NCBI RefSeq assembly: GCF_037892425.1
Contig: NZ_JBBKTT010000001.1
Coordinates: forward strand, 1,054,001 to 1,118,000
Reading direction: 5' to 3'
Source of the DNA: Lacibacter sp. H375
Lineage (GTDB): Bacteria > Bacteroidota > Bacteroidia > Chitinophagales > Chitinophagaceae
Length of the DNA: 64,000 nucleotides
Below the pieces are notes generated by a model. The model searched no databases. It was not told the origin of the DNA and saw nothing but the letters and a program-made list of their open reading frames with translations. Made by a program: the position numbers and the translations under genes. Positions 1 to 64,000 of the stretch are shown here, piece by piece; position 1 is the first letter of the stretch; every line of letters begins with the position of its first letter.

Positions 1-132
1 AATGAAAGAGTAGAATACCTTTTTCATAATACAACGTTTTGGGTCCGCTTTATAAGGGGAAGCAGGCGGATCGGGGTGAACAATCGTACTGCTGTGACGG
101 ATTTATCCTGTAGAGGTTTAAACTGGCAATAA
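1..132 (+). CDS. Possible C-terminal end of a plus-strand gene cut by the window edge
   Basis: Frame 1 is open from the first base to a TAA at 130-132, giving 43 codons with no start inside that is needed. The peptide is basic and ends in GLNWQ; I do not recognise it. It lies convergent to the PBP4-type gene that ends at 169. An open frame this short can occur by chance, so this is a weak call that depends on sequence left of the window. Confidence 0.3.
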   Translation, partial: NERVEYLFHNTTFWVRFIRGSRRIGVNNRTAVTDLSCRGLNWQ

Positions 133-168
133 ATAATTTCCTGCTGAACAAAGTCAAAGGGGTATTAC

Positions 169-1503
169 CTAATCAGTCCGTAGCTCTTTCACGAACTTTT
201 CAACGGCTCTTCGCACTGCTGTAGCCGATGTGTTGTGATTGTTTACGATAACCGAGAATACCAACAGCTTGTTTTTTGCTGTGATAAGAAAGCCACTTAA
301 AGCAAGATGCCCGGTCAAAGATCCTGTTTTAGCAAAAATGTATCCTGCTTCATCCACATAATAATTACGCAATGTTCCTGTATTGCCTGTTGGCAAGATG
401 GTTTTCAAACGTTCTAACCCAAATTCATCTCTCATCTTTAGCAACAACCACACAAAATCTTCCGGTGTAAATAAATTGTAACGGCTCAATCCGCTTCCAT
501 CAACCCATTTTGGTTTTTGTGGAAAGCCGCTTAAATCAGTCTTTAGTAAATGAGCAATCAGTTTCTGTTCATCCATTTCAGCAAACAGTTGATTGCTCAC
601 CATCATCAGCGTTTGTTCCGCAAAGAAATTATCGCTGCGGTGCATGAGTGGTTTGAACATCGAATCAACCGGCTGCGAATAAATTACCTCCGGGTTAGAA
701 ATGTTGAATCCTTCTGCTGTGATGGTTTGATGCACGGTATCTTTCAATAACTCCAACGCCGATTGTAATCCGTTCGTTACAAAAGGCACTTCGAGTTCTT
801 TCTTCAACTCTTTGCCTTCAGTGATCGTGTATTTATTTTCGGTGCGTGGACGGGTTACATCAAACGCTGTGGTCTTGCCTGTTTTAAATTGTACATCCCA
901 ACTTATTTCAGGATCTGTAAAAACAATTCCCGATGTATCCATATTGCCATCACGTTCTTCCACATTCCGTTGCTGGATCCATTTAATATAGTTGCCATAC
1001 ACCGGGAGCGGACTACGCTCTGTCATGTAATAACCAAGATAATCGTCCCATGCCCAGCCATAACCCAATGCTTCAGCTTTCCAGTTGCTGTTATTAATGG
1101 CGATCGGCTTGGTTTGCTTCTTTAAAAAATCAACAACAGGTTGTGTTTTATAATCTACGTGCAATAAAGTTGGATCGCCTGTTGGTTGAATGTATAATGT
1201 ATCGTTCTCTTCTTTGTATTGTAAGCCGGGCAATTGTGTTCCGAGATACTTCATACCTGCATACAAGGTTGGAAGTTTGGTATTACTCGCCGGTACAAAA
1301 TATTTGTTGCTGTTGTATTGATGAAGATAGGTTCCGGTTTCAGTATCGTATACTGCAATGCCGACAAACGCATTCGTTAATGCAGAATCGCCAACGAGTT
1401 GCTTTTGTAACGGCGATACTCTTGCCATTTTTTGCGTTGTGCAGGAAAACAACAGCACCGAACCCAATATCAATTTACCCAGTGGTTTACTGACCAACAT
1501 CAT
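169..1503 (-). CDS. dacB: D-alanyl-D-alanine carboxypeptidase/endopeptidase, PBP4 (peptidase S13) family
   Basis: This is a low-molecular-mass penicillin-binding protein expected to trim or cleave D-Ala cross-links of peptidoglycan in the periplasm. All three serine-acylase motifs are visible: SxxK as SNTK (near residue 73), SxN as SDN in HRSDNFFAEQ, and KTG in FAKTGSLTGH. The N-terminus is a lipoprotein signal (LLFSC), so it should be membrane anchored. At 444 aa it is near the usual length. Two ATGs in a row allow a start at 1503 or 1500. It is divergent from the ion-channel gene, with about 70 bp between them that must carry both promoters. The family is clear; the exact activity (carboxypeptidase or endopeptidase) is not. 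Confidence 0.9.
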   Translation of the reverse strand: MMLVSKPLGKLILGSVLLFSCTTQKMARVSPLQKQLVGDSALTNAFVGIAVYDTETGTYLHQYNSNKYFVPASNTKLPTLYAGMKYLGTQLPGLQYKEENDTLYIQPTGDPTLLHVDYKTQPVVDFLKKQTKPIAINNSNWKAEALGYGWAWDDYLGYYMTERSPLPVYGNYIKWIQQRNVEERDGNMDTSGIVFTDPEISWDVQFKTGKTTAFDVTRPRTENKYTITEGKELKKELEVPFVTNGLQSALELLKDTVHQTITAEGFNISNPEVIYSQPVDSMFKPLMHRSDNFFAEQTLMMVSNQLFAEMDEQKLIAHLLKTDLSGFPQKPKWVDGSGLSRYNLFTPEDFVWLLLKMRDEFGLERLKTILPTGNTGTLRNYYVDEAGYIFAKTGSLTGHLALSGFLITAKNKLLVFSVIVNNHNTSATAVRRAVEKFVKELRTD

Positions 1504-1574
1504 GCTCGTTTTTGTTCTAAATATACAAGTTTCCTTTTCTTTGCTATACGAAGTAATTGCTTCCTATAAATTTA

Positions 1575-2570
1575 ATGATGTACTTCCTCAGGCTGTTAAA
1601 ATACTTTAAGGGATTGCTTGTTCCCATCAGTCTATTCGTTGTGTTATTGTTCATTGGCACGGCAGGTTATATGATCATCGAATCGTATAACTTTCTCGAT
1701 GCATTTTACATGACTGTCATTACAGTGGGTACTGTTGGTTACCTCGAAGTGCAGCCGTTATCTGATGCCGGGCGCATTTTCACCAGTATCATTATTATCG
1801 TCAATATCGGTGCGTTTACTTTTTTTGTTACATACCTTACCCGTTACCTGCTCGACGGGGAATTCATCCGACAATACAAACATTTAAAAATGGATAACGC
1901 CATTCATCAGCTCAACAATCATGTGATTGTATGTGGCTTTGGCCGCAACGGCACACAATGTGCACAGATCCTGCACGACAACCACATACCCTTCGTGGTA
2001 CTGGAAGAGAAAATAGATTTACCCGAATCACTTCCATTTGAAGTAAAACATTTTGTGAAAGGAGATGCAACAACGGATGAGTCTTTGCTTAATGCAGGCA
2101 TACAGCGTGCCCGTGCTATTATTGCAACCATGCCGGTTGATGCAGATAATCTTTTCATGGTGCTTACTGCACGCCAGCTGAATCCGAATATAGTCATCAT
2201 CAGTCGTGCCTCGCACGACAGCAGTGTTAACAAGCTTCGTGTTGCAGGTGCAAACAATGTGATCATGCCCGATAAAATCGGTGGTGCACATATGGCAACA
2301 ATGGTACTTATTCCTGATGTGGCCGAGCTGCTTTCGTTAATGAGCACACGTAATACAACAGAGTTTAAAATTGAAGAGATACTTGCCAACAAATCCATTC
2401 AGCTGGGTGAGCTAAATCTCTGGAAAAACTGCGGATGCACTATTTTGGGTATCAAAAGTAAAGGCAATTACATTCTCAATCCGGGTCCATCCCACAGCAT
2501 TACAGAAGGCGAACGCCTTATTATCATGGGTAGTGAATACCAGATTCGCAAAGCGAAAGAATTAGTATAG
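1575..2570 (+). CDS. Two-TM potassium channel with cytoplasmic TrkA-N/TrkA-C (RCK) domains
   Basis: The protein has two membrane helices flanking a pore loop, then a RCK module: TrkA-N (Rossmann motif GFGRNG near residue 120) and a TrkA-C domain at the end (EGERLIIMG). This is the MthK-like architecture for ligand-gated K+ flux across the inner membrane. The pore reads TVGTVGYLEV, so the usual GYGD filter end is GYLE (see findings). A longer frame begins at a TTG at 1557, but tandem ATGs at 1575 and 1578 are the better start because the N-terminus then leads straight into helix 1. The next gene follows after 2 bp, so they are probably cotranscribed. Confidence 0.88.
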   Translation: MMYFLRLLKYFKGLLVPISLFVVLLFIGTAGYMIIESYNFLDAFYMTVITVGTVGYLEVQPLSDAGRIFTSIIIIVNIGAFTFFVTYLTRYLLDGEFIRQYKHLKMDNAIHQLNNHVIVCGFGRNGTQCAQILHDNHIPFVVLEEKIDLPESLPFEVKHFVKGDATTDESLLNAGIQRARAIIATMPVDADNLFMVLTARQLNPNIVIISRASHDSSVNKLRVAGANNVIMPDKIGGAHMATMVLIPDVAELLSLMSTRNTTEFKIEEILANKSIQLGELNLWKNCGCTILGIKSKGNYILNPGPSHSITEGERLIIMGSEYQIRKAKELV

Positions 2571-2572
2571 GA

Positions 2573-3022
2573 ATGACGCTGAAAGAAAAAACATATCAAA
2601 CCTGTGTTGAAATTGTACAGCAAAAAATTAATGTGCTGCAAAAGAACCTGCATGATCTTACAGATAGCGCAGGCAACGAAACCAAACGAACTGCAGGCGA
2701 TAAGCATGAAACAGCGTTGGCCATGCTGCAGATCGAGCAGGAAAATAACAGCCGTCAATTAAACGACGCACTCCAACAAAAAGCAACACTTGAAAAACTT
2801 GACGCACATCTTCAAACAGATATGATTGTGCGTGGCAGTCTTGTGATTACCAACAAAGGCATCTTTTATATCAGTCTTGGCTTAGGGAAGTTGAAAGTAG
2901 ATGATGAAACTGTTTTCGCTGTTTCGCCCGATGCACCGCTGGGAAAATTATTGTTGATGAAGAAAGCAGGAGATGCATTTCAATTCAACAATACAGCTTA
3001 CGAAATTCTTTCAGTAGACTAG
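2573..3022 (+). CDS. GreA/GreB C-terminal-like small protein with N-terminal coiled coil
   Basis: This 149-residue protein has a helical, coiled-coil-prone N-terminal half (about residues 1-80) rich in Gln, Lys and Glu, followed by a beta-rich half containing VSPDAPLGKLLLMKKAGD. The second half resembles the FKBP-like C-terminal domain of the transcription-cleavage factors GreA/GreB, where the SP.SPLG.ALLG..GD pattern is typical. It is shorter than a true Gre factor, and I do not see the acidic tip of the Gre hairpin clearly. It sits 2 bp after the K+ channel gene, so translation is probably coupled. Homologues of this type are common in Bacteroidota and are often misnamed 3-oxoacyl-ACP synthase. 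Function is unknown. Confidence 0.7.
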   Translation: MTLKEKTYQTCVEIVQQKINVLQKNLHDLTDSAGNETKRTAGDKHETALAMLQIEQENNSRQLNDALQQKATLEKLDAHLQTDMIVRGSLVITNKGIFYISLGLGKLKVDDETVFAVSPDAPLGKLLLMKKAGDAFQFNNTAYEILSVD

Positions 3023-3085
3023 TGGCGATAGATATCGCAGATGAACACAGATAACATCTGCGCAAATCCGTGAGCAACAAACAAA

Positions 3086-4222
3086 TCAATCTCTCTCCTG
3101 TGCTCTCAACCAACGTTCGGGTATTTCGCTATGGATCGCTAATTGATAATCGGTGGCACTGCAGGCAATGAATTTTTTATTCGGCATCTGCATCCACCAG
3201 CGGCCGGTTTTATGACTGCGTAAGAACAATACATCCGCATCATTTATGGTCGTATGATATTCGCTGAACTGATGACGATCTTCCAATGGCGCCTCTGTTT
3301 TTCCTTTGCTCAATCCATCAATAAAATACCAGATCATTTGTGCGATCTGTATCGCTGTTAATTCATCCACATCAAGCTTGGCATTGTAACCATAAATACC
3401 CAGCGTACTTAACTGGTCGCTCAATCCTGCATAACGGGTGAGTGTGCAAATGTCCTGTCCGTTCAATCCGTTCGGCGATGTGCGGTTCGCAGGCGCATAC
3501 GCATTTGCCATTGCTGCAATATCAACACTCAGCATATCGCTGCTGCGGATCACCGGTTCCATTTCTTCCAATGCATCTTTCACCACACCTACACGGAAAC
3601 AATCGAATCGCAATCGATCCATTGTTTGCAAAATAGTTGGGTGTACATAATAACTCTGGAACGCCATATGGTTGTAATGGCGGATAAAATTCGGTTCACC
3701 CGTGAGCATCTCCATCAAAAAGTTTTCACTGCGCACAGGTGTATCGTTACTCAGGTTAATGAATGCATCCACGCAACTTGCTTCAATAATTTGCTTGCGT
3801 TGCACATACGCACCATATTGTGCCAGCGTAAGATCATGACTGCCGCCAAGTATCAGCACCGTTTTCTTTGCATCAACCAGTTCTTTGATCACCGCTTTGG
3901 CTGCGGCATAGGTATCTTTTAATGCAGCACCCGCCATCACATTACCAATATCAGCAATTTTCACATCGGGGTGCCAGTTGTATAAACGGTATAAATTTTT
4001 ACGGATGGCCGTTGGTGATTCGCCCAACGAAACTCCGTTACCTGTACCTCTTTCATCGGTGATACCAACGATCACCAGGTCAATATCCGTCAGATCGGGA
4101 AACAGGAATGCATAGGTTTGGATATGCCGGCCCAGCTGCGCCTCATTCAATTCTTCATCGCCTAATACTGCTGAAAGATCAACCGGCTGCAAAAAATCTT
4201 CAATTATCTGTGAATCACTCAT
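3086..4222 (-). CDS. Arginase/formimidoylglutamase-fold protein with a degenerate metal site
   Basis: This is a ureohydrolase-fold protein of about 378 aa. The family core is seen in GGSHDLT (the GGxHD metal motif), VDAFINLSND (where arginases have DAHxD) and SVDIAAMANAYAP (where they have SxDxDxxDP). The His and second Asp of the middle motif and the second Asp of the last motif are replaced, so the binuclear Mn site looks incomplete. The frame runs open to 4294, but the extra 24 residues (MSLVPWFLDF...) are not conserved-looking, and the ATG at 4222 (MSDSQIIEDF) is the better start. Bacteroidota carry such proteins annotated as formimidoylglutamase; enzymatic function should be treated as unproven. 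Confidence 0.75.
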   Translation of the reverse strand: MSDSQIIEDFLQPVDLSAVLGDEELNEAQLGRHIQTYAFLFPDLTDIDLVIVGITDERGTGNGVSLGESPTAIRKNLYRLYNWHPDVKIADIGNVMAGAALKDTYAAAKAVIKELVDAKKTVLILGGSHDLTLAQYGAYVQRKQIIEASCVDAFINLSNDTPVRSENFLMEMLTGEPNFIRHYNHMAFQSYYVHPTILQTMDRLRFDCFRVGVVKDALEEMEPVIRSSDMLSVDIAAMANAYAPANRTSPNGLNGQDICTLTRYAGLSDQLSTLGIYGYNAKLDVDELTAIQIAQMIWYFIDGLSKGKTEAPLEDRHQFSEYHTTINDADVLFLRSHKTGRWWMQMPNKKFIACSATDYQLAIHSEIPERWLRAQERD

Positions 4223-4412
4223 GTGTTTTCGTTTCGGTGGCAAACATAAGAAAGAAGGTAGAAGAAAATCCAAAAACCAAGGGACAAGGCTCAAGGCACA
4301 AGAAAACAGGTTCCCCGAGCTAAGATCACGCCCAACCCATAACTCATAACCATTAACTTTTAACCTTCTTAAACTTATAGCCAGAAACTATCCACTACAA
4401 ACTGCGAAGAAT

Positions 4413-4420
4413 TATCTTTG
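4413..4420 (+). promoter_or_regulatory. Bacteroidota -7 promoter box (TATCTTTG) directly before pheS
   Basis: TATCTTTG matches the TAnnTTTG -7 box of Bacteroidota housekeeping promoters. Its last base is only 4 nt from the pheS ATG at 4425, so transcription would begin at or within a few bases of the start codon. No clear TTG -33 box is seen at the expected distance. Confidence 0.5.
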
Positions 4421-4424
4421 CCGC

Positions 4425-5456
4425 ATGGAACAGGTGTTACAACAGATCGAGACTTTAAAGAAAGAAATTGAAACGTTACAGATCGACAGTGCCAAGGCGC
4501 TGGAAGAGTACCGTATCAAATTTCTTGGCACCAAAGGTTTGGTGAAAGCGCTCATGGGCGAAATGAAAAATGTGGCCAACGAACAGAAGAAAGCGTTCGG
4601 TCAAAACATGAATGAGTTCAAACAGTTTGCCGAAGCGAAATACGAAGAGTGGAAAGCGTTGACCGGAAACGGTACTGATGATACAGCAACTAAAGTTGAT
4701 CTCACATTGCCTGGTGATGCATTGCCTATCGGCAGCCGTCACCCCATCAGTTTGATGCGCAATCGCATGGTAAATATTTTCCAGCGTTTGGGTTTCTCTG
4801 TTGCCGAAGGACCGGAAATTGATGACGACTTCCACAACTTCACCGCATTAAATCTTCCCGAAAATCATCCTGCACGTGATATGCAGGATACATTTTATAT
4901 CAGCACCGATCCTGCATGGCTGTTACGTACGCACACAAGCAATGTGCAGATTCATGAAATGCAAAAGGGCAAACTGCCGATCCGCATTATTACACCGGGT
5001 CGTGTGTATCGTAACGAAACCATCAGCGCAAGAAGTCATTGCTTCTTCCATCAAATAGAAGGTTTGTATGTTGATGAGAAAGTAAGCTTTGCCGATCTCA
5101 AACAAACACTCTACTTCTTTGTGCAGGAAATGTTTGGCAAAGATGTGAAGGTTCGTTTCCGTCCTTCTTACTTTCCGTTCACTGAACCAAGTGCAGAAAT
5201 GGACATCAGTTGTTTATTATGTAATGGCGAAGGTTGCAGTGTGTGTAAGAAAACAGGTTGGTTAGAAATTCTTGGTTGCGGCATGGTGCATCCGAAAGTG
5301 TTGGAGAACTGCGGCATCGACAGTAATAAATATTCAGGCTTTGCATTTGGTATGGGCATCGAACGCCCAGCTTTGCTGAAGTATGGTATTAAAGACATTC
5401 GTTTGTTTAGTGAGAACGATGTGCGGTTTTTAAAACAATTTACGGGAGCGGTTTAA
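4425..5456 (+). CDS. pheS: Phenylalanyl-tRNA synthetase alpha subunit
   Basis: This is the catalytic alpha subunit of the (alpha-beta)2 enzyme that charges tRNA-Phe in the cytoplasm. The N-terminal coiled coil (about residues 1-85) is followed by the class II core: motif 2 in RVYRNETISARSHCFFHQ and motif 3 in GMGIERPALLKYGI. The Cys-containing insert LLCNGEGCSVC precedes motif 3. Length (343 aa) is normal. pheT is not adjacent, so the two subunit genes are separated, which is usual in Bacteroidota. A TAnnTTTG box just upstream suggests its own promoter with almost no leader. Confidence 0.97.
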   Translation: MEQVLQQIETLKKEIETLQIDSAKALEEYRIKFLGTKGLVKALMGEMKNVANEQKKAFGQNMNEFKQFAEAKYEEWKALTGNGTDDTATKVDLTLPGDALPIGSRHPISLMRNRMVNIFQRLGFSVAEGPEIDDDFHNFTALNLPENHPARDMQDTFYISTDPAWLLRTHTSNVQIHEMQKGKLPIRIITPGRVYRNETISARSHCFFHQIEGLYVDEKVSFADLKQTLYFFVQEMFGKDVKVRFRPSYFPFTEPSAEMDISCLLCNGEGCSVCKKTGWLEILGCGMVHPKVLENCGIDSNKYSGFAFGMGIERPALLKYGIKDIRLFSENDVRFLKQFTGAV

Positions 5457-5627
5457 GAAAGTTGATAGTTCATAGTGGATAGTGTGAACCCGGCTGTATC
5501 AATACTTTTTAACTTCGGTTGCGTCGCACTCTTGTACATTCAGTAATTCTATTCGACAAATGTCTGAACCAGGATTTAGGCAGATTTTTTCCCGGAGAAC
5601 CTAATGAAGAAAGCTAAATGACTTTAT

Positions 5628-6080
5628 ATGAATAGAATTGTTTCCTTGTTTCTTCTTTCAATAACTGTTTTGTGTGTTTCCTGTAACCGTGCAAAAGAAA
5701 AAGCAAAAGAAGCCATTAATAAAACCGGTGAAACGGTTGGCAAAGGTGTTTCTGAATTTGCAGACGGAGTAAAAGAAGGCGTAACAAAAACCTTTGACTG
5801 TAAAGTACTGCTTTCGAATGATCTTACCAGTAAAGGTGTAGGTGCCGGAAAATTCAGTATCGAATCTGACAGTACAAACGATAATAAACTAGTTGTTTAC
5901 CTCATCTTCGATAAAGACTTCAATCAGCCAATCAGAGCAAAAGTATTTGATGTAGATAATAAAGAATACGGTCGCACATCAGTAGCAGTAACAGGAAAAG
6001 CTGGTGAAGCCAGGTTTATTGATTTTGTTTTTGATCAGCGAACCGATATCGAAACGAGAAGTAAAATTGTTTTGGAGTAA
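5628..6080 (+). CDS. Small lipoprotein of unknown function
   Basis: The 150-residue product starts with a lipoprotein signal (LCVSC, Cys near residue 19). A Lys/Glu-rich amphipathic helix follows (AKEKAKEAINKTGETVGKG), like those of late-embryogenesis/YtxH-type proteins, then a beta-rich domain of about 95 residues ending IETRSKIVLE. I do not recognise the C-terminal domain. It is probably attached to the inner or outer membrane on the periplasmic side. It is preceded by a 170-bp gap after pheS that shows no other feature, and it is followed by an unrelated gene after 38 bp. Confidence 0.75.
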   Translation: MNRIVSLFLLSITVLCVSCNRAKEKAKEAINKTGETVGKGVSEFADGVKEGVTKTFDCKVLLSNDLTSKGVGAGKFSIESDSTNDNKLVVYLIFDKDFNQPIRAKVFDVDNKEYGRTSVAVTGKAGEARFIDFVFDQRTDIETRSKIVLE

Positions 6081-6118
6081 CAACCCCATCTTCTAAATCC
6101 TAATCATCTCCCCAAATC

Positions 6119-6961
6119 ATGGTTCAGACTTTATGCGTTTGCGGTGCAGGAACTATGGGCAGCGGTATTGCACAGGCTGCTGCACAAAGCGGCATCTATA
6201 CACTACTCTTTGATCTGAACACTGAAGTATTACAAAAAGCTGAAGCATCCATCAATTCCAATCTCGACAGTTTAGTTGCAAAACAAAAAATAACGGAAGA
6301 ACAACGCAACAATATAAAAGGCAATCTTCAATATATCAACGACATCAATGGTTGCATTGCCGATGTAATTATTGAAGCCATCATTGAAAAGCCCGAAGCA
6401 AAAATTGCCTTGTTCAATCAACTGGCAGAGATCAATCACAGCGATACAATTTTCGCAAGTAACACTTCTTCGTTATCCATTTCACTTTTACAGAAATCAA
6501 TACAGAAACCACAACGGGTTGCAGGTTTGCATTTCTTTAATCCTGCCACCATTATGAAATTAGTTGAAGTGGTTCGTGGTGAACAAACCAATCAAGAAGT
6601 AATTGAACAGTTGGTTGCGTTAACAATACAGATGAACAAAACTCCTGTCATCTGTAAAGATTCTCCCGGCTTTATTGTAAATCGTGTTGCACGACCTTAC
6701 TATATTGAAGCACTGAAATTAGTGGAAGATGGCATTGCCGATTTTGCAACAGTAGATGCACTAATGGAAGCAAGTGGTTTTAAAATGGGACCGTTCAAAC
6801 TCATGGATCTTATTGGCAACGATATTAACTATGCTGTAAGCTGCAGTGTGTATGAGCAACTCGGTCAACCCGAACGTTTGAAACCATCACCTATTCAAAA
6901 AGAAAAAGTAGAATCAAATAAGCTCGGTCGTAAAACCGGTGAGGGTTACTATAAATATTGA
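6119..6961 (+). CDS. 3-hydroxyacyl-CoA (3-hydroxybutyryl-CoA) dehydrogenase
   Basis: This enzyme oxidises 3-hydroxyacyl-CoA to 3-ketoacyl-CoA with NAD(P)+ in fatty acid, butyrate or phenylacetate metabolism. The Rossmann motif GAGTMGSGIAQ is at the N-terminus, the catalytic His lies in GLHFFNPA, and the C-terminal dimerisation domain carries GFIVNRVARP and ends with GRKTGEGYY. At 280 aa it is the short, single-function form (Hbd/PaaH type) and not a fused FadB. No thiolase or enoyl-CoA hydratase is adjacent, so the pathway cannot be decided from context. Confidence 0.93.
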   Translation: MVQTLCVCGAGTMGSGIAQAAAQSGIYTLLFDLNTEVLQKAEASINSNLDSLVAKQKITEEQRNNIKGNLQYINDINGCIADVIIEAIIEKPEAKIALFNQLAEINHSDTIFASNTSSLSISLLQKSIQKPQRVAGLHFFNPATIMKLVEVVRGEQTNQEVIEQLVALTIQMNKTPVICKDSPGFIVNRVARPYYIEALKLVEDGIADFATVDALMEASGFKMGPFKLMDLIGNDINYAVSCSVYEQLGQPERLKPSPIQKEKVESNKLGRKTGEGYYKY

Positions 6962-7012
6962 AACACATTGCATGAAAACATCGTACTTCGTGGCTCTTAA
7001 ATCGTACTTCGC

Positions 7013-8002
7013 ATGATCTTCGTTACCGGCGGCGCAGGTTTAGTTGGCTCGGCTTTATTGAAACAGTTGTTGCAGGAAAAGCAGGGACCCATCAAAGCAT
7101 TGTACCGCACATCAATGCCCTTACTGTTGAGCGAAGAAGAAAAACAACAGATCGAATGGATCAAAGGCGATGTGCTTGATGTAAATCTGCTCAGCGATAT
7201 TATGCAGGATTGCAAACAGGTGTACCATAGTGCAGCTGTTGTATCATACCACAGCAGTCGCAGGCAGCAGATGTACAAGATCAATATTGAAGGCACGGCC
7301 AACATGGTGAACATGGCGCTGGAGAATAATATTGATAAGTTCATTCATGTAAGTTCGGTTGCAGCTGTCGGTCGTTTAAGGCAAGGCGAGCTCATTACTG
7401 AAAAAACAGAATGGACTGAAGAGACGAACAACTCACACTACGGCAAAACAAAATATTTATCAGAGATGGAGGTTTGGCGTGGCATCGGCGAAGGTTTGAA
7501 TGCTGCCATCGTTAATCCTTCCGTTATACTGGGCGAATCGAACTGGGAAAATGGTTCGGTAGCTATCTTCAAAAAAATTCATGGCCAATTTCCCTGGTAC
7601 AGCGAAGGCGGCACCGGCTTTGTTGATGCAAAAGATGTAGCTGAGGTCATGATCCGTTTAATGAACAGCGATATTTCAGCTGAACGTTTTTTGTTAAGTG
7701 CAGAACATTTAAGCTTTCGTGATTTGTTCAATAAGATTGCAGATGGATTTGGTGTTCGTGCACCGCAGCGTTTAGCAAAACCGTGGATGGGCAATCTTGT
7801 TTGGCGCATGGAAGCACTCAAAGCTATGTTCAGTAATAAAGAACCCTTGCTCACAAGAGAAACGGCCAGCACCGCCCAGGTGAAAACTTTCTACGATGCA
7901 TCAAAAGTGCAACAGATGTTACCGGGTTTTAGCTTTACACCTATCGATGAAACGGTGAAGCGTACCTGTAATTGGCTTATCGACCATTACGGTTTAAAAT
8001 AG
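7013..8002 (+). CDS. NAD(P)-dependent epimerase/dehydratase-like extended SDR
   Basis: This is an extended short-chain dehydrogenase. The cofactor loop is TGGAGLVG at residues 5-12, and the catalytic pair is in HYGKTK (YxxxK), with the supporting Ser in HVSSVAAVG. The 329-residue length and the DVAEVMIRLM segment resemble dihydroflavonol-4-reductase/3-beta-HSD-like proteins that act on sugar nucleotides, sterol-like or isoprenoid substrates. The substrate cannot be told from sequence. It is followed by a 200-bp intergenic region that must hold the promoter of the sugar operon starting at 8203. Confidence 0.85.
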   Translation: MIFVTGGAGLVGSALLKQLLQEKQGPIKALYRTSMPLLLSEEEKQQIEWIKGDVLDVNLLSDIMQDCKQVYHSAAVVSYHSSRRQQMYKINIEGTANMVNMALENNIDKFIHVSSVAAVGRLRQGELITEKTEWTEETNNSHYGKTKYLSEMEVWRGIGEGLNAAIVNPSVILGESNWENGSVAIFKKIHGQFPWYSEGGTGFVDAKDVAEVMIRLMNSDISAERFLLSAEHLSFRDLFNKIADGFGVRAPQRLAKPWMGNLVWRMEALKAMFSNKEPLLTRETASTAQVKTFYDASKVQQMLPGFSFTPIDETVKRTCNWLIDHYGLK

Positions 8003-8202
8003 GTATGCCATACTTCCGGCAACCTGTTACTTTTCATCATAGTGTTGTAAGTATTGCATACCTGAACACCCACGATTTCCTCACATCAACCGTTTGCAGT
8101 ACAGAGGCATAAAAAACTTGGTTTATCTTCATAATGATTGCTGCCACGTGCAGTTGTGTGTAAGATTTAAAACAACCATTGCCTCAACCCAACTAACTGC
8201 AC

Positions 8203-9690
8203 ATGTCTATTTCCAAACCCCATTTAAGTTTTTGGCAGATCATTAATATGAATGTTGGCTTCTTCGGCATTCAGTACAGCTTTGGTTTGCAGCAAAGTGC
8301 CGTCAATCCTATTTACGATTTCTTAGGTGCAAAGCCCGATGAAATTCCATGGCTCAATTTAGCAGGACCACTCACCGGTTTAATTATCCAGCCCATCATT
8401 GGGGCATTGAGCGATAAAACATGGCATCCACGTTTTGGCAGACGCACTCCGTATTTTTTTATTGGTGCCATGATCTGCAGCATTGCATTATTTCTATTTC
8501 CGTTCAGCAGTGCATTATGGATGGCAGCAGGATTATTATGGATACTCGATGCAGGCAACAACACAGCAATGGAACCTTACCGTGCATTCATTGCAGATAA
8601 ATTAGATGCATCGCAACAACCTACCGGTTTCCAGGCGCAGAGTTTCTTTACCGGTTTTGGTCAAACACTTGCAAATGTTTCCCTCTTTATTTTTCCATTG
8701 ATCTTTATTGGTAAAACAGGTAAACTTCCAACCTGGGTGTTCGCCTCTTTTTTTCTTGGTGCAATTTGTTCAATTGGTTCTATCTGGTGGAGTATACGCA
8801 CTACACCTGAAATACCACCAAGTGAAGACGAGTTAAAAACACTATACGAGAAGAACAAAGGCATGCCGCATCCGGCCATACAATTTTTTCTGTCGATCAT
8901 TACAACAGTTGTTGCTTACATCATCATTGCCATCTTACTCATTCCTTCCTTGTTTGTAAAAGGATTGTTGCGTCGTGTATTGAATTATGCAGAAGAACAT
9001 CCAACACTGAAGATTCTCTTTGCACAGAATATTGAAATTGTAGATGCCATTACCCAAATGCCGAAAGTAATGTGGCAGCTGGCACTGGTGTATTTGTTCC
9101 AGTGGTATGCTTTGTTTTGTTATTGGCAAAACTCTTCAAAGAGTATTGCCTTATCCGTTTGGAATACAACGCCTGAACAAAATCCGGAGTTGTATGAAAA
9201 AGCAGTTGGATGGACGGGTCTCGTAAATGGCTGGTATAATATTGTTACGTTCCTATGCGCATTCGGCTTGGTGTACTTCGCAAAAAAATATTCACCCAAG
9301 CTGGTGCATTTCGGTTGTTTAATTCTGGCAGGTGTTGGTTTATTATTCTTTCCTTTTATTGAAAACAAATATTTGTTGTTTCCTGCTATCACCGGTTTTG
9401 GAATTGGCTGGGCAAGTATGATGGGTATTCCCTATCTCATTGTGGTAAGTAAAATTCCAAAAGAACGTTATGGCGTTTATATGGGTGTTATTAATATGAT
9501 GATCGTAATACCCATGTTTATTCAAACAACAACATTTGGTTTTATCCTGAAGAATTTTCTGAATAATGATCCGGGTAATGCGATTGCATTTGCAGGTGTG
9601 TTCCTTGTCATAGCTGCATTGCTTACGTTATTCATTAAATCAGATAAAGCCGGAGAAGATGTGGTGTTGATGGGCGGTGGAGGACATTAA
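8203..9690 (+). CDS. MFS sugar/cation symporter, SLC45 (sucrose/maltose H+ symporter) type
   Basis: This 495-residue, 12-helix inner-membrane transporter carries [13 protein letters not shown] after helix 2, the RxGRRxP loop typical of plant sucrose symporters and SLC45 proteins. The N-terminus ([21 protein letters not shown]) also fits that family. It is first in a tight plus-strand operon (gaps of 19, 29 and 4 bp) with an exported alpha-glucosidase, fructokinase and an amylosucrase-like enzyme. From this context I infer that it imports sucrose, with maltose or other alpha-glucosides as alternatives. A central cytoplasmic loop with two amphipathic helices (around residues 205-290) makes it longer than a minimal MFS protein. 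Confidence 0.88.
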
Positions 9691-9709
9691 TGAATACTAA
9701 AACAAGTTT

Positions 9710-11461
9710 ATGCAAAAATTCAGTTTCTATATTGTTTTGAGTTGCTTGCTCTTTTTGTCGTGCAACAATGAAGAAACAAAAGAAGAACAAAGTGATCTAA
9801 GCACCAAACGTACATGGTGGAAAGAAGCTGTTGTCTATCAAATTTATCCACGCAGTTTTAAAGACAGCGATGGTGATGGCATTGGTGATCTGAAAGGCAT
9901 TATCTCCAAACTCGATTATATCAAATCACTCGGTATTGATGCAGTATGGTTAAATCCTGTTTATGAATCGCCCAATAAAGACAATGGTTATGATATCAGC
10001 GATTATCAAAACATCATGAAGCAGTTTGGCACAATGGATGATTTTGATGTGTTGCTGAAAGGTTTTCATGATCGGGGCATTAAAGTAATGATGGACCTCG
10101 TGCTTAACCATTGCAGCAATGAACACAAGTGGTTTAAAGAAGCCAGCAAATCACGAAACAGTCCTTACTACAATTATTTTCATTGGTGGCCTGCAGAAAA
10201 AGGCGAACCACCATACCGCTTCAGCATCTTCGATGAAAAAGGTTATGGCTGGGAGTATAACAAACCTACCAACTCATACTATCTGCATTACTTCGGCGAT
10301 TTTCAACCCGATCTTAATTGGGAAAATCCGGCATTGCGAAAAGATATCTATACCATGATGAAATTCTGGGGAAAGAAAGGGGTGGATGGTTTTCGTATGG
10401 ATGCATTTGCGTTCATTTCAAAAGATACTACCTGGCCTGCACTACCGGCTGAGTACAATGGCAACTGGACCTTGTATTATGCAAGTGGCCCGCATTTGCA
10501 TGAGTACATACAGGAAATGAATAAAGAAGTATTAACTCCTTACAAACTTGTTACTGTGGCTGAAGCAATGGGTGATGTACCCCGTGTAAAACTGTTTGTT
10601 GATGAAGACCGCAACGAACTGAACATGGCTTACAACTTTGAAGCAATTGATTTTGGTTATCTGCCAAATGAATATAAAATGCCTGATCCTAAGGGGTGGG
10701 ATCTTGTGAAATGGAAAGGCATTTATAAAAAATGGGATAGCGCATTTATCGAAAAAGGATGGGGCACGATGTATCTCGGCAACCATGATCAGCCACGCAT
10801 GGTTACACGTTGGGGAAATGATGCACCGGAGTTCAGAGAATTATCATCAAAAATGTTAACCACTTTTATTTTAAGTATGCGTGCAACCCCTTATTATTAT
10901 TTTGGTGATGAAATTGGTATGAGTAATATCAAGTTCGATAAACTGGAAGATTACAATGATGTAGAACTGCACACAAACTATGCGCAGGTAAAAGCAAAGG
11001 GCGGCGACATGAAACGTTTTCTTGAAGGCATGAAAATTTCTTCACGTGATAACGGTCGCACACCTATGCAATGGGATACAACAACGGGAGCTGGTTTTAC
11101 AACAGGCACACCTTGGCTGAAAATAAATCCGAATTATTATACAGTAAATGTTGCCGCTGCAGAAAAAGATCCAAACAGTTCACTGAACTACTTCCGTAAA
11201 ATGATCAAAATGCGGAAAGAGAATGAAACACTTATTTACGGATCGTTCACATTGGTTGATGCCGATAACCCCGATGTATTTGCTTTTACAAGAGAATTGA
11301 AAGGAAGAAAATTTTTGGTGCTGCTCAATTTCAGAAATAAAGATGTTAGTGTAGAAACCGGAGTTGACGCAAGTAAAGCAGAAGTGTTGATCAATAATTA
11401 TACAACAGCTCCTGCGGCCGATAAGCTGCGGCCTTATGAAGCGGTGATTTTTAAATTATAA
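9710..11461 (+). CDS. Exported GH13 alpha-glucosidase (lipoprotein)
   Basis: This GH13 enzyme of the oligo-1,6-glucosidase/alpha-glucosidase type has a lipoprotein signal (LLFLSC, Cys18), so it works in the periplasm or at the cell surface. Conserved regions: DLVLNH (129-134), QPDLNW (199-204), nucleophile Asp231 in GFRMDA, acid/base Glu285 in VAEAMG, and NHD 358-360. The residue after the nucleophile is Ala; family work links Ala/Thr here to alpha-1,4 and Val to alpha-1,6 specificity, so maltose-like substrates or sucrose are likely. The C-terminal beta-domain is complete. Within the operon it could cut alpha-glucosides outside the cytoplasm before or beside uptake by the SLC45-like symporter. 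Confidence 0.92.
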   Translation: MQKFSFYIVLSCLLFLSCNNEETKEEQSDLSTKRTWWKEAVVYQIYPRSFKDSDGDGIGDLKGIISKLDYIKSLGIDAVWLNPVYESPNKDNGYDISDYQNIMKQFGTMDDFDVLLKGFHDRGIKVMMDLVLNHCSNEHKWFKEASKSRNSPYYNYFHWWPAEKGEPPYRFSIFDEKGYGWEYNKPTNSYYLHYFGDFQPDLNWENPALRKDIYTMMKFWGKKGVDGFRMDAFAFISKDTTWPALPAEYNGNWTLYYASGPHLHEYIQEMNKEVLTPYKLVTVAEAMGDVPRVKLFVDEDRNELNMAYNFEAIDFGYLPNEYKMPDPKGWDLVKWKGIYKKWDSAFIEKGWGTMYLGNHDQPRMVTRWGNDAPEFRELSSKMLTTFILSMRATPYYYFGDEIGMSNIKFDKLEDYNDVELHTNYAQVKAKGGDMKRFLEGMKISSRDNGRTPMQWDTTTGAGFTTGTPWLKINPNYYTVNVAAAEKDPNSSLNYFRKMIKMRKENETLIYGSFTLVDADNPDVFAFTRELKGRKFLVLLNFRNKDVSVETGVDASKAEVLINNYTTAPAADKLRPYEAVIFKL

Positions 11462-11490
11462 ATATATATCAAACCCAATATTAAACTCAC

Positions 11491-12444
11491 ATGAATAAGA
11501 TTCTTTGCATTGGTGAAGCATTGATTGATATGATCTGTATCGATAAAGGCAAAGCACTTATCGCCGGTGAAAATTTCCTAAAAAAACCGGGTGGCGCTCC
11601 TACGAACGTGGCTGCTGCTATTGCGGCATTAGGTGGCCATGTTGAGTTATCTGCAAAAGTTGGCGTTGATCCGTTTGGTGATCACCTGGTAGCTGTTATG
11701 AAAAGTTTCGGTGTGTCTACAAAACATATGTTGCAGGATGCTCATTACTTCACCACGTTTGCGTTTGTTTCGCTGATGGAAAATGGAGAGCGGGATTTTT
11801 ATTTCAATCGTGGTGCCGATGGACAGTTAACAAAGGAAGAAGTCGACGCAATCGATCTTGACGCATTTGTCATTGTGCATTTTGGTTCAGCGACTGGTTT
11901 TTTGCCAGGCCCTTTGCAGGAAGCATATATTGGCTTGCTTAACAAAGCATCAGCAAATGAACTGTTCATCAGCTTCGACCCGAATTACCGTCACCTTCTA
12001 TTTCAGAACAATACTGCATCATTTATCAATCAGTCATGGTACTTCCTGGAGCATTGTAACTTTTTTAAAGTAAGTGATGAAGAAGCCATGATGCTTACAG
12101 GCACTGTAACAGTTGAAGAAGCCGCAACAGTATTTCTGCAAAAAACAAATGCTGTATTTACCATTACACTTGGCAAAGAAGGAACCTTGCTTGGGTTGAA
12201 TAATGAAACTGTGATCATTCCCAGCATTCCCATCACACCTGTTGATACAACCGGGGCAGGCGATGCATTTACGGGAGCAGTTTTATATCAATTAAGTAAA
12301 AGATCAAATAAAGAGATCAAGTCAATAAGTATGGATGATTGGAAAACCATCATCAGCAATGCAAACAAAGCAGGTGCACGCACCTGTGAATATCTCGGTG
12401 CTATGGAAGCATTTAAACATTTAAGTAACGACATCTTCAATTAA
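11491..12444 (+). CDS. Fructokinase (PfkB/ribokinase family)
   Basis: This sugar kinase is expected to convert fructose to fructose 6-phosphate with ATP. The PfkB signatures are visible: GGAPTNVAAAIAALGG near residue 35 and DTTGAGDAFTGA near residue 250, which contains the catalytic Asp in GAGD. It sits 4 bp before the amylosucrase-like gene, whose reaction on sucrose releases fructose, which is a strong contextual reason to call fructokinase over another PfkB kinase. No signal peptide is present, so it is cytoplasmic. Confidence 0.9.
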   Translation: MNKILCIGEALIDMICIDKGKALIAGENFLKKPGGAPTNVAAAIAALGGHVELSAKVGVDPFGDHLVAVMKSFGVSTKHMLQDAHYFTTFAFVSLMENGERDFYFNRGADGQLTKEEVDAIDLDAFVIVHFGSATGFLPGPLQEAYIGLLNKASANELFISFDPNYRHLLFQNNTASFINQSWYFLEHCNFFKVSDEEAMMLTGTVTVEEAATVFLQKTNAVFTITLGKEGTLLGLNNETVIIPSIPITPVDTTGAGDAFTGAVLYQLSKRSNKEIKSISMDDWKTIISNANKAGARTCEYLGAMEAFKHLSNDIFN

Positions 12445-12448
12445 GGTT

Positions 12449-14392
12449 ATGTACACGTTCGGAGTTCATGAACATATCAATGCGCTGCTCAAAGAACATC
12501 AGATAGATGTTGGCGGAAAAGACAATCCGTTTTACACAAGGTTTCTTGCAGATACTTCTGCCATCTTTGAACTATACCTGCAACTGTATGAGCATTATCC
12601 AGCTGCAGAAACATTGTTTGATGAGTTGATCAAAACCATCATCAATGCATATAAGCAACGTCCTTCAGTTTTAAAGCAACGTGATATTCAAAAGCTGGAA
12701 CAGGAACATTGGTTCCTCAGCAACAAGATCAATGGCATGAGTTTGTATGTGGATCGTTTTTGTGGCAATATCAAAAACCTGGAAACAAAACTTGACTACT
12801 TCGAAAATCTTGGCGTTAACTTTCTTCACCTGATGCCGGTATTTGAAAGTCCGGCCAATGAAAGTGATGGCGGTTATGCTGTTTCAAATTTCAGGAAAGT
12901 AGATGAACGTTTTGGTTCGCTTGAAGATCTGTTACACTTACAGGAAGAAATGCGGAAGCGCAATATGTACCTGATGATCGATATTGTGCTGAATCATACA
13001 TCGCACAGACATGAATGGGCATTAAAAGCAAAAGCAGGTGAAAAGAAATACCAGGATTATTTTTATTTCTACCACGACAGAAGTTTACCCGATCAATATG
13101 ATAAATCTATGCCGGAGATCTTTCCTGAAAGTTCGCCCGGAAGTTTTACATACATAGAAGAATGTAATAAATGGGTTATGACAGTGTTTCACAATTACCA
13201 ATGGGATTTGAATTATACCAACCCGTTGGTGTTTATTGAAATGCTTGATACCATTTTCTTTTATGCAAATCTTGGTGTAGATATTTTACGGATTGATGCA
13301 CCAGCGTTTATCTGGAAACAACTTGGTACAACTTGTCAGAATTTACCACAGGCGCATACACTGTTACGTTTAATCAAACAATGTGTACAGGTAGCATCGC
13401 CGGGAATGGCGTTGTTGGGTGAAGCTATTGTTGCACCAAAAGAGATCATGAAATATTTTGGTACTGATAACTATACAGCACGTGAATGTGATTTTGCTTA
13501 CAATGCCACACATATGGCGTTACAGTGGGATATGCTGGCAACAGGTGATACCAAAGTAATGCTGGCTGCACAACATGAGCTTCTGAAAAAACCTTATGGC
13601 ACGTCGTGGATCACTTACACCCGTTGCCATGATGATATTGGTTTAGGTTATGACGACAGTATGATCGAAGAGGCAGGTTATAATTCCTACGCCCACCGCA
13701 AATACCTGAAAGAATATTATTCAGGTGTTCACCCTGGTTCTCCGGCAGTGGGTGCATTATTTTCCAGTAATCCAAAAACAGGTGATGCACGCATCAGCGG
13801 ATCACTTGCTTCGCTATGCGGATTGGAAAAGGCAATGGTTAAAAAAGATAAAGCAGCAATCGATCTTTCGATCCAGAAAATAGTAATGATGCAGGCACAT
13901 AGTTTCTTTCTTGGTGGTGTGCCAATGTTATTTTATGGTGATGAGGTTGGTTATACAAATGATTATTCCTATTTACAGGATGAAGGCAAGAGTTATGATA
14001 ACCGCTGGATGCACCGGCCGGTCATTGACTGGGGTAAGAATAAAAAAGCTGAACAGAAAGGAACTGTTGAAGAAATTGTTTTCAGTGCAACAAAAAAGTT
14101 GTTAGCAATAAGAGGGCAGTTACCTGTTGTAGCCGATCGTAGCAATCTCATTTGGCTTACGCCACACAATGTTCATGTAGCAGGTTACATTCGATATAAA
14201 GAGGAGAAACGTTTGTTTTGTGTGTTTAATTTCAGCAATGCGGCTGCTTACTTAACCTGGTATGCCTTTAAAGAAAAAGGAAATCCGCCAACAACTTTAG
14301 TTGATCATTGGAGTGGGAAAACGTACAAAGTGGGACAGGATCATGAATTCCTGGTATTGGCCCCTTATGAATTTGCTTTGCTGGAAGGATAG
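12449..14392 (+). CDS. GH13 subfamily 4 enzyme: amylosucrase or sucrose hydrolase
   Basis: The 647-residue protein aligns by eye along its length with Neisseria polysaccharea amylosucrase, including the helical N-terminal domain. Nucleophile Asp283 is in ILRIDAPAF, acid/base Glu325 in LLGEAIV, and Asp395 in CHDD. Asp140 in ESDGGYAVS and Arg519 in YDNRW match the Asp144/Arg509 salt bridge that makes the amylosucrase pocket sucrose-shaped. It therefore should act on sucrose, giving fructose plus either glucan chain extension or glucose. The sequence does not separate transferase from hydrolase. It is cytoplasmic (no signal) and last in the operon, ending 3 bp from a convergent gene. Confidence 0.9.
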   Translation: MYTFGVHEHINALLKEHQIDVGGKDNPFYTRFLADTSAIFELYLQLYEHYPAAETLFDELIKTIINAYKQRPSVLKQRDIQKLEQEHWFLSNKINGMSLYVDRFCGNIKNLETKLDYFENLGVNFLHLMPVFESPANESDGGYAVSNFRKVDERFGSLEDLLHLQEEMRKRNMYLMIDIVLNHTSHRHEWALKAKAGEKKYQDYFYFYHDRSLPDQYDKSMPEIFPESSPGSFTYIEECNKWVMTVFHNYQWDLNYTNPLVFIEMLDTIFFYANLGVDILRIDAPAFIWKQLGTTCQNLPQAHTLLRLIKQCVQVASPGMALLGEAIVAPKEIMKYFGTDNYTARECDFAYNATHMALQWDMLATGDTKVMLAAQHELLKKPYGTSWITYTRCHDDIGLGYDDSMIEEAGYNSYAHRKYLKEYYSGVHPGSPAVGALFSSNPKTGDARISGSLASLCGLEKAMVKKDKAAIDLSIQKIVMMQAHSFFLGGVPMLFYGDEVGYTNDYSYLQDEGKSYDNRWMHRPVIDWGKNKKAEQKGTVEEIVFSATKKLLAIRGQLPVVADRSNLIWLTPHNVHVAGYIRYKEEKRLFCVFNFSNAAAYLTWYAFKEKGNPPTTLVDHWSGKTYKVGQDHEFLVLAPYEFALLEG

Positions 14393-14395
14393 ATA

Positions 14396-14665
14396 TTAGC
14401 TAATCAGATTATGAAACGACGAAAGTAGCACAGTACCAACTACTTCACCTTTTACTTCCACTGCAATTTCATTCCTGAGCTTGTGCAATTGTAAGCGTCC
14501 TTTAAAAATACTGCCACTTTCTGTTTGAAGAAATGCGGCAATTGCTTTCTTTCGTTCAATCCTGCATACCCATTCATGACCCGATTCATTTATCACGAAG
14601 CGAAGTTTACCATTGTATAATTCAACAGAAAGCGTAAGTGATTTATTTAATCTGAGGCTATTCAT
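14396..14665 (-). CDS. Small protein of unknown function, coupled to trehalase
   Basis: The 89-residue product is beta-strand rich (SLTLSVELYNGKLRFVI, GRLQLHKLRNEIAVEV) and has no signal peptide or membrane helix. Its ATG at 14665 overlaps the end of the trehalase gene by 8 nt, which suggests translational coupling, and it is the last gene of the LacI-MFS-trehalase unit. I do not recognise a family. The conserved-looking alternation of charged and hydrophobic residues argues that it is real. It could be an accessory or regulatory subunit of the sugar module, but nothing in the sequence shows this. Confidence 0.65.
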   Translation of the reverse strand: MNSLRLNKSLTLSVELYNGKLRFVINESGHEWVCRIERKKAIAAFLQTESGSIFKGRLQLHKLRNEIAVEVKGEVVGTVLLSSFHNLIS

Positions 14666-16154
14666 ATTTCTTCATCAAAGCTAACAAAACTCCATTCGTC
14701 CAACCAAAACCATCTTGTCCAGCATATTCTCCACCTCCGGCTTCTAAATGTGTATCAACAACATTGTATTTTTCCATCAATTTACCAGTACGTTGGTATA
14801 CATCGGTGTTAAGTTGTATCCATCGTTTGGCCACTGTTGCGGCAAGTTGAGTATGACCATAATTTTCCAAACCAACTATACTCATCCATTGCAAAGGTGC
14901 CCAGCCATTCGGCGCATCCCACTGCTGACCTGTTGTTTGTAATGTAGTTGTTAATCCTCCGTCTTTTAAAAATTCGTTTTCGAGTGTAGCAGCCACTGCA
15001 TCTGCTTGTTCTTGTGTAGCCAGTTTAAAAAACAAAGGCGCAACTCCTGCCAGAGTTTTGATCTGCTTTTGCGAATGATCTGCACTATCATAATCAGTAA
15101 AGAACTGTTGCGCTTCATTCCAGCAGTAATGATGAATTGCCTGTTTTCTTTGTACTGCCAGGCCAATATATTTCTGAGCAGTTTTTTCATCGCCTTTTAA
15201 CATGTAAGCTTTAGCAATAGTTTCCTCTAAATGAAACAGCAAACAGTTAAGATCAACAGGAACGATCTCTGTGGTATGTATCGAAGCAAAATCGTCTTCT
15301 GATTTAAACCATCTGCAACTGTAATCCCATCCCGATTCTGCTCCGGCACGTAAATGCGCATACAATGCTTCTGTTGGTTGTTTGGCCGCATGCATCAGCT
15401 CCACATCTTCACGATACGATTCCGGTCTTGCAGTATGATATGCGTCGCAGTAACGATTCAGCAGTTCACCTTCTTCCATCAACACAACATGTTTTTCAAA
15501 ACGATGCTCGGCCGAAATTGCATCAACACCCATCATCCAGAATTGATATTCTTTTTCCAATGCCGGGAGATAGTTAGTAAGAATTGTTTCGCCTTTTATT
15601 TCCATTAGTAACTCAACCATCAACGCATAAAAAGGAGGTTGTGATCGTCCGAGATAATAAGTGCGGTTTCCGTTTGGAATAAAGCCGATGGTATGAATAA
15701 GATGCGTGAAATTGTTTACCATGTTTTCGATCATTTCATACATACCTGATTCTTTTAAACCAAGCATGGTAAAATAACTGTCCCAGTAATACACTTCACC
15801 AAAACGGCCGCCGGGAACAATGTATGGATTGGGTAACGGTATCAATGAGCCACGTTGCACAGCATCGGGCTCACGAGTGAGCACCTGCCATAAAGCATGA
15901 ATATGCTCAGCTACACTTTCCTTTGCATCGGTATGATAATCGCCGGCAAAAACATGTGGCAGTTCAAAATGCGTTATTACAAATAAACGCAGATCAAATC
16001 CTGGTTGTGATTTCTCCTGCTGGTATTCTGCAAGAATAAGTTCGGTTGGTTGTTTTGGCGTGCAATCAACAAATGTTTTTCCATCTTCAAATACCTGTTG
16101 CATCTGCACATCCTCAAACAAAGGACTCAATTCAAAAATTTCTTTCTGTCTCAC
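14658..16154 (-). CDS. treF: Trehalase, glycoside hydrolase family 37, cytoplasmic
   Basis: This enzyme hydrolyses alpha,alpha-trehalose to two glucoses. Both GH37 signatures are present: PGGRFGEVYYWDSY (residues 116-129 counted from the TTG) and QWDAPNGWAPLQ (413-424). The acid Asp279 is in ESGWD, and the glycine-rich end EAGGGEYAGQDGFGWTNG carries the second catalytic Glu region. There is no signal peptide, so it acts on imported sugar, fitting the MFS gene directly upstream. The frame opens at a TTG at 16160, but a strong AGGAGG (16164-16169) lies 3 nt from that TTG and 9 nt from a GTG at 16154; the GTG is the better start. It overlaps the MFS stop region. Confidence 0.93.
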   Translation of the reverse strand: MRQKEIFELSPLFEDVQMQQVFEDGKTFVDCTPKQPTELILAEYQQEKSQPGFDLRLFVITHFELPHVFAGDYHTDAKESVAEHIHALWQVLTREPDAVQRGSLIPLPNPYIVPGGRFGEVYYWDSYFTMLGLKESGMYEMIENMVNNFTHLIHTIGFIPNGNRTYYLGRSQPPFYALMVELLMEIKGETILTNYLPALEKEYQFWMMGVDAISAEHRFEKHVVLMEEGELLNRYCDAYHTARPESYREDVELMHAAKQPTEALYAHLRAGAESGWDYSCRWFKSEDDFASIHTTEIVPVDLNCLLFHLEETIAKAYMLKGDEKTAQKYIGLAVQRKQAIHHYCWNEAQQFFTDYDSADHSQKQIKTLAGVAPLFFKLATQEQADAVAATLENEFLKDGGLTTTLQTTGQQWDAPNGWAPLQWMSIVGLENYGHTQLAATVAKRWIQLNTDVYQRTGKLMEKYNVVDTHLEAGGGEYAGQDGFGWTNGVLLALMKKYE

Positions 16155-16156
16155 TG

Positions 16157-17422
16157 TCAATGTCCTCCTTTCATTTTTATATCAACTACTGCGCCCGTTT
16201 TTGGCTGCAGCCGTTTGAACACGTATAACAACACGATCAAAATACAAATGGGTGCTAATGAAAAATAAAAAGCGGTTTGTCCGCCATATGCTTCAAAAAT
16301 ATTTCCTGTAATGATAGAACCCGTTGAACCACCTAATGCCGAGAACACAACAATCAACCCACTCATTGATCCATGACGGTGTGCAGGAAGATTACTCAAT
16401 ATAACAGAGTTGATGGCAGGATAAATAGGTGCCAGGAACAAACCGATCAGCGGAAAAATAAATGCGACTAAGGGAACATCGGCCAGGCTATTCACTGTTA
16501 TTCCTGTAATATTTTTAGTTAACGGAACAGCAAGTAAAACCAATGCACCTGCAGCAAGCAAACAAACAACTAATACGATCAGCCAATCGGCTTTTCTTAA
16601 TATCAACCCTGCAAGAAAACGACCCAATGCAATTGATGCTGATAAGATGCTCGCCATTTGTATACTCAGGCTTGTAGAAAGTTGCAGCACATCTTTGTTG
16701 AACGTAGGTAACCAGCTCATGATACTTTGTTCGATCAACACATAAAAGAATGCACTGAATATAAACACAAGTACAAGCGGTAATAGAATAAGTTTCAGCA
16801 TTTCTACAAAATCATCAGATGCCGATTTGGATTGCTCTGCTTCTTTAATGCTCGATTCATCAAGCTTTGTAGTGAATAACAATAGAAATGCAACAACAGC
16901 AAGTCCACCTAGAATATAATATGTATTGAACCATGTTGTTGATTTCGGATTATTGTTATCAACCATTGATGCAAACAGGAAATAACCTGTTAATACTCCA
17001 ACCATAAAAAATGATTCGAGAAAATTCATGAAGCTCAGGTGTTCATTCTTTGATTTGGTAACGAGTCCAATTGTTGCAAACACACTAACCTTGATCAATG
17101 CAAATCCTATACCTGCCGCAGCAAATAACATCTTTGTCATCATAAAACTACTCACTGATGGAATGATCAAACACATCACAGCGATCAACCCCAATGAAAT
17201 GAGCATCGTTTTTTTATAGCCGATCTTATTTACATAAGAAGCAATAAGAAAAGAAGTGATCGCAATACTGAGATCTTTAAAAGCTTCAAGCACACTGGCC
17301 GAACCTTTTGAAACATCAAAGTTTGCCTGCACTTGTAATATAACAGTGCCTACGCTGTTAAGCAGTATTGCAAAAACAAAATAATTAAGGAACAGTGAGA
17401 TCTTAATGCGAAGGTTGGTCAT
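16157..17422 (-). CDS. MFS transporter, probable disaccharide (trehalose) importer
   Basis: This is a 12-helix major-facilitator protein of about 421 aa (MTNLRIKISLFLNYFVFA onward). The frame reaches 17464, but the ATG at 17422 places helix 1 at the correct distance and is preferred. It lies between a LacI regulator (64 bp upstream) and trehalase (overlapping), so I infer that it imports trehalose or a related disaccharide. The sequence by itself gives no substrate. It differs from the SLC45-like symporter at 8203: it lacks the RxGRRxP loop and is shorter. Confidence 0.83.
   Translation of the reverse strand: MTNLRIKISLFLNYFVFAILLNSVGTVILQVQANFDVSKGSASVLEAFKDLSIAITSFLIASYVNKIGYKKTMLISLGLIAVMCLIIPSVSSFMMTKMLFAAAGIGFALIKVSVFATIGLVTKSKNEHLSFMNFLESFFMVGVLTGYFLFASMVDNNNPKSTTWFNTYYILGGLAVVAFLLLFTTKLDESSIKEAEQSKSASDDFVEMLKLILLPLVLVFIFSAFFYVLIEQSIMSWLPTFNKDVLQLSTSLSIQMASILSASIALGRFLAGLILRKADWLIVLVVCLLAAGALVLLAVPLTKNITGITVNSLADVPLVAFIFPLIGLFLAPIYPAINSVILSNLPAHRHGSMSGLIVVFSALGGSTGSIITGNIFEAYGGQTAFYFSLAPICILIVLLYVFKRLQPKTGAVVDIKMKGGH
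16164..16169 (-). promoter_or_regulatory. Strong Shine-Dalgarno (AGGAGG) inside the end of the MFS gene
   Basis: AGGAGG on the minus strand lies within the last codons of the MFS gene (Lys-Gly-Gly-His-stop). It is placed to drive the downstream trehalase from a GTG at 16154 (9-nt spacer) or a TTG at 16160 (3-nt spacer). Strong Shine-Dalgarno sites are uncommon in this window, so this one decides the start. Confidence 0.6.
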
Positions 17423-17485
17423 GGCAAGTAAATGAAACGTGTAATTAAATATACCCGTTACCAATCACTTACCAAAGCATTTTCA

Positions 17486-18478
17486 CTATAAAGAACCACC
17501 TTTTACAAGTATTGATTCAACGCAAACGTTTTCGGAAACTTCTTCCCCTTTTAAACGCCCCAGCATTTGAGAAAAAGAGAGTTTGCCAAGCTTGTAACCG
17601 CTCGTTTCAACATAGGTAATGACAGGGTTATACATGGTTGGAATAAAGCCATTGCTGATACTGATGACAGCAACATCTTCCGGAACTTTTAAATTCAGTT
17701 CATGAATTGCACGCATCACACCAATTAAAATAAGATCGCCCATGCAGAAAATAACATCAGGTGGGCTTGTTGATTGCAATGCTTTTAATGCAATTTCCTT
17801 TGAAGGTTCAGGTTGTTCAGGAAAATGAAGTGTTATGTTAGCAGAAGGGAGTTGTTGTTTGAATGTATCAACAAATGTTTTACTACGCACTTTTGAAATG
17901 CTGAGATGCGGGTGGCCAAACAATGCCAACACATTTTGTTTTTTCTTTTCAATGATAGCTTCAGCAGCAAGCCTTGCAGCATCAGCATCTGATAAACAAA
18001 CGGTATGAAAACCTTTTTCTTCCGGTACACGATCAAAAAATATCACCGGTATTTTCAGATCTTCCAGTTTATGAAAAGGTGCCATGTCATCTGTGGCAAT
18101 TGATACTGTTGCAAAAACACCCATTGCCATATTCTTGCGAAAGATGTTGAGATTAGCTGTTTCGATCTCTACATTATCTCTCGACTGCATGATCATTACA
18201 GAATAGCCAAACTTCCTGGCTTCATCTTCAACCGCAGCAATAAATGAATCGTAAAAAAAATTATCGATGGACGGGACAAGCAACCCCAGCACATTGCTTT
18301 GTCTTGTGCGCAATTGCACGGCATAACTGTTAGGTTCATACTCCATTGCCGCCGCCAGTTCTTTTACTTTAAGTTTTGTGGCAGCAGAAATATCCGGATG
18401 ATCTTTTAATGCACGTGATACAGTTGAGATACTGATACCAAGGGCTTCGGACAGTTTTTTTAGTGTACTTTGCTGCAT
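17486..18478 (-). CDS. LacI-family transcriptional regulator of the trehalase operon
   Basis: The N-terminal LacI helix-turn-helix is clear (TLKKLSEALGISISTVSRAL, then DHPDIS) with the hinge helix region YEPNSYAVQLR. The rest is a periplasmic-binding-protein-like sugar sensor domain ending LVKGGSL. It is first in the minus-strand operon with the MFS transporter and trehalase, so it probably senses a sugar and controls its own operon. It is a close paralogue of the LacI protein at 41122, sharing ISTVSRALKxHPDIS and YEPNxxAVxLR. No good copy of the TGCAAACGATTGCGA site is seen upstream (18479-18615), so its own operator is undefined. Confidence 0.92.
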   Translation of the reverse strand: MQQSTLKKLSEALGISISTVSRALKDHPDISAATKLKVKELAAAMEYEPNSYAVQLRTRQSNVLGLLVPSIDNFFYDSFIAAVEDEARKFGYSVMIMQSRDNVEIETANLNIFRKNMAMGVFATVSIATDDMAPFHKLEDLKIPVIFFDRVPEEKGFHTVCLSDADAARLAAEAIIEKKKQNVLALFGHPHLSISKVRSKTFVDTFKQQLPSANITLHFPEQPEPSKEIALKALQSTSPPDVIFCMGDLILIGVMRAIHELNLKVPEDVAVISISNGFIPTMYNPVITYVETSGYKLGKLSFSQMLGRLKGEEVSENVCVESILVKGGSL

Positions 18479-18615
18479 GCAATAATCTTTGGAATCGAAT
18501 TATTTTTAATCGTTAGTAGGTTAAAGATAATTTTTTTCTACATCCAGCAATCAAAAAGAAAAACAACCACAGAAACCATAGATCACTGCAGCACTATAAT
18601 TGTATTATATACTTT

Positions 18616-19752
18616 TTATTTTTCCGTTTGTGGTTGAAACGTGCGCCAGCTATGCCAAAACTCCTGGTAGGCTATAATTGGTTTTAAGTTTAGTGTTGTA
18701 TCAATACCAGTTCCATTTAATCTGAAGTGATTATTGCCAAGCGTTACAGTATCGTTGTTTAATAAAAACAAATCGTTGTACGAAGAGCGTTCGAATGCAA
18801 AAAAACTTTTATCATCTTTTGCAAGAAGCAGAAGAATAGCTGTTCGGTTAAATGTATCATGAATGATGCGTTCTTTTTTTAAACGATTCCAGTCATATGC
18901 TTTTGCTTTATTTCCAACTCGTATCCCAACAACCCATGATTTATCATTCCAGGAAAGACTATCTGTTCCTGTGAGTTTACTTTTACTTTTTCCGCTTTCA
19001 TATTTGTATGAAGTATCGTAATGTTTTATGAAGGAAGGATCTGCTTGCAGAATACTTGTTTGCGGATGCAACTCAATCCATTTATCTAATGACGTTTGTT
19101 TGCTCAGCAATTCAATCAAGTTAAAACCTTTTAATTCACCTGCGATTGCTTCACCCGTTGCCTGTCGCCACCAGCTTTTGGTTGTCTCATCTTCAAGCAT
19201 TGCATTGAAATGATCCATACCTACTAAACGAAACTGTTCATGTTTACCGTTGACCATTGGTTCAAACACTCGACCTGTTCTGCATACAGTACAATACGTT
19301 ACTAATATGGCTTTGCCTCCAACTGTATCCTGCAGATGATGATGATAACCGATGTATTGAACAGGATAAGCTTTTGCTTCTCCGTTTATTTCAATGCCGA
19401 TGATTAACCTGTTGCTGTCAACTTTATTATCAGCAGCATGTTTGAATACGATCTGTTTGGGTTGTTGAAACATTGCATCTGCTGCCATTTTAAAATTGGC
19501 CATATAGATGACGACTGCAGCCAATACCAACGGAATTGCCGGCACCCATTTTCTTTTCCATTTGCTTTTTACTAAACCAAGTAATAATAAACCTGCAAAT
19601 AATAATCTGAAATACCAGCGATAATTGTATAAAAAATAAGCAACATCAATACTGTTCATCCGCTGACTGCCGGGCATAGGCATAATGAAATACACATTGC
19701 ACACTTCAAACAAGATCAAACCAATAACAGCAAACCAAAAAAGCAATTTCAT
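18616..19752 (-). CDS. DUF3179 domain membrane protein
   Basis: Two or three N-terminal hydrophobic helices (about residues 1-90) anchor the protein. A DUF3179 domain follows, recognisable by GIEINGEAKAYPVQYIGYHH, VTYCTVCRTGRVF and MDHFNAMLEDE. The CTVC pair could bind metal or a disulphide. The function of DUF3179 is unknown. It is next to a haloperoxidase-like operon, but a strong minus-strand terminator (19771-19803) separates it from that operon, so it probably has its own transcription. Length (378 aa) is usual for the family. Confidence 0.85.
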   Translation of the reverse strand: MKLLFWFAVIGLILFEVCNVYFIMPMPGSQRMNSIDVAYFLYNYRWYFRLLFAGLLLLGLVKSKWKRKWVPAIPLVLAAVVIYMANFKMAADAMFQQPKQIVFKHAADNKVDSNRLIIGIEINGEAKAYPVQYIGYHHHLQDTVGGKAILVTYCTVCRTGRVFEPMVNGKHEQFRLVGMDHFNAMLEDETTKSWWRQATGEAIAGELKGFNLIELLSKQTSLDKWIELHPQTSILQADPSFIKHYDTSYKYESGKSKSKLTGTDSLSWNDKSWVVGIRVGNKAKAYDWNRLKKERIIHDTFNRTAILLLLAKDDKSFFAFERSSYNDLFLLNNDTVTLGNNHFRLNGTGIDTTLNLKPIIAYQEFWHSWRTFQPQTEK

Positions 19753-19770
19753 ATGATTTATTGTTGATTT

Positions 19771-19803
19771 AAAAAACAGCCTCCCCTGTTAAAACAGGGG
19801 AGG
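19771..19803 (-). terminator. Rho-independent terminator after the haloperoxidase-like operon
   Basis: An 11-bp GC-rich inverted repeat (CCTCCCCTGTT, 19780-19790, with 19793-19803) is followed on the minus strand by a TTTTTT run at 19771-19776. It lies 39 bp after the stop of the gene at 19842. Confidence 0.85.
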
Positions 19804-19841
19804 GACAATTTATACTACTGATTAAAAATAAATACTCGCTA

Positions 19842-21392
19842 TTAATTCGCTCCATCAAGATTTGCTCTTGAAATAGCGTAACCACCAATTACATTACCAC
19901 ATTTCAATCCTTCTTCACAATCACTTCTGTAGTGGATAGCACCATACAATCTTGAAAGCGATGCTTCTTTTGCCATATTCTCGTAAGCTGTTTTACGTGA
20001 CGGTATAATACGACCAAGAATTGTAGCAGCTGCTCCACTGAATGTAGAGTGACCACTTGTATAACTTGGAAAGTTCGGTAAGCCAGTCCATGTTTTTATT
20101 TCAGGATTTACTTGTGAAGGACGTGGATTGAAATAAAAAAACTTTGCATCCCAGCAAGCGATAGCAGCATCCATCATACTCATATTCAACAATGCCATGT
20201 TACGTGCCCAACGCACTTCGCTAAAACGTTGACCAATAAAATCATCAGCAGCTATTGCGTTCCAGTGACCCGGAGGTGTATGTGTTGCCAAACCATCGGC
20301 CCAGTAATGCACAGTAGCCAGTTGTTCTCTTGTTGCATTTTTACTGTAATGCAATACTTCAGCCACTTCCTGTTTAAATTTTTCTGATTTAGTTGACGGT
20401 GGTGGTCCGGGACGAATACTTGTTACCATCGTTAGCGAATCGAATAACCATGTTCGCACACGACCGAACAATGGTAACATGGGTGGACGCTTTGGTGACT
20501 CCATACTTATCCATGGTGTTTCACCTGTTGCTGCTGTTTGCGTTTCCATTTGTTGCCACAATGCTGCGTTACCAACTGCTGCACCGGCTCTGTCGCCTCT
20601 TGCTCGTGTAACAAATTTTTGAGCAACCAGTCTTCCTAATGCTTCACCCGCTTCAATATCACTCCGCACATTCATGCCTGCCATGATTCTTGCATTCTTA
20701 TGTTCAGTTGCGAGTTGTTGAATAGCGGCCTGCTCGCCCGGGAAAAATAGTTTCAGCATTTCAATCATCACACCAACAACTACTGCATCTTCACTTGGGT
20801 AAGATGGCAGATCAGTTTGCGGCAGCAACGTTGTAATGGTATTGTTGATCTTATAAGGCGCTAAACGATTATATAATTTCTTATAATGCCATGCTGCTAC
20901 CAATGCATCATATTGTGCAGCGCTTACATATGCATATGCACGTGATGCATACGGTGGGTTGGCAAACGGGAATTGCGGATTATTAAATGGATTGTTTGCA
21001 TCAGGAACAGGATACGTGCCATCGGGATTTTGAAACGGCGGCAAGTTATATTTTGCAACAAGTCCACGCATAATTTCATTCCAGCGTAATACTGCGCCTG
21101 CACCCCAATAGTTCAAGCGTTCCTTCTGCGCACCTGTAATTGATTTCTGGTAGCTTTTAATCTCGTTGATCTCGGCTGTGTAACCGGGGCCGCTTGCTGC
21201 ACCGGGTGCGGCTACGGCAAATTCATTGGGAGCTGTAAGCAACACAGGTTTCCATGTGCCTGCGTCAATATCAATGTTTGCAGGGTTTAACGCTGCAGTA
21301 GTTTTGGTTCGTTCTGTAATTTCTTTACTGCACGATACTGCTGTAACACATAGCAGTACCACAGCAGTAATTTGTTTTATGTTGATGTACAT
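19842..21392 (-). CDS. Vanadium-dependent haloperoxidase/PAP2-like lipoprotein (first of two)
   Basis: This lipoprotein (VTAVSC) carries the three active-site blocks of the vanadium haloperoxidase/acid phosphatase superfamily: KFFYFNPRP (K-x6-RP), SYTSGHS and SRLYGAIHYRSD. These residues bind vanadate or phosphate. The enzyme could halogenate or oxidise with H2O2, or act as a phosphatase; sequence alone does not choose. At 516 aa it is longer than its partner at 23554. It is the last gene of a minus-strand group 24882-19842 with two beta-barrel proteins between the two superfamily members, suggesting a common periplasmic or surface task. Confidence 0.88.
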   Translation of the reverse strand: MYINIKQITAVVLLCVTAVSCSKEITERTKTTAALNPANIDIDAGTWKPVLLTAPNEFAVAAPGAASGPGYTAEINEIKSYQKSITGAQKERLNYWGAGAVLRWNEIMRGLVAKYNLPPFQNPDGTYPVPDANNPFNNPQFPFANPPYASRAYAYVSAAQYDALVAAWHYKKLYNRLAPYKINNTITTLLPQTDLPSYPSEDAVVVGVMIEMLKLFFPGEQAAIQQLATEHKNARIMAGMNVRSDIEAGEALGRLVAQKFVTRARGDRAGAAVGNAALWQQMETQTAATGETPWISMESPKRPPMLPLFGRVRTWLFDSLTMVTSIRPGPPPSTKSEKFKQEVAEVLHYSKNATREQLATVHYWADGLATHTPPGHWNAIAADDFIGQRFSEVRWARNMALLNMSMMDAAIACWDAKFFYFNPRPSQVNPEIKTWTGLPNFPSYTSGHSTFSGAAATILGRIIPSRKTAYENMAKEASLSRLYGAIHYRSDCEEGLKCGNVIGGYAISRANLDGAN

Positions 21393-21416
21393 AATTTCGT
21401 TTTTTCTTGTGTTAGA

Positions 21417-22361
21417 TCAATTTGTGCCTTGTTTGTTCTTTTTCTCTTTTTTATTGAGATCGAAGACATAAAACACAGCTCCGTTTACATTGAAGCTTTG
21501 TCCCATGTTTCTTCCGGCAATTACCTGGCTGGCTCCTCCTGTTAAAGAAAGCTGTGGCGTATTGCGAAAAACAAATTTGAAGTTTGCACCAAGTGAAGTG
21601 GCATTCATACGATTGCTGATAAAAGGCATGTTATTTTGCGTGATATCAAAACCGCCCTTTGTTGTCCAGTTATTTAATACCGCTTCTGCAATGATCCACT
21701 GTGTGCGGTAACCTGCACGAATATTGTAACTGGTTGCATTCGGCATGTTCACTTCGTTCGAAAGAATAAATTGATCAGTGTAATACGAATCACGATCGAG
21801 CGTAACGTTACTTCTGTACACATAGGTTGCAGATGCTGTGGCAAACCATTTATTATCGTAGTAGTAATCCAGCATCAGTCTTGCCATTGCTGTTTTACTT
21901 TGCAAACCGATCGATAATGGTAAAAGATCGGCTGTGTAATTACTAAGTGGAATAGACCCACCCAACATACCAATGAGTGCAATACGATTATTAAAGACCT
22001 TTTTGTTGATGGCACGGTATTTCAACATGAGGCTGAGATCCTGCATGCCTCGTTGGCCTCTTAATGTTCCCGCACTTGCTTTAGTAACAACATACGGTAC
22101 ATTAAACAACACATTCAGTTTATTGGAAACGCCGTAGTTGCCCATTACGGCAAACATTTGTGTTGATACTGTTCCAAGATTGAGGTTCTCTCTTTTTTTG
22201 GTTCCCTCCCAGTATTCCTTCCAACTGCTGTAGGAATAACCGGGGCCAACACAAAAAGCATTCTTCTCCATCATGATGGCATCAAGATCTGTTTGGGCCG
22301 ATGAGTATTTTGCTGCAACGCATAGCAACATTATCCACACCGTTTTAATAGTCAATTTCAT
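21417..22361 (-). CDS. Outer-membrane beta-barrel protein (transporter/porin-like)
   Basis: The 314-residue protein has a signal peptide ending CAAKYSSAQ and many alternating amphipathic strands (for example KWFATASATYVYRSNV, SLGANFKFVF), as in Bacteroidota transporter-like beta-barrels. It contains a short Lys-rich C-terminal tail after the last strand (NKKEKKNKQGTN), which is unusual because barrels normally end on an aromatic residue. It sits between a second barrel protein and a haloperoxidase-like gene with gaps of 39 and 24 bp. Function is unknown; it may pass the substrate or product of the neighbouring enzymes. Confidence 0.75.
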   Translation of the reverse strand: MKLTIKTVWIMLLCVAAKYSSAQTDLDAIMMEKNAFCVGPGYSYSSWKEYWEGTKKRENLNLGTVSTQMFAVMGNYGVSNKLNVLFNVPYVVTKASAGTLRGQRGMQDLSLMLKYRAINKKVFNNRIALIGMLGGSIPLSNYTADLLPLSIGLQSKTAMARLMLDYYYDNKWFATASATYVYRSNVTLDRDSYYTDQFILSNEVNMPNATSYNIRAGYRTQWIIAEAVLNNWTTKGGFDITQNNMPFISNRMNATSLGANFKFVFRNTPQLSLTGGASQVIAGRNMGQSFNVNGAVFYVFDLNKKEKKNKQGTN

Positions 22362-22400
22362 TTGATGATTGTTTTATACGAACTATAGATTTTCTGATAA

Positions 22401-23507
22401 TTAGAATTTTACTGTACAGCCAAGGTTAATTGAATAATCAGCAAAAGCAGCGTCGCCTTGTGCAAATACGCCTGTAATTTTTGTACGCTGTTTATCGGCA
22501 TAGCTCTGTGTGCGGTTTTTGCTGAACCAGTATGGAACAGTTGCAAACAGACTTACTTTTTTAAATTGATAAGCAACGCCTGGCTCTACACCAAAAATGC
22601 GACCCGGACGACGGAAACCGCTGCTGCCTCCAATGATATCTTCTGATGGAACTACTTCTAAACGAACACCGGCAGATGCAGAGAATGCACCAGCCATCAG
22701 GTTCAACCCGCCACGTAACATGTATTGATCGGGCACACTCATAACACTGCTGCCATACAAAATATTTGTAGCAGAAGTTGTTCCGCCTCTTGCAGTTGAT
22801 ACCCCATTATGTTCACGTGGGTTACTCAAATAATAGAAATTTCCATAAGCACTCAACGCTTTTGTGAATACATAATAACCATTCAACTCCAATGAAATAC
22901 CGGTACCACCATCACCCAACTGGATCGATTGATCAACCGGACCTAACACTTTTGTAGAATCATTTTTCCAGAAGAAATCGTTGTAACGGTAATCACCTGT
23001 AGGAAGTTTTAATCCCAATCCCACCTGGATATTTCCTCTTTTGCTTTTCATTGGATCAAGCATCCAACGGTAAGCAGTAATACGGATATCACCCATGCCG
23101 AACGTTGTTGTTTCTCTTCTTGCATTGGGATTTGTGCTGCTGTTACCATAATGCTCATACATTGATGAACGACGATTGGAAATAAGTGGCATGTTTACAG
23201 CAAGCGACATGCGTTTGTTGAGTTTACGTACCAAGGTGAAATCAAGTGCATGTTGCCAGTTACGCACATCTGTTCCTTCTTCAACACGCTGTTTTTGTTC
23301 TTCTGTTCCAACAAAATGACGGAAGGAATGAAAATAACGGTAACCCGTTGTTAATTGCCATTTGTGATTGTCTTCTCCATCGGCATGGCTCACCGTGCAC
23401 ATTGCTCCATTGCTGCGTACAGCAACGCAACCTTGTGCAGCAACATCATTCATCATAAAAGAAACGAATGCCGTAAGCATCAATTGTAATACAAGTATTT
23501 TTTTCAT
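22401..23507 (-). CDS. Outer-membrane beta-barrel protein with Cys-containing N-terminus
   Basis: A signal peptide (ends NDVAAQ) precedes a segment with two Cys residues (GCVAVRSNGAMC) and then a beta-barrel of about 330 residues ending GCTVKF, with the terminal Phe typical of outer-membrane proteins. Strand patterns such as WQLTTGYRYFHSF, GNIQVGLGLKLPTGDY and YFVFTKALSAYGNFYYL support the barrel. It lies 46 bp after the second haloperoxidase-like gene. The two barrels here are not clear copies of each other. The Cys pair might bind a cofactor or form a disulphide. Confidence 0.75.
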   Translation of the reverse strand: MKKILVLQLMLTAFVSFMMNDVAAQGCVAVRSNGAMCTVSHADGEDNHKWQLTTGYRYFHSFRHFVGTEEQKQRVEEGTDVRNWQHALDFTLVRKLNKRMSLAVNMPLISNRRSSMYEHYGNSSTNPNARRETTTFGMGDIRITAYRWMLDPMKSKRGNIQVGLGLKLPTGDYRYNDFFWKNDSTKVLGPVDQSIQLGDGGTGISLELNGYYVFTKALSAYGNFYYLSNPREHNGVSTARGGTTSATNILYGSSVMSVPDQYMLRGGLNLMAGAFSASAGVRLEVVPSEDIIGGSSGFRRPGRIFGVEPGVAYQFKKVSLFATVPYWFSKNRTQSYADKQRTKITGVFAQGDAAFADYSINLGCTVKF

Positions 23508-23553
23508 TTCAATAATAGTTTGGTTGTTGATTGTAATCGATCAGGTGTTTCCT

Positions 23554-24882
23554 TTAGTTAGCTCTTAATTTGATCCTTTGCACGATCAGTTCTCCCAATT
23601 GCCGGCCTGCCTTTAATCCTTCTTCATTATCGAAACGATAGTGAATGCCGCCATACAATCTCGACATAGAAGCTTCAGCCGCTGCCGCACGGAATGATTT
23701 GATTTCCCTGTTCGCAATACCAAACTCCAGTAATGAAGTATCAGTAAAGGAAAGTTGATCACCAAACCAAGATGTCATTGTTTCTGCAGCTGCTGCAGAA
23801 TTAGTGGCATGTCCACTTACATAAGAAGGGAACGGAGGTGTTTGAATATAAGGGCGCCATTCCTGGTCAACATATTTATTGATCGCTGTTTCAGGACGTA
23901 CATAATTGCTCTTGTATTTTTCTTCCCATCCACGAATGAATGCATCAAAAAATGCGATGGAGGTAATGGCGTATGCCCCAACAGTTGAATTAAAATCAGC
24001 CTTTGCTGTTTTTGCTGCAATACCTACAATATTTAACCAATGCCCCGGAGGTGAAAACTTTTTGGTAGCAAACATTACATGTCCGCTCACATTCATCTTA
24101 AACGGATTATCGTCCCAGAAATCAGCAATATGTTTTTGTTCATCCGTTAAACTATCGCCCACATTTTTTACTTCCATCATTGCCTTATAGTAAGCACTGT
24201 TTTTATTTGTAACGTCAAATACCGGTGGGCGTGGAATTTCAAACTGCGAAGAACTGTCTAACACCATTGGGCGAATTTTTCCCCAATGTGGTTCCACTGC
24301 AGTTGCATACATAGGTGGTGTAGGTAACCAACGGCCATTTTCTTCACGCACGGTGAATTTTTCTGCGCCACGTGTTGCAGCGTAATTGTCGCCTTTGCTC
24401 CATTTGAGTATAGAGGCAACGATCGTATCAGAAAAAGCAATTGTATTCTCTAACATGTCTGATGGCATACCTGCTGAATCAGCATTTGCTTTCAGTTCAT
24501 TGTAATACTCCATCATGCTTCCTTCAGGAAACGTAACAGCATTACCAACTTTTGTAAATGCAAGCAATGCAGCTAAAGAAAAATCAATAGGTGCTTTTGT
24601 TGTATCAGGTTTCGGCATTGGCGGCATGTGTTTAATTTGCCCACTCATGCTTCTGTAATTCTTATCGCCTGCTGCAACACATTCGTATGCTGCAATATTT
24701 GCATACACATAATTACGTGCAGCGATCATTGGCGGAAAATTATTTTCCAATACAACATTGTTGAGTTTCTTCACTGTTCTGCTGTATAAAAAAGGATCAT
24801 TGGTATATGCCTTATAGTCTCCGTTGGGTTTGCATGCAATCATAAAAACTGCAACGATTGCTGCGAATACAATTTGTTTCAT
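23554..24882 (-). CDS. Vanadium-dependent haloperoxidase/PAP2-like lipoprotein (second of two)
   Basis: This 442-residue lipoprotein (FMIAC) carries KYKSNYVRP (K-x6-RP), SYVSGHA and SRLYGGIHYRFD, the same vanadate/phosphate pocket as the gene at 19842. The two proteins are related mainly in this C-terminal half. It is first in the four-gene group, so the promoter should lie in 24883-25090, where a 16-bp inverted repeat and a palindrome are found. Haloperoxidase and phosphatase activities are both possible. Confidence 0.87.
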   Translation of the reverse strand: MKQIVFAAIVAVFMIACKPNGDYKAYTNDPFLYSRTVKKLNNVVLENNFPPMIAARNYVYANIAAYECVAAGDKNYRSMSGQIKHMPPMPKPDTTKAPIDFSLAALLAFTKVGNAVTFPEGSMMEYYNELKANADSAGMPSDMLENTIAFSDTIVASILKWSKGDNYAATRGAEKFTVREENGRWLPTPPMYATAVEPHWGKIRPMVLDSSSQFEIPRPPVFDVTNKNSAYYKAMMEVKNVGDSLTDEQKHIADFWDDNPFKMNVSGHVMFATKKFSPPGHWLNIVGIAAKTAKADFNSTVGAYAITSIAFFDAFIRGWEEKYKSNYVRPETAINKYVDQEWRPYIQTPPFPSYVSGHATNSAAAAETMTSWFGDQLSFTDTSLLEFGIANREIKSFRAAAAEASMSRLYGGIHYRFDNEEGLKAGRQLGELIVQRIKLRAN

Positions 24883-24898
24883 CTTCTGGTCTTATTTT

Positions 24899-24919
24899 TT
24901 TGTAACGGTCTTTAGCACG
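24899..24919. repeat. Intergenic 21-bp motif, also found at 45641-45661
   Basis: This 21-bp stretch ends in CTTTAGCACG and begins with TTTGTA. It matches 45641-45661 in 18 of 21 positions. Both copies are intergenic and on the same strand. The copy here is followed by a small hairpin (CTATGC/GCATAG). Confidence 0.4.
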
Positions 24920-24968
24920 CTATGCTGCTGCATAGGCGACGCTCCTTTCAAATGTGGAATGCTGTTGA

Positions 24969-25088
24969 GCTTTGTTACTCATTTTATTAATGCGCCTGTA
25001 AGTGTGCGGAAACATACCCCCTCAAGGTGTTATAACACATTACAAATTAATTATTCAATAAACATGAAAAGGAAATGAGTAACAAAGC
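24969..25088. repeat. 120-bp intergenic segment bounded by a perfect 16-bp inverted repeat
   Basis: GCTTTGTTACTCATTT at 24969-24984 is repeated exactly as its reverse complement at 25073-25088. Inside is a 12-bp palindrome GTGTTATAACAC (25027-25038). The segment lies between the haloperoxidase-like operon (start 24882) and the stop of the gene at 25091. No target duplication is seen. It could be a miniature mobile element, a long hairpin or paired regulatory sites. Confidence 0.6.
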
Positions 25089-25090
25089 AA

Positions 25091-25657
25091 TTATGCTGTT
25101 ACTTCCGGAGGCTGTTCTGCTGTTAAAATGAACGCAGATAGTGTAGTTGCTGAAAAGGTATGGTTGAATGGTTGACGCAGTTTGTCCAATACATCGAGCG
25201 ACCAATGGCTTAACTGCTCACAATAGTCAAATGAAAAAGCTTTGTACGAGGGTGCAGGATGCTTACCTGATTTTTGTTCCTGCTGATTTTGCAGATCGTT
25301 TACAAGCTTAAAGAAATTTTCCCGTGCGTTTACCAAACGGGCTTTGTTTTCATCGGGAATACATTTATAAATCATTTCCCCGCCTTCAAGTTTGCGCTCT
25401 ACATATTTGTAATGCATTCCGTTGATGGTGATTTCGCCGCTTACACGTTCAAAATCTTTCCAATCGGTTTGATAAGGCAAGCTTACAGGTGCACGCACTT
25501 CAATCAATGCAGTTGCATCGTATTCTTTGTTATCAAGTTTTTGTTCGAAATGTGTATCGGCTTTTTGCTGTACATAATCCATAACAACCCGGTAACCAAA
25601 CCAGTTGAACAGAAGTATAGTGAGGAAGAATATGGAAGCAATTATTCTCAACAGCAA
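25091..25657 (-). CDS. Single-pass membrane protein of unknown function
   Basis: The 188-residue protein has one N-terminal helix (IIASIFFLTILLFNWFGYRVV) and a soluble, probably periplasmic domain with EVRAPVSLPYQTDWKDFERVSG and MHYKYVERKLEGGEMIYKC. I do not recognise the family. It follows the HAD-family gene by 15 bp and is probably cotranscribed with it. The C-terminal tail (FILTAEQPPEVTA) is proline-rich. Its reading frame has good codon use and a clear helix, so it is very likely real. Confidence 0.7.
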   Translation of the reverse strand: MLLRIIASIFFLTILLFNWFGYRVVMDYVQQKADTHFEQKLDNKEYDATALIEVRAPVSLPYQTDWKDFERVSGEITINGMHYKYVERKLEGGEMIYKCIPDENKARLVNARENFFKLVNDLQNQQEQKSGKHPAPSYKAFSFDYCEQLSHWSLDVLDKLRQPFNHTFSATTLSAFILTAEQPPEVTA

Positions 25658-25672
25658 TTCATTTTTGGCCCT

Positions 25673-26329
25673 TTAAAGATAAAGGAAATCCTTTACCTGC
25701 AAAGCATTTAACGACGGAACAATTTTTAAAATATTATCGTACTCTTCGAAATCGTTTGCAGAATAATGCCCCGTGATGGCAACTGCTTTCATCCCTGCTT
25801 TCTGGGCAGCTTCCACACCTTTCGGCGCATCTTCAAACACAATGCAATGCCCGGGCGGGGTTTGCAACGCCTCGGCAAGTTTCAACCATGTTTCAGGATG
25901 CGGCTTGCTCAATTGCACATCATCCGCACCAACAATTCCGGTGAAGTAAGAGCGTAGCTGCAGCTGATCTAATGCAAAATCAATATTGGCCTGGTTACTG
26001 GCGGTACCAATACCCATTGGAATATTTTGCAGAAGTGCTTCGTCTAAAAATTCTCTTGTTCCTTCCAGCACCGTTATTTGTTTGCCATATAGTTGACGAT
26101 AGCGTTCCTCTTTTGCATCAACAATTGCTTTGGCTTCTTCTTCAGTGAATGTTCGACCGGGGATGAGGCGGTTCATTAGCTCGGCACCATTGCCGTATAA
26201 TTCATTCATCAATGCTGCGCCTTCCAGTGGACTACCCATTTCCTGTACAACCATCTGCCATGTTTTAAAATGCCAGGGCATGGTATCGATAAGTGTACCG
26301 TCGAGATCGAAGAGAAAGGCTTTGTTCAT
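25673..26329 (-). CDS. HAD-family phosphatase/phosphomutase, beta-phosphoglucomutase-like
   Basis: The 218-residue protein has the HAD nucleophile motif FDLDGTLIDT (Asp8, Asp10), a helical cap domain (about 18-85), GTASNQ as motif II, a Lys in KPHPETW (motif III) and FEDAPKG (motif IV). The layout is that of the beta-phosphoglucomutase/sugar-phosphatase subfamily. A beta-PGM beside GH65 often handles beta-glucose 1-phosphate from a phosphorylase, but the GH65 protein next door looks like an exported hydrolase, so this role is doubtful and a general sugar-phosphate phosphatase is equally possible. Confidence 0.82.
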   Translation of the reverse strand: MNKAFLFDLDGTLIDTMPWHFKTWQMVVQEMGSPLEGAALMNELYGNGAELMNRLIPGRTFTEEEAKAIVDAKEERYRQLYGKQITVLEGTREFLDEALLQNIPMGIGTASNQANIDFALDQLQLRSYFTGIVGADDVQLSKPHPETWLKLAEALQTPPGHCIVFEDAPKGVEAAQKAGMKAVAITGHYSANDFEEYDNILKIVPSLNALQVKDFLYL

Positions 26330-26480
26330 ACTGCAAAAATAAAGCTGTTGGCTTTTCTGTTGTAGCGCTGTTGTCTTTTTGTAATTAACCTTTGTCGTAG
26401 AGATTTCTCCTTCGTCGAAATGACGGAACTCCGAAATATTTATCCACTTTATGTAATCAAGTTCTATAAAATGACATCCA

Positions 26481-28523
26481 TCATAGCTTGTTCACGAACG
26501 TCTTCTTCTGCACTCCCACACCACTAATCGTTACACTCTTCCAATTGGCAGGCAACACCGTTTTTAGTTGTGTAATACCAGCCGGCGTAATTTCCAATCC
26601 GCCAAAACCCATCAAAACGCTTTGTAAAATACCACCGGCACCTGTTGCGAAGTATGGATTGGTACCGCCTTTTGTTTCTGCAATAACACGGAAAGGCGGA
26701 TTGAGATTTGGAATGAACGCATCTTTAAACCAATGATATGCTTTCTCTGCGTTGCCGAGCCTTGCATACAAGGTGGTGAACACCGCTTGCGTCATTGCAG
26801 GTGTGCCTTCGTTTGGTACACGTTGTTCGTAGTATTCTAAGTCTTTCTTAATTGATGTTGCGTCTTTCACTTCTTTCAACGGATAAGCCAACAAGTTTAC
26901 ATCGGCCTGTTTAATGCCTTCGCCATTATACGTTGCATGCTCTCTTGTTACACCATCAGGGAATTTCAACACAGGAATATTATTCGCCACATTCATCCAA
27001 TCAGCATTTGGTGTGATGCCTAACAACTTTGCTGCCTCTGTTGCAAACTGTAAGTTGGCTTTTGCAGCAGCATTTGTAAACGCATTGTTATCTACATTCT
27101 CCGCCCACTCATCTGCAGCCACTACGTTTTTTATATCATACTTACCGGCACCGTTACGCTCAACTCTGCTTGCCCAGAAATCGGCTGTTGCACTAATGAT
27201 GGGATAACCTTTTTCTTTGAGCCATACTTTATCCTGTGTTACACAATAATAATTCCATGCTGCTATTGCAACACATGCAGTGATGTGATGTTCAAACGGA
27301 CCACTCAATGCCCACACAGGTGTTTCTTCAACTCCTGTTTCTGCACTTTCCCATGGGAACATCGCTCCTTTAAATCCTTTGCTGAATGCATTCCGTTTTG
27401 CAGCTTCCAATCGTTGAAAACGATATTCCATCATGCTTTTTGCAAGCTCAGGTTTTAATACGAGTAATGCAGGATACATCCACAACTCGGTATCCCAAAA
27501 TACATGACCGTTGTATCCCAATCCACTTAAGCCCATTGGTGAAGGCGATAATGCAGTGCCTTCTCTTGTGAACGAATACAAATGATAGAGCATGCTGTTA
27601 ACGTCTTGCTGATCCTGCGCTGCGGCTGCATCGCCTTCAATGGTAATGCGGCTGCTCCATAACTCATCCCATGCTTTGTTATGAAACTGCAGCAAGCGTT
27701 CTCTTCCTTCAAGCTTTGCATAAATAGTTAAACGTTCTGCTTCATTCAATGGATCATCGTGATGGGCAGAGGTAATAGATGAACCGGCAATAGAATAACG
27801 ATAGGTTTCACCTGCTTTTAATTGCTTAGTGAATTTTACCAGATGCATATTGTTATCCCACATTTCGTGGATCACCCTTGGTTCGCTGCCATGATGTTCG
27901 GTAAACAAAAACGTATTGCTTGCACACATCAGCAATTTACCTGTTGGACTTTTTGCTGAAGAAGTCAATAAACTCATGGTTACATGCGGACGATCAATTT
28001 CATTGTAATAATTCTGTACATCTTTCAACGCATCCGGTGCTTCCATTACACTGGCACCTGTGATGTTGATGTTCTTTTTCGGTGTAATAGTTATATCCAT
28101 CAATACCGTAAATGGCAAATGACGCAATGAATAGTATGTGTAAGTTACTGTTGCTTTATCTGCATAATCGAATGTTGTGGTAAAGCTGGCATGTTGCATA
28201 TCCAGTTCCTGTTTCATATTCGAAGCGGACTTTGCATCAATGCGTTTACCATCAATTTCCAGGTAACTGTTGAGCAAATTGAAACTTTTTAAGAAATTAC
28301 TGACCCTGCCACGACCATACAGATCGTATGCGCCAGCCAACACTACTTCCTTCACTTTAAATGGTTCAGGTGATGATACCACACCGATCATTCCGTTGGC
28401 AACGGTGATGCCATAGTAATTAGAAGGATCAAAACTGGTGGCAGAAATTTTCCAGGGATCGATTGTTTGAGCTGCTGTTGAAAAAGCAGCAAATAGCAAT
28501 GCAAGTACTGTTAATCGTTTCAT
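26481..28523 (-). CDS. Periplasmic GH65 alpha-glucoside hydrolase, kojibiose hydrolase-like
   Basis: This 680-residue GH65 protein has a signal peptide (FAAFSTAAQT). The catalytic acid is Glu472 in AADEWAENVDNN and a second Glu is Glu616 in FRVIAETKGG. From memory, the kojibiose (alpha-1,2) hydrolase FjGH65A of Flavobacterium johnsoniae uses Glu472 and Glu616 as acid and base, and the match in numbering is exact. GH65 phosphorylases instead have a phosphate-binding loop there. I therefore call it a hydrolase of alpha-1,2-linked glucosides, not a maltose or trehalose phosphorylase. A LacI-type operator (28598-28612) sits 75 bp upstream, tying it to the SusC/SusD locus. Confidence 0.87.
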   Translation of the reverse strand: MKRLTVLALLFAAFSTAAQTIDPWKISATSFDPSNYYGITVANGMIGVVSSPEPFKVKEVVLAGAYDLYGRGRVSNFLKSFNLLNSYLEIDGKRIDAKSASNMKQELDMQHASFTTTFDYADKATVTYTYYSLRHLPFTVLMDITITPKKNINITGASVMEAPDALKDVQNYYNEIDRPHVTMSLLTSSAKSPTGKLLMCASNTFLFTEHHGSEPRVIHEMWDNNMHLVKFTKQLKAGETYRYSIAGSSITSAHHDDPLNEAERLTIYAKLEGRERLLQFHNKAWDELWSSRITIEGDAAAAQDQQDVNSMLYHLYSFTREGTALSPSPMGLSGLGYNGHVFWDTELWMYPALLVLKPELAKSMMEYRFQRLEAAKRNAFSKGFKGAMFPWESAETGVEETPVWALSGPFEHHITACVAIAAWNYYCVTQDKVWLKEKGYPIISATADFWASRVERNGAGKYDIKNVVAADEWAENVDNNAFTNAAAKANLQFATEAAKLLGITPNADWMNVANNIPVLKFPDGVTREHATYNGEGIKQADVNLLAYPLKEVKDATSIKKDLEYYEQRVPNEGTPAMTQAVFTTLYARLGNAEKAYHWFKDAFIPNLNPPFRVIAETKGGTNPYFATGAGGILQSVLMGFGGLEITPAGITQLKTVLPANWKSVTISGVGVQKKTFVNKL

Positions 28524-28597
28524 GGCAATCTTCGTTAGAAGCAGAAAGATAGATACTAATAGCGAAAGGATTTAAATGCTTTGCTATTAAGAAAACT

Positions 28598-28612
28598 TGC
28601 AAACGATTGCGA
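28598..28612. promoter_or_regulatory. LacI-type operator before the GH65 gene
   Basis: TGCAAACGATTGCGA occurs here and, identically, at 41065-41079. It has the CG-centred, partly palindromic form of LacI/CcpA-family operators (TGnAAnCGnTTnCA). Both copies are followed by an ATTGCGnTGGAAAA-like stretch or contain part of it. Confidence 0.7.
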
Positions 28613-28626
28613 TGGAAAATTCCATC

Positions 28627-29556
28627 TCAAAATACCGGGTAATACAAACGAGTAACCCATTTTGTGGTATCTGGCTCTGCTCTTCTGTCTGTGATCATCA
28701 ATTCAAATGAAATAGCAGGAGAGGTAAATTGATAATCTGATTTGAATTGTTCCAATGCCCGTAACCCGTTATTAATAGTTCCCCTGCCTCCCTGAACATC
28801 AGCTATCAGCGTATTGCCCTTTACCATTTGTTTAAATAAAAAGTTGCCCTCATTGTCGATCACTTTATCAATGGGTAACGCCACCATAATTTCAAAATGA
28901 GAGCTATCCACCTGTTCTACATGCATCATTGGCTGGTTTACCTGCTTCGCATTTTTTTCGCTTGCATACACTCTTAACTGATCAATAAGTTGATATATCT
29001 CGGCTTCGTTTGGATGATGATCGAATGTTTTCCGTGTTGAAATAAATAATGAATCCGGTATTCGTCCATCTGTTATCTCTACGCCATAAATATTCTTTTT
29101 GTCTTCAGCAAAGCTGACAAACCGTTGCAGCAGATCGTCTATCACCGTTTCATAGCTTTTCATCATTTGCCATTTTCTGAAACGTGTAAAGGGATTTATT
29201 CCAGTTGCAACATTGCTGATCACGGAGATCTTGGTCTTTGTTACCGAATCATTCACAAAGCCAATTTCATTGAAAATAGTGTCCCCCTCTTTTAGAGCAT
29301 CAAATGTTACGGATGTATAAGTCGCTCCACCGAGTTTCAGTTGATAATCCTTGTATTGAATAAGATCAGATGTAAATGACTCTTTGGGTAACCATTTACT
29401 CCAACCTTGTTTATTACCAATTAACACCAAAACATTTTTATCAATGCATTTAACAGAAACTGTTTTGCTGATTGTTATTGTTGATGGAATAAATACATAA
29501 ATAAATACGAGCAAGATTATAAGAATAAATGCCACTATAAATACCACACGTTTCAT
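28627..29556 (-). CDS. Membrane-anchored SRPBCC plus GyrI-like small-molecule-binding protein
   Basis: An N-terminal helix (VVFIVAFILIILLVFIYVF) anchors a protein of 309 aa. The first part (GWSKWLPKESF onward, about 40-150) resembles an SRPBCC/START fold. The second (about 155-309, ending TRLYYPVF) resembles the GyrI-like effector-binding domain of AraC/MerR-type regulators, without any DNA-binding domain. Such fusions occur in Bacteroidota and probably bind a small ligand. It lies 23 bp after the second FG-GAP gene and before the operator of the GH65 gene, so it may be the last gene of that transcript. Confidence 0.65.
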   Translation of the reverse strand: MKRVVFIVAFILIILLVFIYVFIPSTITISKTVSVKCIDKNVLVLIGNKQGWSKWLPKESFTSDLIQYKDYQLKLGGATYTSVTFDALKEGDTIFNEIGFVNDSVTKTKISVISNVATGINPFTRFRKWQMMKSYETVIDDLLQRFVSFAEDKKNIYGVEITDGRIPDSLFISTRKTFDHHPNEAEIYQLIDQLRVYASEKNAKQVNQPMMHVEQVDSSHFEIMVALPIDKVIDNEGNFLFKQMVKGNTLIADVQGGRGTINNGLRALEQFKSDYQFTSPAISFELMITDRRAEPDTTKWVTRLYYPVF

Positions 29557-29579
29557 GATCCAATCTGCGTTTAATTAGT

Positions 29580-32500
29580 TTATTGTTTGATAAGCATGAG
29601 GCTATCATTGTTTCGTGCAAGTAAAAATGCCTGCTGCTTATTTACCTGTATCGATTTGATTTTTCTGATTTGCCCCTTGATCACAATGTTTGGATAAGCG
29701 GCTTCAAATTCTCCTTTGCCTTTATTGAGCAGCACAGTACCATAGTCAGCGTCGTATCTGCCCATTTGAATATTGTTTTCCCTGAAGTTGCCTCCTAATA
29801 ACAGATCAGGAAGTTTATCTCCATTGGCATCCAGTACAACTGCAGATCGATATGTTGTTAACTGTGCTTTCCACGGAAATGGTTTCATAGCAAAATTCAA
29901 TTGCCCGTCGTTGATGAATACCGCACTCTCAAAACAATCGGCACTATAAGTAACAGCATTACTCAGCATTGATTTACTGAATATGTCGCCCAGTTTTGCT
30001 TTTGCAAAATCATCGGCATATAGAAATTTCTTTTTCAGAAATGGCAATTGCTTTTCCAGTTCTGCTTTGTTAGCAAACGGAATTTCCTTTCCATTTAGAA
30101 AATAGGTAAGCACCTGTTCCTTTTTGCCGTTCTCATCAAAATCGTTGTAATACATCTTGACAGGTTCTGCTGATGTAGCTTTCAAACGACTGTTTAATCC
30201 AAGATTACCCGCTACTATATCAATATCTCCATCATTATCAATATCAACAGGTAATGCAAAATTCCACCAGCCTTTCTTATCGGTCAGTTTCCTTTTACTG
30301 AAACTTCCTTTGTTATTGATGAATGTAACAAGCCCATCCCATTGCAATGATAACAGGAGATCAGCATCGCCATCTTTATCCATATCTGTCCACGAAGCGC
30401 CTGTAACCATTCCGATGGTTTGTAACTCTTTACTGTACTGAGCTGTTACATCTTTAAACTTTCCTGTTTTATCATTAGCCAGCAAATAAGAGCGAGGCGT
30501 TTCACCATATGCCCAAGGAACAGTTCGTCCTCCAATAAACAGATCAACAAATCCATCACCGGTAAAATCAGCTGTTGCTATAGTTCCTGCGGTTACATAG
30601 ATATTATTGACAGCATTATCTATCAATGAAAAATTTGCCTTCCCGTCGTTCAGGAAAACTCTTGTTTGCTCATACTTGTTCTTGCCATAGTATTCATTAC
30701 CTCCGCTTGCAAGAATGAGATCATTACTGCTATCATTATTGACATCAACAATTACAGCATCGGTGATCTCAAACATACTATCCGCTTCCAGTTGTGGTTG
30801 TACTGTTTTTATGAACTTACCTTCATCCGTTTGAAGAAATAAAGTTGGCTTATATGTTTTGCTGCTGCCAATAAACACATCTTCCAGGCCATCCATATTT
30901 ACATCGCCTGTTGCCAACGCAGGGCCTTCTGTGGTAAGCATATGTGGCAATAAGTATTCACGGTTAAATTCATTAAACTCATTTTCATGGTGTAGAAATT
31001 CTAAACCCGATGCTTGAGTAATGTCTGTAAACTGTAATTGCTTTTTCCATGCAGATGCATTGAATTTTAAATAGTCAAATTGAGGTAATCCCTTTCGATA
31101 TTGTGTCTTTATCTTTTTACCTGTAACGATAAGTTTTTCATAAGTACGATCGGGCCATATCAAAATAACAGAATCGGCTTTTACTTTTTGCAACCCAATG
31201 TGCATTGGTATTTCCATACTGCTTTGAAAGCCTCGTACCGGTTGTTTTTCAAACGCATGAATATTGCCGGCGCTATCATATACAAGTACAGATGCTCCAA
31301 GTGCATTGTGGTTCACGCTATCGCCCTTTAGCTCCAGTGAAAGGTATTGCTGTTGCTGATTATCATTTGATGTGTTCTTATACAGCATTACTGCATCATC
31401 AATATTGTTGACCACAATATCAAGATCACCATCGTTATCCAGATCAGCATACACAGCACCATTACTGAATGTTGGCTCATCATTTTTGATAAGCGGAGCT
31501 TCATCACTAAACTGTACTTCACCTTTATTACGGTAAAACTTATTAGGCAGTTTGATCTGGGGAAACTTGTCGATCACCGTCATTTCCTGTTCGCCCAATT
31601 TTCCCTCTCTGATCTTCTGTTGAATTTCAGCATCTCCCACATAGTTTACATAATCAATATCATTCAATCGTTTGGGAATACCATTGCTTACAAAGAGATC
31701 TTTCAAACCATCATTATCAAAATCTAACCAAAGCGGAGCCCAACTCCAGTCAGTTGCGTAAACACCAGCGTACAAACCAACTTCACTAAACATTCCATTT
31801 CCTCTGTTCAACTGCAATGCATTTCGTGCATATTGATAATTGTACCCATAACGAAGTTTCATATTAAACGTTTCGTATTCATCTTCACCAAGACTACGTT
31901 TGAGAATATAAGGGTCCTGCGGTAACATATCCATTGAAATGATCTCAGGCAATGCATCATTGTTGATATCAGCAATATCCACACCCATACTGAACTGGCT
32001 GGTATGCATCATGCGCTCATTCAATTCTTCTTTGAATGTTCCGTTTTGCTGATTGATATAGAGATAATCGTTCTCATGAAAATCATTGCCAATATAAAGA
32101 TCAGGCCAGCCATCTTTGTTAATATCACTCACACAAATGCCCAGGCCATAACCAATAGCTGAACTGTTGATGCCGGTTTCTTTTGTTACATCAATATATT
32201 TACCTTTCTCATTTTTGTAAAAGCGATCGCCGCTTAATGGATGATAAGTGTTTAGAAAGTTTGCACGTGCCGCAAAAGTGCCGTTATGATGCACGGAATG
32301 ATTCATCAGGTAAATATCAAGATCTCCATCAAGGTCATAATCAAAAAAAGCAGCTTGCGTACTGAAACCGGAGAAGTCAAGACCATATGCAGTTGCCTGA
32401 TCTTCATAAACAGGAACTCCACTCTTGATTTCTTTACAGATCAACAATTGATTTTTCCCTTTTAATACTTCATACTGGCCAACACGACATACATAAATAT

Positions 32501-32879
32501 CCAGCAAGCCATCATTGTTAATATCAACCACACTTACACCGGTACTCCAACCACCATCATTGGGGATAGCAGCTTCCTTTGTTACATTTGTAAACTGTAA
32601 GGAGCCTTTATTGATAAATAATTTATTCTGCGCCTGGTTGGAAGCAAAGAACAGATCGATCAGGCCGTCGTTATTAAAATCACCTGCACCAACGCCTGCT
32701 CCGTTGTAGAAATACATGTAATTAAACATATTGAAAGCAGGAGTAGCGGTGAGTTTATTTGTAAACTGCAGACCTGTTTGCTCACTCTTCATCAATTCAA
32801 ACAACGGTTGTTGTTTAGGTGATGAACAGGATACAAGTATAACCAGTAAACTATAAATAAGAAAAATTCTATTACTCAC
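29580..32879 (-). CDS. Giant FG-GAP/VCBS-repeat lipoprotein with UnbV/ASPIC domain (copy 2)
   Basis: This 1099-residue lipoprotein (VILVSC) is built of FG-GAP/VCBS repeats with Ca-binding DxDxDG-like loops (for example DFNNDGLIDLF, DYDLDGDLDIY, DLDNDGDLDIV) forming beta-propeller blades. A UnbV/ASPIC-like segment is near the middle (VILIWPDRTYEKL). It is a paralogue of the gene just upstream, from which it is separated by only 2 bp. Such proteins accompany SusC/SusD systems in Bacteroidota and are thought to be surface binding or scaffold proteins; no catalytic motif is visible. Binding of glycan or protein at the cell surface is inferred. Confidence 0.88.
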   Translation of the reverse strand: MSNRIFLIYSLLVILVSCSSPKQQPLFELMKSEQTGLQFTNKLTATPAFNMFNYMYFYNGAGVGAGDFNNDGLIDLFFASNQAQNKLFINKGSLQFTNVTKEAAIPNDGGWSTGVSVVDINNDGLLDIYVCRVGQYEVLKGKNQLLICKEIKSGVPVYEDQATAYGLDFSGFSTQAAFFDYDLDGDLDIYLMNHSVHHNGTFAARANFLNTYHPLSGDRFYKNEKGKYIDVTKETGINSSAIGYGLGICVSDINKDGWPDLYIGNDFHENDYLYINQQNGTFKEELNERMMHTSQFSMGVDIADINNDALPEIISMDMLPQDPYILKRSLGEDEYETFNMKLRYGYNYQYARNALQLNRGNGMFSEVGLYAGVYATDWSWAPLWLDFDNDGLKDLFVSNGIPKRLNDIDYVNYVGDAEIQQKIREGKLGEQEMTVIDKFPQIKLPNKFYRNKGEVQFSDEAPLIKNDEPTFSNGAVYADLDNDGDLDIVVNNIDDAVMLYKNTSNDNQQQQYLSLELKGDSVNHNALGASVLVYDSAGNIHAFEKQPVRGFQSSMEIPMHIGLQKVKADSVILIWPDRTYEKLIVTGKKIKTQYRKGLPQFDYLKFNASAWKKQLQFTDITQASGLEFLHHENEFNEFNREYLLPHMLTTEGPALATGDVNMDGLEDVFIGSSKTYKPTLFLQTDEGKFIKTVQPQLEADSMFEITDAVIVDVNNDSSNDLILASGGNEYYGKNKYEQTRVFLNDGKANFSLIDNAVNNIYVTAGTIATADFTGDGFVDLFIGGRTVPWAYGETPRSYLLANDKTGKFKDVTAQYSKELQTIGMVTGASWTDMDKDGDADLLLSLQWDGLVTFINNKGSFSKRKLTDKKGWWNFALPVDIDNDGDIDIVAGNLGLNSRLKATSAEPVKMYYNDFDENGKKEQVLTYFLNGKEIPFANKAELEKQLPFLKKKFLYADDFAKAKLGDIFSKSMLSNAVTYSADCFESAVFINDGQLNFAMKPFPWKAQLTTYRSAVVLDANGDKLPDLLLGGNFRENNIQMGRYDADYGTVLLNKGKGEFEAAYPNIVIKGQIRKIKSIQVNKQQAFLLARNNDSLMLIKQ

Positions 32880-32881
32880 AT

Positions 32882-35800
32882 TTATTTATTTAAGCTATAC
32901 AACACAGGTGTATCATTGTTTTGCAGAAACAGTATGGCCTTACCATTTCGGGTTGATATCCATTGAATATCCCGTACCATACCACGTACAAAAATGCCTG
33001 ATTGATTTTGCATTAATGTTTGCCATTGCCGGTTTCCCTTATTTAACATTACAGTACCATAACCTGCATCTAACCGGCCAAACTGGGGAATAAAGTTGAA
33101 TTCATTACCCGCCATGATCAGGTCAGTTTTTCCATCATTATTTATATCTTTTGCTACAATGGCATTGATGCTGCTTAGCTGTGCTAACAAAGGAAGAGGC
33201 TGCACAGAAAACTTACCATTCCCATCGTTCCATGCAATACAACTGCTGCCGTAATTCACCTGCTTCAGCACACACTTTTCCAAAATATCTGCAGCAAAAA
33301 GTTGCTGAATGGTTTTGGTTGCAAAATCTGCGTGCTTTAGGTTTTGTTTTTTCAAGGATGGTATCTGCTCCTGTAATTCACGTTTCAGAAAAACAGGTTT
33401 ATCTTTTTGATCAATTGATTTTGTAATGATTTTTTCAGGTATTCCGTTTCCATCAAAATCGCTGATGAACATTCTTACAGGATTGCTGCTGTCTGCATGC
33501 AGATAAAAATTATTTCCGTAGTTGCCTAGTATAAGATCATCATCACCATCAGCATCCAGATCTGCTGCAGTGATCGTTTGCCACCAACCGGATAACTGGT
33601 TTAATGAAGAGGGTATTTCTTCATACTTTTTATTCCTGTAGCTATAAAAATGGGGCGCCATCCATTCACCTGTTATAATAAGTTCTTTCTTTGCATCTCC
33701 ATTCACATCAGCAAATACAGCAGCTGTAACCATTCCAATGTTCTTAATTGTTGTGTTTAACTGTGCTGTTGCATCAGAGAATATTCCTTTTCCATCATTG
33801 ATCAATAGAGTGCTTTGTGGTGTTACGCCATAGTTGTAAGATTTACTTCTCCCACCAACGAATAAATCGGGATCACCATCATCATCAATATCATTGGCAA
33901 CAATTACACCTGTGTTATCAGCATTGGCAGGCAAGGCTTGCACATCATAACTAAAGTTTCCTTTTCCATCATTGCGATATAAACGATTCCTGATCTCGGC
34001 TTTTTGAGATGGCTGAGTATGTCCGCCACTACCAACAATCAGATCAAGATCTTTGTCGCCATCTGCATCTATCATCAAGCTTGTTACATCTTCGTATAAT
34101 TTCATTTCATCAAACAACGGCTGTTGCTTCTTCACAAAACCGGTATTTGTTTGCAGATACAACTGGCCCGCTTGCCCCATTGCCCCGCAGATATATACAT
34201 CATCCAGTCCATCGTTGTTGACATCTCCCACAGCAGCACGTGGACCTTGTGCACTTAGTTTAACAGGAATATTCCGTTCATAGTAAAAATCAACAAACTC
34301 ATTTTCCTTGTGTGCTTCAAAAATGCTGTCTGTCTTTACAAAAAGAGGTTGTGCTCCCTGATAGGGTTCATTCAACTTTGTTTCATTCCCGGTTTGTTGA
34401 ACAAAATGAAGTTGATTGATGCCCGGTTTTTTGATAACTGTTTGTGTAAGATTTGGCCATATGATCAACAAGCTGTCAATATTTTTATTGCCGAAGCCAA
34501 TCGTTTGCCTGTAATCACAACTGCTTTGAAAGCCACGGCTCGGAATTACTTCACGACTGATGATCTCACCGCCCGCATAAAGTTTTATTTTACTGCCAAT
34601 GGCAAATGTGTTTTGTTCTTTTCCTTTTAGTTGAACAGTGATGTAGTTATTCTTCAGTTGATCGTTTGAGTGATTACGATATACAAATGCCTTTTCGTTT
34701 ACATTATTTACAACGAGGTCGAGATCGCCATCATTATCCAGATCAGCATAAGCAGCACCGTTGCTGAAGCTTTTTTGTGTAAACCCGTTCGCCTCGCCGG
34801 CATCAGTAAATTTCAGGTCGCCTTTATTATGATAAAATTTATTGAGTATAGGTGTTGATGGCATTTTATTGATAACCTCACTTACTTCTTTCTTTTCACC
34901 GGTCATAACCATGCGTTGAATAATTTCGTCAGCAAAAAAATCTATAAAATCCTGATCAGTGACATCATGATAAATGCCGTTGCATACATACAGGTCACTC
35001 AAGCCATCATTATCAGCATCAAAAATTAATCCTCCCCAACTCCAATCACTACCAGCCACTCCGCTGATATGTGCTGTTTCCATAAAAGCACCGCTTTGAT
35101 TATTTACCTGCAACGTATTCTGCATGTATTGGTGATAGAAACCTTCTTTCACTTTTCTTGTATGAACTTCTACATTGTCATAGCTTGATGTTGTTTTCAA
35201 ACGATAATCATCAGCAGGGTACATATCTGTTACAAAAATATCCGGGTAATCGTCATTATTAATATCAGCCATATCGGCTCCCATTGATGATAAACTGATA
35301 TGCTGCATACGTTGTTCAAGCTCTTCTTTGAACGTTCCGTCTTTTTGATTGATGTAGAGATAGTCCCTTTCAAAAAAATCATTTGAGATATACAGATCAG
35401 GATAATGATCACCATTAATATCGCCCACTGTTACACCAAGACCAAAACCTATTAAGCTTCCGTAAATACCAGCCTGTTCACTTACATCGGTAAACCTGCC
35501 GTTATCATTACGTAACAATTTATCACCGCCTCCTTTTATAAATTCTTCAACAGGCCAATCCTTTGCACGGAGGTTCCGCTTATTGCTATAGTTGAGTGTA
35601 TTAACAGGAATGAAACTATTGTTCAGTAAATAACAATCGAGATCACCATCGAGATCATAATCAAAAAAAGCAGCGTGAGTTGTAAACGAAGCATCATCTA
35701 ACCCATAATCTTTTGCTTTTTCTGTAAACGTTCCGTTCTTATTGTTGATGTATAATTCATTCTCCTGCCCAACTCCCTTTTGGTATCCGGCATTGCAAAC

Positions 35801-36187
35801 ATAAATATCCAACCAACCATCGGCATTTAGATCAACCATTACCACACCGGTGCTCCACTTTTTTTTCTCAGCGAAGCCTGCTTTTTCGCTGATGTCTTCA
35901 AACTTAAAACCACCTTTATTCAGGTAAAGTTTATTAGGGCCAATATTCGCTGTAAAAAAAACATCGGGCAGGCTGTCGTTATTTATATCACCAATTGCAA
36001 CACCGCCTCCATTATAGAAATTACGATAGCTGAAAATATTAAAGTCCTTACTGTCGTCCACCTGGTTGGCAAAATCAATTCCACTGTGTTCAACCAACTC
36101 AAAAAGTGTTTCACTTTTTTTATCGCTACAGGAAACAACAGTAAGAAAACAGAGAATGACAATTGCAATTTTTAACCTCAGGTTCAT
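32882..36187 (-). CDS. Giant FG-GAP/VCBS-repeat lipoprotein with UnbV/ASPIC domain (copy 1)
   Basis: A lipoprotein signal (LTVVSC) is followed by about 1080 residues of FG-GAP repeats (DINNDSLPDVFF, DLNADGWLDIY, DYDLDGDLDCY, DLDADGDDDLIL) and a UnbV/ASPIC segment (LLIWPNLTQ). It is nearly the same size as the following gene (1101 against 1099 aa) and has the same domain order, so the pair arose by tandem duplication that has since diverged. The SusD gene lies upstream across a terminator-like hairpin, so expression may depend on read-through or on a separate promoter. The likely role is binding or scaffolding at the outer membrane. Confidence 0.88.
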   Translation of the reverse strand: MNLRLKIAIVILCFLTVVSCSDKKSETLFELVEHSGIDFANQVDDSKDFNIFSYRNFYNGGGVAIGDINNDSLPDVFFTANIGPNKLYLNKGGFKFEDISEKAGFAEKKKWSTGVVMVDLNADGWLDIYVCNAGYQKGVGQENELYINNKNGTFTEKAKDYGLDDASFTTHAAFFDYDLDGDLDCYLLNNSFIPVNTLNYSNKRNLRAKDWPVEEFIKGGGDKLLRNDNGRFTDVSEQAGIYGSLIGFGLGVTVGDINGDHYPDLYISNDFFERDYLYINQKDGTFKEELEQRMQHISLSSMGADMADINNDDYPDIFVTDMYPADDYRLKTTSSYDNVEVHTRKVKEGFYHQYMQNTLQVNNQSGAFMETAHISGVAGSDWSWGGLIFDADNDGLSDLYVCNGIYHDVTDQDFIDFFADEIIQRMVMTGEKKEVSEVINKMPSTPILNKFYHNKGDLKFTDAGEANGFTQKSFSNGAAYADLDNDGDLDLVVNNVNEKAFVYRNHSNDQLKNNYITVQLKGKEQNTFAIGSKIKLYAGGEIISREVIPSRGFQSSCDYRQTIGFGNKNIDSLLIIWPNLTQTVIKKPGINQLHFVQQTGNETKLNEPYQGAQPLFVKTDSIFEAHKENEFVDFYYERNIPVKLSAQGPRAAVGDVNNDGLDDVYICGAMGQAGQLYLQTNTGFVKKQQPLFDEMKLYEDVTSLMIDADGDKDLDLIVGSGGHTQPSQKAEIRNRLYRNDGKGNFSYDVQALPANADNTGVIVANDIDDDGDPDLFVGGRSKSYNYGVTPQSTLLINDGKGIFSDATAQLNTTIKNIGMVTAAVFADVNGDAKKELIITGEWMAPHFYSYRNKKYEEIPSSLNQLSGWWQTITAADLDADGDDDLILGNYGNNFYLHADSSNPVRMFISDFDGNGIPEKIITKSIDQKDKPVFLKRELQEQIPSLKKQNLKHADFATKTIQQLFAADILEKCVLKQVNYGSSCIAWNDGNGKFSVQPLPLLAQLSSINAIVAKDINNDGKTDLIMAGNEFNFIPQFGRLDAGYGTVMLNKGNRQWQTLMQNQSGIFVRGMVRDIQWISTRNGKAILFLQNNDTPVLYSLNK

Positions 36188-36264
36188 AGCTCAGTGTAAG
36201 AATGAAAGAAATTCAATTTAGTTGAAAATGTTGAGTTCTTTTGTCGGCCTGTCAATAAAATATA

Positions 36265-36295
36265 TCAAAAAAAGAGGCCACTTAAACAAGTGACC
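36265..36295 (-). terminator. Terminator after susD
   Basis: On the minus strand GGTCACTT...AAGTGGCC (36276-36295, loop of 4) is followed by a T-rich run covering 36265-36273. It lies 27 bp beyond the SusD stop and before the FG-GAP genes, so it could lower their transcription relative to susCD. Confidence 0.7.
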
Positions 36296-36321
36296 CCTTT
36301 CCCTATTGATTATGATAAAAA

Positions 36322-37857
36322 CTAATAACCAGGATTTTGTGTAAGGTTAGGGTTCGCTGCAATTTGTTGTGCTGGAACAGGGAACAATAACCTTGTTTCA
36401 GGTGATGTTGTTTTTCTGATCTGTCCTGCTTGCAGGAATTTGCCAAATCGGATCAAATCCATTCTTCTCCATCCTTCCCAATACAATTCACGACCACGCT
36501 CATCCAGCAATTGATCAAGATTAATTGAAGCAAGTGCTGAAGCACCTCTTGATGAATGTGTACGAACATAATTCACAATACTCAATGCTGTTGCACCATA
36601 AGGAGCAACATTGGTAGCAGTACCACCACGGAGAATTGCTTCGGCCTTCATCAATAATACATCAGCCAAACGGAAGATCACAAAGTCGTTATTAACGTTA
36701 TCGCCATTGTTGTAATCAGGCGGATATTTCACAACCCTGATACCTGTTACTTCCAATGTGTTGGGATCGGTTTCAACAGCTTTTACTGCTTTCGTGAAAG
36801 CCAGGTTACCGCCTTTACGGTCTTTCAATGCAACGCCATTCTGGTTAAACTGTTGACCCAATAACAAACCAACACGTAAACCAGATACATCCGTCACGCC
36901 AGTGTAAGCATCGCCTCTTCTTTTATCTGCGGCTTCAAATTTGTCGTAAAAATCTCCCAAAGTGGTAAAACCATTCCAACCACTTGGAGTTTGATTATAG
37001 TGCAATGAGCAGAAATATCTTGAACGAACGTTTCCACTGCTTGATCCGCCAAAGTTGATGCCGGTAAAAAGATTTTCAGTTGACAATGCATCATTATTAG
37101 GTGCAAAGTTGTGATAGAAGTTAACAGAAAGTGTTTTACCTGAAGCAATCACTTCATCAGCTAATGCAATTACTTTGTTCATATCCGCTGCCTGGTGAGT
37201 TGGTGCTGTTCTGTTAGCAACCACTCCTTTTGTCAGATAAGCTTTCATTAACAGTGTACGGCATGCATTCTTATTGGCTGTATTTGTTGGACCATCGGGC
37301 AATGCTGATTTGATAGCTTCCAACTCAGTAATAATATAATCTAATCCTGCAGTTCCTACACGTACTTGTGGAATTGCCAATGGGTCGCCGCCTGGCTCAC
37401 GATAAGGAGCCTGATTCCAACCTTCAATCAAATAAAAATTGGCAAATGCACGTAGGAATCTTGCTTCAGCGGCTTGTTGAGCGTTGGGGCTCTTTGCCAA
37501 AACCTCTGTAGCATTGTACACTACACGACCAAGGTTTTCAAATGCACCACGAACATAGTTATGGTTGGCATCCCATGTGTGCTGGTGCAGTACACGCCAG
37601 ATACCGTTATCATCCCAGTCGCCACCTCTAGTTGGCCCGATACATTCGTCAGTTGTATGTTCCTGGATGGCCCAAAGGTTTGTCTGATCCATGAACGCAC
37701 GGATATCACCTTCATAAATATTCTTCAAAATGTCAGCAGCCGTTACGCTTGAGGCGCTGGCTCTTACCAGGCTATCACTGAACTTCTCATCGATTTTTGC
37801 ACAACCGGCAACGGCAGCAAATAAGAGAAGCAGAGACATTTGTTTGATATGTTTCAT
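36322..37857 (-). CDS. SusD/RagB-family outer-membrane nutrient-binding lipoprotein
   Basis: The protein caps a SusC transporter at the cell surface and binds the glycan. It has a lipoprotein signal (FAAVAGC), TPR-like helical regions (AEARFLRAFANFYLIEGW, typical of SusD), and the C-terminal signature RGRELYWEGWRRMDLIRFGKF. About 511 aa is usual. The frame begins with a TTG at 37863, but the ATG at 37857 (MKHIKQMSLLLL) is the natural start. It lies 13-19 bp after susC and is followed by a terminator. Confidence 0.95.
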   Translation of the reverse strand: MKHIKQMSLLLLFAAVAGCAKIDEKFSDSLVRASASSVTAADILKNIYEGDIRAFMDQTNLWAIQEHTTDECIGPTRGGDWDDNGIWRVLHQHTWDANHNYVRGAFENLGRVVYNATEVLAKSPNAQQAAEARFLRAFANFYLIEGWNQAPYREPGGDPLAIPQVRVGTAGLDYIITELEAIKSALPDGPTNTANKNACRTLLMKAYLTKGVVANRTAPTHQAADMNKVIALADEVIASGKTLSVNFYHNFAPNNDALSTENLFTGINFGGSSSGNVRSRYFCSLHYNQTPSGWNGFTTLGDFYDKFEAADKRRGDAYTGVTDVSGLRVGLLLGQQFNQNGVALKDRKGGNLAFTKAVKAVETDPNTLEVTGIRVVKYPPDYNNGDNVNNDFVIFRLADVLLMKAEAILRGGTATNVAPYGATALSIVNYVRTHSSRGASALASINLDQLLDERGRELYWEGWRRMDLIRFGKFLQAGQIRKTTSPETRLLFPVPAQQIAANPNLTQNPGY

Positions 37858-37876
37858 AATCAAATAGATTTAGTTT

Positions 37877-40852
37877 TTAGAATGATACGTTAACTCCAAA
37901 TAAGAATGTTCTTGCTGAAGGGTACCCGATATAATCGATACCAACAGAAGGGATACCATTCACTTGTTTATCTGTATTTACCTCAGGATCAAATCCATTA
38001 TACTTGGTTAAAAGGAAAAGGTTCTGTGCTGTTACATACACTGTAATTCCACTGATCTCTTTACCAATGTTTCCAAACTTATAAGACAGTGTAGTATTAG
38101 CAGCTTTCAGATAATCTCCTTTCTCTAAATAGCGTGATGAAGAAGTAATTGGGTTCGTAATTGACTCTCCATTCTTATACAAATCCTTGGCAATATTTCT
38201 TGTACCAAGGTTACCAATAGGTAACACAGAATTTGCTGTATTGTTGTAAAGAACATGACCAAATGCACCATTCAGATTTGCAGTAAGTGATAAGTTCTTG
38301 TAGCTTACTGTTGTTGAAATACCAAGAATGGTTGTTGGATTAGGGTTGCCCAGGAAATAAAACACGTTTCCATCATTTACGTAAATTGATTGACCTGTAG
38401 CCTTATCAATTCCCCTGAAATCTCTTGTGTAAAACGTATTGATAGGTTGCCCGTTTGTAATAAGTTGAGATAATGTACCAGACATACCTTGTCCGTTCAA
38501 CTCACCTGTTTGAATTGGTGCAGGCAAGCCGGATACTTCATTCTTAACAAATGTGGCGTTTACTCCAAAATCCCATGAGAAATCCTGTTTTGAAAGAATT
38601 GCTGCATTCAATGTAATCTCAATACCCCTGTTCATTACTTCGCCATCGAGATTCTTCCAGATTGTTGTACCCGGAGATGGCTGAGGTGAAATACTTGGGA
38701 AAAGTAGTTGCTTTGTGTTTCTGCTAAAAAGGTCAATTGTACCACTCAACTTTCTGTTGAACATAGAAAAGTCGATACCAATATTTGTTTGTGCATCCTG
38801 TTGCCATTTAAGATCAGCATTAGGTAATTGCACCTGCGAAATACCGCCATTGTTTTCATTCAACACATAGCGTGCAAGCGATGCACCTGCCGGGAATTCC
38901 TGGTTACCGGTAATACCCCAGCCACCACGTACTTTCAAGCTATTGATAAAGCCCACATCAAAGAAATCCTCGTCTGAAACATTCCATCCCGCTGAAAAAG
39001 AGGGAAAGAATCCATAACGATTGTTTGAACCAAACTTGCTTGATCCATCAGCTCTGAATGTTGCAGTGAGGTAATACTTGCTCTTATAATCAAAATTCAA
39101 CCTTGTAAAGAATGATCTGATCTCTTCAACGGGATTATTGAAAGCGTAAAATCGCTTATTCGAATTTAACCCAGCTTCAATTACATCAGTATAATCGAGA
39201 TCTAAATATCCAAATCCTCCTCTTGCAAATAAGTTGGAGCCTTTATTTTCTTTTCTGAAATACTCATATCCCAATAAACCTGTAAAGTTCAATTCTTTTC
39301 CTATTCGCTTAGTATAATTGAGTGTTTGTGTTACGGTTTGAGTAAGCAGTTGGTTGTTACCGATTGCAGCAGTACCTCTACCGTTAGGATTAGTGCCATT
39401 AATTCCATTCTCCTCTAAATTTACCCAGTTACGTATAGATGTTCTGCGTTCACCACTTCCGTAGTTAAAACCATAAATCAACTTATACTCAAGGTTGTCG
39501 GTAAATTTAAATGACGGTGCAACACTACCTACTACGTTTGTCGATAATATCTTATCGTTGTAACCCTCAATAAATTCTAATGGATTGAGTGTGGAACCAT
39601 CAAAGTAGTTATTGATCGATCCATCAGGCTTTCTTAAAGCACGTGTTGGGTTCCATTGCAATGCAGTTGATAACACGTTACCGGTAAACCCTGCATTGTT
39701 ACTAATGGCGCCAAGTCTTTCGTTTTGTTGTGATACAACCAAATTAAAATCAAGACCGGCCCGCTTACTTTTCAGCAGCTTCATAGTTGAGTTAATACCT
39801 GCAGTTAATTTCTTGAACCCTGTATTCTTGATAATACCTTCCTGGTCAAGATAACCAACAGATACACGGTAGCGGGCGCTTTCTGATCCACCGCTTACAG
39901 CTAATGAACCATTAAGTGTATTAGCAGTTGTTAGAATGGCATCATATGCATCCACATCTGCATTATAATTGCCACTTGTTAATCCATAATCTGTTAAAGA
40001 TTGTTTGTATTCAGCAGCATTCAACACTTCAATTTTTCTGAGAATAGAACTAACGCCGTAGCTGCCGCTCAATTCTACCTTAGGAGTGCCGCTTTGACCT
40101 TTCTTGGTAGTAACAATCACTACGCCATTGGCGCCACGTGAACCGTAAATGGCTGTTGCAGATGCATCTTTTAATACATCAATTGACGCAATGTCGTTTG
40201 GATTAATAAAATTCAACGGATTGCCATCGGGAGTTGAACCCAAGCCCGTAACGCTTAAGCCCGGTCTTGCGCTTGATCCATCCACAATAACTCCATCGAT
40301 AACAAACAAAGGCTGGTTACCCGTTCTTAATGATGAGTTACCACGAATTTTGAAAGTTGTAGCGCCACCGGGTTGACCGCTGTTATTAATTACCTGTACG
40401 CCGGCAACTTTACCCTGAATGAGCTGATCAGGTGCAATTTGCACCCCTTGGTTAAAGTCTTTTGCTTTAACAGAAGCAACTGCTCCCGTTAAATCACGTT
40501 TACGTTGTGTACCATAGCCAATTACTACCACTTCGTTCAAAGCTTCATTGGCAACTTCCAATGTAGCGTTAACAACATCGCCGGATATACTTACTTCTGT
40601 AGAAGTATAACCAACAGATGAAATAACTAAAGTGGTTGCATTAGATGGAACTGCTAACCGGAATGTACCATCATTGCCGGTGGAGGTAGAGGTTCTTGTT
40701 CCTTTAACTGTTACAGTTGCGGAGGGTACAGCTTCGCCTTTTGAATCTGTTACTTTACCTGTAATCGTTTTGGTTTGTGCTGAAGCAAACGCCACCAGTA
40801 CAAACACACTGAACATGGTGAGAATGCCTCTTGCAAGTTTCGTCAAGATCAT
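37877..40852 (-). CDS. SusC/RagA-family TonB-dependent outer-membrane transporter
   Basis: This 991-residue protein has a signal peptide (VAFASAQ), a carboxypeptidase-regulatory-like domain (TITGKVTDSKGEAVPSATV), the TonB box/plug start (LNEVVVIGYGTQRKRDLTGA), a plug domain and a 22-strand barrel ending LFGVNVSF. It imports an oligosaccharide across the outer membrane with TonB energy, paired with the SusD protein downstream. It is divergent from the LacI gene at 41122, with an operator between them. No FecR or sigma factor is nearby, so control is probably by LacI. Confidence 0.96.
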   Translation of the reverse strand: MILTKLARGILTMFSVFVLVAFASAQTKTITGKVTDSKGEAVPSATVTVKGTRTSTSTGNDGTFRLAVPSNATTLVISSVGYTSTEVSISGDVVNATLEVANEALNEVVVIGYGTQRKRDLTGAVASVKAKDFNQGVQIAPDQLIQGKVAGVQVINNSGQPGGATTFKIRGNSSLRTGNQPLFVIDGVIVDGSSARPGLSVTGLGSTPDGNPLNFINPNDIASIDVLKDASATAIYGSRGANGVVIVTTKKGQSGTPKVELSGSYGVSSILRKIEVLNAAEYKQSLTDYGLTSGNYNADVDAYDAILTTANTLNGSLAVSGGSESARYRVSVGYLDQEGIIKNTGFKKLTAGINSTMKLLKSKRAGLDFNLVVSQQNERLGAISNNAGFTGNVLSTALQWNPTRALRKPDGSINNYFDGSTLNPLEFIEGYNDKILSTNVVGSVAPSFKFTDNLEYKLIYGFNYGSGERRTSIRNWVNLEENGINGTNPNGRGTAAIGNNQLLTQTVTQTLNYTKRIGKELNFTGLLGYEYFRKENKGSNLFARGGFGYLDLDYTDVIEAGLNSNKRFYAFNNPVEEIRSFFTRLNFDYKSKYYLTATFRADGSSKFGSNNRYGFFPSFSAGWNVSDEDFFDVGFINSLKVRGGWGITGNQEFPAGASLARYVLNENNGGISQVQLPNADLKWQQDAQTNIGIDFSMFNRKLSGTIDLFSRNTKQLLFPSISPQPSPGTTIWKNLDGEVMNRGIEITLNAAILSKQDFSWDFGVNATFVKNEVSGLPAPIQTGELNGQGMSGTLSQLITNGQPINTFYTRDFRGIDKATGQSIYVNDGNVFYFLGNPNPTTILGISTTVSYKNLSLTANLNGAFGHVLYNNTANSVLPIGNLGTRNIAKDLYKNGESITNPITSSSRYLEKGDYLKAANTTLSYKFGNIGKEISGITVYVTAQNLFLLTKYNGFDPEVNTDKQVNGIPSVGIDYIGYPSARTFLFGVNVSF

Positions 40853-41064
40853 AATCAGTAGTTTTTAAATTGTTGAGGGGTTATAGACCACAGCTGTCTA
40901 TGCAGGAATTACCTGAAGGGAGGGTTCAGTTTTAAGGGACTGATCTTCCTGAACCATACTTATATGGCAAACATGCAATCGATAAGCTGTTAATCTTCTG
41001 TGAATTTAAACTAAGTTTTGACCAAATAGTTCCAACAAAACGGCTTAAGTTTACGAAAGGAACA

Positions 41065-41079
41065 TGCAAACGATTGCGA
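41065..41079. promoter_or_regulatory. LacI-type operator between susC and lacI
   Basis: TGCAAACGATTGCGA is identical to the site at 28598-28612. It is 43-57 bp before the LacI start at 41122 and about 213 bp before susC on the other strand. A second partial copy (ATTGCGGTGGAAA) follows at 41084-41096. Confidence 0.72.
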
Positions 41080-41121
41080 AAATAATTGCGGTGGAAAAAT
41101 TATCGACCCTAAACTTTCAAT

Positions 41122-42111
41122 ATGGCAAACGCAACACTTAAAAAGATAGCCCAGGTACTGGATATCAGTATTTCTACCGTATCAAGGGCACTAAAAAATC
41201 ACCCTGATATTTCACAAAGCACGAAGCAAAAAGTCATGGAGTTGGCTGAAACGTTGGAATACGAACCAAATGCCGTTGCTGTTAACCTTCGCAGTAAAAA
41301 CACAAAAGTTTTTGGTATACTGATTCCATCGATTACCAATAATTTCTATGATTCTTTTATTGCGGCTGTGGAGGAGGAGGTAAAGCAATCGGGTTACTCG
41401 CTTATGATTCTACAAAGTGCAGATAATCCAGAAACAGAAACAGTAAACCTGAAGATCTACCGGCAAAACAGGGTTAGTGGTGTGTTTGCATGTTTATCAA
41501 AAGAAACCACTAATCTCGATGCATTTCATAAAATGAAAGATGCCGGTATACCTGTTGTATTTTTTGATAAGGTACCGGATGATGACACTTATAACAGGGT
41601 TTGTCTTGCAGATAAAGATGCCGCTATAATGGCTGCAGAAGCTTTACTAAAGAAAAATAAGAAGAACATTCTGGGCATTTTTGGTGACACACATTTGTCA
41701 ATTACCAAACGAAGACTCAAAGCGTTTCAGGAAACTTTGTTAGCAGATAAGAAAATAAAACTCTCTCTTGAATATGCAGATACGCCTGAGGAAGCCGAAA
41801 ATATCAGCAAGAGTTACTTTCAATTGAAGAAACAGCCTGATGCTGTTTTTTGCATGAGTGATGAAATATTAACTGGTGTAATGAAGAGTGTTCAGAAACT
41901 GAAAATCGGGGTGCCACAACAAACAGGCATTATTAGCTTAAGCGATGGTTTTTTCCCTAAACTATATTATCCAGAGATCACGTTTGTTGAAACAAGTGGT
42001 TATCAATTAGGTAAGCTTGCCTGTGAACGTATGATGCAATGTGTAAAAGGGAAAGAAGAGCCCAAGGAAATATTTGTCGGCTCACGTTTTGTTGAAGGTG
42101 GTTCGTTATAA
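41122..42111 (+). CDS. LacI-family regulator of the SusC/GH65 locus
   Basis: The helix-turn-helix is LKKIAQVLDISISTVSRALK followed by NHPDIS, then the hinge (YEPNAVAVNLR) and a sugar-binding sensor domain ending FVEGGSL. It is divergent from susC with a LacI-type operator between them and is therefore the probable regulator of susCD, GH65 and perhaps the permease at 57545. It is a paralogue of the regulator at 17486. Its last 6 bases overlap the convergent O-antigen ligase gene. Confidence 0.92.
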   Translation: MANATLKKIAQVLDISISTVSRALKNHPDISQSTKQKVMELAETLEYEPNAVAVNLRSKNTKVFGILIPSITNNFYDSFIAAVEEEVKQSGYSLMILQSADNPETETVNLKIYRQNRVSGVFACLSKETTNLDAFHKMKDAGIPVVFFDKVPDDDTYNRVCLADKDAAIMAAEALLKKNKKNILGIFGDTHLSITKRRLKAFQETLLADKKIKLSLEYADTPEEAENISKSYFQLKKQPDAVFCMSDEILTGVMKSVQKLKIGVPQQTGIISLSDGFFPKLYYPEITFVETSGYQLGKLACERMMQCVKGKEEPKEIFVGSRFVEGGSL

Positions 42112-43548
42112 CAAAACAGGTTGTTTGTTTTGTTCATTAACTTTTACCTGTAATCTTATCAGCAACCCAAGTATAATAAAATAAAGACTGCCGATCTTAT
42201 CTGTCTCAATCAAATCGCTCAGCAGGTTCAGTGTTACAATCATACTCAATACAACTGCACAAAGCATGGCAAGCGAACGCTCAAACGGATCATGTAATGT
42301 ATGATATGCCTTTACAGCAGCTGCAAACATGTAAATAAGCAGGACTAACAGTAATACCAACCCAGGCAAACCTTGCTCAATAGCGATCAATAGGAAATAA
42401 TTATGTACTGATGATTTTTCTTCGTTACTGCTTACCCAAGTTTTAAAGGCTGTAACTGTGTATTCTTTATAATAAATAGTAAAACTGTTTGGACCAAAGC
42501 CATGCATCTTCTCTTCGTTCAGCATTTTTATACCGGCAATCCATCGATAGAACCGCTCCATTGTCGACATATCTTTTAATGTATAGGTTGCCTCCAGGTG
42601 CTCATTGAAATCGGTGTGTTGGGTTGTGGTATTAAAATCAGGTGCAAACTTTAAATAGTTATCATTCTGCATAAGCCAGAACAGAGCAGCTCCGGCGATG
42701 ATCAATGCAGCAAATATGAGCGATAATAAAAAACGGCGCTTAACTGCAACCCATGTAATGGCACCGGATAAAAGGCATAGCCATGCACCTCTTGAATAAG
42801 CAAAGAACAACGCAATAATAAAAACAGTTATGCAGGCAATGATCCATTTACGCAGTTGTTGCTCTCCATAATAATACCACATGATCAGTATAGGGAACAG
42901 ACACACAATAAGTGCGGAATAATTGACATGATTACGAAAAAACGGATCAAGCGTTGAGTTGATCGATTCGAATGAAAAGCCTTTGCCTGCATGACGTACT
43001 AAACTTATTACAATTGGTATCAGCATAGAAAAGATCAATGCCTTTGATGCAAGCTTGAGATCATCTTTTGTACGGAGGAACAGCAAGCCACCAATAACAA
43101 ACGCTAACAGGAACCACGATTTTGCAAGACAATATTTGATACTCAACCATATTTCATGTGAAAAGAGAACAGTTACAATCATCCACACCAACTGCAACAG
43201 GACCAACAGAACCAAACTGCTTTTCATTAATTCCTTTGGTAGCATTGAAGGTTTAAGAATCAGCAACAACAACAATGAACCAGCCAGCATCAACATCATC
43301 GGTTCGTCAGGCAAGTCGGTTGACAGCGTGGCCGTAACAGAAAATTCAGTTGAGAGGGGAATGGCAAACAGTAATGCAAAAAATAAGTAACGTAGATTTT
43401 TGCTGAATACAAATATGGCGAGTGCTGCAAAAGGCAGCACCAATAAAATTCTCTCATCTAATACAATGCCCGTAACAAAACAAATAATTGCTCCAATGGC
43501 TGGTAGCCACCAACTCACTAAATCCTGTTTTGAAACAGCCTGCTGCAT
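42106..43548 (-). CDS. O-antigen ligase/polymerase-family (Wzy_C) membrane protein
   Basis: The protein has about 11 membrane helices and a large periplasmic loop (about residues 300-370, near LEATYTLKDMSTMERFYRW and MHGFGPNSF), the arrangement of O-antigen ligase (WaaL) and Wzy-type polymerases. A GTG start at 43575 is possible, but the ATG at 43548 overlaps the stop of the upstream Wzz-like gene as TGATG, indicating coupling. Substrate is probably a surface polysaccharide or lipid-linked glycan. No glycosyltransferases are seen in the window. Confidence 0.82.
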   Translation of the reverse strand: MQQAVSKQDLVSWWLPAIGAIICFVTGIVLDERILLVLPFAALAIFVFSKNLRYLFFALLFAIPLSTEFSVTATLSTDLPDEPMMLMLAGSLLLLLILKPSMLPKELMKSSLVLLVLLQLVWMIVTVLFSHEIWLSIKYCLAKSWFLLAFVIGGLLFLRTKDDLKLASKALIFSMLIPIVISLVRHAGKGFSFESINSTLDPFFRNHVNYSALIVCLFPILIMWYYYGEQQLRKWIIACITVFIIALFFAYSRGAWLCLLSGAITWVAVKRRFLLSLIFAALIIAGAALFWLMQNDNYLKFAPDFNTTTQHTDFNEHLEATYTLKDMSTMERFYRWIAGIKMLNEEKMHGFGPNSFTIYYKEYTVTAFKTWVSSNEEKSSVHNYFLLIAIEQGLPGLVLLLVLLIYMFAAAVKAYHTLHDPFERSLAMLCAVVLSMIVTLNLLSDLIETDKIGSLYFIILGLLIRLQVKVNEQNKQPVLL

Positions 43549-44390
43549 CAGCTTGTTTTTTGTCTTGAACGCCACTCAACAAACAATAACAGCAACACAG
43601 AAAAGATAAATGATACAATTGCTGCCATGATCATTCCTGCCAATACTTTCGGCTTATCTTTCTTTAAAGCAGGAAGCGCTTCTTCAATCACAAACAAGGC
43701 GCTTACTTCATTCACACTGGTGTTGAATTGCTGGATCAACTTTTCTGTTTCATTCAGGCGATTGATCACATCTGTTTTACGTGCAGTAAATAACGCATCA
43801 GCTTTTGTTTGTAGTTGCAGTTCTATTTGCTGAAGGCTATCTTTCTGTGCGTTAAAATCATGTTGCAGCTTTCGTAATATTTCCAGCTTCATATTATTAG
43901 ATGAAGCAATACTCTTTGCATTTGTTCTTGCTACAATGGCATTGGCAATAGCAGCTGCCAGTTTTTTATCGGTATCCCATACATTTACTTTTACATGCCC
44001 AAACTCATTTTTATGAATGCGTACATTTTCCTTGTATTCATAATCGGCTAAAAAAGCTGCTTTTTCGTCGGCCGCATTTATTCTATAGTGTTTGATCAGA
44101 TCAAAACTATCAACCATAAAACGACACATCTCTTCTGAACGTGCAAGTGCCATCATCCGGTCATTATCAAACTCACCACCATAATAAAAGTATTGCTCCC
44201 AAAATTCTGTACGGTAAATATTCGAACGGTCACCCAAATTAGGATTGGCAGCAGTGAACACAGCTGTACTCCGGAAATAAGGTTTTTGCAAATACAGGAT
44301 ACCACCTGTGAGAACAGTTGCAAGAAACACCAGCAGCAAAGCCTGCATCCAGCGTTTACGGATTACATCAAAAACAATATCTAAATTCAT
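43548..44390 (-). CDS. Wzz/chain-length-determinant-like inner-membrane protein
   Basis: This 280-residue protein has one helix near the N-terminus (LLLVFLATVLTGGILYL) and one near the C-terminus (GMIMAAIVSFIFSVLLLLFV), with a long periplasmic coiled-coil domain between (LEILRKLQHDFNAQKDSLQ). This is the polysaccharide co-polymerase (Wzz/PCP) layout. It is coupled to the O-antigen ligase-like gene and probably sets chain length of the exported glycan. No kinase domain is fused. Confidence 0.82.
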   Translation of the reverse strand: MNLDIVFDVIRKRWMQALLLVFLATVLTGGILYLQKPYFRSTAVFTAANPNLGDRSNIYRTEFWEQYFYYGGEFDNDRMMALARSEEMCRFMVDSFDLIKHYRINAADEKAAFLADYEYKENVRIHKNEFGHVKVNVWDTDKKLAAAIANAIVARTNAKSIASSNNMKLEILRKLQHDFNAQKDSLQQIELQLQTKADALFTARKTDVINRLNETEKLIQQFNTSVNEVSALFVIEEALPALKKDKPKVLAGMIMAAIVSFIFSVLLLLFVEWRSRQKTS

Positions 44391-44438
44391 ATGCAGTATT
44401 ATTCAAAAGGATCATTTTAAAATCAGTTAATGTAGTGA

Positions 44439-44915
44439 TCAGGCAAGATCCTGTACCACTTCCACTTTGCGGTTAAAGCTTTCATCAAGCGAAATAAAGG
44501 TTTCTGTACGTTCGATCCCCTTAATTTTCTGCAACGCATCGTGCAACACAAAACGAAGTTGATTGATATCCTTACACACCACTTCAATAAACATACTATA
44601 GTTACCGGTTGTATAATTGAGGCGAACGATCTCCGGTATCTTGCGAAGGTCTTTTGCAACCGTATCGTACAACGAGCTTTTCTCCAGGAATATGCCCACA
44701 AAGGCTGTGATATCATAACCCAGAGCTTTCAGATCAACATTGAGTTTAGTGCCTTTCACAATACCATGTTCCTGCAGTTTTTTAATGCGCACATGAATGG
44801 TACCGCCTGAAACAAAGAGTTTCTTTCCCAAATCGGCATAGGAGATCTGAGCATCTTCCATCATTTCAGAAATGATCTGCAGGTCCAGTTTGTCAAGATT
44901 CAATTTAGCACCCAT
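44439..44915 (-). CDS. Lrp/AsnC-family transcriptional regulator
   Basis: The 158-residue protein has an N-terminal winged helix (LDKLDLQIISEMMEDAQISYADLGKKL, then GTIHVRIKKL) and a C-terminal RAM ligand domain (ALGYDITAFVGIFLEK). It may sense an amino acid and bind DNA as an octamer. It is divergent from the tRNA-like RNAs starting at 45061. Whether it acts on them is unknown. Length is normal. Confidence 0.92.
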   Translation of the reverse strand: MGAKLNLDKLDLQIISEMMEDAQISYADLGKKLFVSGGTIHVRIKKLQEHGIVKGTKLNVDLKALGYDITAFVGIFLEKSSLYDTVAKDLRKIPEIVRLNYTTGNYSMFIEVVCKDINQLRFVLHDALQKIKGIERTETFISLDESFNRKVEVVQDLA

Positions 44916-44998
44916 ATTTCAAGTGTGTTTTAAAATATTTTCAATATTAAGAATTGTATTTTGAATATCATCGAAAGTTTTAAAATTTTTGTTGAAAA

Positions 44999-45055
44999 TT
45001 GTTCAAAGAATAGCCAATATGCTTTAATATTGCACTGTAATCGTTCTTTGAACAA
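44999..45055. repeat. 12-bp perfect inverted repeat upstream of the first tRNA-like RNA
   Basis: TTGTTCAAAGAA (44999-45010) is repeated in inverted form as TTCTTTGAACAA (45044-45055). A possible -7 box TATGCTTT (45018-45025) lies between, and the RNA begins at 45061. The arms could be a paired operator in the lrp/RNA divergent promoter. Confidence 0.5.
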
Positions 45056-45060
45056 CATAC

Positions 45061-45177
45061 TGTGGAGTGATGAAATTTTCGGCAGACATGCCCTCTCGTC
45101 TCGGGGGTGGAGATAACAGGATAAAGTCCGGCAACGGAACTAACTGCTCCGTGGAGGTTCGATCCCTCCCTCTACAG
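45061..45177 (+). ncRNA. tRNA-shaped RNA with 45-nt variable arm (copy 1)
   Basis: A complete type-II tRNA cloverleaf can be drawn. The acceptor stem is TGTGGAG/CTCTACA, U8 is present, and the D-stem is ATG/CAT with the Leu-type D-loop GGCAGA. The anticodon stem is CCCTC/GGGGG with loop TCGTCTC. The T-arm is GGAGG-TTCGATC-CCTCC, and base 73 is G; CCA is not encoded. The variable arm is far too long: GGAG/CTCC (45109-45112 with 45147-45150), CAG/CTG, then a TCCG-GCAA-CGGA hairpin capped by a GNRA loop. The anticodon loop lacks U33 and a purine at 37, so decoding is unlikely. The fold elements are direct; function is unknown. Confidence 0.6.
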
Positions 45178-45255
45178 CTCAAACAAAACCCAAGATACAA
45201 AGTCCGTTGAATATTGGATTTTGGACATTGGATTTTCAATCAGTTCTTTTTACAC

Positions 45256-45427
45256 TGTGGGGTGATGAAATTTTTGGCAGACATGCCCTCTTGTCTCGGG
45301 GGTGGAGATAACAGGATAAATATAGCATAGAGCCGTTTGGTTAGCAATAACCATTCGACCAGGGTCGACCACTGAACTTTGTGCTACAACTAACTGCTCC
45401 GTGGAGGTTCGATCCCTCCCCCTACAG
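45256..45427 (+). ncRNA. tRNA-shaped RNA with about 100-nt variable arm (copy 2)
   Basis: This is a second copy of the element at 45061. The acceptor stem differs by a compensatory pair (TGTGGGG/CCCTACA), while the D-arm, anticodon stem CCCTC/GGGGG, T-arm and G73 are kept. The anticodon loop is TTGTCTC, which would read GUC, but base 37 is not a purine. The ends of the insert are the same as in copy 1 (GGAGATAACAGGATAAA and AACTAACTGCTCC). The middle is replaced by a larger branched part: stem TAGCA/TGCTA, inner hairpin GGTTA-GCAA-TAACC with the same GNRA loop, and CGAC/GTCG. It ends at 45427. Confidence 0.6.
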
Positions 45428-46004
45428 CTTATTTCGGTTGCTTTCCATACCGATCAACTCTGGTCCGTACAGATTTTTCTCATGCTTTTTTTACGATTGC
45501 CTTTTGTTTTTACAAAGGGCTCTTTCGTTTTATAGACTTTCCCGATTTGTTTTATTCCAATTTTACTTCACACATAACCGCTTTCATTACAGTTGGTTTT
45601 TATCAACAATCTTGTAATATCCAACACATTTTGTCAATCGTTTGTAGCGCCCTTTAGCACGACGTTCTTGCAGATGAATCCTTTTTGCATGCGGATAAAC
45701 ACGAACTACTTTTATGCGTCTACACTACTACGTTAGTGCTTTTTTGGGTTGTTTGTCGCCTGAAACGCAATGGCAGTAGGCTAAAGGGAAAATTTATCAA
45801 TTAGCAAAGGTTTTTTTTACCAATTATGCGAAACCGTTAGTTGAAAACTCTGTATCCACAGCGAAACCCTTGCTGGGCGTGCATTTGCTGTTGTTTTTCA
45901 CAGTCTGTGCATATATATGACTTTGGAAGTATTGTTTGAAAAGATATTTTCGTATTCCTTGCATTAGCAAGCAGTTCTTTTACATACATAAACTTGTATA
46001 AAGC
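45428..46004. other. Gene-poor intergenic stretch
   Basis: About 580 bp with no convincing ORF, tRNA or rRNA. Open frames here are short, lack ribosome sites and have poor amino acid composition. The only clear signals are the 21-bp motif at 45641-45661 shared with 24899-24919, and T-rich tracts at 45470-45600. It may hold further leader or promoter sequence for the elements at 46005-46660. Confidence 0.5.
45641..45661. repeat. Intergenic 21-bp motif, second copy
   Basis: Matches 24899-24919 at 18 of 21 positions, including TTTGTA at the start and CTTTAGCACG at the end, on the same strand. The function is unknown. Confidence 0.4.
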
Positions 46005-46032
46005 AAAAAGCTCTCATTTGCGAGATGAGAGC
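46005..46032 (-). terminator. Minus-strand terminator of a short transcript
   Basis: An 8-bp stem (GCTCTCAT with ATGAGAGC, 46010-46032, 7-nt loop) is followed on the minus strand by TTTTT at 46005-46009. It closes a possible short leftward transcript from about 46240. No gene on the minus strand nearby is long enough to need it otherwise. Confidence 0.7.
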
Positions 46033-46040
46033 CGAAGACT

Positions 46041-46091
46041 TTACTTGGGAGTAGCGTTCTTGTCCAGCACAATGATACGAACAGATATCAT
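46041..46091 (-). CDS. Possible 16-residue peptide with a good Shine-Dalgarno
   Basis: On the minus strand an AAGGAG with a 6-nt spacer precedes an ATG at 46091. It is followed by 16 codons (MISVRIIVLDKNATPK) and a stop at 46041, and a terminator is 9 bp further on. The order ribosome site, start, stop, terminator is that of a small gene or leader peptide. Very short frames are common by chance, so confidence is low; the ribosome site and terminator are the only support. Confidence 0.3.
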   Translation of the reverse strand: MISVRIIVLDKNATPK

Positions 46092-46211
46092 TCGTTACTC
46101 CTTTTTAAATCCTTCACTTTTTCACAATTGTTAATAAACCGATCATGGAAACATGAGACCGGTCGATTAGACTGAATTTGTATAATTGAACAGGATTGCT
46201 TTACTTTGGCC

Positions 46212-46445
46212 TGTTTCTATTCAATAATACACCTCCTGGGAACACGTTATTTTCCCACATGTAACATTGTCACGGAGGGTTAATGTAATTAGGAAAGCCT
46301 CAGTCTAATCAGCTGAGGCTTTTTCGTTTCCATGACTTTTTGGTGTAGATGTATGGCTGAAATGCCATTAAGCAACATGGACTGCTGTGAAATGTCCTGA
46401 TTAACAAACCTCAAACGAAAGGAGGTGTATTTTGAATAGAAACAC
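46212..46445. repeat. 25-bp inverted repeat that duplicates a ribosome site and start codon
   Basis: The arms are 46212-46236 and 46421-46444; they match in inverted orientation except for one inserted base. The right arm contains GGAGGTGT, the TTG start and the first codons of the 49-residue gene. The left arm carries the same signals on the minus strand, where TTG AAT AGA AAC is followed by a stop after 7 codons. The enclosed segment is 184 bp and includes a terminator hairpin. Confidence 0.75.
46294..46326 (+). terminator. Terminator or attenuator upstream of the 49-residue gene
   Basis: AAAGCCTCAG (46294-46303) pairs with CTGAGGCTTT (46313-46322), followed by TTTTT. Bases 46300-46310 (TCAGTCTAATC), covering part of the stem and loop, are also perfectly complementary to GATTAGACTGA at 46165-46175, so an alternative antiterminator pairing is possible. 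Confidence 0.7.
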
Positions 46446-46581
46446 AAATACATGTTCTAATTGTGGTCAACCCAAAAAGGAAGTCTTTGCCCGTTATATT
46501 ACGGTTAAAGGAAAGATTCGCTATCCACTAAATAGCCAATTCTTCCATTTCTGGGCTTGTGACTGCAAAAAGAACAAGTAA
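46432..46581 (+). CDS. 49-residue CxxC/CxC (zinc-ribbon-like) protein
   Basis: A strong AAAGGAGGTG lies 6 nt before a TTG at 46432 that opens 49 codons ending TAA at 46581. The product has CSNC (Cys8, Cys11) and CDC (Cys43, Cys45), a spacing suited to one zinc ion, basic residues (QPKKEVF, ACDCKKNK) and aromatic residues (FFHFW). A terminator hairpin follows 46 bp later. Strong ribosome sites are rare in this window, which suggests a transferred element. No family is recognised, but ribosome site, composition and terminator agree that it is a real gene. It could bind nucleic acid or protein. Confidence 0.6.
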   Translation: MNRNTNTCSNCGQPKKEVFARYITVKGKIRYPLNSQFFHFWACDCKKNK

Positions 46582-46627
46582 GGAAGCAGGTGTTCCTCCG
46601 GACTGATTAACCGGGGCTAAGCCGACT

Positions 46628-46664
46628 GAAGGCTCAAGATGGATTCTTGGGCCTTCTTTATTTT
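46628..46664 (+). terminator. Terminator after the 49-residue gene
   Basis: GAAGGCTCAAG (46628-46638) pairs with CTTGGGCCTTC (46646-46656) with one G-T pair and a 7-nt loop, followed by TTTATTTT. It closes the plus-strand transcript of the small gene. Confidence 0.8.
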
Positions 46665-46828
46665 ATAAACGTAATGTTACAAATATTGTTCCCTTTTGAA
46701 TTCATACAAGAAATCTACAAGTGTGAATAAAGGTATCAAAAGATTGGTTATTAACTGATTAAACCGTTTATTATCCGAGAGAATCCGTGTCAATACGTTC
46801 ATTAATCCGTGTAATTACTGTTCACTTA

Positions 46829-47086
46829 TTATTCGATAAACTCCTGTGCGATCCACCATCGTTTTGTTTCAATACCTATTTCCATTTCAACCAAGTATTT
46901 GCCGAAAGCAACATCACGAATTGTTCCTTTTGCTGCATACGGAACAATGATCACTTTACCTGCAGCAACAAGAGTTCGCAATGCTGGCTCGTCTTTTTTT
47001 GCACTTATATCATCAACCAATTCATAAGTTTCTTTCGTATCAGAACCCATGCACATCTTATTTACGAATGCAACATCACCGGACAT
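46829..47086 (-). CDS. Small protein of unknown function after the adenylate cyclase gene
   Basis: The 85-residue product (MSGDVAFVNKMCMG onward) is soluble and ends KRWWIAQEFIE. It begins 31 bp after the adenylate cyclase stop, in the same direction. A larger plus-strand frame overlaps it, but that one is Cys- and Phe-rich in a way typical of an antisense shadow. The balanced composition and position in a row of minus-strand genes favour this frame. No family is recognised; a small beta-barrel fold is suggested by GKVIIVPYAAKGTIRDV. Confidence 0.6.
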   Translation of the reverse strand: MSGDVAFVNKMCMGSDTKETYELVDDISAKKDEPALRTLVAAGKVIIVPYAAKGTIRDVAFGKYLVEMEIGIETKRWWIAQEFIE

Positions 47087-47117
47087 AACAAGATGATTAT
47101 CTCACAGGATCAGCAGT

Positions 47118-48344
47118 TCATTTCCTGTTAACAAAATACATTTCAAGATCGCCTACATTTTTAGCTGAGATTTTACCTCTTGGCGTACAACTAAAATCGT
47201 TCTGAATGAGGTAATAAGTAGCCTGTGAAATATTTACCTCTCCGGCCTCACCTTTTTGCTCCATACGGGCAGCAATATTTACTGTTTCGCCCCATACGTC
47301 ATACACAAATTTTTTCTTGCCAACCACACCTGCAACAATTGGCCCTGTGTGTACGCCAACCCGTAATTGAAACGGAAAAGAAATGTTACCGGTTTGTTTT
47401 ATTCGCTCCACTTCTTCCTGCATTTCCAATGCGGCTTTCACAGCATCATGAGCGTGTGTATTTGTTTCAGTTGGAATTCCACCAACAAACATGTATGCAT
47501 CCCCAATGGTTTTAATTTTTTCTAACCCGTACTTCTCCATAATATCATCAAACGCACCAAAATACAAACCAAGTTCTTCCACCAATTTACCCGGAGTTAA
47601 ATAGCGGGCACTTGATGAAAAGCCGATAATATCAGAAAACACGACGGTTACAGAAGCATAGCCCCTTGCCTTGGTCCATCCCGAATTTTTTAATTCAAGC
47701 GCTATTTCACCGGGCAAAATATTTAATAAGAGCGATTCCGTTTTTGCTTTCTCTTTTTCTAATTGCTCCTGAAATGCATTTGATTTAATAAAAGCGCTTT
47801 CAACAATAAAATAAATGATACCGCTGATAAAAATAAAATTGATAATAAAAAAAGTAAGGCTCAGGTTCCTCGGCATTTGAAAAGGCCGGTTGATAATACT
47901 AAACTCCCATATGCCCACACCAATAATTCCGATAATAAACAGAACGAAAAAAAAACGTGCTGTGCGAACATCAGTAAAGATCAACGCACCCATTGCAGCC
48001 AGTATTGCACATAACCCCACGCCGCTGCTGTCAACAAATCCACCAAGCACAACATGATTGAGGAAGCCAAAAAAAACAAGAATGATAAGCTGTGTTATTT
48101 TAAAAAGCTTATACTTTTTTGAAAAATAAAATACGAGAATGTTCAGGATGGTACTGATGATTGATAAAACAGAAACAGTAATTGCTTCAGTAAAACCAAG
48201 GTACACGTAAACGAGGTTGTACATGGTACCCGCCACCACAATCCACAGGGCCAGTTCAATGGTCATCCGCCGTTTACGGCGTTCCTGTATGTCAAGTACA
48301 TCAAACTCAAATAAGCTTTCAATAAAATTACCCCATGCTGACAT
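47118..48344 (-). CDS. Membrane-bound class III adenylate cyclase
   Basis: Six membrane helices (about residues 30-185) and a coiled linker (FQEQLEKEKAKTESLL) lead into a class III cyclase domain. The metal-binding Asp residues are in VVFSDIIGFS and TIGDAYMF. The adenine-selecting Lys (IKTIGDAYM) and Asp (YDVWGETVN) are present, and the transition-state Asn/Arg are in VNIAARME. It therefore should make cAMP from ATP in the cytoplasm. The start at 48344 overlaps the end of the upstream membrane-protein gene by 17 nt, so the two are probably cotranscribed. No cAMP receptor is in the window. Confidence 0.9.
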   Translation of the reverse strand: MSAWGNFIESLFEFDVLDIQERRKRRMTIELALWIVVAGTMYNLVYVYLGFTEAITVSVLSIISTILNILVFYFSKKYKLFKITQLIILVFFGFLNHVVLGGFVDSSGVGLCAILAAMGALIFTDVRTARFFFVLFIIGIIGVGIWEFSIINRPFQMPRNLSLTFFIINFIFISGIIYFIVESAFIKSNAFQEQLEKEKAKTESLLLNILPGEIALELKNSGWTKARGYASVTVVFSDIIGFSSSARYLTPGKLVEELGLYFGAFDDIMEKYGLEKIKTIGDAYMFVGGIPTETNTHAHDAVKAALEMQEEVERIKQTGNISFPFQLRVGVHTGPIVAGVVGKKKFVYDVWGETVNIAARMEQKGEAGEVNISQATYYLIQNDFSCTPRGKISAKNVGDLEMYFVNRK

Positions 48345-49008
48345 TAGCGGTTTGTTTTTTCTTTAACCAATAGAAAATACAGATATAAACAATATCTAAA
48401 ATTGCCGTGGCAATACCAAGGCTGTATAAAAACCATTCGCCCTTCCATTGTTCATGATTAAAACAAAACAATGTAACCAGGAAAGTACCCAGCCATTTTA
48501 ACCATGCACCAGGTAATGAAAAATATTCCAGGTTTTTTGTACGAAGTATAAGTGTAATATAGGCCGAAGACATGAGCATGTTGCACCAGTAACCGCCATA
48601 ACCACCCATTCCACTTTGAGGAATATCAAATTTAATACTGAAAAAATAAAGTACAACCAGCCAGGCTATCCAATATGCAACAAAGGAAAAACGTGTAGCT
48701 GACTGCGATACGGATAACTGTAATTGCTTATAACCATACCGCAGTGTATAAAAAACAATAAAGCAATCAAGAAAAAACCAACTTCTGTAACCCCACACAT
48801 ACAACATACCCATATCCGAAACAAAAAACCAGCTCCACAAGGTTTCCCATGCAAAGTTGATGGACACCGCAATCATTGGAATCTCCACAAATTTAAATTT
48901 GCGGATATTGATCAATGTCAGGATATAAACAATCACCCATAAAAAACAACCGATCCCAAAAAGCAGGTGATCTAAAACAGTATAGTCTTGCAAATTAATA
49001 AACGGCAT
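48328..49008 (-). CDS. Seven-helix membrane protein resembling Pyr4/PaxB-type terpene cyclases
   Basis: The 226-residue protein has seven hydrophobic helices (about residues 10-34, 42-62, 66-90, 104-126, 138-156, 166-183 and 192-215). Helix 2 contains NFAWETLW with Glu55, and helix 7 contains GIATAILDIVYI with Asp205. Fungal membrane terpene cyclase Pyr4 depends, as I remember, on Glu63 and Asp218, with similar spacing and a similar NxxWE motif. The neighbour upstream is a carotenoid-desaturase-like flavoprotein, which fits terpenoid chemistry. The family call is a hypothesis from motifs; without it the protein is a membrane protein of unknown function. It overlaps the adenylate cyclase gene by 17 nt. 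Confidence 0.55.
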   Translation of the reverse strand: MPFINLQDYTVLDHLLFGIGCFLWVIVYILTLINIRKFKFVEIPMIAVSINFAWETLWSWFFVSDMGMLYVWGYRSWFFLDCFIVFYTLRYGYKQLQLSVSQSATRFSFVAYWIAWLVVLYFFSIKFDIPQSGMGGYGGYWCNMLMSSAYITLILRTKNLEYFSLPGAWLKWLGTFLVTLFCFNHEQWKGEWFLYSLGIATAILDIVYICIFYWLKKKQTANVSMG

Positions 49009-49050
49009 AGAAAGAAGTTTTTAAGTGGTGAGACAACATTGTACATCAGC

Positions 49051-50772
49051 CTATTTACCCAACAGCTTTTTAAAAAATTTCAATACAGCTATAACCAACT
49101 TCAACCACCACGGTTCATACGATTTCCAGGGCAGCCCTTTCTCGTAACGCTTCTGATCGTGTGCACGAATCGGGGCAAGAATTGCGGGCTCGTGCAAATT
49201 CCATATTTCACAGAGTTTGGCTTTACTGCCTGATGTACTTATGATTGCGTTAACGGCACGGCGTGCTGCTTCATTTGCTCCTTCCATTGTTGCCAGATCG
49301 GTATAAGTGCGTACGTAGTCTGATGCAAGAAAAAGATTTGGAATAAGTGTATGCGCATCAGGACGAAGCCCCCATGAGTTGATTGTATTCACCAACAAGG
49401 GCTCTTCATTTTTTTCACGACTTCCTGAGCCGGGAATCCGTTTGATGTCTCCATCAATATGCCACAACAACGGTGTTTCATCCTGCACAAGTTTCTGTCC
49501 GTTCACATTCAGGCTCGCTTTTATCTGGTGCCATACTTCATCTTTTATTTCTTCATGCGAACATTCTTTTGCCGGCTTACCATTGGTGCAATCAATTGAG
49601 CCAGGTGTATCCCAATCCGATACATCAACCGAAAACACAGTTCTGATTTTTCCATTTCCTTTTGTGCGGATGTCATAATCTTTCCAGAATTGAAGCTGCG
49701 AAATGGATGTTACAGCCCATGCAGAATCGGAATAAATACAATGCCCATCAACTACGTTCACTTCATCAGTTAAAAAATATTGTACGCCATTCATCCACGC
49801 CACACTTGGTGCAAGATTTACCACGCCCTGCAATGTTGGATCAATTGCCAGCATTTCCTGTGTAAACAATGGCGCTGCACGTTCAACTGGAACTGCCAGC
49901 AAATAATAATCGCCGGTAACAGTTACCGGTTCATTTGTTGTGTGGTTTAGGAGAGTTGCCCCGGTAATTTTCCTCTTCTCCATTTGCAAAGCGGTTACTT
50001 CATGATGTTTTATATACTTCACTCCCTTTTCTGTTAAGTAGGTATACCATGGGTGCAGCCACACTTCGTTTGTAGGACCATTTAATACCCTATCTGTATG
50101 CACACCAGGATTTGTCATATTAAATACCAACTGCAGAAAAATATCGCCGCCTGTTTTTGTACTTGCCTTGCGAGCATTTGCGGCTACCAACGTTCGGGTT
50201 AAACCCTGCACTAACAAAGCACGGTAATCGTCACTGAAACGATCTGCCTCTAAATAATCCCACCAACTGATACGTTCATAGTCGTTGGCCCGCCTGTCGT
50301 AACATGATGTCATCAGTTGCCACACTTTTGTTGCAAAAAATTTCTTCTCTTCTTCTGTAAGACCTGTGTTGGCGTGCATGGATGCAAGCAGAACATGCAG
50401 ATCATTTAATGAATGCGGAAAATTTACAAGCGTTGTGATTGATTCTTTTCCTTCCCTTGCTAACCTTACCCGTTCGGTTGGTACAAGATTATCAACCACC
50501 GTTTTCGTTTCCCCTTCTTTAGTTGTAAAGGGAATACGCTTCATGGTATCAATGATGTGTTTGTAAAAACCGGGGAAAAACCGGAACCCATGTTCGCCCG
50601 GTAAAGGTTCGTTTTGCTCATGTCCGGCAACAGGTACGTTTACGCTGCGGGCCTTCCCTCCGGGGTATTGCTTGTGTCTGTCGTAAACTTCTACTTCAAA
50701 GCCACGCTCCATTAGCTCGTGTGCGGCACTCATTCCCGCAACACCGCCGCCAAGAATAATAACTTTCGGCAT
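49051..50772 (-). CDS. FAD-dependent amine-oxidase/phytoene-desaturase-like oxidoreductase
   Basis: The N-terminal FAD-binding motif is VIILGGGVAGMSAAHELMER, followed by YPGGKARS, the typical second motif of the carotenoid desaturase, hydroxysqualene dehydroxylase and zeta-carotene desaturase group. The C-terminus has LIPNLFLASDYVRTYTDLA and MEGANEAARRAVNAI, the FAD-closing segment of the same group. Length is 573 aa. The substrate is unknown; a polyprene or isoprenoid is suggested by family and by the neighbouring Pyr4-like gene 42 bp downstream. It is the first gene of this minus-strand group. Confidence 0.83.
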   Translation of the reverse strand: MPKVIILGGGVAGMSAAHELMERGFEVEVYDRHKQYPGGKARSVNVPVAGHEQNEPLPGEHGFRFFPGFYKHIIDTMKRIPFTTKEGETKTVVDNLVPTERVRLAREGKESITTLVNFPHSLNDLHVLLASMHANTGLTEEEKKFFATKVWQLMTSCYDRRANDYERISWWDYLEADRFSDDYRALLVQGLTRTLVAANARKASTKTGGDIFLQLVFNMTNPGVHTDRVLNGPTNEVWLHPWYTYLTEKGVKYIKHHEVTALQMEKRKITGATLLNHTTNEPVTVTGDYYLLAVPVERAAPLFTQEMLAIDPTLQGVVNLAPSVAWMNGVQYFLTDEVNVVDGHCIYSDSAWAVTSISQLQFWKDYDIRTKGNGKIRTVFSVDVSDWDTPGSIDCTNGKPAKECSHEEIKDEVWHQIKASLNVNGQKLVQDETPLLWHIDGDIKRIPGSGSREKNEEPLLVNTINSWGLRPDAHTLIPNLFLASDYVRTYTDLATMEGANEAARRAVNAIISTSGSKAKLCEIWNLHEPAILAPIRAHDQKRYEKGLPWKSYEPWWLKLVIAVLKFFKKLLGK

Positions 50773-50976
50773 ACCAGATTTGTTTTACAAGTTGATTAAT
50801 TGGGTAACAGGCGTACAGTTAGCAGGAAATCGTAAGGGATGGGATATGGCAGTGAAAAAGAAATGATAATCCTCAACACTGCTCTTATGCATCCAATATA
50901 ATTCTTTTTATGGCAAAAAGAAACAGCCGGTAACCAGATTACCAACTATACATGCTGAAACACTGACCGTGCTTAT

Positions 50977-50984
50977 TACCTTTG
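50977..50984 (+). promoter_or_regulatory. Bacteroidota -7 promoter box (TACCTTTG) directly before trmB
   Basis: TACCTTTG fits TAnnTTTG and ends 6 nt before the trmB ATG at 50991, so the transcript would begin about at the start codon. This also argues against the TTG at 50982, which lies inside the box. Confidence 0.55.
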
Positions 50985-50990
50985 CCCGCT

Positions 50991-51698
50991 ATGGGACAAA
51001 AAAAGCTCATCCGTTTTGCTGAAATAGAAACCTTTCCTAATGTGTTGCAGTATCCGCAGGATATAAAAGGAAAGTGGAATGAATTTTTTAAGAACGATCA
51101 CCCGATCACTTTAGAACTGGCTTGTGGCAAAGGCGAGTATGCTGTTGGGCTGGGCCGTTTATATCCTCAACGGAATTTTATTGGTATAGATCTTAAAGGC
51201 AACCGCATTTGGGTAGGAGCCAAAACTGCATTGAAAGAAAGTTTGACCAACGTTGCGTTTGTACGTTCACAAATTGACCAGGTGACGAATTATTTTGCTG
51301 AAGGCGAAGTAAGTGAAATATGGATCACGTTTCCTGATCCACAACTCCGTGCATCGAAACACAAAAAGCGTTTAACACATCCAAAATTTTTACGTTCGTA
51401 TCAGCAATTGCTGAAACAAGGCGGACTTATTCATTTGAAAACTGACTCACCGGTACTTTATCGTTTCACAAAAGAGGTGATCAGCTTGTATAATTTGCCG
51501 CTGCATACTTCAACCGATGATCTGTATAAAGAAGAAACCATCAGCGATGAGTTGAAGATCAAAACACATTATGAAGGGTTGGATATTGCACAAAGTAACC
51601 GCATCCATTACCTGCAATTCAGTTTACCTGCAACGCCATTACCTGCTGAGCCCGATGCTTTGTTAAAAAAATGGGTGTTTGATTCTGAGAAAGACTGA
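50991..51698 (+). CDS. trmB: tRNA (guanine-N7-)-methyltransferase
   Basis: The enzyme methylates G46 of tRNAs with S-adenosylmethionine. The SAM site is ELACGKGEYAVGL with the following NFIGIDLKGNRIW, and the family signature WITFPDPQLRASKHKKRL carries the catalytic Asp. The Lys/His-rich stretch binds tRNA. The frame opens at a TTG at 50982, but the promoter box includes that codon; the ATG at 50991 gives a normal 235 aa protein (MGQKKLIRFAEIETF). It is in a plus-strand row with two small genes. Confidence 0.95.
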   Translation: MGQKKLIRFAEIETFPNVLQYPQDIKGKWNEFFKNDHPITLELACGKGEYAVGLGRLYPQRNFIGIDLKGNRIWVGAKTALKESLTNVAFVRSQIDQVTNYFAEGEVSEIWITFPDPQLRASKHKKRLTHPKFLRSYQQLLKQGGLIHLKTDSPVLYRFTKEVISLYNLPLHTSTDDLYKEETISDELKIKTHYEGLDIAQSNRIHYLQFSLPATPLPAEPDALLKKWVFDSEKD

Positions 51699-51779
51699 AC
51701 GAACTGATTTTCTGCAAAAAATAGTTGCAACAAAATGGATTGTGGTTGGTTAAACAATTATTACGCCCACAGGAAGCAC

Positions 51780-51998
51780 ATGAATAACTTAAAGGAAGGA
51801 TTGGATTTCTATTATGATGAGCAAGACAATATAGTGCTCACTGCCAAGTATCATCTTGACAAAGGATACTGTTGCGGCCACGGTTGCCGGCATTGTCCTT
51901 ACGATTATGAAGCTGTTCCGGAGCCTCGTCGTACCTTGGTAATAAAAGAGCGAAAAGATGCCCTCCAAAAAACAACCTCAACTTCCCAAAACGGGTAA
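51780..51998 (+). CDS. DUF5522 family small Cys-rich protein
   Basis: The 72-residue protein carries CCGHGCRHCPYDY, the Cys/His cluster of DUF5522, which probably binds a metal. The domain begins NLKEGLDFYYDE. A start at 51735 is also possible (15 more residues, MDCGWLNNYY), but the ATG at 51780 fits the domain edge. It overlaps the next gene by 41 bases in another frame. Function of the family is unknown; it is often found near DNA or RNA modification genes. Confidence 0.75.
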   Translation: MNNLKEGLDFYYDEQDNIVLTAKYHLDKGYCCGHGCRHCPYDYEAVPEPRRTLVIKERKDALQKTTSTSQNG

Positions 51999-52332
51999 AG
52001 CAAAAGAATATTCTTTTTTCCAGGATGTATATGATGTGGTGCGACAGATACCGAAGGGTCGTGTTACGTCTTATGGTGCTATTGCTGCCTATCTCGGCAC
52101 CAAGTTATCTGCACGCATGGTTGGCTGGGCTATGAATGGTGCACACAACGTAAAACCAAAAGTACCTGCACAACGTGTAGTAAACCGAAATGGCATGCTT
52201 AGTGGCAAAGCACATTTCGAAACACCGACACATATGGAAGAACTGCTGAAGAAAGATGGTGTTGCCGTAAAGAATGATACGGTAGTTGATTTTGAAAAAC
52301 GTTTTTGGGACCCGGCCATTGAGTTAGGTTGA
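51958..52332 (+). CDS. MGMT-family alkyltransferase-like protein (no catalytic Cys)
   Basis: The 124-residue protein resembles the DNA-binding domain of O6-methylguanine-DNA methyltransferase: the helix-turn-helix (IPKGRVTSYGAIAAYLG, with the Arg-finger-like region AMNGAHNV) and the active-site loop. Where the enzyme has PCHR, this protein has PAQRVVNRNG, so the alkyl-accepting Cys is replaced by Ala. It is therefore an alkyltransferase-like (ATL) protein, expected to bind alkylated guanine and hand it to nucleotide excision repair. It overlaps the DUF5522 gene, suggesting coupled expression. Confidence 0.9.
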   Translation: MPSKKQPQLPKTGKAKEYSFFQDVYDVVRQIPKGRVTSYGAIAAYLGTKLSARMVGWAMNGAHNVKPKVPAQRVVNRNGMLSGKAHFETPTHMEELLKKDGVAVKNDTVVDFEKRFWDPAIELG

Positions 52333-52466
52333 TGATATTCCCGTAATATTTTGTTTGATGAAATTATAATCTGTCGATGGTTACATCATCCACCCCAATA
52401 ACCACTAAACAAGAATTCCTTAAAAATCTCAACCTCTTATACTAACTTTCTCCAAAACTAAAAAGT

Positions 52467-55400
52467 ATGAGAAAGACTGCATTCGTGCTGGCCCTTATCG
52501 GCTTGTCGGGCCCGCTTGCTGCACAACAACCTGCAAAAGACAGTACAAAAAAAGACACCATGCCTTATACGGCATTTGCAAAACTTCCCCTTAAACCTGA
52601 ACGTACCATTAAATTCACGGCCAAAGAAGGTACATGGATGAGTGTGGATGTTAGTCCTGATGGACAAACTATCGCCTTCGATCTCATGGGCGATATTTAT
52701 ACCATGCCTGCTGCCGGTGGTAAAGCAACTGCTGTAACAAAAGGTATTGCTTACGAAACACATCCTCGTTTCAGTCCCGATGGAAAGAAAATTCTTTTCA
52801 CCAGTGATCGCAGTGGCAGTGATAATATTTGGTACATTGATATGGAGAAGAAAGATACCGTGCAGTTAACAAAAGATCCAACGGAAGATTTTCCTGCAGC
52901 GGTTTGGACGCCTGATGGTAATTATATTATCGCCAGTAAAGGCCGCCGCATTCCAAAGTTGTGGATCTATCATAAAGATGGTGGCGGTGGTATTCAGTTG
53001 AATGATGGACCACCCGCATTAAAAACAATTGACCCGTTTGTAAGTGCTGATGGCAGACATGTTTACTACAGTCAGCGTAACGGTTCATGGAATTACAACG
53101 CATTATTACCTCAATACCAGATCGGCACATATGATCGTGATAAAGGAATTACCAATACGATTACTACTCGTTATGGTTCAGCATTTACGCCAACGCTTAG
53201 TAAAGACGGGCAATGGATGGTATACGGCAGTCGCTACCAGGATAAAACCGGTTTGGTTTTACGTAACATGAAAAATGGTGATGAGCGTTGGCTCGCCTAT
53301 CCTGTACAGCGTGATGAACAGGAAAGTATTGCACCACAAGGTGTATTACCAGGAATGTCGTTTACACCAGACAGTAAGTTTCTCGTTGCAAGTTATGGTG
53401 GTAAGATCTGGCGCATACCTGTTGATGGAAGTAAAGCAACAGAAATTGCGTTTGAAGCAGATCTGAATTTAGAAATGGGTCCACGTTTGTATTTCAACTA
53501 TGCGATTAAGGACACAAGTGCTGCATTAGCTAATCAAATACGTGATGGCGTTCCTAGTCCCGATGGAAAGAAATTAGCATTCACGGTTCTCAACCGTTTA
53601 TACGTGATGGATTATCCAAACGGCACACCAAAACGTGTAACCAATAACAACTTTACAGAAGCTATGCCAACATGGAGCCCAGATGGAACACAGTTGGCGT
53701 TTGTAACATGGAATGAAACTGAAGGTGGTCATTTATACAAAGCAACCTTGGGTAATAAACCTTCCATTACAAAACTTACAACAGAGCCGGGTTTTTATAT
53801 GCAGCCGGCCTGGAGTTATAATAACCGCATTGCATTTTTTAAAGCCCCGCTTCGTTTATTCAAAGATGCAGAAGACCCGTTTTACAGTGGTGCAGAGGCA
53901 GATATTGTATGGATGAATGCAACAGGTGGACCAATAACAAAAGTTGACTTAACAGTGAATGCAGGCAATATTCATTTCACAAAGAATACAGAACGTATTT
54001 TCCTGAACGGACAAGGTGGTACACTCATCTCTTGCCGCTGGGATGGTACCGATCTTAAAACACATGTACGCATCACCGGTATCACAACCTATGGCACAGC
54101 AGCAGATGCACACGAAGATCATTCAGGTCATGAACATACAACTGGTACAGCAAATGATGTTACCTATGTAATGGGTAAACCAATAATGCAGACCAGTGCT
54201 GTTAATTACTGCATGTTGCCCGAAGGTGCAAGCAACCGTGAACCACAAAATCTGCCATCATCAGCAGGCATTATTCTGATGGCACCTGAGGGAAATCAAG
54301 CTTTGGCACAAGTAAACAACAACGTGTATGTGGTTACTATTCCGCAAACAGGTAAAATGCCAACGATCAACGTAGCCGATCCATCATTCAGCAGTTTTCC
54401 TTCAAGGCAACTTACAGAAATTGGTGGCGAGTTTCCTGCATGGGAAGGCAATGGAAAGAAAATACACTGGAGTTTAGGTAATGGACATTGGGTATATGAC
54501 ACGGAGCGTGCACAGTTTGTTGAGGATTCAGTGAAAGCAGCAAAAAAGATCGAAGCGCAAAAAGCTGCTGACAGTGTGAAAGCATTAATTGCTCTCGGAC
54601 CTGATGCAAAAAAACTTGCTGATTCATTAGCAAAGAAAAGTGCTGATTCACTTGCAGCCATTTTAAAAGTTGATACAGCACGTGCAAAGCGTGAAGCATT
54701 GGCAAAAGAAGAATTAAAGAAGAAAGAAAAATATACGCCTGATGAAACACAGGTGAAAGTATATTATCAGAAAGATCTGCCAACAGGAACAATGTTGCTG
54801 AAGAATGCACGCATTGTTACTATGAAAGGTGAGGAGGTGATTGAAAATGGTGATGTACTCATTGTCAACAACCGTATTAAAGCAGTTGGTAAAACAGGAA
54901 CACTTACTGTACCTGCAGGTACAAAAGAAATTGATTGCACCGGTAAAACCATTACACCCGGTTTTGTAGATACACATTCGCATATGTGGACCTATTGGGG
55001 TTTGCATAAAAACACATCGTGGATCTATGCTGCCAATCTTGCTTATGGTGTTACTACCACAAGAGATCCGCAAACAGCAGTTACCGATGTGTTAACATGG
55101 AGTGATATGGTTGATGCTGGTCAATTACCTGGCCCACGTGTGTACAGCACAGGTCCCGGTGTTGGTTTTTGGATGTATAATTTAAAGAGCCTGGAGCAAA
55201 CACGCAATGTGTTGAAACAATACAGCAAGTATTACAACACACAATACATCAAAATGTATTTGGTAGGTAACAGGCTGCATCGCCAATGGGTGATCATGGC
55301 GGCAAAAGAACAAAAGCTGATGCCAACAACTGAAGGTGGTTTGGATTATAAGTTGAACATGACACAATTGTTTGATGGTTATCCCGGTCATGAACATGCT

Positions 55401-56054
55401 ATTCCGATCTTCCCATTGTATAACGACGTAACAAAAACGATTGCAGAAAGTAAAATGGCCTACACGCCAACGTTACTTGTGGCTTATGGCGGACCATGGG
55501 CAGAAAACTATTTCTATACCACTGAAAGCCCGGTGCATGATAAGAAGCTCAACTTCTTTACACCTTATGAAGAATTGAGTGCTAAATCACGCCGCCGTGC
55601 AGGTGGTTTGGGCGGTTGGTTTACACCCGAAGATCATGTGTTTACAAAACATGCACAAGGAATTAACAGCGTAGTACAGCAGGGAGGTTTAGCAGGCATC
55701 GGTAGTCATGGCCAGTTACAGGGGCTGGGTTATCATTGGGAATTGTGGAGTGTTGCAAGCGGTGGCCTCACGCCGTTAAACGCCCTGCGAACTGCAACCA
55801 TACTTGGTGCAACTGCATTGGGATTAGATAAAGAACTGGGAAGTATTGAGGAAGGTAAACTTGCTGATATTAATATTATGGATGCAAATCCATTGCAGAA
55901 TATCCGCAACACCAATACCATTCGTTATGTAATAAAGAACGGACGATTGTATGATGGCAATACATTGGATGAAATATATCCAACACCACGTAAAATGGAT
56001 GCAGGCAGTTGGACAAAGCCAGCACCAACGGTGACAACTGAAGTGAAGCAGTAA
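52467..56054 (+). CDS. Exported TolB-like propeller fused to a metal-dependent amidohydrolase
   Basis: The 1195-residue protein has a signal peptide (LSGPLAAQQ). Residues about 50-670 are PD40/TolB-like beta-propeller repeats (VSPDGQTIAFDL, FSPDGKKILFTSDRSGSDNIW, WSPDGTQLAFVTW). A charged Ala/Lys/Asp-rich linker (about 690-765) leads to an amidohydrolase barrel with HSHMW as metal site, and its C-terminal part has GSIEEGKLADINIMDANPL. This is a known two-domain architecture of periplasmic amidohydrolases/peptidases of uncertain substrate. It is transcribed alone, with a terminator after it. Confidence 0.9.
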   Translation: MRKTAFVLALIGLSGPLAAQQPAKDSTKKDTMPYTAFAKLPLKPERTIKFTAKEGTWMSVDVSPDGQTIAFDLMGDIYTMPAAGGKATAVTKGIAYETHPRFSPDGKKILFTSDRSGSDNIWYIDMEKKDTVQLTKDPTEDFPAAVWTPDGNYIIASKGRRIPKLWIYHKDGGGGIQLNDGPPALKTIDPFVSADGRHVYYSQRNGSWNYNALLPQYQIGTYDRDKGITNTITTRYGSAFTPTLSKDGQWMVYGSRYQDKTGLVLRNMKNGDERWLAYPVQRDEQESIAPQGVLPGMSFTPDSKFLVASYGGKIWRIPVDGSKATEIAFEADLNLEMGPRLYFNYAIKDTSAALANQIRDGVPSPDGKKLAFTVLNRLYVMDYPNGTPKRVTNNNFTEAMPTWSPDGTQLAFVTWNETEGGHLYKATLGNKPSITKLTTEPGFYMQPAWSYNNRIAFFKAPLRLFKDAEDPFYSGAEADIVWMNATGGPITKVDLTVNAGNIHFTKNTERIFLNGQGGTLISCRWDGTDLKTHVRITGITTYGTAADAHEDHSGHEHTTGTANDVTYVMGKPIMQTSAVNYCMLPEGASNREPQNLPSSAGIILMAPEGNQALAQVNNNVYVVTIPQTGKMPTINVADPSFSSFPSRQLTEIGGEFPAWEGNGKKIHWSLGNGHWVYDTERAQFVEDSVKAAKKIEAQKAADSVKALIALGPDAKKLADSLAKKSADSLAAILKVDTARAKREALAKEELKKKEKYTPDETQVKVYYQKDLPTGTMLLKNARIVTMKGEEVIENGDVLIVNNRIKAVGKTGTLTVPAGTKEIDCTGKTITPGFVDTHSHMWTYWGLHKNTSWIYAANLAYGVTTTRDPQTAVTDVLTWSDMVDAGQLPGPRVYSTGPGVGFWMYNLKSLEQTRNVLKQYSKYYNTQYIKMYLVGNRLHRQWVIMAAKEQKLMPTTEGGLDYKLNMTQLFDGYPGHEHAIPIFPLYNDVTKTIAESKMAYTPTLLVAYGGPWAENYFYTTESPVHDKKLNFFTPYEELSAKSRRRAGGLGGWFTPEDHVFTKHAQGINSVVQQGGLAGIGSHGQLQGLGYHWELWSVASGGLTPLNALRTATILGATALGLDKELGSIEEGKLADINIMDANPLQNIRNTNTIRYVIKNGRLYDGNTLDEIYPTPRKMDAGSWTKPAPTVTTEVKQ

Positions 56055-56074
56055 AGAATTTGTAAACAAGATGA

Positions 56075-56105
56075 ATCGCCGCTCACTCAACTGAGCGGCG
56101 ATTTT
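56075..56105 (+). terminator. Terminator after the amidohydrolase gene
   Basis: ATCGCCGCTCA (56075-56085) pairs with TGAGCGGCGAT (56092-56102) with a 6-nt loop, followed by TTTT. It lies 20 bp beyond the stop. Confidence 0.85.
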
Positions 56106-56124
56106 CTTTTTGAACGATTAATAA

Positions 56125-56132
56125 TACTTTTG
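56125..56132 (+). promoter_or_regulatory. Bacteroidota -7 promoter box (TACTTTTG) before an MFS gene
   Basis: TACTTTTG fits TAnnTTTG and ends 10 nt before the ATG at 56143, so the leader would be only a few bases. A clear -33 box is not seen at the right distance. Confidence 0.5.
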
Positions 56133-56142
56133 TTCTCCTTCT

Positions 56143-57426
56143 ATGCTTTCCAAAACATTCAACTCCTATAAGCAGGCATATACAGGTTTATCGAAAGAAA
56201 CCTGGCTACTATCATGGATCATGCTTGTAAACAGAAGTGGAACAATGGTGGTGCCTTTTCTGAGTTTATATCTCACAAGTCCTGCAATGGGTTATTCACT
56301 CAGCCAGGCAGGTTTTGTATTTGGTTTGTTTGGTGCAGGAGCATTTACTGGAGCATACATCGGCGGAAGATTAACTGATAAGATTGGTTTTTATAAAATT
56401 CAGTTGATCACATTGCTTGGTGGGGGATTGTTGTTTATAGTGCTGGGACAAATGAAAAGTTATCCGCTCATTTGCATTTTTACATTTGTTTTGAGCTTTG
56501 TGAATGAAGCCTTCCGTCCTGCTAACTCAACAGCTATTGCATTTTACAGTAAGGAAGAAAACAGAACAAGATCTTATTCACTCAATAGGCTGGCTATTAA
56601 TCTAGGCTGGGCCGTTGGTAGTGGCTTGGGTGGATTGATTGCACATTTCAATTACGAACTGTTGTTCTGGATTGATGGTATCACAAATATCTCAGCAGCA
56701 TTACTCTTGTATCGATTACTGAAACCACCGGTACAGGAACTAAAAAAAGAAACTGTTGCTGCAGCAACTGTAAAAGCTCTTTCTGCTTACAAAGACAAAG
56801 TGTATTTATGGTTTATCTTTTGTTCCTTTTTATTTGCTGCCAGTTTCTTTCAGCTATTCACCAACCTTTCTGTTTACTTTAAAAAAGAACGTGGTTTTTC
56901 TGAACCGTTTATCGGTTCGCTCATGGCTGCAAACGGGATTTTTATTGTGTTAACGGAAATGGCATTGATCTATCGCCTGGAAAAAAGAAAAACGCCTTTA
57001 CTGTTTGTTGTATTAGGTGTGTTGTTGACAGCAATTGCGTTTCTGCTCCTGAATTTTCTCAACATTACGCATATTATGGCAATGATGATTATCCTGTTTA
57101 TTACCGTTGGTGAAATGTTGTCGATGCCTTTTATGAATAGCTTCTGGATCAGCCGAAGCGATCACAGCAACCGTGGACAATATGCTGCACTATATACAAT
57201 GGCATGGTCGGCAGCGCAAACCTTTGGGCCCATGTTCGGTGCAAGGATTGCAGATCAATCGGGGTTCACTGTTTTATGGTGGGTTGTTGGTGCAGTATGT
57301 ATGCTGTCTGTAATTGGTTTCAACCTGTTGCGTAAACAACAAACAGCAGCAGAATCTGTAACATTAAATCAGCAGGAAAAAATTATGGAAGATGAAGTTG
57401 CTGCCGCACAGGATATGGCGGGGTGA
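56143..57426 (+). CDS. MFS transporter (drug/metabolite efflux type)
   Basis: The 427-residue protein has 12 helices and the MFS motif A-like loop GGRLTDKIGFYK after helix 2. The 12-helix, central short-loop form and charged motif fit the DHA1 drug/metabolite exporters rather than sugar symporters. It is followed by a terminator and has its own promoter box, so it is a single-gene unit. The C-terminal tail (QQEKIMEDEVAAAQDM) is cytoplasmic. Substrate is unknown. Confidence 0.8.
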   Translation: MLSKTFNSYKQAYTGLSKETWLLSWIMLVNRSGTMVVPFLSLYLTSPAMGYSLSQAGFVFGLFGAGAFTGAYIGGRLTDKIGFYKIQLITLLGGGLLFIVLGQMKSYPLICIFTFVLSFVNEAFRPANSTAIAFYSKEENRTRSYSLNRLAINLGWAVGSGLGGLIAHFNYELLFWIDGITNISAALLLYRLLKPPVQELKKETVAAATVKALSAYKDKVYLWFIFCSFLFAASFFQLFTNLSVYFKKERGFSEPFIGSLMAANGIFIVLTEMALIYRLEKRKTPLLFVVLGVLLTAIAFLLLNFLNITHIMAMMIILFITVGEMLSMPFMNSFWISRSDHSNRGQYAALYTMAWSAAQTFGPMFGARIADQSGFTVLWWVVGAVCMLSVIGFNLLRKQQTAAESVTLNQQEKIMEDEVAAAQDMAG

Positions 57427-57451
57427 GTTTCACACAATCAATAATACAAGT

Positions 57452-57479
57452 AGCCGCATTTATTGATGCGGCTTTTTCT
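57452..57479 (+). terminator. Terminator after the MFS gene at 56143
   Basis: AGCCGCAT (57452-57459) pairs with ATGCGGCT (57466-57473), loop of 6, followed by TTTTTCTT. It sits immediately before the operator at 57483. Confidence 0.85.
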
Positions 57480-57482
57480 TTG

Positions 57483-57495
57483 TGCAAACGGTTGT
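57483..57495. promoter_or_regulatory. LacI-type operator before a sugar permease
   Basis: TGCAAACGGTTGT differs by few bases from the TGCAAACGATTGCGA sites at 28598 and 41065. It is 50 bp before the start of the sugar permease at 57545, so that gene may belong to the same regulon. Confidence 0.5.
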
Positions 57496-57544
57496 CTTCT
57501 GCTTTCCGCATAGATTAACATATTTTCAAGGTTAAAATAATTGC

Positions 57545-58852
57545 ATGCAGCAACAAACGATACAGATGGTTCTGCCCAAAAAGCAAACAACGCTCATCCC
57601 CATGATAATGATTTGCGCTTTGTTTTTCATCTTCGGATTTGTAACATGGGCAAATGGAACGTTGATTCCTTTTTTCAAACTATCATTTGGGTTAACCGAT
57701 TTCCAGGCCTTCTTTGTTACGTTCTCTTCCTACATGGCTTATTTCTTTTTGGCATTACCTTCATCATGGATATTAAAGAAAACAGGGTTTAAGAACGGAC
57801 TTGTTCTTGGCATGCTCATTTTAGGTGTTGGTTCGTTATTATTTATTCCTGCTGCAAAATCAAATTCATTTGGTTTGTTCCTGACAGGAATTTTTATACA
57901 GGGTTCAGCGCTTGCATTATTACAAACTGCGGCAAATCCTTACCTCACCATTATTGGCCCTATTGAAAGTGCAGCAAAACGAATCAGCTTTGCTGGCATA
58001 TGTAATAAAACAGCCGGCATACTTGTTCCCATTATTATGGGCACATTGTTTCTAAAAAATGCAGCAGCTATTGAAAAGCAAATTGAGGCATCGACTGGTA
58101 TTGAAAAAGAACAACTGTTGCAGGAAGTATTGGATCGTGTAAACATGCCCTATATTGTTCTTGCTATTGTTTTTTGTTTGTTTGCATTACTGATAAAATT
58201 CACGCATCTCCCCGAAGTACAGGTTGAAGAAGATGTTGTGGATGAAACAAGCGGTGAAGTTGTTCAGCATAAAAGTATTTTCCAGTTCCCACATCTATTC
58301 CTTGGAGCATTTTGCATATTCGTATACGTTGCTGCAGAGGTTATGGCAGGAGATATTATTGGAGTATATGGAAAAGCACTGGGCATCAGTGCTGATATTG
58401 CGAAATTCTTCACTGCCTTAACTTTAAGCGGAATGCTTATTGGTTATATCGCTGGGATCATTTCCATCCCGAAATATATTTCACAACAGAAAGCATTGCG
58501 CATCTGTGCCATGCTCGGTATCATTTTTAGTATTGGCGCATATTTAACTGGTGGCTATGCATCGGTAACTTTTATTGCATTATTAGGATTAGCCAATTCA
58601 TTAATGTGGCCTGCTATTTTTCCTCTTGGTATCAGTCACCTTGGTAAGTTTACCAAAACAGGGTCGGCTATTATGATCATGGGTATTGCGGGTGGTGCTA
58701 TCTGGCCAATGATCTATGCCTGGTTAAAGGATAACTTGAAACTTGATTTTCAACTGGCATTTTTTATTGCGGTATTACCATGTTATTTATACATACTCTA
58801 CTTTGCAGTAAGCGGACATAAAGCGGGTTTGAAGAAAAGATACACAGCATAG
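57545..58852 (+). CDS. FHS-family sugar/H+ permease (glucose/galactose or fucose type)
   Basis: The 435-residue protein has 12 helices and resembles the FucP/GluP (FHS) branch of the MFS: FVTWANGTLIPFFKLSFGL in helix 1 and QTAANPYLTIIGP, the NPYLT segment typical of the branch. The substrate is a monosaccharide, perhaps glucose released by the periplasmic GH65 or GH13 enzymes; this is inference from the shared LacI-type operator upstream. It has no gene partner and ends with a terminator. Confidence 0.88.
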   Translation: MQQQTIQMVLPKKQTTLIPMIMICALFFIFGFVTWANGTLIPFFKLSFGLTDFQAFFVTFSSYMAYFFLALPSSWILKKTGFKNGLVLGMLILGVGSLLFIPAAKSNSFGLFLTGIFIQGSALALLQTAANPYLTIIGPIESAAKRISFAGICNKTAGILVPIIMGTLFLKNAAAIEKQIEASTGIEKEQLLQEVLDRVNMPYIVLAIVFCLFALLIKFTHLPEVQVEEDVVDETSGEVVQHKSIFQFPHLFLGAFCIFVYVAAEVMAGDIIGVYGKALGISADIAKFFTALTLSGMLIGYIAGIISIPKYISQQKALRICAMLGIIFSIGAYLTGGYASVTFIALLGLANSLMWPAIFPLGISHLGKFTKTGSAIMIMGIAGGAIWPMIYAWLKDNLKLDFQLAFFIAVLPCYLYILYFAVSGHKAGLKKRYTA

Positions 58853-58896
58853 TCAAACAACTTTTTTACTAAATTAAAACAATGTCTCTATAAAAG

Positions 58897-58923
58897 ACGT
58901 TCAGAATACTGAACGTTTTTTTA
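58897..58923 (+). terminator. Terminator after the FHS permease
   Basis: ACGTTCAG (58897-58904) pairs with CTGAACGT (58909-58916) with a 4-nt loop, followed by TTTTTTT. It lies 44 bp beyond the stop codon. Confidence 0.85.
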
Positions 58924-59138
58924 TTATCAGTTAAAAGAGAATCGGGTTTAAATTCATTTTCAAAAATCCCGCATAAAAAAATTATCAGTTTGAGTTGAAT
59001 GTAGCCGCATGAAAACATATTTAAAATAGTTGTAATTCTTACACATGTTTCATAATTTTAAGAGAGCATACTTAACGATCGAACAAAACCAAATCCACAG
59101 TTTATTCATCAGTTTTGTCGCTTTAAGTAATGGAATCT

Positions 59139-61571
59139 ATGAAACTATCGATCAGAAGTTCAATACTTGTCGCCTTATTGCTTTTTACAATTCTTATTGT
59201 ATCGATTGTTTACATTACTATACGTCGGACGGCAACGCTGAAAGATACCAACCAGGAAGTAATGTATTCAGAAGATATCCGTTACCAATTACAACAGCTT
59301 TTACTTGCGGTAACCGATAACGAAACGGGTGCACGTGGTTATGTTATTACCAGCAATGAAACTTTTCTTGAACCGCTTTACGCTTCCGAACGCACATTAA
59401 AATCATACAGCAGTCAACTGGAACACCGTATTCAGAATCCTGAAATCAAGTCGATCTTTGTTGATTCATTAAAACCACTTCTCAACAAGCGCATAGTATT
59501 CTCCCGTTTAATGATCAAAACAACGATGCTGCATAATCCTGAAGCTGCAAGGGATCTTGTAGCCAGTGGTGTTGGAAAACGATACACTGATAGCATAAGG
59601 CTGTTAGGTGTTAAAATAAATGCGCTGCAAAATAATTACCTGCAGCAAAAACGCAATAATAATGAACAGGCACTCAAGCAAATGAATGTCTTCCTGTTTT
59701 CCATGTTGTTTATCATTTTCTGTTTATTAGCCGTTAATTTCAGATGGATCGTTTTGTATTTCAAGAAACAAAAACAAACAGAAGAAGAACTTGAAGAGAA
59801 GGTACAGAAAAAAACAAAAGAAGTACTTGAAGGTGAAGTACGTTTCCGGAAAATGATCGAACAGATCTCAGACGGATTTTTCACTTTGGATGTTAACTGG
59901 CGCTTTACTTACATCAATGCAAATGCAGCACAGTTGTTTGATCAATCGGTTATTGGTAAAAATATTTGGGAATGTTTTCCTGAAACTACGGGTGGAGAAA
60001 TTCACAACGCATTTCAACAGGCCATGGCCACTCAAAAAGAAGTGTTCTATGAAGGTTACTCCACTTATTTTAAACGTTGGACCGAGATCAGTATTTATCC
60101 CGCAACAGACGGCTTGGTAATTTATTTCAGAGATATAACTGAAAAGCGTTTAGCTGAAATGGAGGCACAAAGGAGCAGGGAACAATACAAAACATTGATT
60201 GAACGCATCAGCGATGCATTCATTGCAGTTGACAATGAATTCCGTTATACATTCCTCAACAAACAGGCTGAAGAACTGATCCATAAGAAAGCAGATGAAC
60301 TTATAGGCAAAACTGTTTGGGAAGTTTTTCCTGATGCAGTTGGTTCAGATACCTATCATGCATTTGAAAGGGCGATGAAAGAACAGATCTACGTAACAAA
60401 TACCGATCATTACCCTGCGCTTGATCTTTGGCAGGAAAATCACATCTATCCATCGGCTGATGGTCTCTCTGTCTTTATCCGCAACATTACCAAGCAAAAG
60501 AAAAACGAAATAGCAGCAAGAAACAGCGAAGAGATCAGGCGGTTGATCATGAACTCTTCACTCGATGCCATTATTTGTGTTGATAACAGCAACAAAATTA
60601 TTTTCTGGAACAACCAGGCAGATAATCTTTTCGGTTGGTCGTTTGATGAAGTAAAAGAAAAAGCTTTTCATGAAACGATTATTCCGATAGCCTATCGACA
60701 GTTTGCAGAAAAAGGCATCCTGCATTACCTGCATTCGAGAAATGCTGAAAGCTTAGATCGAATAATAGAAACAACAGTTGTAAATCGAGCGGGCAAAGAA
60801 TTCCCGGTTGAGTTTTTTGCTCTAAAAGTACTGACCGATAATAACAGTTTTACCTGCGCATATATTCGTGATATCAGTAAGCGGAAAGAACTTCAACAAC
60901 AGTTGATCAGGCAACAGAAAAAAACTGCAAGAGAAATTACTGAAACTGCTCTTGATGCGCAGGAAAAAGAGCGGAATGCCATTGGACAGGAATTGCACGA
61001 CAACATCAATCAACTGCTTGCAGGAACAAAACTGTTATTACAGATGATTCAAACCAACCCAGACAAACACACGCAATATCTTGCCATGTGTGTTGATGCC
61101 ATCAACCAGGTAATGAATGAAAACAGACGTATCGCACACGAAATGGTAACACCATTTCTAAGCCATGAAACCCTTGTCGATCTGCTTTACAAAATTGCCA
61201 ACAGCATGCTCGCCTTTGTGGGCATTGATGTGGAATTTGAATTGAACAACTTTAACGAAGACAGCCTGAACGAAAAACAAAAACTCACACTTTATAGAAT
61301 TGCACAGGAACAGTGTACGAATATTATTAAATATGCCAATGCTTCAAAAGTGATCTTTGCACTTGAATCGAATGAAGATTCCGTACGTTTAACGATCAGT
61401 GATGATGGCGATGGCATGACAAAAAAAGCAGCACAAGAGGGTATTGGCCTAAAAAATATTGCAAGCCGGTTAAGTGTGTACAATGGTACAATGGATGTAG
61501 TAACAAGCCCGGGTAATGGGTTTATGTTATCGGTTGAATTGCAGACGGAAGATTTGTACCAGGGAGTTTAA
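59139..61571 (+). CDS. Sensor histidine kinase with CHASE3 and three PAS domains (HisKA_3)
   Basis: Two membrane helices (SILVALLLFTILIVSIVYI and VFLFSMLFIIFCLLAVNF) enclose a CHASE3 sensor (DNETGARGYVITSNE). Three PAS domains follow (starting near FRKMIEQISDGFF, YKTLIERISDAFI and IRRLIMNSSLDAI). The kinase core has the phospho-His in ERNAIGQELHDNINQLLAG (HisKA_3, about residue 620), N-box IAQEQCTNIIKYA, and G-boxes ISDDGDGM and GIGLKNIASR. It is expected to phosphorylate a LuxR-type response regulator, but none is next to it. A start at 59130 (MESMKL) is also possible. Confidence 0.92.
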   Translation: MKLSIRSSILVALLLFTILIVSIVYITIRRTATLKDTNQEVMYSEDIRYQLQQLLLAVTDNETGARGYVITSNETFLEPLYASERTLKSYSSQLEHRIQNPEIKSIFVDSLKPLLNKRIVFSRLMIKTTMLHNPEAARDLVASGVGKRYTDSIRLLGVKINALQNNYLQQKRNNNEQALKQMNVFLFSMLFIIFCLLAVNFRWIVLYFKKQKQTEEELEEKVQKKTKEVLEGEVRFRKMIEQISDGFFTLDVNWRFTYINANAAQLFDQSVIGKNIWECFPETTGGEIHNAFQQAMATQKEVFYEGYSTYFKRWTEISIYPATDGLVIYFRDITEKRLAEMEAQRSREQYKTLIERISDAFIAVDNEFRYTFLNKQAEELIHKKADELIGKTVWEVFPDAVGSDTYHAFERAMKEQIYVTNTDHYPALDLWQENHIYPSADGLSVFIRNITKQKKNEIAARNSEEIRRLIMNSSLDAIICVDNSNKIIFWNNQADNLFGWSFDEVKEKAFHETIIPIAYRQFAEKGILHYLHSRNAESLDRIIETTVVNRAGKEFPVEFFALKVLTDNNSFTCAYIRDISKRKELQQQLIRQQKKTAREITETALDAQEKERNAIGQELHDNINQLLAGTKLLLQMIQTNPDKHTQYLAMCVDAINQVMNENRRIAHEMVTPFLSHETLVDLLYKIANSMLAFVGIDVEFELNNFNEDSLNEKQKLTLYRIAQEQCTNIIKYANASKVIFALESNEDSVRLTISDDGDGMTKKAAQEGIGLKNIASRLSVYNGTMDVVTSPGNGFMLSVELQTEDLYQGV

Positions 61572-61580
61572 GTGAAAAAG

Positions 61581-61608
61581 AAAAGCCGCATCAAATGATG
61601 CGGCTTTT
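61581..61608. terminator. Bidirectional terminator between the kinase and OmpA-family genes
   Basis: AAAAGCCGCATC and GATGCGGCTTTT form a strong stem with flanking T-run on both strands, between convergent stops at 61571 and 61626, so it can end both transcripts. Confidence 0.8.
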
Positions 61609-61625
61609 CTTTTATGTGTACAATC

Positions 61626-63650
61626 TTATTCTTCTTCTTTCGGTGGGTAAGAAATATTGATCAATCCTCTTCTATTCTTTGCACGGCCATCAGCGTTATC
61701 ACGACCATTGATGATTTCCATTTCTAACGGACAACATTCACCAAACGATTCAAAGTTGATACGTGCTGTATCCAATCCTTTTGCAATTAGGTAATCTGCA
61801 CATGCTTTTGCACGCTTATCTGAAAGTACTTTGTTGTATTCAACTGTACCCAAACCATCGGTGTAACCGCTGATCTGTACAATGGCTCCAGGGTTTTTCA
61901 CGAGGATATCATACAATGAATCGAGTTTGAATGCTGCATCATCTTTAATGTTATGCTTATCAAAATCGAAGTAAACAGTTACAACCGTTTCAGGTGTAAG
62001 AATGATCTTGCGATCGAGTACAATATCATTGTTAGTAAACTTATCAGTACTCCAGCTGCTTTCATCTGTTTTTACGATTGCTATATCAGTTTGCTTTTCA
62101 CTGTAACGGTGTTTACTTACAGTTACATTTCCTGTAACATCTGTTTCCACCTCAACTGTATAGCGACCGGACGCATCAGTAGTCACTTTTTGTTGTTTAC
62201 CACCAACATTCACTAATACGGTAGCACCGCTCACAGGTTGATTATCTTTTTTATCGATCACCAATCCCGTCATGATCTTCTTCTTTGGTGCCTTACTTAC
62301 TGTGTAAGTTTCCAAACAACATTCTGATCCACGATCGGAACTAAACACAGCATTTTTTAATACAGATGTTTTATCGGTTGTATGATAATACACATCATCT
62401 CTTATTGAGTTAACAGGATGACCCATATTCTCAGCGGCTTTCCATTCTGTTTCCCAGCCTTTGGCTTTATACAGATCATATCCACCCATTCCCAGTTTGC
62501 CGTTCGATGAAAAAACCAGTGTACTGCTGTAACTGTGATAGAATGGAGCCTGTTCATCTCCGGCTGTGTTTATCACCGAACCGGTATTAACTGCATTACC
62601 TGTTGTACCATCGGCTTGCAAAGGAGCATACCAGATATCAAAACCACCAGCTCCACCGGGGCGATCAGATGAGAAGAATAAATATTTTCCATCGGTAGAA
62701 ACATAAGGTTGCTTACTACTGTGGCCATCTGCATTAACAGAAGTAAGCGCAACAGGAGTACTCCATCCGTCACCTTGTTTTGTAACAAGATAAATGGCTG
62801 AGCTTTTGCGGCTATTGCTGTTTTTCCATTGTGTGAAATAAATACGGTTACCATCGGCACTTACACTCGCAGCTCCCTGGTTGATGGCTGCTTCACCTGT
62901 TGGAAGCGAAACGCTTTCGCCAACTTTAAATTCATTATTCTCCAAGGTTGCTGTAAACACTCGACTGTGATATGGATTTACACCTGCTGTTGCAGCAGTA
63001 TCTGTCTCTGTGCTTGTGATTAAAAATTGATTTCCGCCTAAATGCGTGGCAGCAAATACACCTTTACCTGTACCGTTTGAAAGAGTTGTTTTGTTAAGCG
63101 TGTACATGATTGTATCAGGACGAACCAATTGTGTTTTGATAAACTTCAATGTTTGCAGTTCATTTTCTGCAGCTGCTTTCAATGGATCGTTGGCAGTTAC
63201 ATTGCTGAGGAAACGATTCACACTTTCCTCTGCATCATCATATTTACCAAGACTGCGTTGGCACACTGCATACCAGTACCATGCATCATTATACTTTGAT
63301 GGTTCCAGTTCTGCAACAGTTTTGTAGCGCTCTGCCGCTTGCGGAAAATAATTTGCCAGGCGAAAACTTTCAGCCTGTTTATAAATGATGTCATTTTTTG
63401 TTACGCCTTTGCCCATGCCGCTTCCCTGGCTGTTGCGTTTAGCGTTCAGTGGAAAATCAGCTTTTGATTTTTCTTTGGGGTCCGGTTTCAGAAATTGCTC
63501 ATACAACTGTGCAGCTGTATAATAATCACCAGATGCGTAATAGGCATTGGCCTGCACAATACGTTTATCCTGTGCTTGTGTTTGTACAAAGAGGGTGCAG
63601 GCAATTGCTGAAAGAACAATCTTACCTGCGGTTTTATATACAATGTTCAT
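61626..63650 (-). CDS. OmpA-family outer-membrane protein with TPR-like, PD40 and Cna-B-like parts
   Basis: The product has a signal peptide (LFVQTQAQ), an N-terminal helical TPR-like region (YYASGDYYTAAQLYEQFLK), PD40-like repeats (ASVSADGNRIYFTQW, PYVSTDGKYLFFSSDR), a carboxypeptidase-regulatory-like domain (GLVIDKKDNQPVSGATVLV) and a C-terminal OmpA domain (VYFDFDKHNIKDDAAFKLD, then ISGYTDGLGTVEYNKVLSDKRA) that binds peptidoglycan. This is the architecture of PorE/SprF-partner proteins of the gliding/type IX secretion group. The frame is open to 63752, but the signal peptide begins at the ATG at 63650. The PorP/SprF gene lies directly upstream. Confidence 0.9.
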   Translation of the reverse strand: MNIVYKTAGKIVLSAIACTLFVQTQAQDKRIVQANAYYASGDYYTAAQLYEQFLKPDPKEKSKADFPLNAKRNSQGSGMGKGVTKNDIIYKQAESFRLANYFPQAAERYKTVAELEPSKYNDAWYWYAVCQRSLGKYDDAEESVNRFLSNVTANDPLKAAAENELQTLKFIKTQLVRPDTIMYTLNKTTLSNGTGKGVFAATHLGGNQFLITSTETDTAATAGVNPYHSRVFTATLENNEFKVGESVSLPTGEAAINQGAASVSADGNRIYFTQWKNSNSRKSSAIYLVTKQGDGWSTPVALTSVNADGHSSKQPYVSTDGKYLFFSSDRPGGAGGFDIWYAPLQADGTTGNAVNTGSVINTAGDEQAPFYHSYSSTLVFSSNGKLGMGGYDLYKAKGWETEWKAAENMGHPVNSIRDDVYYHTTDKTSVLKNAVFSSDRGSECCLETYTVSKAPKKKIMTGLVIDKKDNQPVSGATVLVNVGGKQQKVTTDASGRYTVEVETDVTGNVTVSKHRYSEKQTDIAIVKTDESSWSTDKFTNNDIVLDRKIILTPETVVTVYFDFDKHNIKDDAAFKLDSLYDILVKNPGAIVQISGYTDGLGTVEYNKVLSDKRAKACADYLIAKGLDTARINFESFGECCPLEMEIINGRDNADGRAKNRRGLINISYPPKEEE

Positions 63651-63723
63651 TGTAGAAGCTTTTTGTTGAAGGGAGATATTGGGTTTCATTTTTTCTTTAG
63701 GTTTATCATTCACTTCAATAGGA

Positions 63724-64000
63724 TTATAAGCGTGGGCAACGGATCCAATCAAAAATGCTTCTTGTTCCGCTGCGTTTGATATAAGAAAGACTTAATTCAA
63801 AACTGTTTACGTTTCTTGTCATTGATCCAAGCTTTGATGCATTCACATCATAACTCAATCCCACAATAAAATTTCTCCAATCAACACCAATAAAAGGAGC
63901 AATGGCATCTTTCAAACGATAGTAGCCGCCAAACATAAAATCAGTTTCTTCATTTACATTCAGCTGTACATATGTGCCGATCATTGCTTCCGTTGCCGTA
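63724..64000 (-). CDS. PorP/SprF-family membrane protein (C-terminal part; cut by window edge)
   Basis: The minus-strand frame is open to the last base and ends at 63724. The visible 91 residues contain beta-barrel strands (DFMFGGYYRLKDAIAPFIGV, NFIVGLSYDVN) and end FDWIRCPRL, the CPRx tail typical of PorP/SprF proteins linked to gliding and type IX secretion. The N-terminus is outside the window. It is followed after 73 bp by the OmpA-family gene, so the two form the common PorP-OmpA pair. Confidence 0.85.
   Translation of the reverse strand, partial: TATEAMIGTYVQLNVNEETDFMFGGYYRLKDAIAPFIGVDWRNFIVGLSYDVNASKLGSMTRNVNSFELSLSYIKRSGTRSIFDWIRCPRL

Follow-up and report, generated by a model that had tools for sequence, protein, structure and literature searches.

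The closest described systems in which asparagine is made on an RNA use tRNA-Asn itself. In Deinococcus, Thermus and Bdellovibrio, according to the consulted sections of the source, a non-discriminating AspRS loads aspartate onto this tRNA and GatCAB then carries out an amidation that depends on the U1-A72 pair, in hosts that also have AsnRS and GlnRS (PMC4206432). In the same sections, this 2014 survey reports AsnRS, GlnRS and GatCAB together with the absence of an asparagine synthetase in 18 genera, some of them Bacteroidetes, and takes asparagine synthesis there to occur on tRNA-Asn (PMC4206432). Bacterial aspartate identity relies on G73, G34, U35, C36 and C38 as strong elements and on G2-C71 as a minor one; U1-A72, a determinant supported also in PMC4206432, makes Asp-tRNA open to amidation, which G1-C72 and U20a prevent, and G1-C72 in addition aids placement of the acceptor end by AspRS (PMC9976931, in the excerpts consulted from both sources).

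In the window, that is, the whole 64,000-nucleotide stretch of Lacibacter sp. H375 DNA that was analysed, two tandem tRNA-shaped RNAs lie on the forward strand: copy 1, with a short insert, runs from U1 to C74 at 45061..45178, and copy 2, with a long insert, occupies 45256..45428. Re-reading of the letters bore out the full tRNA frame described in the first-pass annotation, with acceptor stems UGUGGAG/CUCUACA (copy 1) and UGUGGGG/CCCUACA (copy 2) that differ by a compensatory change, and with U8, G18G19, the T-loop TTCGATC and G73 in both copies. The elbow (U8, G18G19, T54T55C56, A58) is intact across the family described below; the extraction pattern itself prescribed the letters of the T-loop, and copies located with a covariance model (CM) have them too, except one with TTCAA. 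The anticodon arms, positioned by hand count, are CCCTC-TCGTCTC-GGGGG in copy 1 (45091..45107, forward strand; loop 45096-45102, with G34 U35 C36 U37 C38) and CCCTC-TTGTCTC-GGGGG in copy 2 (45286..45302, forward strand; loop 45291-45297). Position 33 is C in copy 1 and U in copy 2, and position 37 is U in both, so that neither loop has the purine, just as first noted. The variable arms are indeed oversized and unequal, with 43 nt (copy 1) and 98 nt (copy 2) between the anticodon-stem TG and the T arm; that of copy 1 (45109..45150, forward strand) combines GGAG/CTCC and CAG/CTG pairings, an internal loop GATAAA/CTAA and a GCAA-capped hairpin.

Neither an Rfam family nor an ordinary tRNA annotation, either of which would have counted against the first-pass annotation, covers these coordinates. 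ARAGORN reported 0 tRNAs and no tmRNA in the whole 64-kb window, where Rfam at gathering thresholds matched 0 families, RF00005 and tmRNA included; a permissive Rfam search (up to E=5) of positions 44950-45550 gave weak unrelated matches, none tRNA-like, and among the 44 tRNA matches of an Rfam search of the Lacibacter genome none falls on copy 1 or copy 2. Folding energy was rejected as sole proof, since it does not separate the RNA from shuffles (z -1.17 and -1.57 for the two copies, unimpressive alone), and the ORFs on the reverse strand of the RNA were set aside as translation artefacts. Separately, the motif GTTCTT, a candidate processing signal, occurs at window positions 45043-45048 and 45243-45248 and recurs in the 5' leaders of many copies, tandem firsts as well as seconds, in some of them 7-16 nt before U1.

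Relatives are numerous. When 59 genomes, that of Lacibacter among them, were searched at the DNA level, 34 gave matches, and a 15-base pattern found at least 119 stretches in a public genome collection, 63 of which, among those listed, hold an accepted copy; the named records with accepted copies include Chitinophagaceae, Saprospiraceae, Cyclobacterium, Algoriphagus, Hymenobacter, Fulvivirga and Marinoscillum, among others. From all loci, 119 copies of 109-211 nt were drawn, 114 of them distinct; the extraction skipped six pattern matches, among which L079 and L127 are visible copies. In the set A1 of 28 diverse cores (33 were selected, and L097, L103, L106, L109 and L149 were omitted, the script having cut them elsewhere), 98.8% of the cells pair in the tRNA fold and the two insert helices, and 79 double-change cells were counted against a shuffle mean of 18.4 (0 of 500 shuffles as high) and against 1-14 when the partners are slid. 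The paired insert ends proposed at first sight covary in relatives, and the long insert has covarying helices of its own, with double changes in 11 of 15 predicted pairs (set A3, 28 inserts picked from the 68 that contain GACCAC). Given this pairing and these double changes over relatives, the fold is not a chance one, and the RNA family is real, being conserved, covarying and tRNA-like. Long copies, as judged from these GACCAC-selected inserts, also contain the insert motifs AYAAA...GGRTYGACCAC...CTAA within covarying stems (e.g. window 45304-45402), which are replaced or lost in other lineages.

Searched with the covariance model R1, 392 genomes of the phylum yielded the family in 43, with one to seven copies per genome; these genomes fall in seven family groups, of which f67, with three of the 43, belongs to another class. 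The copies in the window match R1 at 110.8 bits (copy 1, G000:C1:1099061-1099178) and 88.9 bits (copy 2, G000:C1:1099259-1099428), the latter match beginning 3 bases inside copy 2. The RNA-positive genomes comprise 40 with an R1 match of at least 75 bits plus G407, G127 and G146, which score lower and are members by sequence, and RNA-negative denotes genomes with no R1 match of at least 75 bits; low matches were sorted by length among the matches listed, so that members can be missed, and R1 is not fully sensitive, as G452, with a visible copy at locus L066, gave 0 matches. The raw tally by E-value (383 of 392 genomes) was rejected as a member count because matches of ~83-88 nt at <=~61 bits resemble ordinary tRNA-Leu, an example from the Lacibacter genome being tRNA-Leu(GAG) at 55.7 bits. 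This is a widespread RNA family which no Rfam model matches in the window, and a search confined to the open-licence literature did not find it in print. Y RNAs contain tRNA-like domains, and a bacterial Y RNA, or some other tRNA mimic bound by Ro, was accordingly considered, but the Ro (TROVE) domain is encoded in just 5 of the 43 RNA-positive genomes and Rfam has no match in the window, so this disfavoured identification was rejected and retains hardly any credibility.

The oversized variable arm is dispensable. Among 61 genomes of the Hymenobacter-type genus of G127 (taken to be Hymenobacter on the strength of named loci whose copies are similar), the long form occurs in 44 and a 77-nt form in 11; no genome has both, and 6 have neither, one of these (G471) with a decayed-looking copy adjoining an AsnC-like gene. 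The 77-nt form, the sequence of which was read in all 11 genomes, has a variable region of 5 nt and is followed by a terminator-like hairpin (by eye); it retains the acceptor UGU...ACA-G-C and the loop CTATCTC on a wholly different stem (CTAGC/GCTAG), has U33 and is called tRNA-Asp(atc) by ARAGORN. As one lineage lacks the arm, this element is not central, and the emphasis that the first-pass annotation placed on it is unsupported.

What hardly varies is a set of identity positions. These were tallied in 114 distinct pattern-found copies, a set biased by a pattern that fixed G73 C74, the T-loop and some letters of the anticodon arm, and in 66 distinct CM-located copies, a less biased check that shares some copies with the former; the A2 tally dropped four rows (two pieces of a real but split copy in L273, a fragment in L264 and an ordinary tRNA in L287). 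U1, G2, U3, U35, C36, C38, A70, C71, A72, G73 and C74 are each present in 66/66 CM-located copies, and G34 in 61/66 (T 2, C 2, A 1 in the others); among the pattern-found copies, U35, C36, C38, G2, U3, A70, C71 and A72 are each found in 114/114, U1 in 113/114 and G34 in 108/114. Position 34 takes all four bases over both sets, the copies without G34 including the Hymenobacter-type copies inspected, and the anticodon stem varies as a helix, with eight forms in the 66 copies, one of which has a U-U mismatch. In the D loop, C20 A20a occurs in 28/28 cores of A1 (in the numbering of this analysis), so the antideterminant U20a is absent. The family hence carries the AspRS identity set, with G34 in most copies, and the complete GatCAB Asp-substrate set (U1-A72, no G1-C72, no U20a), a pattern that is consistent with the recognition by an aminoacylating enzyme suggested at the outset. 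A pairing of the loop letters UCUC with some other RNA was considered as well.

Two other synthetases were considered and rejected. LeuRS needs A73, and the family has G73 in 66/66 copies. A SerRS substrate (G73, C72, G2-C71, C11-G24, G30-C40 and a large variable region) is incompatible with A72 in 66/66 and 114/114 copies, and the long arm is missing from the 77-nt form; U11-A24 occurs in 28/28 cores of A1 and C11-G24 in some other lineages (e.g. L199, L220, L226).

The elongator features U33 and purine 37 are not kept in the family: position 33 is T 75, C 33, G 6 (n=114) or T 53, G 7, C 3, A 3 (n=66), and position 37 is T 111, C 2, G 1 (n=114) or T 57, C 5, G 4 (n=66). Because U33 and purine 37 have been lost across the family, decoding by this RNA is unlikely, which is also what was first concluded from the two copies. 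That the RNA is a functional tRNA-Asp used in elongation, or a recoding tRNA, whose variable arm is simply unusual would fit the anticodon, which is mostly GUC, and the U33 and ARAGORN name of the 77-nt form, but we regard it as very improbable: the host already has a normal tRNA-Asp(GTC), positions 33 and 34 each take all four bases, position 37 is U, C or G, and a decoding RNA with U1-A72 would run the risk of delivering asparagine to aspartate codons.

The family appears, judging by its letters, to descend from tRNA-Leu, with leucine identity lost through G73. It resembles the host tRNA-Leu(GAG) and bacterial type II tRNA-Leu in the D-loop AAATTGG.AGA, T44-G45, CGT before the T stem, the T arm and the long arm, and differs from tRNA-Leu in having G73 for A73, U1-A72 for G1-C72, a replaced anticodon loop and a variable stretch that ranges from 5 to 129 nt. 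Of the host tRNA-Leu genes, four were inspected, all with A73, three with G1-C72 and one with C1-G72; the host tRNA-Asp has G1-C72 and the host tRNA-Asn U1-A72. With bacterial tRNA-Asp the RNA shares G73, G2-C71, U35 C36 C38 and mostly G34, whereas it has U1-A72 instead of G1-C72, the Leu-like body and no reliable U33 or purine 37. Besides normal single copies, the Lacibacter genome has unusual AT-rich tRNAs (Asp(atc), Gln, His, Lys, Arg, Asn, Ser) packed closely together at L009:986-1744 (G000:C1:about 1644367-1645125), an arrangement that looks like a mobile-element tRNA array.

Divergent from the RNA, on the reverse strand at 44439..44915, the window encodes a 158-aa regulator of the Lrp/AsnC family. 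Over 146 aa it shares 39.7% identity with E. coli AsnC, E. coli AsnC (2cg4, E 2e-31) is its nearest solved structure, and its best NCBIfam model is AsnC with 161.8 bits, against 57 bits for Lrp, which was rejected as its identity; given that the AsnC equivalog cut-off of 227 is not reached, we call it AsnC-like. The AsnC-like gene adjoins the RNA divergently in 76 of 93 loci (a set that includes near-identical ones, e.g. L060 and L113), at identities down to 47% and with gaps of 38-215 nt, measured to the end of the gene's stop-to-stop frame. Of the 17 loci unscored as adjacent, three have <=224 nt upstream and L114 has the gene in an overlong frame; an AsnC-like gene is still encoded in 11/11 of the genomes without adjacency that were checked, and both Fulvivirga genomes do carry an RNA copy alongside it. 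The 11 stretches with the 77-nt form, two of which are short on one side, showed no AsnC-like gene. The families of other neighbouring genes are much less frequent, none recurring in more than 19 loci. The ORF family near the RNA in 19 loci, mostly close downstream (e.g. L048:1646-2575, L062:3280-4095), may by eye be the tRNA m7G methyltransferase TrmB. In three Cyclobacteriaceae genomes (L251, L252, L255), a terminator-like hairpin lies beside the AsnC-like gene and the RNA copies lie elsewhere. Of 23 loci from RNA-negative genomes that have an AsnC-like homolog, 1 (in G108) has it divergent from a gene for an AsnB-like protein.

The Bacteroidota promoter consensus is TAnnTTTG, and the window has a promoter-like site with one mismatch to it, TTG-N23-TAATATTG, at 44999..45032 on the forward strand. 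Of 92 loci, 33 have the exact consensus ahead of their first copy (shuffle mean 3.4), and with one mismatch, the kind to which the window site belongs, the number is 73 (shuffle mean 39.4); terminator-like hairpins follow several copies (by eye). The divergent AsnC-like gene, the separate promoter-like site, the terminator-like hairpins and the conserved insert motifs are all features that speak for the main rival to the reading we prefer, namely an RNA under AsnC control that regulates asparagine metabolism, can sense or titrate charging by AspRS and GatCAB and is not an asparagine carrier; the GcvA-GcvB pair offers a comparison for such pairing of a regulator with an RNA. However, the insert is dispensable, yet the identity positions of the acceptor end and the anticodon loop hardly vary, and the distribution of the partner enzymes adds a further objection.

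Searches for gatB, asnS, glnS and asnB covered 80 genomes: the 43 RNA-positive ones, 32 RNA-negative ones of the same class (two of the family of Lacibacter) and 5 RNA-negative ones of other classes, the RNA-negative genomes being a hand-chosen subset. GatB is encoded in 43/43 RNA-positive genomes, from which GatCAB was judged to be encoded in all of them, in 1/32 RNA-negative genomes of the same class and in 5/5 of the other classes. AsnRS is above the cut-off in 80/80 genomes and GlnRS in 36/43 RNA-positive, 31/32 same-class and 2/5 other-class RNA-negative genomes. With both AsnRS and GlnRS present in 36 RNA-positive genomes, GatCAB has no usual job there; in the 7/43 that lack GlnRS it has another job, and G096, the sole same-class RNA-negative genome with gatB, also lacks GlnRS, so that GatCAB has its usual job there. 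Among the same-class genomes that have gatB, AsnRS and GlnRS, the RNA is present in 36/36, and it is absent in 31/31 without gatB. The pattern holds within family groups: in f22, gatB is found in 8 RNA-positive and not in 3 RNA-negative genomes, and E. coli-type AsnB switches there too; in f1, gatB is found in 13 RNA-positive and not in 2 RNA-negative genomes. GatB and GlnRS are both present in the RNA-negative genomes G087 and G202, which belong to other classes. In Hymenobacter-type genomes, two shortened AsnRS-like ORFs (G221:C2:595933-596853, 346 aa; G419:C1:2542190-2542744, 195 aa) may represent an AsnRS paralog reduced to its catalytic part, which might be an AsnA-like synthetase.

For E. 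coli-type AsnB the pattern is the opposite: by hit shape it is found in 0/43 RNA-positive genomes and 26/32 same-class RNA-negative ones, with 6/32 lacking it. The 26 assignments comprise 18 confirmed by motif, seven made by hit shape (G162, G185, G356, G425, G086, G349, G392) and G108, where the NCBIfam score, on a fragment, is just under the cut-off. The motif for E. coli-type AsnB is present in 18/18 fetched split-type proteins and in 0/63 fetched proteins of RNA-positive genomes; six further RNA-positive matches over the cut-off, one each in G034, G440, G422, G146, G241 and G131, are contiguous and were not fetched. When six RNA-positive and four RNA-negative proteins were scored with the NCBIfam asnB model, two of the RNA-negative ones exceeded the cut-off and a third reached 464 of 499 bits, and the six RNA-positive ones scored 233-312 bits. 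The general cut-off of TIGR01536 'asparagine synthase' is passed by at least one protein in 37/43 RNA-positive genomes and by none in 6/43; asparagine synthetases of the B. subtilis kind resemble these proteins. Fisher values of 2.8e-20 and 9e-15 are descriptive only, as they ignore shared ancestry and the genomes are not independent.

In this sample, the distributions of the RNA and of E. coli-type AsnB are complementary. A mere regulator leaves unexplained why E. coli-type AsnB is absent exactly where the RNA and gatB occur, and we rate the regulatory RNA unlikely, though above the other alternatives. Of the tRNA-like regulatory or structural RNA proposed in the first-pass annotation, the part that stands, through covariation, is the conserved tRNA-like family; a regulatory or structural role is now less likely in light of the gatB co-occurrence, the AsnC-like linkage and the complementary distribution of AsnB.

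The reading that we consider reasonably probable is that the RNA is a dedicated, non-decoding carrier derived from tRNA-Leu, on which AspRS and GatCAB make asparagine. AspRS would recognise the GUC-type loop (G34 U35 C36 C38) together with G73 and load aspartate, and GatCAB would recognise U1-A72 and amidate Asp-RNA to Asn-RNA. The Asn-RNA would be kept off the ribosome, and no asparagine would appear at aspartate codons, because the loop has lost U33 and purine 37 and a bulky arm is present in most copies. The asparagine would then be freed for AsnRS or other uses, and the neighbouring AsnC-like regulator would adjust the amount of RNA made to the asparagine level. We infer each of these steps, from aspartylation, amidation and exclusion from the ribosome to asparagine release and regulation by the AsnC-like protein. 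With slightly less assurance, we lean toward a broader view in which a dedicated recyclable RNA cofactor for the conversion of aspartate to asparagine, with an AsnC-like switch, replaces the E. coli-type synthetase in several Bacteroidota lineages.

In support of the carrier, the AspRS set and U1-A72 occur together, the acceptor end and the loop letters UCUC persist even in the 77-nt form, gatB co-occurs with the RNA, the AsnC-like gene is linked to it and E. coli-type AsnB is missing. Against it, G34, a strong AspRS determinant, is replaced in 6/114 and 5/66 copies, and G1-C72, the AspRS acceptor-end aid, is absent from the RNA. Another asparagine route is possible in the RNA-positive genomes with TIGR01536 proteins, which may be synthetases of the B. 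subtilis kind. Furthermore, given that the host tRNA-Asn has U1-A72, a non-discriminating AspRS could make asparagine on tRNA-Asn, as in Bdellovibrio. Asparagine synthesis on ordinary tRNA-Asn by such an AspRS and GatCAB, with the RNA as an accessory such as a transamidosome scaffold, draws further strength from the route described in Bdellovibrio, Deinococcus and Thermus and from the enzyme set reported in Bacteroidetes, both in the sections consulted (PMC4206432), but we judge it improbable: the RNA has C36, the letter of aspartate and not of asparagine, as well as C38, G73 and U1-A72, a complete substrate set that is superfluous for a scaffold and counts against an accessory role.

If the carrier reading holds, these bacteria maintain an RNA whose sole task is to bear an amino acid while it is being made, which would account for the presence of GatCAB alongside AsnRS and GlnRS in Bacteroidota and could explain the asparagine supply of a large group of bacteria without the E. 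coli-type asparagine synthetase; it would also be a natural case of tRNA identity switched by a handful of bases.

The arrangement at this locus recalls E. coli asnC-asnA, where an AsnC-type regulator is likewise divergent from an asparagine-synthesis gene; the partner of the divergent AsnC-like gene is an RNA here and a synthetase there. Staphylococcal tRNA-Gly is a dedicated non-proteinogenic tRNA for the cell wall and, like the proposed carrier, a tRNA-derived RNA that serves outside translation as an aminoacyl donor, but it involves another amino acid and other enzymes, has no large insert and undergoes no amidation. The pathway itself is known on tRNA-Asn in other bacteria, and the dedicated RNA is the new claim: in the route of Deinococcus, Thermus and Bdellovibrio, as far as the consulted sections describe it, the substrate is the decoding tRNA-Asn, whereas here it would be a separate RNA with an Asp-type loop on a tRNA-Leu-like body.
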